IMG/VR virus record: IMGVR_UViG_3300030106_006232
Location: 1 to 27,796 of that record
Strand: one strand, 5' to 3'
DNA length: 27,796 nucleotides
From: a virus
Shown: piece by piece, positions 1 through 27,796 of the stretch
How positions within the stretch are numbered: position 1 is the first letter of the stretch
Layout: each line of letters opens with the position of its first letter
Position numbers and translations under genes: made by a program
Notes under the pieces: generated by a model
Database searches by the model: none
What the model saw: the letters and a program-made list of their open reading frames with translations, nothing else
What the model was told of the DNA's origin: nothing

Positions 1-3000
1 TCCACCCTGATACCCCTTCTTACGGCCATCCTGATGCCAGTCGCTCTGCATCTCAAAGATAAACAGCTTCCCGTCACGCTCCTCGGCCAACAGACTGACG
101 ACCACGTCGGCGGGATCTGACCCCCAGTGCCCCGCCGTGAACGGCTGGCGCGTTTCGTCCGCGCGCTTGGGCAGCGTGACCAGGATCTCCATGTACCCAG
201 AGCCGGCCTCGCTAATGTACTGACCAAACTCCGGCGCTCCGTCGAGCTTTTCTGCCTGGGTTGGCGGAGGCTCCGCATCGAGCGCTGCGAAGTATTCGTC
301 CGCGAAGTTGGTCTTCGCCAACATCATGAGGATGAGCAGCTCATCGTTTTCGCGGGCTATGCCGGGGTCGATGTATTTGCGACCGTTAGGATACTGCTGG
401 ACGAGTTCAGCGCGCCTTCGCCCTACGAGGTCGGGATTCTCGAGGATGGAAAGATTGAGGTCGTAATCAATCAGGAGGTTCTGAAGATCGACTTGGAGGT
501 CGGGAACGTCGTAGCGCGAAAGACTTGTTGTAAAAACTGGCTCTGAGTGGTCGCCCGGCCACTCGCCAACGCTATTCTCGTAAACGATCAAAGCACGGTC
601 TATTAAAGGCGACGGCGGAAGGTCTTCCCGCAGCAGGCCCAGCCCCGAAAGGTTGCGCACATAGCCGCCAGGCATGTCGTACCGGTGAATGTCGGACAGG
701 ATGTTTGCTGCGTATCGGCTAGTAAGATTCGTCGCCTCACTCGACTCACCGCCCAGCAAGTTGACCTTGACCTGCAGCCCGCCCTCTTGCAGGAACTGGA
801 CGATGTCGCGCCTGGTCAGCTCGTCGCCGCGCTCCTCGGCCATCTCCATGTACTCGAGCAGCCCGGAGAACTCGAGCTCGTCGGCTTTGACGTTTCCCTT
901 CTCGACCTGCTTCTCGAGCGCGCTGCGGTAGTCCCCGATCGGGGCCTTCTTCGGAAGCGTGGTCGCGACCTCAAGCAGAACGGACTTCAGGCCGGGAGGC
1001 AGAAGCCCTCCCTCGTAGAACGTCTCGCCAGGCGCCGGCATGCCCTCCGGCATCGGCGGATCTTCCTGCGTCTGCAGCGCGTCGAGGATCTCGTCCATCG
1101 GAGAATCCTCAAGGGACAGGCCCGCTTCCTCGATCGCGTCGCGAATGCGGCCCCGCTCGGCCTCGACCTCGCCAATCATCTCCTCGAGCTCCGGCGGGCG
1201 CAGAGCCTCACCTCGCAGCTCGGACTCGATCGCGGCCATGATCTGCTCAGGTGACGCGCGCCGACTTTCGAGAGTGCCCGGCTCTACCTGGCCTGCTTCG
1301 CTGCCGACGTCGTCCACGTCGAAGTACGCGCCGAGCCAGGCGTGCTCCGCCATGTCGATCTCGCCGAGATCCGCCATGCCTCCTGTTCTGTACAGCCCAG
1401 GAAACGATCCCTTGCCGCGCGCTGCGACGCCCATGCTGCGCAGATCGCCGGCCAGAGGAGAGTCGGGATCGATGCCGCCCAGGTCGCGCAGGTGCGACAG
1501 GATGGGGCGCAGGGGCGCCTGGTCGGCCAGCCGGTCGCGGCCGGCGCGCATGTCCGAGACAAAGCTCTCCAGGCTTCGGCGCTCGAGACGCTGCTCCATC
1601 GTCGGGCCGTCGTAGGGCTGATCGCGCGGGTCGCCAGGCGGAACGATCTGGAGCTCCGCCTCGCGGTCGAGGATGTCGATCAGGGGCATGTTCAGCCGCT
1701 GCTGCCGCACGGCCATGACGGCCGTCGCGTAGTCTGCCAGCGATTGCGCAATGCCTGGCGGGTGCACCTTCAGGAGCTGCTCAAGGCGCTGCTCGCGGAA
1801 CGCCTCAAGTACCTCGTCGCCCTCTGTGACTTCGTCCAGGCGCTGCGCGACGGATGCGACGACTCGCTGGGCCAGCTCCTCAGTGCCCTCCAGGTCGGCC
1901 ATCTCAGCCGCCGTAAAGTCCTTCTCGTTCCAGCGCACGTGCTGCGCCAGCTCCGGCGTCTGCGCCGAGCCTGCCAGGTAGGTCAGAAAGTCAGCGACAG
2001 GGATCTGGAAGTCCGCGCCCGTTTCGTAGGCGACGCCGTCCTGCTCCTGCAGCGCTGCGATGTTTTCCCAGGCGGCCTCAACCTCGGCCTCGTCTGCGGA
2101 CTGAAAGAACTCGCGCAGGGCTTCTCGGGTGACCTCGACGTTTTCCTCGAGCATGCCCTGGTCGACGAGGGACTGGACGTGATCGCGGAACGTCTGCGGG
2201 TCGCGCTCACGCAGTGCGCTGCCCTGGGCCTGCTGCAGAGCTCGGGCGACGATCTCGAGGCGGTGATCGGTACGGTCCTGGCGGGCGAGGTCGATCGTCG
2301 CGCTCGTCGCCTCGAACGTCCCGCCCAGGCCGCCACCAATCACGCCACCCTCAAGGCTGCCCATCAACACATGAGCCACGACAGCCTCTCGCCCTGTCAT
2401 CGTTACGACGGAACCGTCAGGCTGCGGAACGTCGACCTGGATCCCAGCAAAAGCATCGCGGCCTTCCCTCAGGTTCGCGAAGGCTTGCCACGCGTATTGG
2501 TTTATCGCCTCCAGACCTTCTGCTGCGGCCTCAAGGGCAAACCCCTCGGCGTACGCGCCGATAATGTGCTTGGTTGCCGTACGGAACGAGCGCTCTGCCA
2601 ATACCTCGCGTAGCGCGTCAGTGCTCAATCGCTGGAAGAACCCGCCCAAAATGGGAACGCGTCGCAATATGGCGAGGTGCGGCACTGAGTTGATGAGGCC
2701 CGAAACCGTCGAAGCAGCCTCGGCTAGAACGCGAGCCTGGTCGTCATCGACGTCTTCCAGGTTGCGGTAGTAATCGTAGAGGGGGCCGATGGTCTGCTCG
2801 CGCAGCGCCACAAAGCCGCCGATGTTCTGGGACGTCACAAAGCCTGCGGCCGCGCCGCCGCCAATCGTGACCGGGTTCGCGCCTAGAGCTCCAACGCCCG
2901 CCCCTACTGCAGCACCACCAGCACCGAAGCCCACGCGGTACTTGATCTCTTCCCAGAGCTCGGGGATCTCCTGCAGCATGCCGGGAACCGTTCCCGCAGC

Positions 3001-3480
3001 CATGTCGGCGTATCGCCCTTCTACTGCGGCTTCGACGACATCCAGGCCGAAGTCCGGCCGCGCGGCCTCCTGGTTTTGCAGGGCTCTCAACTCTGCCAGA
3101 CTGCCCGGCGTCGCCCGCCCGCGCATGTCCTCGCGCTGGAGCTCGCTGATGCGCTGCTGGGCGACGCCCGCACCGAACGCGTGGGGGATGGAGCGCAGCG
3201 TGCGCTCGAACAGCCCCATCTCCTCGACCATGTCGGTGACGGCCGGCACCACTTCGGGGTTGCGGCGCATGTACTCAGCCGTGCCTGGGGCCATGCCGAG
3301 CAGCTGCATGTTGGTGCGCTTCGTCTGCTCGGACAGCACCTGGTCGTGGTTGCGCTCGACCACGTCCATCGGCAGATGCATTTCGCCGGCGAGCTTGCGC
3401 GCGTTGGCGTACTGCTCCGGCTGCTTGCGCGAAGCGACGTCCAGAATGGGCTCGAGCTCACCGACAGCGTCAGTACGCAC
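1..3480 (-). CDS. giant internal virion / polyvalent protein, C-terminus off left edge
   Basis: The reading frame is open from a GTG at 3480 to base 1, giving 1160 residues with no stop; the real protein is longer. GTG is chosen because GGAGGAG lies 4 nt upstream and the start overlaps the preceding gene by 11 bp. Residues about 183-225 and 370-390 are Gly/Ala-rich and hydrophobic, like the membrane-active stretches of podovirus internal core proteins. Much of the middle is acidic and helical. Near the edge (residues 1143-1150) is EMQSDWHQ followed by a GRKKGY-type segment, a motif I associate with very large phage polyvalent or DarB-like virion proteins. It follows two smaller core-protein candidates, as T7-type internal virion genes do. 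The inferred role is ejection with the DNA, with enzymatic or protective domains carried into the host. Catalytic function is not shown. The family assignment rests on memory of motifs and position. Confidence 0.8.
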   Translation of the reverse strand, partial: MRTDAVGELEPILDVASRKQPEQYANARKLAGEMHLPMDVVERNHDQVLSEQTKRTNMQLLGMAPGTAEYMRRNPEVVPAVTDMVEEMGLFERTLRSIPHAFGAGVAQQRISELQREDMRGRATPGSLAELRALQNQEAARPDFGLDVVEAAVEGRYADMAAGTVPGMLQEIPELWEEIKYRVGFGAGGAAVGAGVGALGANPVTIGGGAAAGFVTSQNIGGFVALREQTIGPLYDYYRNLEDVDDDQARVLAEAASTVSGLINSVPHLAILRRVPILGGFFQRLSTDALREVLAERSFRTATKHIIGAYAEGFALEAAAEGLEAINQYAWQAFANLREGRDAFAGIQVDVPQPDGSVVTMTGREAVVAHVLMGSLEGGVIGGGLGGTFEATSATIDLARQDRTDHRLEIVARALQQAQGSALRERDPQTFRDHVQSLVDQGMLEENVEVTREALREFFQSADEAEVEAAWENIAALQEQDGVAYETGADFQIPVADFLTYLAGSAQTPELAQHVRWNEKDFTAAEMADLEGTEELAQRVVASVAQRLDEVTEGDEVLEAFREQRLEQLLKVHPPGIAQSLADYATAVMAVRQQRLNMPLIDILDREAELQIVPPGDPRDQPYDGPTMEQRLERRSLESFVSDMRAGRDRLADQAPLRPILSHLRDLGGIDPDSPLAGDLRSMGVAARGKGSFPGLYRTGGMADLGEIDMAEHAWLGAYFDVDDVGSEAGQVEPGTLESRRASPEQIMAAIESELRGEALRPPELEEMIGEVEAERGRIRDAIEEAGLSLEDSPMDEILDALQTQEDPPMPEGMPAPGETFYEGGLLPPGLKSVLLEVATTLPKKAPIGDYRSALEKQVEKGNVKADELEFSGLLEYMEMAEERGDELTRRDIVQFLQEGGLQVKVNLLGGESSEATNLTSRYAANILSDIHRYDMPGGYVRNLSGLGLLREDLPPSPLIDRALIVYENSVGEWPGDHSEPVFTTSLSRYDVPDLQVDLQNLLIDYDLNLSILENPDLVGRRRAELVQQYPNGRKYIDPGIARENDELLILMMLAKTNFADEYFAALDAEPPPTQAEKLDGAPEFGQYISEAGSGYMEILVTLPKRADETRQPFTAGHWGSDPADVVVSLLAEERDGKLFIFEMQSDWHQDGRKKGYQGG

Positions 3481-5062
3481 GCATCTCCTCCACCAGGGCG
3501 AACAGCTGCTCTATTCGATCGGTCACAGCCTGAGCACCGAAGTCCGCATCTCCGGTGATTTCGCCGTCGCGAATGAGCTGCTCGTACACCTGCCTGCGCA
3601 GCGTGCCTTCACCGCCACTCGTGTCATCGAGCGCGCTTTGCATGTCCGCAGGGGTCATCGTTGAGATGGGCACGTCCCAGTCGAGATACATGTAGTAGTC
3701 AATGAGCCGAGCCTCTTTCGACATGACAAAGACGTCGAACAGCTCTTGCTCGCGTTCGGGAGTCGTTACGTACGAAGGGTCCGTACGCTTGCGTGCTCGC
3801 TCGTCGAGCTCGATCGCCCGCTGCAAAACAATGCGCGCAGCAGCTCTTTCAGGAGCACTGTCGAGACGGTTATCCACGGAATACGCTGAGATGCGCTGGG
3901 TCGCGCGCCATTGCGGAGTCGACTCCCATGTCGGCTCGCGCTGGGCAAGCATGTCGTCCTGGGCCTTGCGTAGGAACTGGAAATCGCTGCGCGAAACCTT
4001 CCCCCCTAAGCCGATGGGCCAGAGGTCGACCTTCATGAACGCTTCGGGGTTTTTCTGTGCCATCTCGAGGTAGATGGCTGCTTCCTTGCCTAGGTCGGAG
4101 GTCTGCTTCCCGGTTCGCAAGCGCGTGGCAGCAGCTTCAAGCGAAATGACATCGGAGCCGGTCAGGTTGTGCTCAGGAGGTAGCTCCCCGCGGTTTTGAT
4201 AGATGTAGTCATAGGCGGCATCTAGACGTTCATTGCGTTCGACGCGCTGCTGTTCAGCATGCAGTCGTAAATCGCGCGAGAGAAGCGATTTGGTGAAGGC
4301 GGCGGTGTCGGGGTCGAGCTTGTCGTCGATCTCGCGCAGCGCCTCCTTCTCTGTCATCTCCCCCTCGATTACGTTTTCGTAGTACGCGCGCGACGCTCGC
4401 CTTCCGTCGTCGGCGACCTTCCAATCCTTTTCATGGCCGTAGATTGCGCTGTCCGTCCTGATCTGTAGTCGCGCCGCCGTGTCGGCATCGAGTACGCCCC
4501 GCTCCACGAGCAGATCCAAGCTGTCGTAGTATTTGGTCAGCCTTTCCTGATCAACGGTGCCGGTCGCTTCGGCCTCTCTTACAAGCGCTTCGCCCTCTCG
4601 GATTGCGTTCGCGCGAGTTTTGTTCAGCTGCGTCGATCGGGCCGACTGCCTGGCCTTGAGCGCATACTGTGCGCCTCGCTCCGCTGACTCCTGCTTCCAG
4701 AACCGCGCGCCAGAGCCGCGGAACCCCTCGGACGCAGACGCCGCTTTCGCATCAAACCACGACTTCATCGCCGACTCGCGATCTTCTGGTTTGGTCTTCA
4801 GGACGCCGTTTTTGTCGACATCCGTTTCGAGCCGATAGAGCTCGTCCTCCGCCTCCAGGTTGAGCTCGGCAGCAGCAACCCTCGCCTCGGATTCGCCGAG
4901 CATGTCGAAGAAGTCCACGCCAGCCATCGCGGCCTTGGCGCCAGACTTGAGCTCCTCGCCGACTTTGAGCATGGCTGCGCCAATGCCCTCGCCATACGCG
5001 CCTTGCACCTGCTGCGCTCCGGGAGCTGCTTGCTGCTGACCTCTGACGTCGAGCTTCGGCAT
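3470..5062 (-). CDS. putative internal virion (core) protein, 530 aa
   Basis: ATG at 5062 has AGGAG 8 nt upstream; the gene begins 2 bp after the stop of the 154-aa protein. The product is hydrophilic and almost entirely helical, rich in Ala, Glu and Arg, with no signal peptide or membrane segment. Residues 40-260 look like long coiled-coil helices. No catalytic motif is visible. It sits between a T7 gp14-like small core protein and the giant virion protein, the place where podoviruses encode internal core or ejection proteins (T7 gp15 equivalent by position only). The call therefore rests on synteny and composition. An alternative is a tail-associated structural protein. Confidence 0.7.
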   Translation of the reverse strand: MPKLDVRGQQQAAPGAQQVQGAYGEGIGAAMLKVGEELKSGAKAAMAGVDFFDMLGESEARVAAAELNLEAEDELYRLETDVDKNGVLKTKPEDRESAMKSWFDAKAASASEGFRGSGARFWKQESAERGAQYALKARQSARSTQLNKTRANAIREGEALVREAEATGTVDQERLTKYYDSLDLLVERGVLDADTAARLQIRTDSAIYGHEKDWKVADDGRRASRAYYENVIEGEMTEKEALREIDDKLDPDTAAFTKSLLSRDLRLHAEQQRVERNERLDAAYDYIYQNRGELPPEHNLTGSDVISLEAAATRLRTGKQTSDLGKEAAIYLEMAQKNPEAFMKVDLWPIGLGGKVSRSDFQFLRKAQDDMLAQREPTWESTPQWRATQRISAYSVDNRLDSAPERAAARIVLQRAIELDERARKRTDPSYVTTPEREQELFDVFVMSKEARLIDYYMYLDWDVPISTMTPADMQSALDDTSGGEGTLRRQVYEQLIRDGEITGDADFGAQAVTDRIEQLFALVEEMRAY

Positions 5063-5064
5063 GG

Positions 5065-5529
5065 CTAGTTCTCCTGCAGCGCCCTTGCACCCTGGAAGCC
5101 GAGCGTTGCAATGTCAGCCGCGCCCTGGAGGCCGGAACCGGCCGCAGCGATCTTGCCCGCCGACAGTGCATTTGCGGCTGCAGCGTTTGCCTGAGCGGCT
5201 GCGTAGTTAGCGCCCATGCGCACATTGAGGGCGTCGATCTCCGCCGCACCCACCTCGTTCAGGTACGTATCGAGCGGAGTACCCAGGTCAGCGCGTACGC
5301 CGGAGGTGCCGATCGCTTCGCGCATCTTTCGGAGCCGCCGACGGTTGAGATCGCGCAGGCGCTCCTCTTCGGCGTATCCCTGCGTGCGCTTGGTGCGGGC
5401 CTGCTCTTTGAGCTGCGCGGCCTGCGCCTTGGATTGCTCGACCTGGCCGGCAACCGTAACGCCGGTGCTGGCCGCAGACATCAGGAGGGCAGCAATTCCT
5501 ACCCACACGATTGCGTCGATGCCGAACAT
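5065..5529 (-). CDS. T7 gp14-like internal virion protein, 154 aa
   Basis: ATG at 5529 follows a GGAGGG ribosome site and starts just after the tail nozzle gene. The N-terminus (residues 5-30) is a hydrophobic segment. A basic coiled-coil follows at about 31-72, then the stretch TSGVRADLGTPLDTYLNEVG, then a long Ala-rich helix. The pattern of hydrophobic N-terminus, KEQA..RR helix and a G-x-P-L-D element before an Ala-rich tail is typical of small podovirus core proteins of the gp14 type that help build the DNA ejection channel. Length and position fit that family. Residue-level function cannot be read from sequence. Confidence 0.7.
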   Translation of the reverse strand: MFGIDAIVWVGIAALLMSAASTGVTVAGQVEQSKAQAAQLKEQARTKRTQGYAEEERLRDLNRRRLRKMREAIGTSGVRADLGTPLDTYLNEVGAAEIDALNVRMGANYAAAQANAAAANALSAGKIAAAGSGLQGAADIATLGFQGARALQEN

Positions 5530-5531
5530 TT

Positions 5532-8500
5532 TCAGCCACCCTCCTCGGTCTTCATCATCGGGAAGAGTCCGACGATGGTGGCGGGCAGCGGCGTCGAGTG
5601 ACGCAGCGCAATGCGCCCGTCTTTGTCATATCCAGACGGCAGTGCCAGCCGTTGCGTGTCGCCGGTAACCAGCGGCACCACGGTGTCAGCCGCGTTGAAT
5701 GCGCTTGGCAGCACCTCGTCCATCGTGGTGAAGTCCGTGCCGTACTCGAGCCCAGGCCCGGTTTGGTCAAGGCGCGCGACGACGCGGTTGATGCGCTTCG
5801 TCTTGCCCTGAGCGGTGCCTGCGCGTGCGCCGACTTCAAGACGCATCGTCTGCACTTTTGACTCGTACGGAAGCCCGATCTGGAACGTGTTTCCGTAGGC
5901 GTCGAAGGTCACGACTCCATACGGCACGTACTCAACTGCAACCGGCTCGCCGTCCACGAGCGCAGCTGCATACGAGAACGCCAGCGGATACACATTGCGC
6001 ACGGTTTTGCTGACGATCTCCCACGTACCCGGACCAGACGGCAAGTCGGCACCGGAGGCCGGGCCGGAGGTGGTCAACCCGTCGTGAGGCACCAGGTCGA
6101 GAATGCGATCGGACGAATTCGTCGTGACCGAACCGATCAAATACACGCGACCGACGCCGGTCGTCTGGCCATTGCCAAACGAAACCAGGCGCACGAAATC
6201 GCCCGCGACGCCGTCGGTCATATTTGATGTCTGGATCGCCGCGATCGTCCCGTACGCAGAATGCGAGCGCGTGGCTGATGTAAACGACAAACCAGTGGGG
6301 AATGACCGCGTGACTGCCAAATCAAGGAACTGCGCGTCGTTCCGCGCCGTATTCGGCTCCCAGGGTCGCGCCAGGTACTCAATCGTGCGCTTCTTGGCTC
6401 CCGACGGCGGGGTATCGGTATCGCGCTCAACCAGCATCCAGAGCTGATCCTGATCGCCATCGGGGTGAGGAATGACCGCGATCGAAAGCACCTTTGGGTT
6501 CTTGCCGCCGAGCTCGTGCGTCGCCCAGGCCACGACGTCCTGCGTGCGCTCGTAGGTGAGGCTCCGCAGCTTCCCGTCTTCGGTGATGCACCAGAGCAAT
6601 CGGTACGGCTCGTGCTGCAGCACCATCTGCTTCACGTTGCCGTCGAGGATGTCCTCGCAGAGCGCAGTCAGGTCGGGGGCCACAAACGAATCAGATTCAA
6701 ACTGATACTTGAGCTCGTGGATCTTCTGGCCTGCGCGCTGCGCAAACACAATCCCGGCGTCGATGCCGATCGCCTGGGTGCCAGGGCGGCAGCCGTACTC
6801 GCTGCGCCGACGGACCTGGAAGTTGTCGCGGCTCAGGGCCTCGTCGCGATTCTGAGAGCCAAGCGTGAACTCGCCTCCGCGCGTGCCGATGAAGAGCGTG
6901 TCTTCATGGCCGATCAGCCACTCAATCGCGTTCTGCTTGCGATTGTGGAGCGTGAAGTCCAAGCCGACCGCGTGCTCTCCGATCGCCTGGTAGTTCTCGT
7001 AGTCGGCAACGCCTGAGCCCCAAACAGTTTGCGGGAAGCTGGTTGTGCCGCCCCAATAGAGACGGTCCTGGTGAAAGGCGACCGAGCGCGGATAGCCGTA
7101 CTCTCCTGACCAGGCCGAAATCGTCCACCTCGAGGTCGCGGCGCCGGCCTGACGTCGGTACACGACGCCGTCTGTAGCGGCATCCGTTTCCGTTAACGTG
7201 TTAACCCCGGTCAGCGCAAACGTCCCGGCGGCGATGTCGGCGCTCGCAACCACGTACGTATTGCCGTCGATGGTCATGCCAGTGCCATCAATCCGCACAT
7301 AGTCGCCGTTCGCGTAGTTGTGGCCCTCTGCCGTGACGACGGCCGGATTGGCCTTGGTGACAGCCGACACCGATACGCCGGGCTGATACGTGAAGCCGCT
7401 CGCCACGACGCTGGCCGGCAGCCGAACGCCGTCTGTGTTTACGTCGATCACGCAAACCGTATTCGTCAGGCCAGCGGTCGGGCTCGTGTTGCCACCAACG
7501 CTTAGGATCTTTCCATACCCGTAGCCGTCATTGACGTACGTCCACTCGGAGTAGGCTTTGCCGTCGTCGAACGTGCCCGCATCGTGCACGGGCGGCTCTT
7601 GCCCGGTCGCGCTCTTTTCCGGGTTGCGCGAGCCGTTCCACCAGGCTTGCCCTGCGAAGTCGTACACGCGGCCGTCGTAGTAGACCAAGCCCTCGCCGGC
7701 TGACGAAGACGTCATGCCGAGATTGAGGTAGGTAGTGCTTGCTTTCCACTTCGGGTGCTCGGACGCGTAGAGCTCGCGGAGCCGCACGTAGCTTCCGATC
7801 ATTGCCGACTTAAAGATCGCCGAGCTCGCGGTCAGCGTGACGCTGGTTCCGGTGGCTGCGCTTGCGCCTACCGTGATTGACTGGTCGGCGTTCTCGACGT
7901 TGAAGGGCGGCTCTTTCGGAGCGATTGCGCTGTAAGACCAGTTGAGCGCACCCAGGCGGCTTAGCTTTGCCGGCGGATGATTGGGCGAGGCAATGAACAG
8001 CACGTCATTGCTTTGCTCGAATGCCAGGCCGTCTACTTCCGCGCTCAGGTACGGCACGCCGGTCGTCAGCGTATAGACGCGCGCCACCGTGCCGCCCGTG
8101 CCCGTCGGATAGCCGCCGTTGTAAACGGCCTCGAGTTCAAACGTGTGTGTGGTCGCGTTGTCGACTACGAAATAGCCGTCGTTGAGCGAGGTCATTCCAG
8201 AGTTCTGAACGTGCACGACGTCGCCGTCAGAGAACCCGTGACTCGTCACCGTCACTACGACCTGATTCGGGTAGCTGGGGTTGGTCGGCGAACCAGCGAT
8301 GGCCTTCGTCGACTCGAGCAGGGGCGCCCCGTTCTGATAGATCCGAACGTATTGCTCTCCGAATTCGAGCATGTACGCCTGCTCTCGGCTGTATTCAAAC
8401 GAAACTAGGCGGACGTTCTTGTCGGCGTATTTTGCATCGAGAGCGAACCGCGTGCCTGGTCGCTTGACCGCAGGCCCCTGCACCGTAGGGATGAAGTTCT

Positions 8501-8609
8501 CAAGCTCGTTGCAGCCCGCCTGGTACTTGGCGAGGTCGACACGCGCCTGCAGACGCGGACCTAGACGTCCGGCGTTAAATGCCTGCACCAGGGGGTTCGC
8601 GCTTGCCAT
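5532..8609 (-). CDS. tail tubular protein B-like (nozzle) protein, 1025 aa
   Basis: The protein opens with the signature of phage tail nozzle proteins: FNAGRLGPRL, a VDLAKY element, then NFIPTVQGPAVKRPGT at residues 38-53. A second hallmark, FHQDRLYWGGT, lies at 512-522. This T7 gp12-like family forms the distal podovirus tail tube together with the gp11-like adaptor encoded immediately upstream (the genes overlap by one base, TAATG). Two inserted repeats, about 115-178 and 413-485, carry the pattern VVT..HG/HNY..GD.V.I..SGMT, resembling the FCCH-type beta domains often inserted in phage tail proteins. ATG at 8609 has TGAGG upstream. The protein is larger than T7 gp12 because of these inserts. 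Confidence 0.88.
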   Translation of the reverse strand: MASANPLVQAFNAGRLGPRLQARVDLAKYQAGCNELENFIPTVQGPAVKRPGTRFALDAKYADKNVRLVSFEYSREQAYMLEFGEQYVRIYQNGAPLLESTKAIAGSPTNPSYPNQVVVTVTSHGFSDGDVVHVQNSGMTSLNDGYFVVDNATTHTFELEAVYNGGYPTGTGGTVARVYTLTTGVPYLSAEVDGLAFEQSNDVLFIASPNHPPAKLSRLGALNWSYSAIAPKEPPFNVENADQSITVGASAATGTSVTLTASSAIFKSAMIGSYVRLRELYASEHPKWKASTTYLNLGMTSSSAGEGLVYYDGRVYDFAGQAWWNGSRNPEKSATGQEPPVHDAGTFDDGKAYSEWTYVNDGYGYGKILSVGGNTSPTAGLTNTVCVIDVNTDGVRLPASVVASGFTYQPGVSVSAVTKANPAVVTAEGHNYANGDYVRIDGTGMTIDGNTYVVASADIAAGTFALTGVNTLTETDAATDGVVYRRQAGAATSRWTISAWSGEYGYPRSVAFHQDRLYWGGTTSFPQTVWGSGVADYENYQAIGEHAVGLDFTLHNRKQNAIEWLIGHEDTLFIGTRGGEFTLGSQNRDEALSRDNFQVRRRSEYGCRPGTQAIGIDAGIVFAQRAGQKIHELKYQFESDSFVAPDLTALCEDILDGNVKQMVLQHEPYRLLWCITEDGKLRSLTYERTQDVVAWATHELGGKNPKVLSIAVIPHPDGDQDQLWMLVERDTDTPPSGAKKRTIEYLARPWEPNTARNDAQFLDLAVTRSFPTGLSFTSATRSHSAYGTIAAIQTSNMTDGVAGDFVRLVSFGNGQTTGVGRVYLIGSVTTNSSDRILDLVPHDGLTTSGPASGADLPSGPGTWEIVSKTVRNVYPLAFSYAAALVDGEPVAVEYVPYGVVTFDAYGNTFQIGLPYESKVQTMRLEVGARAGTAQGKTKRINRVVARLDQTGPGLEYGTDFTTMDEVLPSAFNAADTVVPLVTGDTQRLALPSGYDKDGRIALRHSTPLPATIVGLFPMMKTEEGG

Positions 8610-9181
8610 TAGCGCCTCAACCGAGCGAGCAGCCAGTCATCCTCGTCGAAGGCCCTCGGCGAGGATTCCTGCCCGTCAGCCATCTTGGCGCGCGTCATCG
8701 TCTCGTTGAACAGCTCATGGAGCTGGCCGCGCTTCGTGTTGGATTGAGTGATCGCCTCGCAGAGCTCAAGGGCGACAGCGTGAGACAGGGCTTCGACCAG
8801 GAGCGGGTCGAACACGCCGCTGTCCGTCTCGTCTTTCGCGTAAAGGATGCCGAGCGGGGCATCCAGATCGCAGAGCAGCTTCCGGCCTTCGACGGCCCAA
8901 TACTGCTCGGAGTCGTCCGTGTCGATGTCGAACACAGCCAGGCAGTCGTGCGGCAGCTGGTACTCGTAGTCGTACCCCCAGGCGGGAGTCGTCGCGAGCT
9001 TGGCCAGCGTCGTCCTGGTCGTGGTCGAGTTCCACGGGTGCGCCCGAATCACGGCCGGCCGGACGCGAGCCCAGGCCGACGAAGCAAGCCTCGCCTCCTG
9101 GGTCGCGTCAGACAGGGACGTGATGAGCGTCTCGCCGAGCAGCATTAGCCCGCCGTTGACGATGTCGACGGTGGACGCCAA
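8609..9181 (-). CDS. tail tubular protein A-like (head-tail adaptor), 190 aa
   Basis: The sequence shows the usual gp11-type pattern: an N-terminal helix with GGLMLLGE, then EARLASSAWARVRPAVIRAH, a HPWNS motif (about residues 47-51), and YDYEYQLPHDCLAVFDI. In T7-like virions this protein forms the ring between the portal and the nozzle. TTG at 9181 is the start: AGGAGG precedes it and it begins 3 bp after the stop of the small upstream gene. The length matches the family. The next gene is the nozzle, as in other podoviruses. Confidence 0.85.
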   Translation of the reverse strand: MASTVDIVNGGLMLLGETLITSLSDATQEARLASSAWARVRPAVIRAHPWNSTTTRTTLAKLATTPAWGYDYEYQLPHDCLAVFDIDTDDSEQYWAVEGRKLLCDLDAPLGILYAKDETDSGVFDPLLVEALSHAVALELCEAITQSNTKRGQLHELFNETMTRAKMADGQESSPRAFDEDDWLLARLRR

Positions 9182-9184
9182 CCG

Positions 9185-9367
9185 CTAGCCCTCCTGCTGG
9201 AGGAGCTGGGCGCGACATGCGTCGATCGCAGCCGAGAGCTCGGCCGTACCGACCGTGTCGTTGTACACGATGGACACGATGTTGCTGCCGGCCAGAGAAC
9301 CGGCGGCCGTGTTCGACACGTCCTGCAGGCTCTGGTGGCCCGTCGTCGTGATCGTTCGAGTGGCCAT
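9185..9367 (-). CDS. small hypothetical protein in head-tail junction, 60 aa
   Basis: ATG at 9367 has GGAGG 7 nt upstream, and the stop is 3 bp before the adaptor start, so it is almost certainly translated. The protein begins MATRTITTTG and ends in a helix with CRAQLLQQEG. Residues 5-40 are Thr/Ser-rich and probably beta. I do not recognise the family. It lies between the cement protein and the tail adaptor, preceded by a GC-rich hairpin. A small virion component or assembly factor is a guess from position. Confidence 0.65.
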   Translation of the reverse strand: MATRTITTTGHQSLQDVSNTAAGSLAGSNIVSIVYNDTVGTAELSAAIDACRAQLLQQEG

Positions 9368-9381
9368 AGGTGGGCCTCCGA

Positions 9382-9409
9382 AGGCCCCGACCCAAACGAG
9401 CCGGGGCCT
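9382..9409 (-). terminator. GC-rich hairpin between head and tail genes
   Basis: An exact inverted repeat, AGGCCCCG (9382-9389) and CGGGGCCT (9402-9409), with a 12-nt loop lies in the 54-bp gap between the cement and 60-aa genes. No T-run follows on the leftward strand, so it may be an attenuator or mRNA-stabilising stem that separates abundant capsid mRNA from tail mRNA rather than a full terminator. Confidence 0.45.
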
Positions 9410-9421
9410 CCCGTTTGAGGA

Positions 9422-9928
9422 TCAGTCGCCGGCCACGTACTCGATCTCGACGAGCAGCGTCACCGCAGCGTCCGCCGTCGTCGACACCTCGCCCACGATC
9501 GCGTAGTTGCCACCCGGATCGGTGGCGACACCCGCCTGCTCGTAGAGCTTCTTGCCGCGATCGGCGATCGTCAGCGTGCCCGCTTCTTCGAACACCGAGG
9601 AGCCGGGGTACGCGATGTCGGCGTTGATCGACTGCGCCGAAGCGAACCGATCCGCGTCGACCACCGTAATCGCGAGCCCATTGTTGCTCGAGTCGGCCGT
9701 CCACACGCCCACGTTGATCGCGCCAGCAGTCGCCGAGCCGTCGATGACCGACAGCCGGATGTCCTTGATGCGATCGTTGGACTTGAAGATGCCGAACACG
9801 ATGTCGTCCGCGTCGGTCGGCGTGCCGGTGTAGACGCAGGACGTGACGCGCACGCGAGAGTGGTTAAAACCGACGTTGCCCATCGGGCGGGCCGTGGCGT
9901 CGAGGTTGCCTCCGTAGAGAAGTGCCAT
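9422..9928 (-). CDS. probable capsid cement/decoration protein, 168 aa
   Basis: ATG at 9928 is preferred over the in-frame GTG at 9949, because AGGAG lies 9 nt before the ATG and inside the longer version. The protein starts MALLYGGNLDATARPMGN and is rich in Val, Thr, Ala and Asp, with alternating beta-like stretches and few charged helices, as expected for an all-beta virion protein. It is the first gene after the major capsid protein. In Bordetella phage BPP-1 the gene beside the capsid protein encodes a jelly-roll cement protein. Same position and character support the call; sequence identity to that protein is not established here. Confidence 0.65.
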   Translation of the reverse strand: MALLYGGNLDATARPMGNVGFNHSRVRVTSCVYTGTPTDADDIVFGIFKSNDRIKDIRLSVIDGSATAGAINVGVWTADSSNNGLAITVVDADRFASAQSINADIAYPGSSVFEEAGTLTIADRGKKLYEQAGVATDPGGNYAIVGEVSTTADAAVTLLVEIEYVAGD

Positions 9929-10012
9929 GTCTTTGTTCTCCTGGGTCACGACTCCGCGACCCGTTGGTCAGAAAAGGCGCCGCGACGACTCCGCCGCGAC
10001 GCCGTCCCTGAA

Positions 10013-10885
10013 CTACTCGGTGACCTTGATCTCGACGATCTTGGCCTCCTCGACGCGCGTGGCGCCGATGGTGGTGCTCGCGTAGACCTGCGTGGCGTAC
10101 GACTTGTCGTCCCGCTGGCTGATCTGTCCCGCGATGTCCTGCCAGATGCCGAGGCACATGCCGGACTTGACCCACGCGGGGCACCGTCGCTTGCTGGACC
10201 CGTCCACCGGGAGCCGCTCGCTGTGGATGAAGTTGAAGCCCATGAAGCTGGTGATGCGACCATCGACCAGGACCGGCTTCTCGTTGTAGTCGAGCGACAC
10301 GATCTGCGTCTCGGTCAGCAGGTCCGTTTCCTGCTTGGCCGTGAGGGCGATAAACATCGGGTCGTTCTCCATGTCGACCTCGGCGGCCCGCAGCTTCTCG
10401 CGCGTCTGGCGAAGAGCTTCGACCGTGAGGCCAGACGTGGCGTCAACCGACGAGCCGTAGGTCGTCCAGTCGGTCGTCGTCGCGCCGGTCTTGCCGGTCT
10501 TGGTCGTCTCCGAGAAAAACGCCTGGATGATCTCGTCGTCGATCGCCCGGTTCATGGCCATCGCCTGGTTGCGGGCGTACTTGGAGCTCGGCTCGATGAT
10601 CGTGCGCAGGACGTCCTGCTTGTCGATCAGGTCCGCGATCTCGTAGTCCTCGGGGTAGACCCACCGCGCGTCGTGCGGCGTCTCGACCAGCGGGGTGTCC
10701 GCGTGTCGGGTCGTCCGCTTGACCGGGTTCACCGTGCCGAGCTGGTTGACGACGCGGGCGCCTTCGCTCCCACGGCAGTCCTCGACGTCGACAGAGCCCC
10801 GGAATCGGGACTCCATCTGCTGCGAGAGAAACTGGAGATTCGCGTTGTACTTGTTCTGGAAAGTGGTCGTGATTTCGGTGGACAC
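10013..10885 (-). CDS. major capsid protein, 290 aa
   Basis: The GTG start at 10885 has a near-perfect GGAGGTGA 6 nt upstream, fitting high expression. The sequence matches podovirus capsid proteins of the Phage_capsid_2 type: an N-terminal FQNKYNANLQFLSQQMESRF, then GSEGARVVNQLG, an acidic segment with DYEIADLIDKQDVLRTI, a central helix RNQAMAMNRAIDDEII, and the C-terminal MGFNFIHSERLPV. These are HK97-fold shell proteins that assemble around the scaffold encoded upstream. The protein is compact for the fold, as in BPP-1-like phages that add a cement protein. Confidence 0.9.
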   Translation of the reverse strand: MSTEITTTFQNKYNANLQFLSQQMESRFRGSVDVEDCRGSEGARVVNQLGTVNPVKRTTRHADTPLVETPHDARWVYPEDYEIADLIDKQDVLRTIIEPSSKYARNQAMAMNRAIDDEIIQAFFSETTKTGKTGATTTDWTTYGSSVDATSGLTVEALRQTREKLRAAEVDMENDPMFIALTAKQETDLLTETQIVSLDYNEKPVLVDGRITSFMGFNFIHSERLPVDGSSKRRCPAWVKSGMCLGIWQDIAGQISQRDDKSYATQVYASTTIGATRVEEAKIVEIKVTE

Positions 10886-11082
10886 TGTGTGTCACCTCCA
10901 AGCGTTGGAAAGCCAATTGGGTTGGCGTGTCCGCTTGGAAGCGGGGCCGAATCGGAAAGCGATTCAGTGGCCCACGGCACTAAGTGCGCTGGCTCGACCA
11001 GGTCGAGGTGTCAGCGCGCTCCCCTGCCGATGTGGGGTGTCACCTGTTCACGAAGGAGAAAATGCTGGGGTGTTCGTAGGCG
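10886..11082 (-). promoter_or_regulatory. structured leader of the major capsid gene
   Basis: This is the longest gap in the virion operon (197 bp), with no ORF of note. It holds an inverted repeat TCCAAGCG (10897-10904) / CGCTTGGA (10932-10939) directly before the capsid ribosome site, another GAATCG/CGATTC (10949-10965), and two copies of GGTGACAC on the leftward strand. No convincing -35/-10 pair was found. The likely role is an mRNA processing, stabilising or internal promoter region that boosts capsid synthesis. Confidence 0.45.
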
Positions 11083-11976
11083 TCAACTCAGCTTGAGCCC
11101 AGCGCCCGAAATCACGTCGATAAGCTGGTCGAGTTTGCGCGTGACGGTCATGTCGCCCGCGTTGCGCGCCTGGACGACAGCAGGGTCCGACACCATCCGT
11201 TTGTATTCAGCCAGGGCGCTCTCGCCGTCGTGGAACGTGCCCATCTGGCCGTCGCCGGTATCGACGCTGTGCTCGCCTACGACGCGGGAGAGATTGAATG
11301 CCCACTCGAGGACGCCCTTGGTGCCGATGCTCGACTCGATCGACGTCAGCACGTCGTCCGGCAGGCCGATGGCCTTCACCGCCGAGCGACCGCGCGCGAT
11401 GTTCTCGTCGAAGTTCTCGCCCCACAGCTGTCGCACCTGCGCGATCTCTGCGGAGCTCTTCTGCGCTGCCTCCTGCTGCGCCTGCTCGGTCATGGAGTCA
11501 TTGAGCTCGACGCCGCTCGAGGTGAACTCGGCGACAACGCCCTGCCACTGCGCCTGTGTCAGGCCGAGCTCCCACGCCTTGCCCGACAGACGCTGGCCGA
11601 GCTGCTGCGCCTGCTCGCTGTCCCCGAACTCGATCTCGTAGCCGTCGGCAGACTCAGGCCTGCCCAGCTGGTTCCAGACCTTCCCTGCGGCCTCCTGGTC
11701 GCCCCAATCGCTGGGCAGCTCGAGCAGCGAGTCGGGGCTCTTGCCGAGCTTCTTGCTCGCGTGCATGTACGCCTGGGCCAGGCTCTCGGGGTCGGCGTAC
11801 TTCTTGGACGCAACCATCTCGCGGAGCTCGGGGCTGAAGCCCTCGGCCCAATCTGGCACCTGCGGCAGATCGAGGGGCGCCGGAGCCGCCTCGGTAGGGG
11901 TCGACAGCATGCCTGCAGCTCCGCTCGACTCTGCAGGCGCTTCGGTCGTGGGGGCGGCGGGGATCTCTTCGCTCAT
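11083..11976 (-). CDS. capsid scaffolding protein, 297 aa
   Basis: ATG at 11976 is chosen because GGAGG stands 5 nt upstream and it overlaps the stop of the preceding gene by 4 bp; a longer in-frame version would begin with an unlikely Arg-rich segment. The protein is acidic. It has an Ala/Pro/Glu-rich disordered N-terminus (1-40), then VPDWAEGFSPELREMVASKK and a KYADPESLAQAYMHASKKLG element typical of podovirus scaffolds. Long helices and a basic C-terminal helix (VTRKLDQLIDVI) follow. Scaffolds direct HK97-fold shell assembly and leave before maturation. Its place directly before the capsid gene agrees. Confidence 0.85.
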   Translation of the reverse strand: MSEEIPAAPTTEAPAESSGAAGMLSTPTEAAPAPLDLPQVPDWAEGFSPELREMVASKKYADPESLAQAYMHASKKLGKSPDSLLELPSDWGDQEAAGKVWNQLGRPESADGYEIEFGDSEQAQQLGQRLSGKAWELGLTQAQWQGVVAEFTSSGVELNDSMTEQAQQEAAQKSSAEIAQVRQLWGENFDENIARGRSAVKAIGLPDDVLTSIESSIGTKGVLEWAFNLSRVVGEHSVDTGDGQMGTFHDGESALAEYKRMVSDPAVVQARNAGDMTVTRKLDQLIDVISGAGLKLS

Positions 11977-12269
11977 TCGTTCCTCCAAAGGTCGGCGATG
12001 GCGGCGAGCTCCTCGTCGCTCATCTCCACGTAGCTGACGAGACGCAGCCATACCTGGCGACGTCCCTCGAGCTGGGCGCTAGCTAGGGGATCGCTGCGAC
12101 CCTGTTCATCGAACACGTGAGTGGTCGCCTGGGCGTGACAGAAGCGCTCGAGGTCCGACAGCAGCAGGTCGCCGTCAGACGTGCGCGTCCCGTCCTGCGC
12201 CAGGAACATGCGTCTGGCTGCGCGGACTCGTTCCAGTAGTTCTTCAGCTAGGGACTGATCCGGCTGCAT
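11973..12269 (-). CDS. Bbp19-like structural protein, 98 aa
   Basis: A small helical protein with the elements LLSDLERFCHA, TTHVFDEQG and EGRRQVWLRLVSYV, which match the Bbp19-type family of phage proteins found between portal and scaffold. ATG at 12269 is used; a TTG at 12275 is an alternative, and neither has a strong ribosome site. It overlaps the end of the portal gene by 26 bp, so translational coupling is likely. Its role in the virion is not known; a portal or scaffold accessory protein is the usual suggestion. Confidence 0.75.
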   Translation of the reverse strand: MQPDQSLAEELLERVRAARRMFLAQDGTRTSDGDLLLSDLERFCHAQATTHVFDEQGRSDPLASAQLEGRRQVWLRLVSYVEMSDEELAAIADLWRNE

Positions 12270-13899
12270 CGGCAAGCTGGTCGGCAGAGACGCCGGCCGC
12301 GTTCAGATCCTTCATCGCAGACGCGCCCTGCTGCGCCATCTGCATGGCTTCCATCTGGCTGGAGCGCTCCGCCTGGGCCGCGATGGCCTTGGATACCTCG
12401 TCCTCGGTCTTCAGCAGGCGCGCCTTCACGCCGTTGATCTCGGCCATCTCGCGCATCATGGCGTGCCAGTCCGGGATCTCGAGCAGCGTCGGATCAGCGC
12501 CGTTCGCGACGCTGCCGATCGCCCAGTTCGCGGTGCGCTCGATTGCGATGGCATCCTCAGAGCGCTGCAGACGCGCGGCCTCGTTGTCGTAGATCACCTC
12601 GAAATCAGGATTCTCGGCGAGCTCGGGAGGCAGTTCGTCCAGAATTCCAGCACGCATCAGGTGGTTGACGACGCGGTTGACCTCCGGCCCCAGCATCTCG
12701 CTCTCCTGGCGCCCGGTCGTCGGCGTCAGCATCTGGCCCTTTTCCTTTGCGCGCTCCATGACTTCGGTCGCCGTCATCTCCCGGTTCTCGACCAGCGAAA
12801 GGAACAGGTCGACAAAAAACGAGCCGTTAATGGCTGCGCGCTTCTGCTCCATCATCTCGAGGGTGAGCGGGAGGTTCGCGCCGGTCTGCAAAGGCACGAC
12901 CGCAGGACGGCCGTTCATATCCAGGCCGCCATAGGTCAGTCCGCCAGGCTTCAGGCTCACGCGCTTCTGGCCGCGCCCCAGCGGGCCATCGGACTGCAAC
13001 AGCAGCGGCGGGTCCGCGGCCTTGTGCCCGGAGCGCTGCAGTGTCTTTTCCATCGACTGCAGCATCTCGATATCGGGCAGGATGAGCTCGGCCGGGCCGC
13101 GACCGTACGTTTCGGCAGGGTTCACCGTGAACCGGCTGAACAAATACGGCTGCTCGTGGTAGCCGCCGCGCTCGACGACCATCATCTCCTCGACGTGGAT
13201 GACCAGGCTCTCGAAGGCCATGCCATCGACATCGACGCGCTCGGGGTCGTAGTTCTTCCGAGGCTTGACGACGTGCAGGTACTGGCTCTTCCGCAGCGGA
13301 TCCTGCTCGAGAGCTCGGCGTGCGCTCTCCGGCGCCCCTTCGCCCCACTTCTGCACCGCTTGGTGCGCAGTGAGCTCGTAGCCGTAGTAGACCGTATCGA
13401 CGACGCCCTGGTGGTTCTGCTCGACCCAGGTGTGGCCGAGGTGGCAATGCTTGTACCGCACCGTCCCGTCAGGCCGGCCATCAACGAACAGGCACTCGTT
13501 GCCAAACGCGCCCAGGCTCTTGTAGCCCTCGTGCTTCTGGCTGTAGTAGCGAGCGTTGGGATCGTTGCGGACCTGGAACAGCCGAGCGTTGGTGCTGTCG
13601 AACCACTCCTTGACGGCTTGGCTCTCGTTGAGCTCCGGGATGTTGGAGCGCAGACGGTGCCAGGTCTGGTTTCGCGGCGTGAGCAGCGACTCCATGAACG
13701 CGGAAAAGCGCTCGAGCGCCAGCGTCGCAGACGCCTCGTAGACCTGGTCGGTGCGCCGCTCGCCTGGCGTGGTCGTCTCATTGAAGTCGCCCGCAAACGG
13801 CCAGACGATCTCCTGGAGGCGCTGCCAGGTGCGGTCGAAGTTGACCCGCTCGCCCTTCACGCGCTCCCAGCGCCGAACGCACTCCTCGCCGGAGGTCAC
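12244..13899 (-). CDS. portal (head-to-tail connector) protein, 551 aa
   Basis: The sequence follows the T7-like connector family (Head-tail_con): RTDQVYEASATLALERFSAF early, LTPRNQTWHRLR, the GYKSLGAFGNECLFVD segment, the crown/wing region with YGRGPAELILPDIEMLQ, and a C-terminal MTATEVMERAKEKGQMLTP helix (about residues 375-393). Twelve copies form the vertex through which DNA is packaged, docking with the terminase encoded upstream. The GTG start at 13899 overlaps the previous stop as GTGA and has GGGAG 7 nt upstream. Length is normal for the family. Confidence 0.92.
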   Translation of the reverse strand: MTSGEECVRRWERVKGERVNFDRTWQRLQEIVWPFAGDFNETTTPGERRTDQVYEASATLALERFSAFMESLLTPRNQTWHRLRSNIPELNESQAVKEWFDSTNARLFQVRNDPNARYYSQKHEGYKSLGAFGNECLFVDGRPDGTVRYKHCHLGHTWVEQNHQGVVDTVYYGYELTAHQAVQKWGEGAPESARRALEQDPLRKSQYLHVVKPRKNYDPERVDVDGMAFESLVIHVEEMMVVERGGYHEQPYLFSRFTVNPAETYGRGPAELILPDIEMLQSMEKTLQRSGHKAADPPLLLQSDGPLGRGQKRVSLKPGGLTYGGLDMNGRPAVVPLQTGANLPLTLEMMEQKRAAINGSFFVDLFLSLVENREMTATEVMERAKEKGQMLTPTTGRQESEMLGPEVNRVVNHLMRAGILDELPPELAENPDFEVIYDNEAARLQRSEDAIAIERTANWAIGSVANGADPTLLEIPDWHAMMREMAEINGVKARLLKTEDEVSKAIAAQAERSSQMEAMQMAQQGASAMKDLNAAGVSADQLADAAGSVPS

Positions 13900-14111
13900 G
13901 CGTAGCTCCCGCCGCCGCCGCCGCCGAGCATCTTCGCGCCCGTGCCGCCGCCGCCGGTCGTCGCTGCGTATTCCTTCTGATCGGTGAGGATCGTCGAGCC
14001 TGCGCCCTGGCGACGCTTCAGCCGCTGGCGCTCGCGCTCGCGGGCCTGGTCGGCCTCCTGGTCATCCGCTGGTTGGAAGGCGCTCTTCGGAACTTTCGGT
14101 GCTTTTGCCAT
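13896..14111 (-). CDS. small Gly-tailed phage protein before portal, 71 aa
   Basis: ATG at 14111 begins MAKAPKVPKS, a better start than the longer in-frame option, with GGGGG upstream. The protein has a charged central helix (ERERQRLKRRQG), a GAGSTILTD motif and a Gly-rich C-terminus. Small proteins with the STILT motif and a Gly-rich tail commonly sit directly before the portal gene in podoviruses, but their role is unknown. The 50-bp overlap with the upstream gene and GTGA coupling with the portal place it in the virion operon. Confidence 0.7.
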   Translation of the reverse strand: MAKAPKVPKSAFQPADDQEADQARERERQRLKRRQGAGSTILTDQKEYAATTGGGGTGAKMLGGGGGGSYA

Positions 14112-14508
14112 CGCTGGACCCCCAAGAAGCGCAACGTAGACCGCGGTGGTCGGCTGTAAAGCCAAGCCGGATCAGGTAAAGCGCGATGGTGCCTTCCATC
14201 TCTTCCGGGTCAGCCCAAACCCTGATCCACTCGAACCCCCAGAGCTGCGCGATCGTCTTGACCACCGCTAGCCAGTCGCGCGCCAGCGGGCGCCCTCGGT
14301 CGCTCTCAGGCTCGCAGCAGTGCACCAGGAGCTCGTCGTCGTATCCCTCCTCGATGTGCAGCCAGAAGACTCCGGGGCCGTAGGTGAACCAGGCGCTGAC
14401 GGCCATCTCGTCGTCGTCGATCCAACGCGGGTAGCCCCACTCCATCACGGTCCTACGCAGTCGGTCCTTGTCTTCGGGTTCGCCCCATTCGACCAGGTGC
14501 TCCATCAC
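14062..14508 (-). CDS. GNAT-like hypothetical protein, 148 aa
   Basis: The gene starts at GTG 14508 (GAGG 7 nt upstream) or ATG 14505, overlapping the terminase stop. It begins MEHLVEWGEPEDKDRLRR and later carries WADPEEMEGTIALYLIRLGF, the kind of C-terminal ALYxRxGF element seen in N-acetyltransferases. Phages of this type often have an acetyltransferase-like protein between terminase and portal. A clear acetyl-CoA binding motif (Q/RxxGxG/A) is not evident, so a degenerate GNAT fold is the best guess. The protein is acidic with many Trp. The C-terminus is Ser-rich and probably disordered. Confidence 0.6.
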   Translation of the reverse strand: MMEHLVEWGEPEDKDRLRRTVMEWGYPRWIDDDEMAVSAWFTYGPGVFWLHIEEGYDDELLVHCCEPESDRGRPLARDWLAVVKTIAQLWGFEWIRVWADPEEMEGTIALYLIRLGFTADHRGLRCASWGSSDGKSTESSEERLPTSG

Positions 14509-15968
14509 ATGTCGGCCTCAAGTTGTCGCGGGCTCGCGTCCGGAGCCGCGTGGTGAAGCGTGGCTACGCCCTCGCCCTCGCCCAGAAGCACGTACTCGAG
14601 GGCCTCGCAGACGTGGCTGTAGAAGTTCTTGTCAGGCGTCTCGGCATAGCGCGCGTCCCCGCTCACCTTCAGCTTGCGGTAGCAGAAGCCCCCATTCGCT
14701 CCCTTCCGAAGCGTCTTCGCCTTACTCGAGATCATCAGCGCAGGCCGTCCGTCCATCGCCATGCGCTTGAGCGGAGCGATCACCGCAGAGCGGCGCAGCA
14801 GGAGCTCGTTCGTAGGCGCTGGCTGGACAGGAATGCCGGCTGCATTCAGCACCTGGATGGGCGTCGTTTCGACCGTCTGCCCTGCCCTGTCGCCAGCTGG
14901 ATCGCCCCAGCCCCGGAACCGAGCTCGAGGGTACTCGCGCCCCAAGTAGGCGCGGAGCTCGGGTGCGAACACGCTCGCGCTCATGTCCTCGCTAACGAAC
15001 TCGTCGATGACCAGGTAGCGACCCACGGCCGGCTGATACTGGACGATGGCGCAGGCCGGTGTGCGTCCGAAGTCCACGCCCAGAAGAAGCGGCAGCTCCT
15101 GGTCGTACGCAATCGGATGCTCAGGCACGTGCACCGTGTCGATGAACTCGCGCCAGACGGGCTCGCCTTCGACCGTGAAGCCGTACTCGTTGGCCAGATT
15201 GACGGCGATCCAGCTCTCGTCCTTGCCGGCCATGCCGCGCTCGTAGTAGCCGTCTGGCAAATTGCTTGAGTTCTCTGCGTACTCGTTTGGCTTCCACCGA
15301 ACGCTGCCGTCGTTGTTCAGGCCGTCGCGCTCGACGCCGCCCGGCTGGTGGAAGAACGCCCAACCCTCCGGCGGGTTCGTCGCCAAGGGCCAGAGCCAGT
15401 GATCCTCGTCCCAGCTGTTGGAGTCGCCGACAACGCCGTGCCAGGTGCAATTCACGCCCTCGCTGGCCATTGAGGGATACCGGCCGTGGCGAAGGTCAGC
15501 CATGTCGATGATGGCCTTCTGGAGCTCTTTCATCTCGTTGGCCCACACGCCCGTCAGCTGGTAGCCGCGCAGCTTGCGCACGCTGTCCTCGCGGTCGAGC
15601 GCCAGGAAGACAACCTCGGACTCCACCCTGGTTCCGTCATCCAGTGAGAACGAAACGTGCGCGGTAGGTGGCTCGAGGCCGCCCCGCTTCACCTTGCAGA
15701 TGCGGCCAAAGACGTTCTGGAAGTCGGCCAGCGTCGTCTGCATCAGGTCGCTGTAGGTGTTGCGGATCGCCAGCCACTTCGTGGGTCGCACGCCGGCCGC
15801 GTTCGGCTCCTGCTCGATCATGTGGCGCATGAGCGGACCCGTGATCGTGCCGACCGTCTTGCCTGAGCCGAGCGGGCCGCGAATGACTGACACGCGCGCA
15901 TCGCTCGACATGTACGCGTTGAGCACCGGGTTGCGCGGATCTCCCACGCGCATCACCAGCTCGTTCAT
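14505..15968 (-). CDS. terL: terminase large subunit, 487 aa
   Basis: The ATG at 15968 (MNELVMRVGDP) overlaps the preceding stop as ATGA; a longer in-frame start is disfavoured. The Walker A motif GPLGSGKT is at residues 31-38. A Walker B/catalytic carboxylate element, LTGVWANEMKEL, has its Glu at 145. The RNase H-like nuclease begins at LLLGVDFGRTPA (Asp299) and continues with VIDEFVSED and GWGDPAGDR. The ATPase translocates DNA through the portal and the nuclease cuts concatemers. Length and motif order are complete. Its neighbours are the small-subunit candidate upstream and the portal downstream. Confidence 0.93.
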   Translation of the reverse strand: MNELVMRVGDPRNPVLNAYMSSDARVSVIRGPLGSGKTVGTITGPLMRHMIEQEPNAAGVRPTKWLAIRNTYSDLMQTTLADFQNVFGRICKVKRGGLEPPTAHVSFSLDDGTRVESEVVFLALDREDSVRKLRGYQLTGVWANEMKELQKAIIDMADLRHGRYPSMASEGVNCTWHGVVGDSNSWDEDHWLWPLATNPPEGWAFFHQPGGVERDGLNNDGSVRWKPNEYAENSSNLPDGYYERGMAGKDESWIAVNLANEYGFTVEGEPVWREFIDTVHVPEHPIAYDQELPLLLGVDFGRTPACAIVQYQPAVGRYLVIDEFVSEDMSASVFAPELRAYLGREYPRARFRGWGDPAGDRAGQTVETTPIQVLNAAGIPVQPAPTNELLLRRSAVIAPLKRMAMDGRPALMISSKAKTLRKGANGGFCYRKLKVSGDARYAETPDKNFYSHVCEALEYVLLGEGEGVATLHHAAPDASPRQLEADM

Positions 15969-16246
15969 GCGGTGGTGTGCTTCGTGCGCTGGTCTGCAAC
16001 CCACTCGCGCGCGACGCGCTCCGCCTGGTCGAGCTCGACGCCGGCCTTTCGCATGCGCTCCAGGAGAGTGAGAGCGAACAGCATGAAGGGCTGGCGGAAG
16101 TACGGCTGGAGCTTCCTCGGCAGGCGCTCTCGTCGGATCAGGTGCGAGAGGATCTGCACGATCTTCTCGTCCTGCTCAGCGAGCCTCTCGAGCTCAGCCT
16201 TCTCGATCTGCGCCTTCGTCTGCTTCTTCGTCTTCTTCGCTGCCAA
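15965..16246 (-). CDS. helical hypothetical protein before terL, 93 aa
   Basis: A basic N-terminus (AAKKTKKQTKAQIEKAE) is followed by a helical body with IVQILSHLIRRERLPRKLQ and a C-terminal ERVAREWVADQR. No recognised family. It overlaps the upstream gene by 53 bp and terL by 4 bp, so it is coupled to both. Position directly before terL would allow a terminase accessory or DNA-binding role. I prefer the next upstream gene as small terminase because it has a recognised motif. Confidence 0.6.
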   Translation of the reverse strand: MAAKKTKKQTKAQIEKAELERLAEQDEKIVQILSHLIRRERLPRKLQPYFRQPFMLFALTLLERMRKAGVELDQAERVAREWVADQRTKHTTA

Positions 16247-16499
16247 ACTGGCCCCCGGTGTAGTCCTGGTAGTTCACGACGTTCTCGACCCTGTGCTCGT
16301 GCTCCTGGCGCTGCGGAATGAGTTTCGCGACCAGGCGAACGAACAGCTCCGGCGACTCATGCGCCAGGCCTTCGAAGTAGTCCTCGGGGTTCACGCGCTC
16401 GAGCGCAGTCATCAGCGCGTCTTTGACTTCGCGCGTGACTTTGTTGGGCGTTCCGGCTTGCCTTCCGCCAGTTTTTGCTCGGCCTTTCTGGAACGGCAT
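16194..16499 (-). CDS. putative terminase small subunit (TGGR-type DNA-binding), 101 aa
   Basis: The N-terminus FQKGRAKTGGRQAGTPNKVT is the conserved signature of phage proteins usually found next to large terminase and often annotated as small-subunit-like or DUF5681-like DNA-binding proteins. Helices with ALMTALERVNPEDYFEGLA and ELFVRLVAKLIPQ follow, then an acidic tail. GGGG lies upstream of the ATG at 16499. It overlaps the gene before it by 88 bp. Small terminases recognise the packaging site and recruit TerL; that role is inferred from motif and position. Confidence 0.6.
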   Translation of the reverse strand: MPFQKGRAKTGGRQAGTPNKVTREVKDALMTALERVNPEDYFEGLAHESPELFVRLVAKLIPQRQEHEHRVENVVNYQDYTGGQFGSEEDEEADEGADREG

Positions 16500-16777
16500 C
16501 GCTCTTTCCCCTGCCTCTTCAGCATTCTCTCCCGTTCTACTTCGGTGATCGCGCCGCGCAGATGGGTGATATTTACCAGCCTGCCAAGAGGGCAGACGGT
16601 TGGGTTCTTCTGGTGCTGGTAGTATTCAGCACCACACACGCAACGAAGGTCGTCTTCGTCCTCCTCGTGCTTGCCGGTAAAAACGTGCCCCAGAGCCGGG
16701 AGGTGGCAAGCGCACGAGCGCGTGCGGCCGAGCTCCTCCCTCATCCGCTCGATCAGACGCTGTGCGCCTTCATCCAT
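16412..16777 (-). CDS. Cys-rich hypothetical protein, possible zinc binder, 121 aa
   Basis: ATG at 16777 opens MDEGAQRLIERMREELG. Residues about 22-65 hold clustered Cys/His: CACH, then CVCGAEYYQHQ and VCPLG, which could form a zinc site. The C-terminus is very basic (Lys/Arg-rich), as in nucleic-acid binders. The last 88 bp overlap the small-terminase candidate in another frame, so the basic tail may be shaped by overprinting. No family recognised. Confidence 0.55.
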   Translation of the reverse strand: MDEGAQRLIERMREELGRTRSCACHLPALGHVFTGKHEEDEDDLRCVCGAEYYQHQKNPTVCPLGRLVNITHLRGAITEVERERMLKRQGKERCRSRKAEQKLAEGKPERPTKSRAKSKTR

Positions 16778-16944
16778 TCAGTCACCCACTGCGGGATTTT
16801 CTTGCCGTCCTCGCCGCCCTGGCGGCGCCTCTGCACGAACTCACCATCGACCAGCTCGACGTCGATCCGCTCGAAGTCGTCCGTCACGTCTCTCGTAGCG
16901 ATGTCGGCGAGCTCGTCGATCGTCACGCAAACTTTCGGACTCAT
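16753..16944 (-). CDS. small hypothetical protein, 63 aa
   Basis: ATG at 16944 (MSPKVCVTIDELADIA) overlaps the preceding stop as ATGA and is a better start than a longer Arg-rich in-frame version. The protein is acidic in the first half, then has a basic RRRQGGEDGKKIPQWVTEWM end. No family recognised. Tight coupling on both sides (4-bp and 25-bp overlaps) is the main evidence for translation. Confidence 0.5.
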   Translation of the reverse strand: MSPKVCVTIDELADIATRDVTDDFERIDVELVDGEFVQRRRQGGEDGKKIPQWVTEWMKAHSV

Positions 16945-17084
16945 TCGTCGCCCAGCTCCACTACGTGGTACGGCCAAAACACTTCGTCCACTTCTGGGCA
17001 AGGACACTCGAACGCGTGCATCTGATGGGTCACGCACCAGTATTCTTCGCAGCTGTCGCACGGAATCCAGAGCGCGTGCGTCAA
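16941..17084 (-). CDS. 47-aa zinc-ribbon-like protein
   Basis: A TTG at 17084 overlaps the previous stop (TTGA), with GGAGG about 11 nt upstream. The product MTHALWIPCDSCEEYWCVTH contains CxxC followed by Cys and His, then HAFECPCPEVDE. Such short phage proteins with CDSCE..WC..H and CPCP are probably single zinc ribbons. The longer in-frame version adds an implausible Arg-rich leader. Function unknown. Confidence 0.5.
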   Translation of the reverse strand: MTHALWIPCDSCEEYWCVTHQMHAFECPCPEVDEVFWPYHVVELGDE

Positions 17085-17338
17085 TCGCTCTCGAGCCTCC
17101 GCTCTCGCACGAGCATCAGCGCTTTGGCGTAGTCGCCCATGCCGTAGGCGTCTCGAGCTCCGCCTCTTCGCCGGTACTCGTCGCGCGCGGCAACCATGAA
17201 CCGAAAGCGGGGCGTGCCGTCCTCGTGCAGGAGGTCCGTCTGGATGTGATGCCTGAGCTCCCACTCCATCGCGGCCATGATCGGATCGTCTGCAAGGTCA
17301 GCCTGGGCCTCGCGGTATTGCGGCGCTTCGATCGTCAT
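17081..17338 (-). CDS. hypothetical protein, 85 aa
   Basis: ATG at 17338 overlaps the upstream stop by 4 bp. The protein is charged and helical, with WELRHHIQTDLLHEDGTPRF in the middle and a GMGDYAKALMLVRERRLESD end. No signal peptide, membrane segment or recognised domain. It belongs to the string of small coupled genes between replication and packaging functions; role not assigned. Confidence 0.55.
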   Translation of the reverse strand: MTIEAPQYREAQADLADDPIMAAMEWELRHHIQTDLLHEDGTPRFRFMVAARDEYRRRGGARDAYGMGDYAKALMLVRERRLESD

Positions 17339-17655
17339 TCCACCCCCTGATAGCTGCGACCGCGATCAATGTCGCGGATCGTTGCGATTGAACATCCAAT
17401 GCGTTCCGCGATCTCGAGCATGCTCTGGTTCTCGCTAAGCGCCTTGCGGATCGCTCGAACGTCGTCCTCGTGCAGTGGAGCTCGGCGCCGTAACTCTGGA
17501 ACCGCGCGCCCGTACTGCATTTCCCTGATGGCCTCGACGACGCGCTCGATCTCGTCCAGCGGCTCCTTGCGCTCGAGCAGGTCAAAGAAGAGTTCGGTGC
17601 CGGCCCGGAAGCCTTCGTAGAACCTGCGATCCAGGTCGCGCGGCTCCGTTTTCAA
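17335..17655 (-). CDS. HTH DNA-binding protein, 106 aa
   Basis: A TTG at 17655 (TTGA overlap; GGAGG 7 nt upstream) starts the gene. The C-terminal half, LHEDDVRAIRKALSENQSML followed by EIAERIGCSIATIRDIDRGR, is a clear helix-turn-helix of the kind appended to homing-type or phage regulatory proteins. The N-terminal half is a charged helix. It probably binds DNA near a packaging or late-control site. No nuclease motif is present, so it is not itself an HNH enzyme. Confidence 0.6.
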   Translation of the reverse strand: MKTEPRDLDRRFYEGFRAGTELFFDLLERKEPLDEIERVVEAIREMQYGRAVPELRRRAPLHEDDVRAIRKALSENQSMLEIAERIGCSIATIRDIDRGRSYQGVE

Positions 17656-17852
17656 TGCACGACCTCCGCGTTCCGCTTAGCCGCAAACGCAACCGCAGCG
17701 TTGTGCATCTGCGCAGCGCAGTCCCAGCACACCGCGTACTTCCGCTTCGCTGCATCGCTGTCCTTCGGCACCGTGTACTTCCACCGAAAACCGCAGTTCC
17801 GGCATCTGCAGTGGTGCGTCTTCAGCGCTTGCTCATTCGATTCTGACGGCAT
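17652..17852 (-). CDS. zinc-ribbon protein, 66 aa
   Basis: ATG at 17852 has GAGGAGG 6 nt upstream. Two Cys pairs, CRNC at about residues 17-20 and CWDC near residue 45, separated by a basic FRWKYTVPKDSD segment, make a classic zinc ribbon. It overlaps the nuclease gene by 20 bp. Likely a nucleic-acid-binding or transcription accessory protein; not recognised more precisely. Confidence 0.6.
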   Translation of the reverse strand: MPSESNEQALKTHHCRCRNCGFRWKYTVPKDSDAAKRKYAVCWDCAAQMHNAAVAFAAKRNAEVVH

Positions 17853-18102
17853 CAATCGCCTCCTCTGCTGAGTGCACGACGACGGCCGTTCCTCCGGCCC
17901 ACGCCTCAAAGAACTCGCTCTGCAGCGGTGTGAGCTTTCCCTTGGCGCTCTTCACCTCGAGCAGGTACGTGCGCCCCTGGTATCCGACCAGGAGGTCGAC
18001 AGGCCGGTCGATCTGGATCACCCGCGCGCCGATCCCGCGCAGCGCATCTACGATCTCTCGCTCGTTCGTATCGCGGTGTTTCGCGTAGCGGTTCAGGCTC
18101 AA
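17833..18102 (-). CDS. PD-(D/E)XK (VRR-NUC/resolvase-like) nuclease, 89 aa
   Basis: The minimal nuclease pattern is complete: an N-terminal NEREIVDALRGIG helix, RPVDLLVGYQGRTYLLEVKS with Asp and E-V-K, then GKLTPLQSEFFEAW and a final strand with AVVVHSAEEAI. This is the compact fold of VRR-NUC or Holliday-junction-resolvase-like phage enzymes (about 90-130 aa). TTG at 18102 starts, overlapping the replication-type gene. It could resolve branched DNA before packaging, since terL lies further down the same operon. Confidence 0.75.
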   Translation of the reverse strand: MSLNRYAKHRDTNEREIVDALRGIGARVIQIDRPVDLLVGYQGRTYLLEVKSAKGKLTPLQSEFFEAWAGGTAVVVHSAEEAIDAVRIE

Positions 18103-18926
18103 TCGCTCGCCCCCAAAGCGAGGGAGAGCTCGATTACCTTCCCGATCTCCTCGGCCTCTTCCGCTTCCTCGCGCCAGCGCTCCTCGTCGGCCTGCGCGCT
18201 TCGGCGCGCTTCGGCCATCACGTCATCGGCATCGCGGTAGCGGCTCGCCGCTCCCCCAGGCGACGGCAGCTTCCCCTGCTCGGCCTGCCGCATCGCGATC
18301 GTCTTAAACGCGCGAACCCAGCTCGACATCGGGTTCCGCTCGTTCGAGTTCTTCCAGTCGGCGAAGGCGGCCTTGATGTGAGCGACTTGGTTCTTTGCGA
18401 GAGGCTTGCCCTGGTTCCAGGCATGCGGCTGGCGCGCCCACTCAGTCAGCTCGGAAGCGACGCTCTGGGGCAGGTTGAACGGGTCGGGCTTGGCCACCCC
18501 TCTCCCCTCTTCCTGAAGGTCTTCCCCCTCACGCACAGCCGGCCCTGTACGTACGTTATTAGGAATAGGAATAGGGGTAGGTACAGGAGGCGACGCGAAT
18601 CCTTGGTTTTCCGACCACTTAGGCACCGATAGCAGCGCGCTAGCTCCGTCATAAGAGACTGTTAAGAGCCCGTTATCAGCGAGCTGGCGCAGAACTAGCC
18701 GCGCGTAATCAGCGCGCCCCTTCGACGTGACTGCCATCAGCCCGTACTTGTTGAGGGTCAGCGTGCCGTCCTGGCTCTTCGTTCGATTGAGCATCGCCAG
18801 GATCTGGATGTACGCGCGGAAGCCCTCGGCGCTGGTGGCCGCCAGCTTCGGATCGTCAAGAATGTCTTCCATGACCCGGAAGTACCTGCGGTGCTCGCTG
18901 GGCCGGTCGTAGCCATCACTCCGCAT
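18099..18926 (-). CDS. putative replication protein with N-terminal winged helix, 275 aa
   Basis: ATG at 18926 has GGGAG 8 nt upstream. Residues about 10-105 look like a winged helix of phage replication proteins: FRAYIQILAMLNRTKSQDGT and LVLRQLADNGLLTVSYDG. A Pro-rich linker follows. The C-terminal part, LAKNQVAHIKAAFADWKNSN and WVRAFKTIAMRQAEQG, resembles DnaD-like or helicase-loader tails. The last 60 residues are acidic coiled coil. It lies next to another winged-helix protein at the head of the leftward operon. A role as origin-binding or helicase-loading protein is inferred. Confidence 0.6.
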   Translation of the reverse strand: MRSDGYDRPSEHRRYFRVMEDILDDPKLAATSAEGFRAYIQILAMLNRTKSQDGTLTLNKYGLMAVTSKGRADYARLVLRQLADNGLLTVSYDGASALLSVPKWSENQGFASPPVPTPIPIPNNVRTGPAVREGEDLQEEGRGVAKPDPFNLPQSVASELTEWARQPHAWNQGKPLAKNQVAHIKAAFADWKNSNERNPMSSWVRAFKTIAMRQAEQGKLPSPGGAASRYRDADDVMAEARRSAQADEERWREEAEEAEEIGKVIELSLALGASD

Positions 18927-19218
18927 CGGTGAGCTCCCACCGCACCGAGGCGCGGCCGGACGGGGTCTTCGCGCGCTCCCCCGAATCCACGATCACCCCA
19001 GCTCGACGCAGATCCACCAGTCTGCGGCTGATCTGGTGCGCCGTGAGATCGCACCGGCCGGCCATCTCGTGGGCGGCCAGGGCGTGCCCCGCGTCCTCCA
19101 GCGTCTGCACGATTTCGGCGGAATGCTTGAATGAGCCGAAAATCATGCTCTCCGCGGCTGCTGCGGAGGTTTCGGGGTCGGAGGCTCGTGCGTGCCTGCG
19201 TGCAAAGTCGTGATTCAT
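18916..19218 (-). CDS. winged-helix DNA-binding protein, first gene of leftward operon, 100 aa
   Basis: After a DPETSAAAAE motif common in small phage DNA-binding proteins, the sequence HEMAGRCDLTAHQISRRLVD and LRRAGVIVDSGERAKTPSGR forms a winged helix with a wing ending in VRWEL. ATG at 19218 follows AAAGG. It overlaps the replication-type gene by 11 bp. As first gene of the operon beside the operator region it may regulate the operon or assist replication initiation. Confidence 0.7.
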   Translation of the reverse strand: MNHDFARRHARASDPETSAAAAESMIFGSFKHSAEIVQTLEDAGHALAAHEMAGRCDLTAHQISRRLVDLRRAGVIVDSGERAKTPSGRASVRWELTDAE

Positions 19219-19337
19219 CGCGTGGATCCTTTCGCTTTAAACGAAAGAATGGCCTAGCGACAGGTTTTTGCAACTGGGGCACAACTTTCTGCGCCACACC
19301 TGTTCCGAAACTTTGCCGTTGCACCTAGTGTCAGGGG
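19219..19337. promoter_or_regulatory. divergent control region of leftward operon and 197-aa regulator
   Basis: The region holds a perfect palindrome CTTTCG-7 nt-CGAAAG at 19229-19247, right at the leftward ribosome site, an inverted repeat ACAGGT (19260-19265)/ACCTGT (19298-19303), and CAACT repeated 11 bp apart (19271, 19282). These are operator candidates for the HTH proteins encoded nearby. A rightward TAGTGT (19326-19331) could be a -10 placing transcription start at the GTG of the regulator; no strong -35 was found. Confidence 0.55.
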
Positions 19338-19931
19338 GTGCCCAAGGTTACCGGATATCACGAAGAGGACGCCGTATTGCGCCGCCAGGAGATGGGGCGC
19401 CGCATCGAATTCGCTCGGAATAAGATGCAACTCGGCAAGCGTGACTTCGCAAAACTGATCGGCGTTTCGCCCAGCAGCTACACCGCGTGGATTAGCGGGA
19501 AGAGCTCGCCGACGTTGCACTCGCTCGCGAAGCTGTGCGAGATCACCGACATCCCCACGTCCTTCTTCAATCCTGAGAAGCTGAGCGACGTGCGCGACGT
19601 CGACCGATTCGCGCACGACCTGGTCGCGAGGCTCGGTGTCGAGCGCGTCAAGGAAATGCTCGACGCGTCTGAAGAGGAGCTCGCCGCGAGCACGTCGCCC
19701 GGAGCGGCCAGCGCTCAGATTATCCTCGACGCGCTCTGCGATCGCTTTACCGACGAGCAGGTGCAGCAGATCATGCTCTCGCTGCTGATGGCGCACGAAA
19801 CTGGAATGCTCGAGGCGATTCTCGAATCGAACCGCAGCGTGCTGTACACCGTTGCGCTGGCGCGGGAGATCGACGTCGAGCGACTCGACGCGGATGCGCG
19901 TGGCTTTATCGAGGCCGCGCTAAAGCGCTAG
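19338..19931 (+). CDS. XRE-family repressor-like regulator, 197 aa
   Basis: Residues 19-75 form a lambda-repressor-type HTH: MGRRIEFARNKMQLGKRDFA, then LIGVSPSSYTAWISGKSSPT. The remaining 120 residues are helical with no LexA-like protease Ser/Lys motif, so induction by RecA-stimulated self-cleavage is unlikely. The GTG at 19338 has no spaced ribosome site (GGGG abuts it), suggesting a leaderless mRNA; a TTG at 19377 with GAGG 9-10 nt upstream is an alternative start. It is divergent from the leftward virion operon and convergent with another HTH gene (4-bp overlap). Candidate lysogeny repressor. Confidence 0.75.
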   Translation: MPKVTGYHEEDAVLRRQEMGRRIEFARNKMQLGKRDFAKLIGVSPSSYTAWISGKSSPTLHSLAKLCEITDIPTSFFNPEKLSDVRDVDRFAHDLVARLGVERVKEMLDASEEELAASTSPGAASAQIILDALCDRFTDEQVQQIMLSLLMAHETGMLEAILESNRSVLYTVALAREIDVERLDADARGFIEAALKR

Positions 19932-20476
19932 CGCTTCGGGCCGGCGCCGTTTCCAGTTTGACGCTGGAAGCCCTTCACGCGCTCGAGGCCGGCCTTCACC
20001 TTGGACGTGTCGTAGCCGAACTGCTCAGCGATCCGCATCGTGAGCTTCATGCCCTGCATCATCCCTTCTGCGGCGGCAGGAACTTCCATCACCATGTTCG
20101 CCATCATAATGCTGTGAAGCAGGTCCGCCTCCGAGAAGGCGTGCGCCAGGCGCTTAACCAGCAGGTCTTTGAACGGCGTGACGTCGCTCGCCCCACTCGC
20201 GTAGCTAGGCGAGTAAGAGAACACGTCGCTCGGAGTCATCCCCACATTCGCGCATAGCGCGCTCAGCAGTGAGAGCGTCCCCTCTTCCTCGCCGTCGAGC
20301 CATCGCTGCAGCCAGGCTTCCTCGACGCGCAGCGACAGTGCAACATCATGCACAGTCCGATTGTTGTTCTCGATGTGGAAGTTTACGGCTTCCCGCAAAA
20401 CCTCGTCGTAGTCGATCCCGATTTGTTCGCTGCGGTAGTCCCGGCCTTCAAGGTCGTTCTCCCCAAGTTTGAACAT
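19928..20476 (-). CDS. second HTH regulator, 182 aa
   Basis: ATG at 20476 has GGAGG 8 nt upstream; an upstream in-frame start is less likely. Residues about 23-88 look like a divergent XRE HTH: YDEVLREAVNFHIENNNRTV, then DVALSLRVEEAWLQRWLDGE. The C-terminal half is helical and Met-rich (LLHSIMMANMVMEVPAAAEG). The overall plan (N-terminal HTH, about 100-residue helical tail) resembles the 197-aa regulator it faces. It is divergent from the early operon at 20643, so it may be a Cro-like or early-operon repressor. Confidence 0.7.
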   Translation of the reverse strand: MFKLGENDLEGRDYRSEQIGIDYDEVLREAVNFHIENNNRTVHDVALSLRVEEAWLQRWLDGEEEGTLSLLSALCANVGMTPSDVFSYSPSYASGASDVTPFKDLLVKRLAHAFSEADLLHSIMMANMVMEVPAAAEGMMQGMKLTMRIAEQFGYDTSKVKAGLERVKGFQRQTGNGAGPKR

Positions 20477-20642
20477 CGGCACACCTCCGTGATAAACATT
20501 CGCGCACATCCAGGCCGACCTCAAGGCCAAAAATATTTCGCTATTTCGTGCGATTTTCGCTTCCAATTTCGCTTAATGTGCTTTATGTTTAAAACGTAAC
20601 GCAAACAGTCGAGCAATCGACACCAAGCGAAAGGGCGAAACG
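20477..20642. promoter_or_regulatory. operator-rich divergent control region of early operon
   Basis: Four direct TTTCG(C/T) motifs start at 20536, 20544, 20555 and 20567, and two inverted copies (GCGAAA) lie at 20627-20632 and 20635-20640. AAGCGAAAGG at 20625-20634 is identical to the reverse complement of 19228-19237 in the other control region. A/T-rich sequence (20570-20600) with TTTATG and GTTTAAAA offers weak -10 candidates. The clustered sites suggest cooperative repressor binding. Confidence 0.55.
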
Positions 20643-20864
20643 ATGCGATCCACTTTCACCGTCCACATCGACCAAGAGAATGCACGAGTCGAAGGGGACA
20701 TCCTCCTCGACCACAACGTCGCGACGATCCGAATCTGCAAAAACTCGCAGGAACTGATCGTTTTCGGCGGCGTCACCGAGCTCGAGCTCCTCGGTCGCAA
20801 GTGCATCGAGATCGCCGACGAGCTCCGCGCCGCGACGGCCGCGAAGGACGAGGTGGCGGCATGA
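20643..20864 (+). CDS. early hypothetical protein, 73 aa
   Basis: First gene of the rightward operon; ATG at 20643 has AAAGGG about 8 nt upstream. N-terminal beta strands (STFTVHIDQENARVEGDILL, VATIRICKN, ELIVFGG) are followed by one helix (LLGRKCIEIADELRA). The compact beta-then-helix layout is that of a small soluble binding protein. No family recognised. Its stop overlaps the next ATG. Confidence 0.65.
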   Translation: MRSTFTVHIDQENARVEGDILLDHNVATIRICKNSQELIVFGGVTELELLGRKCIEIADELRAATAAKDEVAA

Positions 20865-21130
20865 CCACTGCGGACCTCAACCGATGCGCAGACATCGCGC
20901 GTTTGACCGAGCGCGAGCGCCAGCAGCTTTTCGCTGACCAAAACCTCTGGTGGGTTGACGACAAAACCACCGCGTACCAGCTCACCGCCGCCTTCCTTGA
21001 GCACCGCCTCGAGATGGCCTGGGAAGCCTTTAATGGGTCTGAGAAGCGTATCGCTCCGCACGTGGCGCAGTGTCGCGAGGCCCTCGGGCGACTCGCGGAC
21101 GCCGTCGCGGCGGGTGAGGTGGCGGCATGA
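20861..21130 (+). CDS. early hypothetical protein, 89 aa
   Basis: ATG at 20861 (ATGA overlap, GAGGTG 5 nt upstream) starts MTTADLNRCADIARLTERER. The protein is all-helical with two Trp pairs (NLWWVDD, MAWEAFN) and an Ala-rich end, EVAA, shared with the preceding product. No recognised domain. It is part of the chain of early mini-genes that precede RecE. Confidence 0.6.
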   Translation: MTTADLNRCADIARLTERERQQLFADQNLWWVDDKTTAYQLTAAFLEHRLEMAWEAFNGSEKRIAPHVAQCREALGRLADAVAAGEVAA

Positions 21131-21261
21131 GCGATCAGATCTACCGATGCGGTGACTGCGACAGGAAAGTCATCGGGTTTGCCCCTAGCGGGCCGTGCCC
21201 GCAGACAGGCAAAAACCACCGACCGAAGCCTGAACCTAAAACGACCGGAGGTGAGGCATGA
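21127..21261 (+). CDS. 44-aa Cys-containing early protein
   Basis: ATG at 21127 overlaps the previous stop and has GAGGTG upstream; the stop overlaps the next ATG at 21258. The product begins MSDQIYRCGDCDRKVIGFAP and has a second CP..TGKNH element, suggesting a small zinc knuckle (CxxC plus Cys/His). The C-terminus is Lys/Pro-rich. Very short, but overlaps and ribosome sites on both sides support translation. Confidence 0.55.
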   Translation: MSDQIYRCGDCDRKVIGFAPSGPCPQTGKNHRPKPEPKTTGGEA

Positions 21262-21452
21262 GCCTTCCCAAGCGTCTTCCGATCGAGACAAGGGAGCGCC
21301 GCGAGGTTGCAAGGCTCGGCAAGCGCATCACGGAACTCGCTGAGCTGGACCGCCCTCTCGACAAAGACCAAGTGATGGAACTGATCGACGCAGTCGACCA
21401 GGTCGCATGGCTGGCTGGAGAGCGCCGCGACTGGACCGGAGATGAAGCATGA
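21258..21452 (+). CDS. early hypothetical protein, 64 aa
   Basis: ATG at 21258 overlaps the previous stop, with GGAGGTGA upstream. A basic N-terminal helix (PKRLPIETRERREVARLGKR) is followed by an acidic one (DKDQVMELIDAVDQVAWLAG). No family recognised; a short helical hairpin protein. ATGA coupling continues into the next gene. Confidence 0.55.
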   Translation: MSLPKRLPIETRERREVARLGKRITELAELDRPLDKDQVMELIDAVDQVAWLAGERRDWTGDEA

Positions 21453-21673
21453 ATATGAGCAAGACGCTACGCGCGACGCTCGACGCCGCATCCAGTCTCG
21501 AACACGAGCTGCGGTCACTGACCGCAAGGCGGCGCAAGCATTTCTACGCGCTGTCCGAGCGATGGCAGGGATCCAAGCGGGGCGACGATCACATGGAGCT
21601 GACGTGCTCCATCGAAGACCTTGCGAGAGCGATCGAGCTGGGGATCGAAAACATCGAGGAAGCGCACGAATGA
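21449..21673 (+). CDS. early hypothetical protein, 74 aa
   Basis: ATG at 21449 (MNMSKTLRATLDAASSLEHE) overlaps the previous stop; a second ATG two codons on is also possible. The protein is helical, with a basic middle (SLTARRRKHFYALSERW) and an acidic end (DLARAIELGIENIEEAHE). No known domain. Stop overlaps the next start. Confidence 0.55.
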   Translation: MNMSKTLRATLDAASSLEHELRSLTARRRKHFYALSERWQGSKRGDDHMELTCSIEDLARAIELGIENIEEAHE

Positions 21674-21888
21674 GCATCCAGCTTCTCATCCTCCTCGACT
21701 CCGTCGGCTGCGTGCTCGACCTCGAGACGCTGATGACGCACCCGCTCGACGACCAGGGCCACCCGGTCCTCGACGCCGACGTCAGCGTGCACCTCGACGA
21801 CACCTGCGACTCGTGGCGCTCCTCGCTGAACCAGGTCGACCGCTGGATCTGCCTGGCCGCGCAGGTTGAAGTGGAGCGTCAGTCATGA
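21670..21888 (+). CDS. early acidic hypothetical protein, 72 aa
   Basis: ATG at 21670 overlaps the previous stop. The product starts MSIQLLILLDSVGCVLDLET, a strongly hydrophobic strand-like segment, then is rich in Asp (DDQGHPVLDADVSVHLDDTC). It ends in a helix with WICLAAQVEVERQS. A marked negative charge could suit DNA mimicry, but this is only a composition argument. No family recognised. Confidence 0.55.
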   Translation: MSIQLLILLDSVGCVLDLETLMTHPLDDQGHPVLDADVSVHLDDTCDSWRSSLNQVDRWICLAAQVEVERQS

Positions 21889-22076
21889 AGGTCAACCTCG
21901 GAACCATCGAAGTCGACGACGTTCAGCGCAGGGCAATCCGACACCGCTACGGCAAGACCGGCCTCGCGACGCGCGAAGAGGTTCGCCACGAATACATCAG
22001 CCTAGTCCAAGGGGACATGCAAGAAATCGTTTCCGATCTGCTGTCGGACCGACCGTATTGGTGGGATCGGCAGTGA
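21885..22076 (+). CDS. early hypothetical protein, 63 aa
   Basis: ATG at 21885 overlaps the previous stop. MKVNLGTIEVDDVQRRAIRH is followed by YGKTGLATREEVRHEYISLV and a C-terminal acidic helix ending SDRPYWWDRQ. No recognised motif; probably a small alpha/beta or helical protein. The stop overlaps a GTG that opens the next short ORF. Confidence 0.55.
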   Translation: MKVNLGTIEVDDVQRRAIRHRYGKTGLATREEVRHEYISLVQGDMQEIVSDLLSDRPYWWDRQ

Positions 22077-22177
22077 TCTGCCGCGCTCTTCACGTCTTTC
22101 TACGCGCGCAGGGTGCGCGCCTTCGCTGCCCGCGGTGCGGGCATCTACTTCAACGCGTTTACCGGACGTCCCGGTAA
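22073..22177 (+). CDS. 34-aa basic Cys protein, possible
   Basis: A GTG at 22073 overlaps the previous stop (GTGA), consistent with the coupled chain. The product is basic and contains RCPRCGH, a zinc-ribbon half-site. Short length and lack of a clear ribosome site make this uncertain, but it fills the gap up to the hairpin before RecE. Confidence 0.35.
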   Translation: MICRALHVFLRAQGARLRCPRCGHLLQRVYRTSR

Positions 22178-22187
22178 GCACTAGGGG

Positions 22188-22225
22188 GTGCGGGGGAGGG
22201 TTTTAACGGGACGCCTCCCCCGCAC
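22188..22225 (+). promoter_or_regulatory. 12-bp perfect hairpin just before recE start
   Basis: GTGCGGGGGAGG (22188-22199) pairs perfectly with CCTCCCCCGCAC (22214-22225), with a 14-nt loop, and ends one base before the first ATG of the exonuclease gene. No T-run follows, so it is more likely a translational or mRNA-stability element than a terminator. Confidence 0.6.
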
Positions 22226-22237
22226 ATGGAGATTCAA

Positions 22238-23086
22238 ATGTTCAAACCAGGCATTCACACCGGCGTCGAAATGGACGCCTACCGCGCCGATCCCGGCGTC
22301 GCGTCGAGCGACCTCTCGGCACTCAAGCGTTCACCCGCCTACGCGCGGCTGCGACGCGAAACGATCAGCGAGTCGACTCCGGCTATGCGCTTCGGGACTG
22401 CAGTGCACACTGCGGTGCTCGAGCCTGGTCTTTTCTTCCACCAGTACGCTGAAGACCCGCAGCACCCGGAGCACGGCGGGTATCCGAAGGGCTGGCGCAA
22501 CACCAAGGCGTATAAGGCCCTGGCCCAGGAGGTGCGTGAGTCCGGCCGCGAGCCGCTCTCTGCGGAGCACATGCACGCGTGCGAAAGCATTCGCCGCAAC
22601 GTGCTGGCGCACTCCACGGGCTCAGTTATCGCTGAAGTGCAGGACGGCGCGGAGGTCAGCGTCTTCGCCCACGACCAGGAGCTCGACGTGCGCAGGAAGA
22701 TCCGGCCGGACTTGCTCGTATCGCGCGCTTCGATGGTCGTCGACCTGAAGACCACCAACGATCCCGGCGCGTTCCGCCGCACGGTCCAGAAGTTCGGATA
22801 CCACCGCAGCGCAGCCTACTACCTGGACACGCTCGGCCTGCTCGGCGAGACGTACGACCACTACGTCTTCCTGGTCGTCGCGACCGACGCGCCTTACGAG
22901 GTGTTTGCGTTCACGCTCGACGACGACTCGATCGAGCAGGGGCGCCACGAGTACCGCCAACTGCTCCGCGAATACGCGGCCTGCATGGCTAGCGGCGACT
23001 GGCCGCTCCCGAACACCGGCATCGAGGAGGTCCGTCTCCCCGAGTACGCCATCAACTACATGGTATCCGAGGAGATCGCAGCATGA
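22238..23086 (+). CDS. RecE-like PD-(D/E)XK exonuclease, 282 aa
   Basis: ATG at 22238 is preferred over 22226, because GGAG lies 6 nt before it. The N-terminus GIHTGVEMDAYRADPGVASS and SALKRSPAY is typical of DUF3799/RecE-like phage exonucleases. The catalytic core is visible as PDLLV..SMVVDLKTTNDP (Asp and D-L-K) with a following FGYHRSAAYYLD helix. These enzymes digest 5' strands to leave 3' ssDNA for the annealing protein encoded next (ATGA overlap). Complete and normal in length. Confidence 0.88.
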   Translation: MFKPGIHTGVEMDAYRADPGVASSDLSALKRSPAYARLRRETISESTPAMRFGTAVHTAVLEPGLFFHQYAEDPQHPEHGGYPKGWRNTKAYKALAQEVRESGREPLSAEHMHACESIRRNVLAHSTGSVIAEVQDGAEVSVFAHDQELDVRRKIRPDLLVSRASMVVDLKTTNDPGAFRRTVQKFGYHRSAAYYLDTLGLLGETYDHYVFLVVATDAPYEVFAFTLDDDSIEQGRHEYRQLLREYAACMASGDWPLPNTGIEEVRLPEYAINYMVSEEIAA

Positions 23087-23787
23087 GTGACACACTGCCC
23101 ACAGTCGCAAACGAGAAGCAGATCGAGCTGCCCAACCAAGAGGAACGCGCGTTTGAGTTGGCGCAGCGCAGGGCCAAAGTGCTCGCCTCAAGCGAAATCG
23201 TCCCGAAGCAATTCCAGGGAAACGTCGCCAACTGCATGGTCGCGGAGAATTTCGCACTCCGCAGTCCGTTCGATGTGATGATGGTCATGCAGAACATGCA
23301 GGTGATTCATGGGCAGCCCTCGTTCAGCGCAAAGTTCCTGATTGGCTGCATCAACGCGAGCGGTCGATTCAGCCCACTCCAGTACAGAGTCGAAGGCGAC
23401 GGCATGAAGCGAACCTGCGTTGCCTGGGCAAAGTCGACCGAAACCGGCGACGTCGTCGAAGGACCGGCGGTTTCGATCCAGATGGCGCACGACGAAGGCT
23501 GGGCGACGAAGGCTGGATCCAAGTGGAAGACGATGCCCGACGTGATGCTCCGCTACCGAGCTGCGAGCTTTTTCGCGAGGACAATCTGCCCGGAGATCAT
23601 GCTCGGCATGTATACGCACGACGAGGTGTCCGAGATGTACGCGGCGCAGCCACCACGCTCTGCTGTCTCCGCACAGGAGGCACTCGAGCAGGCGCGGGAC
23701 GTGACCCCTGAGCCGGAGCCCGAGCCGGAGCCCGACCTGGTCGACGCCGCGTTCGAGCTCGAGGGCGAAGGCCCCGCCGAGCTCTAG
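23083..23787 (+). CDS. RecT-like ssDNA-annealing protein, 234 aa
   Basis: The RecT-family pattern is present throughout: FELAQRRAKVLASSEIVPKQ, VMMVMQNMQVIHGQPSFSAK, AHDEGWATKAGSKWKTMPDV and MLRYRAASFFARTICPEIM. The C-terminus is acidic with a Pro-Glu repeat (PEPEPEPEPD) and could interact with SSB or the exonuclease. It overlaps the exonuclease gene by 4 bp, making a two-gene recombination module. It anneals complementary ssDNA during phage recombination and replication. Confidence 0.9.
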   Translation: MSDTLPTVANEKQIELPNQEERAFELAQRRAKVLASSEIVPKQFQGNVANCMVAENFALRSPFDVMMVMQNMQVIHGQPSFSAKFLIGCINASGRFSPLQYRVEGDGMKRTCVAWAKSTETGDVVEGPAVSIQMAHDEGWATKAGSKWKTMPDVMLRYRAASFFARTICPEIMLGMYTHDEVSEMYAAQPPRSAVSAQEALEQARDVTPEPEPEPEPDLVDAAFELEGEGPAEL

Positions 23788-23792
23788 TTCTC

Positions 23793-23841
23793 AGCCCCGC
23801 CTCCCCTCCCCCTTTGCCCCAACCTCGTGGGGGGCGGGGCT
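23793..23841 (+). terminator. hairpin after recT
   Basis: AGCCCCGCC (23793-23801) pairs exactly with GGCGGGGCT (23833-23841) across a C/T-rich 31-nt loop, just after the recT-like stop. Only short T-tracts follow, so it may be a partial terminator setting lower excisionase expression. Confidence 0.45.
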
Positions 23842-23877
23842 CCCTTCTCACCTCACACATCACACAAAAGGCACACG

Positions 23878-24096
23878 ATGGACCCCAATGAGATCGACTT
23901 CTTCGTAAGGCTCCCAGAAGCCCTCAGAATCGCCGGAGGCGTGCATCGCAACACGCTCTACAAGTGGGTCGAGGAAGGCAAATTCCCGCCCTTCCACAGG
24001 CTCTCAGAGCGCGTGGTGGCATGGCGCCGCAGCGACCTGGACCGCTGGGTCGAGGAGCACCAGGCGGAGGGCGAAGAGGAGCTGAAGGCTGGCTGA
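23878..24096 (+). CDS. excisionase-like AlpA/MerR-type HTH protein, 72 aa
   Basis: ATG at 23878 has AAAAGG about 7 nt upstream. The protein has the AlpA/excisionase layout: RLPEALRIAGGVHRNTLYKW, EEGKFPPFHRLSERVVAWRR, and a helix SDLDRWVEEHQA. The EGKFPPF/VVAWRRSDLDRWV pattern is the hallmark. Such proteins bend att DNA and direct the integrase toward excision, or act as regulators. It lies immediately before the att-like region and integrase. Confidence 0.8.
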   Translation: MDPNEIDFFVRLPEALRIAGGVHRNTLYKWVEEGKFPPFHRLSERVVAWRRSDLDRWVEEHQAEGEEELKAG

Positions 24097-24100
24097 TTGT

Positions 24101-24216
24101 CTCAGTGACCCCCTGCTCCGAGCGTGCGCTTGCGAGGGGGGTTACTGAGAACTGATCCCTCGAGGCTCAGTGACCCCCCCCAGAAACAGCCGTTTTTTTG
24201 GGGGGGGTTACTGTGC
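24101..24216. repeat. two related hairpins with C-run/G-run arms
   Basis: CTCAGTGACCCCCT (24101-24114) pairs with AGGGGGGTTACTGAG (24135-24149), and CTCAGTGACCCCCCC (24166-24180) pairs with the G-run GTTACTGTG arm (24201-24215). The half-site GT(G/A)ACCCCC thus occurs four times in alternating orientation with a 65-bp period. Likely integrase arm or excisionase sites, or paired mRNA stems ending the early operon. Confidence 0.6.
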
Positions 24217-24336
24217 CTGGTCAGGGGTTTGAATCCCCGAGTCCCAGGTGAGTCTTTTTTTCCTTTTCGATTTTGTAACCCGCTGAAATCATTGACGATG
24301 CACGCCGGTTAAAAATCCCTCCCCCGCTACCACCTG

Positions 24337-24387
24337 AACGGCCACCTAGGTTTTTAGAGTTTGAAAGAACTCTCCTAGGTGGCCGTT
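24337..24387. repeat. long 20-bp stem-loop, attP element or bidirectional terminator
   Basis: AACGGCCACCTAGG (24337-24350) pairs perfectly with CCTAGGTGGCCGTT (24374-24387). Inside, after a TTTTT bulge, AGAGTT (24356-24361) pairs with AACTCT (24368-24373) around TGAAAG. The right arm runs into TTTTC. Stability and position suit a terminator isolating integrase from the early operon, or a recombination structure. Confidence 0.65.
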
Positions 24388-24477
24388 TTCATTTGGGTTT
24401 TCGGATTCCTGAGACTGCATGGGTTTGAATGAGTTTGTGCCGATTTGAACACAGAAACGGCGTTTTTTTCGTCAACC

Positions 24478-24527
24478 GAGTCCCCTGGTGAGTCCCCTGA
24501 AGGTCGATTAGGGTCCAGGGGACTCAC
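24478..24527. repeat. GAGTCCCCTG repeat cluster before integrase
   Basis: GAGTCCCCTG occurs directly at 24478-24487 and 24490-24499, and inverted at 24516-24525; GAGTCCCAGG at 24239-24248 is a degenerate upstream copy. The inverted pair can form a stem of 11-14 bp just ahead of the integrase ribosome site. Candidate integrase binding sites and a route for autoregulation. Confidence 0.55.
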
Positions 24528-24546
24528 TCGAAGGGGGGCGAAAACC

Positions 24547-25728
24547 GTGTTGACTGTGAAAGAACTGAGAGAGGCATACGCACAGGACAAGGAGTACACG
24601 ATCCGCGATAGCCTGGGCCTTTTCATCCTCGTGCGTCCCAATGGGACGAAGCGATGGAAGATGCGCTTTCGCCGCAAAGGCAGCCAGCACAGGCTAGACC
24701 TGGGCGCTTTCCCTGAAGTCGGTTTGGCGCAAGCGCGAAAGCTGAGAGACGAAGCGCGCTCCAAGATCTTGCAGGGGATCGACCCCCGGCCGCGCGAAGT
24801 CGCGCATGTCTACGTGCCCACGTTCGGCGAGATCGCAGACGAGTGGTTCAAGCAGCGCCAGCTGCACGAGTGGTCGCCTGGCCACTACGACAAGCGGCGA
24901 GCTCAGTACGAGCTGCACACGCGCCCTGCCCTGGGCGAGCGCCCCGTCGACCAGATCACCAGCGGCGAGCTCTTCGATTTCCTCGCAGCCATTGCCGTCG
25001 CTGGCGGAAAGGCCGAGGCCGCCAAGCGGCTCCGGGGCGACATCGAGAACATCCTCGCCCTGGCCAAGGTCAGGAACCTGATCGAGCACAACCCCGCCAC
25101 CGGAATCGGCTCCCAGCTTCCGACGCCCAAACCTGAGCACTTCCCCGCGATCATCGAGCCCAAGGCGTTCGGTGCCTTCCTGCGAGCTCTGCGGAACATG
25201 CCGAAGCGCAGCTACCCGCAGACAAGAATCGCCGCCCTCATCGCGCCCCATCTGGCGCTGCGGCCAAACGAGCTGTGTAAGGGGCGTTGGGACGAAGTCG
25301 ATTTCGACGCGGCCACCTGGGTGATCCCCAGCTCCAGGATGAAGGAGGGGCGCGACCTGGTCGTCCCGCTCTCGCGCCAGGTGCTTGAGCTGCTGGAAGA
25401 GCTGTACCCGTATTCGGGCCGCGACGAGTGGATCTTCCCCGGAGCCCGCGACCACAAGAAGCACATGTCTCTGATGACCATCGAACAGGTCTTCAACCGC
25501 CTGGGCTACGCGGGCGTGCAGTGCCCGCACGGCCTGCGAGCTTCGTTCAGAACGATGGCGGCCGAGCAGCTCGAGGAGGACGAGCGGTTCCTCGAGATGC
25601 AGGTCGGTCACGTGGTCAAGGACTCGAACGGTACAGCCTACAACCGCACCGCGTTTTTGAAGCAGCGGGTCGGCGTGATGCAGCGGTGGAGCGATTACCT
25701 CGATTTACTCGCCGCGAATAACGCCTAA
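24547..25728 (+). CDS. int: P4-type tyrosine integrase, 393 aa
   Basis: A GTG at 24547 gives MLTVKELREAYAQDK, the normal beginning of the DUF4102 arm-binding domain, with GGGGGG 9 nt upstream; a longer frame from a TTG at 24445 would run through the repeat cluster. The N-terminal domain (GLFILVRPNGTKRWKMRFRR, then LGAFPEVGLAQAR) is followed by a SAM-like core-binding domain (about 90-185) and the catalytic domain. The catalytic residues are all present: Arg239, Lys266, His328, Arg331, His355 and Tyr365. P4-type integrases often target tRNA genes. It is the last strongly recognisable rightward gene. Confidence 0.93.
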   Translation: MLTVKELREAYAQDKEYTIRDSLGLFILVRPNGTKRWKMRFRRKGSQHRLDLGAFPEVGLAQARKLRDEARSKILQGIDPRPREVAHVYVPTFGEIADEWFKQRQLHEWSPGHYDKRRAQYELHTRPALGERPVDQITSGELFDFLAAIAVAGGKAEAAKRLRGDIENILALAKVRNLIEHNPATGIGSQLPTPKPEHFPAIIEPKAFGAFLRALRNMPKRSYPQTRIAALIAPHLALRPNELCKGRWDEVDFDAATWVIPSSRMKEGRDLVVPLSRQVLELLEELYPYSGRDEWIFPGARDHKKHMSLMTIEQVFNRLGYAGVQCPHGLRASFRTMAAEQLEEDERFLEMQVGHVVKDSNGTAYNRTAFLKQRVGVMQRWSDYLDLLAANNA

Positions 25729-25750
25729 CCTTCCCTCCGGGAGGTGCGCA

Positions 25751-26050
25751 ATGGACGCATTTGACCAAACCAGAGCCGCGAAGTGGCGAGCTGGCCGCGA
25801 GGAGCGCGGGCTCTGCGACGACGACCCCTTTGAAGGGAACCCGCTCGCAGAGCTGCTGCAGGAGTTCGAGGACAGCGCGAACTACCTGGAGGAGGCCCTT
25901 CGCCAGGGGCTGATCTGCGCGGAAGAGGCGCGCTTCGGCATCGCGCGAGCTCGTGAGAGCTGGGTGTGGGCTCAGTCGCGAATGGTGAGCGCAGACCGCG
26001 TCTCGACCCAGCAGCGAGCTCCGCAGGAAAGCGGCTTATCAGGCCGGTAG
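25751..26050 (+). CDS. hypothetical protein after integrase, 99 aa
   Basis: ATG at 25751 has a good GGGAGG, which itself lies in a CCTCCGGGAGG mini-palindrome. The protein is acidic and helical: MDAFDQTRAAKWRAGREERG, LAELLQEFEDSANYLEEALR. The last 79 bp overlap, tail to tail, the leftward 80-aa gene, and the corresponding C-terminus (SADRVSTQQRAPQESGLSGR) looks unstructured. No family recognised. Confidence 0.6.
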   Translation: MDAFDQTRAAKWRAGREERGLCDDDPFEGNPLAELLQEFEDSANYLEEALRQGLICAEEARFGIARARESWVWAQSRMVSADRVSTQQRAPQESGLSGR

Positions 26051-26214
26051 ACCGTCTCTGCGGGGCCGTCGATCTCGACTGCGTTGCCGCGGTAGGTCTT
26101 GCCGCCGCACTTGACGGTAAACACCTCATCGCGTGCGCCGCTCTTCTGGTTTGCGCGGATCACGTGCTGGTTCACATGCACGCGCTTGATCTTGCCGGCG
26201 TCGAGAACCTGCAT
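25972..26214 (-). CDS. conserved phage hypothetical protein, 80 aa
   Basis: ATG at 26214 overlaps the metallopeptidase stop (TGATG) and has AGGTGGG upstream. The sequence KIKRVHVNQHVIRANQKSG, VEIDGPAETVYRPDKPLSCG and ARCWVET is a pattern I recall from small conserved phage proteins near late genes, so it is likely real despite the convergent overlap with the rightward 99-aa gene. It looks all-beta. Function unknown. Confidence 0.65.
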   Translation of the reverse strand: MQVLDAGKIKRVHVNQHVIRANQKSGARDEVFTVKCGGKTYRGNAVEIDGPAETVYRPDKPLSCGARCWVETRSALTIRD

Positions 26215-26582
26215 CAGTCCCACCTGTACGTCCGGCTATCCAGAGAACCGTGATGCTCGTAGGCATCCATCATCCGCCCGTACACTCTCCAAAACTTGTC
26301 GCCGTGCCGCAGGCCCAGGCCCTCGTTCCAAAGCGCGACATGGGCGGCTTCGTGGATAGTCGTCTCAAGGGCCTGGCTGTACGTACGGCACCCCGCCTGG
26401 CTGATCTGAATCGTCAGCTTGCCGCGCACCTCGAGCGTTTGCCCAAACGTCTGCTCGCCCTTCCCCTCCTCCCAGTCGATCGTCTCCATCCACTCGAATC
26501 GGCAGGCGGGAAGGTCGAACTCCTCCTTCAGCCAGCGCATGACCTGGATGCAGCGGTCGCGGCGATTGCGCGCTTTAGGCAA
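26214..26582 (-). CDS. HExxH metallopeptidase (SprT-like), 122 aa
   Basis: The zinc site is explicit: TTIHEAAHVALWNEGLG carries HEAAH (two His and Glu), and HGDKFW about 15 residues on could supply the third ligand. The N-terminal half has a beta sheet typical of SprT/WLM-like minigluzincins (CRFEWMETIDWEE, QTLEVRGKLTIQIS). The TTG start at 26582 overlaps the phosphoesterase stop and has GGGAG upstream. Likely targets include DNA-protein crosslinks or phage assembly proteins. The start codon is less certain than the family. Confidence 0.75.
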   Translation of the reverse strand: MPKARNRRDRCIQVMRWLKEEFDLPACRFEWMETIDWEEGKGEQTFGQTLEVRGKLTIQISQAGCRTYSQALETTIHEAAHVALWNEGLGLRHGDKFWRVYGRMMDAYEHHGSLDSRTYRWD

Positions 26583-27639
26583 AGATTGTCTCCCTCGACT
26601 CGATCGTGTTCGTCTCGTGGTCGACGTAGATCAGGCTCTGGCTCGGCGGTTCCGGGGCGAACCCGCTGTCGTAGCTGTAGCCGTTGGGTCCGCAGGTGCA
26701 GCCATTCTCGGAGAACGCCATCGAGCTTGTGCGCATGAACGAGTCTGTATGGCGATGGCCCTGGACCCAGAGCTGAAATCGCAGGTGCTGCTGCATCTCA
26801 GCTAGCCAACGCCAGGGGGGCGTGCGAAGGCCGCAGGCCGTGGTCTTTACATTCGCCTTCTTCGCGTGCCCGTGGTGGAACGCGGTGCGAAACTCGCCGA
26901 CCTGGCTCACAGCGTAATAGCTGGGCTCGATGTGCCACTCCCAATCCCCGAAGTCCCGCGCCAGGCGGTGGGCGATTGCGACGTCGTAGCTGCGCCTGGC
27001 CGCCAGGCCTGCCTGCATCTGCGGCGTGTCGCGATCGTGGTTCGAGACTGAGACGACAACGCGCACCGGGAGGTCGAGCTTCGCCTGCAGGTGCTGGTGC
27101 TCCTGGTGGCGCATTTTGTAGGTGAGCTCCATCTCCTCGAGCGGAGTCTCTTCAACGAATGCGGAGAGCAGGCCGTCGTGCATGTCCCCGTTGACCAGGT
27201 CGTCGCCGCCCTGCCAGTAAGTCAGGTGCACGAGCTCGGCGTCGCGCGCCTTGCGCTTCAGGCTCGCGATCATCTGATCGTGGCAGGCGCGGATTCGCTC
27301 GTGCCCCACCGTCGGATCGTGCTTGTTAATCGGGAGGTCGATCAGCTCGCGCCAGTGCGTGTCTGAGCTGCAGAAGATCGCGCTCAGGCGTCGCTTGCCC
27401 TTCCGCCTGGGGATTCGGGCCGCCTTGGGCTCCGCCGCCTCGTGGGCGATCTCAAGCGCTTCGACCGCAGACCGCAGCGTCGCGATCTCCTCATCCTGCT
27501 GTTTCAGGAAGGCGCGCAGGCGTCGGATCTCGAGACGCTCGCGCTGATTCAGATGCGCGCGGACGCCGCTGATCCCGTTGCCGGCCAGGACGGCCTCGGC
27601 CTCGTCGAGGATCGCTTCGACATCGTCGTCAGTCGGCAT
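26575..27639 (-). CDS. calcineurin-like metallophosphoesterase with coiled-coil N-terminus, 354 aa
   Basis: Residues about 1-85 are a charged coiled coil (RERLEIRRLRAFLKQQDEEI). The phosphoesterase core then shows its metal ligands in order: FCSSDTHWRE (D-x-H), YWQGGDDLVNGDMHDG (GGDD in place of GD), VVSVSNHDRDT (NHD), FHHGH and VQGHRHTDSF (GHxH). All sites appear intact. Substrate unknown; related phage enzymes are thought to act on nucleic acids or nucleotides. ATG at 27639 has GAGG upstream and overlaps the preceding gene by 11 bp. Confidence 0.82.
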   Translation of the reverse strand: MPTDDDVEAILDEAEAVLAGNGISGVRAHLNQRERLEIRRLRAFLKQQDEEIATLRSAVEALEIAHEAAEPKAARIPRRKGKRRLSAIFCSSDTHWRELIDLPINKHDPTVGHERIRACHDQMIASLKRKARDAELVHLTYWQGGDDLVNGDMHDGLLSAFVEETPLEEMELTYKMRHQEHQHLQAKLDLPVRVVVSVSNHDRDTPQMQAGLAARRSYDVAIAHRLARDFGDWEWHIEPSYYAVSQVGEFRTAFHHGHAKKANVKTTACGLRTPPWRWLAEMQQHLRFQLWVQGHRHTDSFMRTSSMAFSENGCTCGPNGYSYDSGFAPEPPSQSLIYVDHETNTIESRETIFA

Positions 27640-27796
27640 CGAGCAGCCTCACAACAATCGGCTTTGCGACCTGGGGCGAGACGCTCGGCCCGCCCAGGGC
27701 TCGCTGAGACGCCGCATGCAAATGCGCGAACGCGCGGCCCTCGGCCAGGCCCCGGCGCATCACCTCGAGATACGTAGCGCCGTCCTCGGGGTGCTC
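27629..27796 (-). CDS. partial hypothetical protein, C-terminal 55 aa
   Basis: An open leftward frame enters from the right edge and stops at 27629, overlapping the phosphoesterase start by 11 bp. Visible residues include DGATYLEVMRRGLAEGRAFA, then HLHAASQRALGGPSVSPQ, ending VVRLLDAD. Mostly helical with a Pro/Ser linker. Too little is present to assign a family. Confidence 0.6.
   Translation of the reverse strand, partial: EHPEDGATYLEVMRRGLAEGRAFAHLHAASQRALGGPSVSPQVAKPIVVRLLDAD

Follow-up and report, generated by a model that had tools for sequence, protein, structure and literature searches.

Two genes of a virus record face each other across a 4-bp overlap, and the question is whether they are the two equal halves of an unusual genetic switch. 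The record is a linear sequence of 27,796 bp (27.8 kb), analyzed here in full and called the window; it is probably a fragment of a larger genome. The phage would be temperate and podovirus-like, and we infer that this locus is its immunity region. A preliminary description had presented the two genes, here A and B, as regulators that both bind operators and that interfere with each other through convergent transcription. The reading to which we lean, with somewhat more confidence than doubt, is that A would be a CI-like repressor of both early operons, acting via candidate operator dyads, and that B would be an ancient paralogue of A that probably modulates it.

Layout of the locus

The features of the locus are collected in Table 1. 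A and B are convergent and overlap at their 3' ends, as had been described, and the shared CTAG supplies a TAG stop codon on each strand. The observation that each gene is divergent from a different early operon also holds. A is divergent from the leftward early operon, which starts with the minus-strand gene 18916-19218, and B is divergent from the rightward recombination/integration operon, which starts with the plus-strand gene 20643-20864. Among the six reading frames, those of A and B are each the best by codon usage, with a GC3 of about 0.8.

The leftward block starts at 19218 with the phrog_1123 gene and comprises the replication-type gene, an endonuclease/Holliday-junction-resolvase-like gene, and the genes for terminase, portal (PF12236), and tail. 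On the other side, the block that runs rightward from 20643 includes small genes along with those for exonuclease VIII, RecT, and a tyrosine integrase. This is the lambda gene order on the minus strand: recombination side, immunity region, replication side, and morphogenesis. Therefore, A occupies the place of cI, with its back to the gene that opens the replication-side operon. As in a lambda-type immunity region, this repressor-position gene, which starts at 19338 on the plus strand, is divergent from an early operon that starts at 19218 on the minus strand. The gene 18916-19218 takes the Cro position. It is thus misleading to set this locus apart from the usual back-to-back layout. B is an extra gene between the 3' end of A and the recombination-side promoter, where lambda has rex. 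The product of 18099-18926 had no match in Pfam. Distant relatives of the phrog_1123 protein occur in mycobacteriophages, e.g., LeBron, and in Manatee Spring phages.

Table 1. Features of the A-B locus and its surroundings (positions in the window)
Feature	Position	Strand	Basis or remark
Replication-type gene, leftward operon gene 2	18099-18926	-	Position; 39% identity over ~100 aa to the gene at this place in relatives
Winged-helix phage protein, leftward operon gene 1	18916-19218	-	phrog_1123, 2.5e-14
Left control region, between A and leftward early operon	19219-19337		Sequence
Candidate operator dyad ATCCTTTCGCTTTAAACGAAAGAAT	19226-19250 (core 19230-19246)		2 mismatches in 12 pairs; shuffle p 0.005
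Gene A, XRE/HTH_3 regulator	19338-19931	+	197 aa from GTG; Pfam, PHROGs, codon usage
Perfect 14-bp palindrome AAGCGCTAGCGCTT, centered on the overlap	19923-19936		No T-run
Tail-to-tail overlap CTAG, TAG stops of A and B	19928-19931		Sequence
Gene B, acidic diverged HTH-type protein	19928-20476	-	182 aa from ATG
Right control region, between B and rightward early operon	20477-20642		AT-rich, GC 47%
Four TTTCG sites, three of them TTTCGCT	20536-20574 (20536, 20544, 20555, 20567)	+	Word counts
Candidate operator dyad TGCTTTATGTTTAAAACGTAACGCA	20579-20603 (core 20583-20599)		2 mismatches in 12 pairs; shuffle p 0.008
Inverted copies AAGCGAAA and GCGAAA, upstream of rightward operon	20625-20640	-	May partly be ribosome-binding leader
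Small protein, rightward operon gene 1	20643-20864	+	No PHROGs or Pfam match
Exonuclease VIII and RecT, rightward operon	22226-23787	+	phrog_412, 7e-74; phrog_561, 5e-69
Tyrosine integrase, rightward operon	24445-25728	+	Profile match

Gene A is probably a CI-type repressor

The product of A matched Pfam HTH_3 at 3e-10, with 40.4 bits against a curated cut-off of 23, which places it in the XRE family. It also matched PHROGs repressor families. The tail of about 120 aa is helical and matches no known family. Neither A nor B had a Peptidase_S24 match up to E = 1; this agrees with the earlier remark that both lack a self-cleavage motif, and neither protein is a cleavable lambda-type CI by this measure. 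The single-sequence AlphaFold model of A was poor (pLDDT 49.7), and its HTH still matched the HTH of P22 c2 and of SinR.

A had no full-length relative in the collections searched, where the plasmid matches were generic XRE domains. Four loci retrieved with the HTH of A were considered as kin and rejected, because what they had in common was limited to 26 residues and a small HTH of a generic kind. The position of A is as in BcepC6B, BUCT708, lambda, and P22. Because A has no full-length homologue, its role as a repressor rests on its domain and position, and on these grounds it is a probable CI-type lysogeny repressor without a cleavage domain.

A may start downstream of 19338. The GTG at that position has no well-spaced Shine-Dalgarno sequence. 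An in-frame TTG at 19377, with an AGAGGA Shine-Dalgarno sequence at 7 nt, is a better candidate. Therefore, A may be 184 aa long and the left control region may extend over 19219-19376.

Gene B is probably a diverged relative of A

B has a strong Shine-Dalgarno sequence, GGAGG, upstream of its ATG. The HTH matches of its product were weak (HTH_26, 0.052; phrog_18342, 0.036; phrog_4836, 0.069; ClgR in the PDB, E = 1) and were below every curated cut-off (HTH_26, 14.2 bits against 22), and they do not place B directly in the XRE family. All of these weak HTH and regulator matches fall on residues 33 to 117, the part that is also covered by the BLASTP pair of A and B (4e-5). No relative of B was found in the collections of viral contigs, genome contigs, phages, or plasmids.

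The similarity of A and B gave Smith-Waterman z scores of 7.1 to 7.3 against shuffles. The match spans the HTH and the following helix (DVDRFAHDLVARL / DVTPFKDLLVKRL). The stretch just after the HTH reached a register-limited p of 0.009, and the similarity of the tails over their full length was not significant (p 0.08 to 0.12). Among the controls, which left out D3 cI, the z score was 6 to 9 for A paired with the BcepC6B, BUCT708, Magia, phi297, and P22 repressors and 3.4 for A paired with lambda CI. For B, none of the repressor or Cro controls gave a z score above about 2. Because B aligns with A and not with the controls, B appears to be a diverged duplicate of A, or else the two derive from a single, unsampled lineage. 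Ancient paralogy of A and B is probable, with homology that holds for the HTH and the following helix only.

B is thus tied to the Cro/CI regulators solely through its similarity to A. That both proteins are of the HTH type stands, for A above the HTH_3 cut-off and for B weakly, below the cut-offs and by way of A. Paralogy, for which a comparison of predicted structures had been proposed, is supported by sequence over the HTH and the following helix. The predicted structures were poor, and with a pLDDT of 44.2 for the single-sequence AlphaFold model of B, the structure matches of B are meaningless.

The HTH domain of B has a net charge of -7 and its tail one of +3; the corresponding values for A are +4 and -11. 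The other HTH domains in the comparison panel, which is small, range from -3 to +6. Compared by eye with the family consensus, B has Val in place of the helix-2 Gln and Arg in place of the turn Gly, and its recognition helix starts with Glu-Glu. Classical DNA binding by B is therefore doubtful, although B may still bind DNA despite its charge. The earlier idea that both proteins bind operators finds no support in the acidic HTH of B, which appears to lack the usual helix-2 and turn residues. Because its HTH is acidic and degenerate, B more likely contacts A, or regulates its own promoter, than serves as an equal second DNA-binding switch protein.

B could instead be an accessory gene expressed in the lysogen (rex- or moron-like, e.g., for exclusion or defense), and its HTH resemblance would then be vestigial. 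The slot that B occupies holds rexAB in lambda, a DUF1654 gene in phi297, and small uncharacterized genes in Magia, and an acidic protein without relatives would suit such a role. However, the nearest detectable relative of B is the neighboring regulator A, and B had no PADLOC match. We regard an accessory role as possible but unlikely.

B may also be a charge-inverted, DNA-binding-deficient duplicate of A. In this scenario, the acidic HTH and basic tail of B would pair with the basic HTH and acidic tail of A, B would be an antagonist that titrates A off the shared dyads, and convergence would couple the expression of the two genes. We consider this form of antagonism improbable.

The two control regions share candidate operators

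Near-palindromes of 25 bp of the quality of the two dyads occur three times in the whole window, and each control region holds one of them. Both dyads have an identical spaced half-site, TTWYG-N7-CRWAA, around TTTAAA, which gives a 17-bp core. This pattern was written after seeing both sites, and it had no other match in the window within 2 mismatches. The 17-bp core resembles the operators of many XRE repressors.

The regions also share a repeat. Five of the nine copies of TTTCGCT in the window lie within the two control regions, which make up 285 of its 27,796 bp. In dinucleotide shuffles, the best word common to both regions reached such a count in 0.1% of cases (p 0.001). The equivalent regions of close relatives do not have these repeats, and a consensus scan found no sigma-70-like promoter. 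Since dyads and repeats are shared by both control regions, a common regulator is likely. The simplest reading is that one regulator acts at both early promoters via the candidate operators. Common operators at both early promoters are a mark of lambda-type immunity, and the candidate sites seen here are significant against shuffles.

The arms of the dyads are imperfect, however, and instead of operators the dyads and TTTCGCT could be elements that both early operons have in common, belonging either to the promoter or to a start-associated leader. AAGCGAAAGG lies a short way upstream of the first start codon in each operon and takes in a purine-rich ribosome-binding stretch, and the TTTAAA core of both dyads could be a -10 element. 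Such elements would leave unexplained the dyad symmetry and the three further TTTCGCT copies on the right side, and the matching regions of relatives are without such repeats. We therefore think a leader-element origin unlikely, and we keep the dyads as candidate operators of A.

The junction and convergent transcription

A CTAG tail overlap is in itself ordinary. The palindrome centered on it is one of two palindromes of at least 14 bp in the whole window. It holds AAGCG/CGCTT units that are also present in the control-region repeats. A hairpin terminator at this palindrome was considered and rejected, because a T-run is absent and folding of the RNA gave no significant gain over shuffles. 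An Rfam search matched no family. We found no terminator-like site between A and B, which would permit overlapping transcripts. The starts of A and B are about 1.1 kb apart, and the gene tails alone meet.

In the switch as first proposed, A and B would both be DNA-binding repressors that repress each other, each on its own divergent operon, with collision or antisense RNA in addition. The shared stop-codon overlap with no terminator-like site in between and the shared sites in both control regions fit such a switch. Moreover, the pR-pL switch of coliphage 186 is an established case of transcriptional interference between convergent promoters (PMC6593788, PMC7708051). However, the 186 promoters stand face to face at close range, and here they would be separated by the distance between the two starts. 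With an acidic HTH in B that lacks the usual DNA-contact features and with unremarkable RNA folds at the junction, we judge this switch quite improbable. The interference principle is known from 186, so even if it were shown here, it would not be a new one. The convergent orientation follows from the divergence of each gene from its neighboring operon. This layout is a variant of the lambda-type switch, and it probably has the facing transcription as a by-product and not as the mechanism.

Close relatives lack the A-B pair

Related viral contigs have a terminase (TerL) that is 83% identical and a portal that is 81% identical. Where they reach that far, they keep exonuclease VIII, RecT, and the replication-side genes. 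They have no A, B, or phrog_1123 gene; at the place of A and B, they carry a small Cro-like gene (73 aa) and a control region of about 150 to 160 bp. They had no Phage_integrase match, and in contig L007 the interval from recT to the next shared gene is free of an integrase. Across the few records compared, A, B, and the integrase are jointly present or jointly absent, as expected for lysogeny functions, and the A-B pair looks like part of a lysogeny cassette. The absences are not proof, because the relatives are fragments and perhaps incomplete. Compared with window positions 19219-25728, contigs L003 to L007 may represent a sister lineage without lysogeny, or incomplete records. An exonuclease/phosphoesterase-like gene at 26575-27639 is 89% identical to its L007 counterpart, and the neighboring recT is 56 to 60% identical.

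A model of the locus

For the repressor reading that we favor, we infer the role of A as repressor, that of the dyads as operators, and the action of B. A, with its basic XRE HTH and helical tail, would bind both dyads (19226-19250 and 20579-20603), possibly along with the TTTCGCT repeats. It would thereby silence both early operons, the one for replication on the left and the one for recombination/integration on the right, with a logic like that of OR and OL of lambda. B would be transcribed toward A from the right control region and would contact A as an anti-repressor or co-repressor. Alternatively, B may be a diverged protein that regulates its own promoter.

If B is a repurposed repressor copy that opposes A, the locus would show a phage making an anti-repressor from its own repressor gene, with the anti-repressor placed tail to tail with its parent gene. 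At the least, the locus offers two candidate operators that lend themselves to testing, and a lysogeny cassette that closely related phage fragments do not have.

Comparison with known systems

As in lambda and P22, the repressor-position gene is divergent from the replication-side operon, the recombination operon lies on the other side, and there are operators, here candidates, at both early promoters. Lambda and P22 have three operators per control region, whereas each region here has one dyad; in P22, c2 is directly beside OL. The locus also differs in that no S24-type cleavage domain was found in A and in that a winged-helix phrog_1123 protein is in the Cro position. In the slot of B, lambda has rexAB in the same direction as cI, whereas B runs opposite to A.

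In lactococcal phage TP901-1, the CI and MOR proteins provide a case in which one immunity-region protein modifies another by protein contact. AimX likewise acts on a phage repressor. The genes for CI and MOR are divergent, whereas A and B are convergent, and contact between A and B is a proposal here. PMC8516035 reportedly describes a switch related to that of TP901-1.

The layout had been called atypical. However, phi297 of Pseudomonas and Magia of Burkholderia, which were picked up as RecT matches, have genes in the same convergent slot. In phi297, genes divergent from the RecT/exonuclease operon, namely a DUF1654 gene and a second gene from an annotated divergent promoter, run tail to tail toward the repressor operon, from which a single base separates them (15490 and 15492). 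These genes encode a DUF1654 protein and an uncharacterized protein and not HTH relatives of CI, and the phi297 CI has an S24 peptidase domain and stands beside a ParA-like gene. Magia likewise has genes that diverge from its RecT operon and run into the repressor gene from the opposite side; gp60 overlaps the annotated immunity repressor gene by 74 bp (40023-40096; L061:10024-10097), more than the CTAG overlap. The convergent gp60 lacks an HTH and resembles neither A nor B. Our literature searches on convergent repressor arrangements and on lysogeny modules returned nothing, probably owing to their wording. Since phi297 and Magia have convergent genes in this slot, the facing orientation is not new. 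The unusual point here is the kinship of the convergent gene with the repressor.
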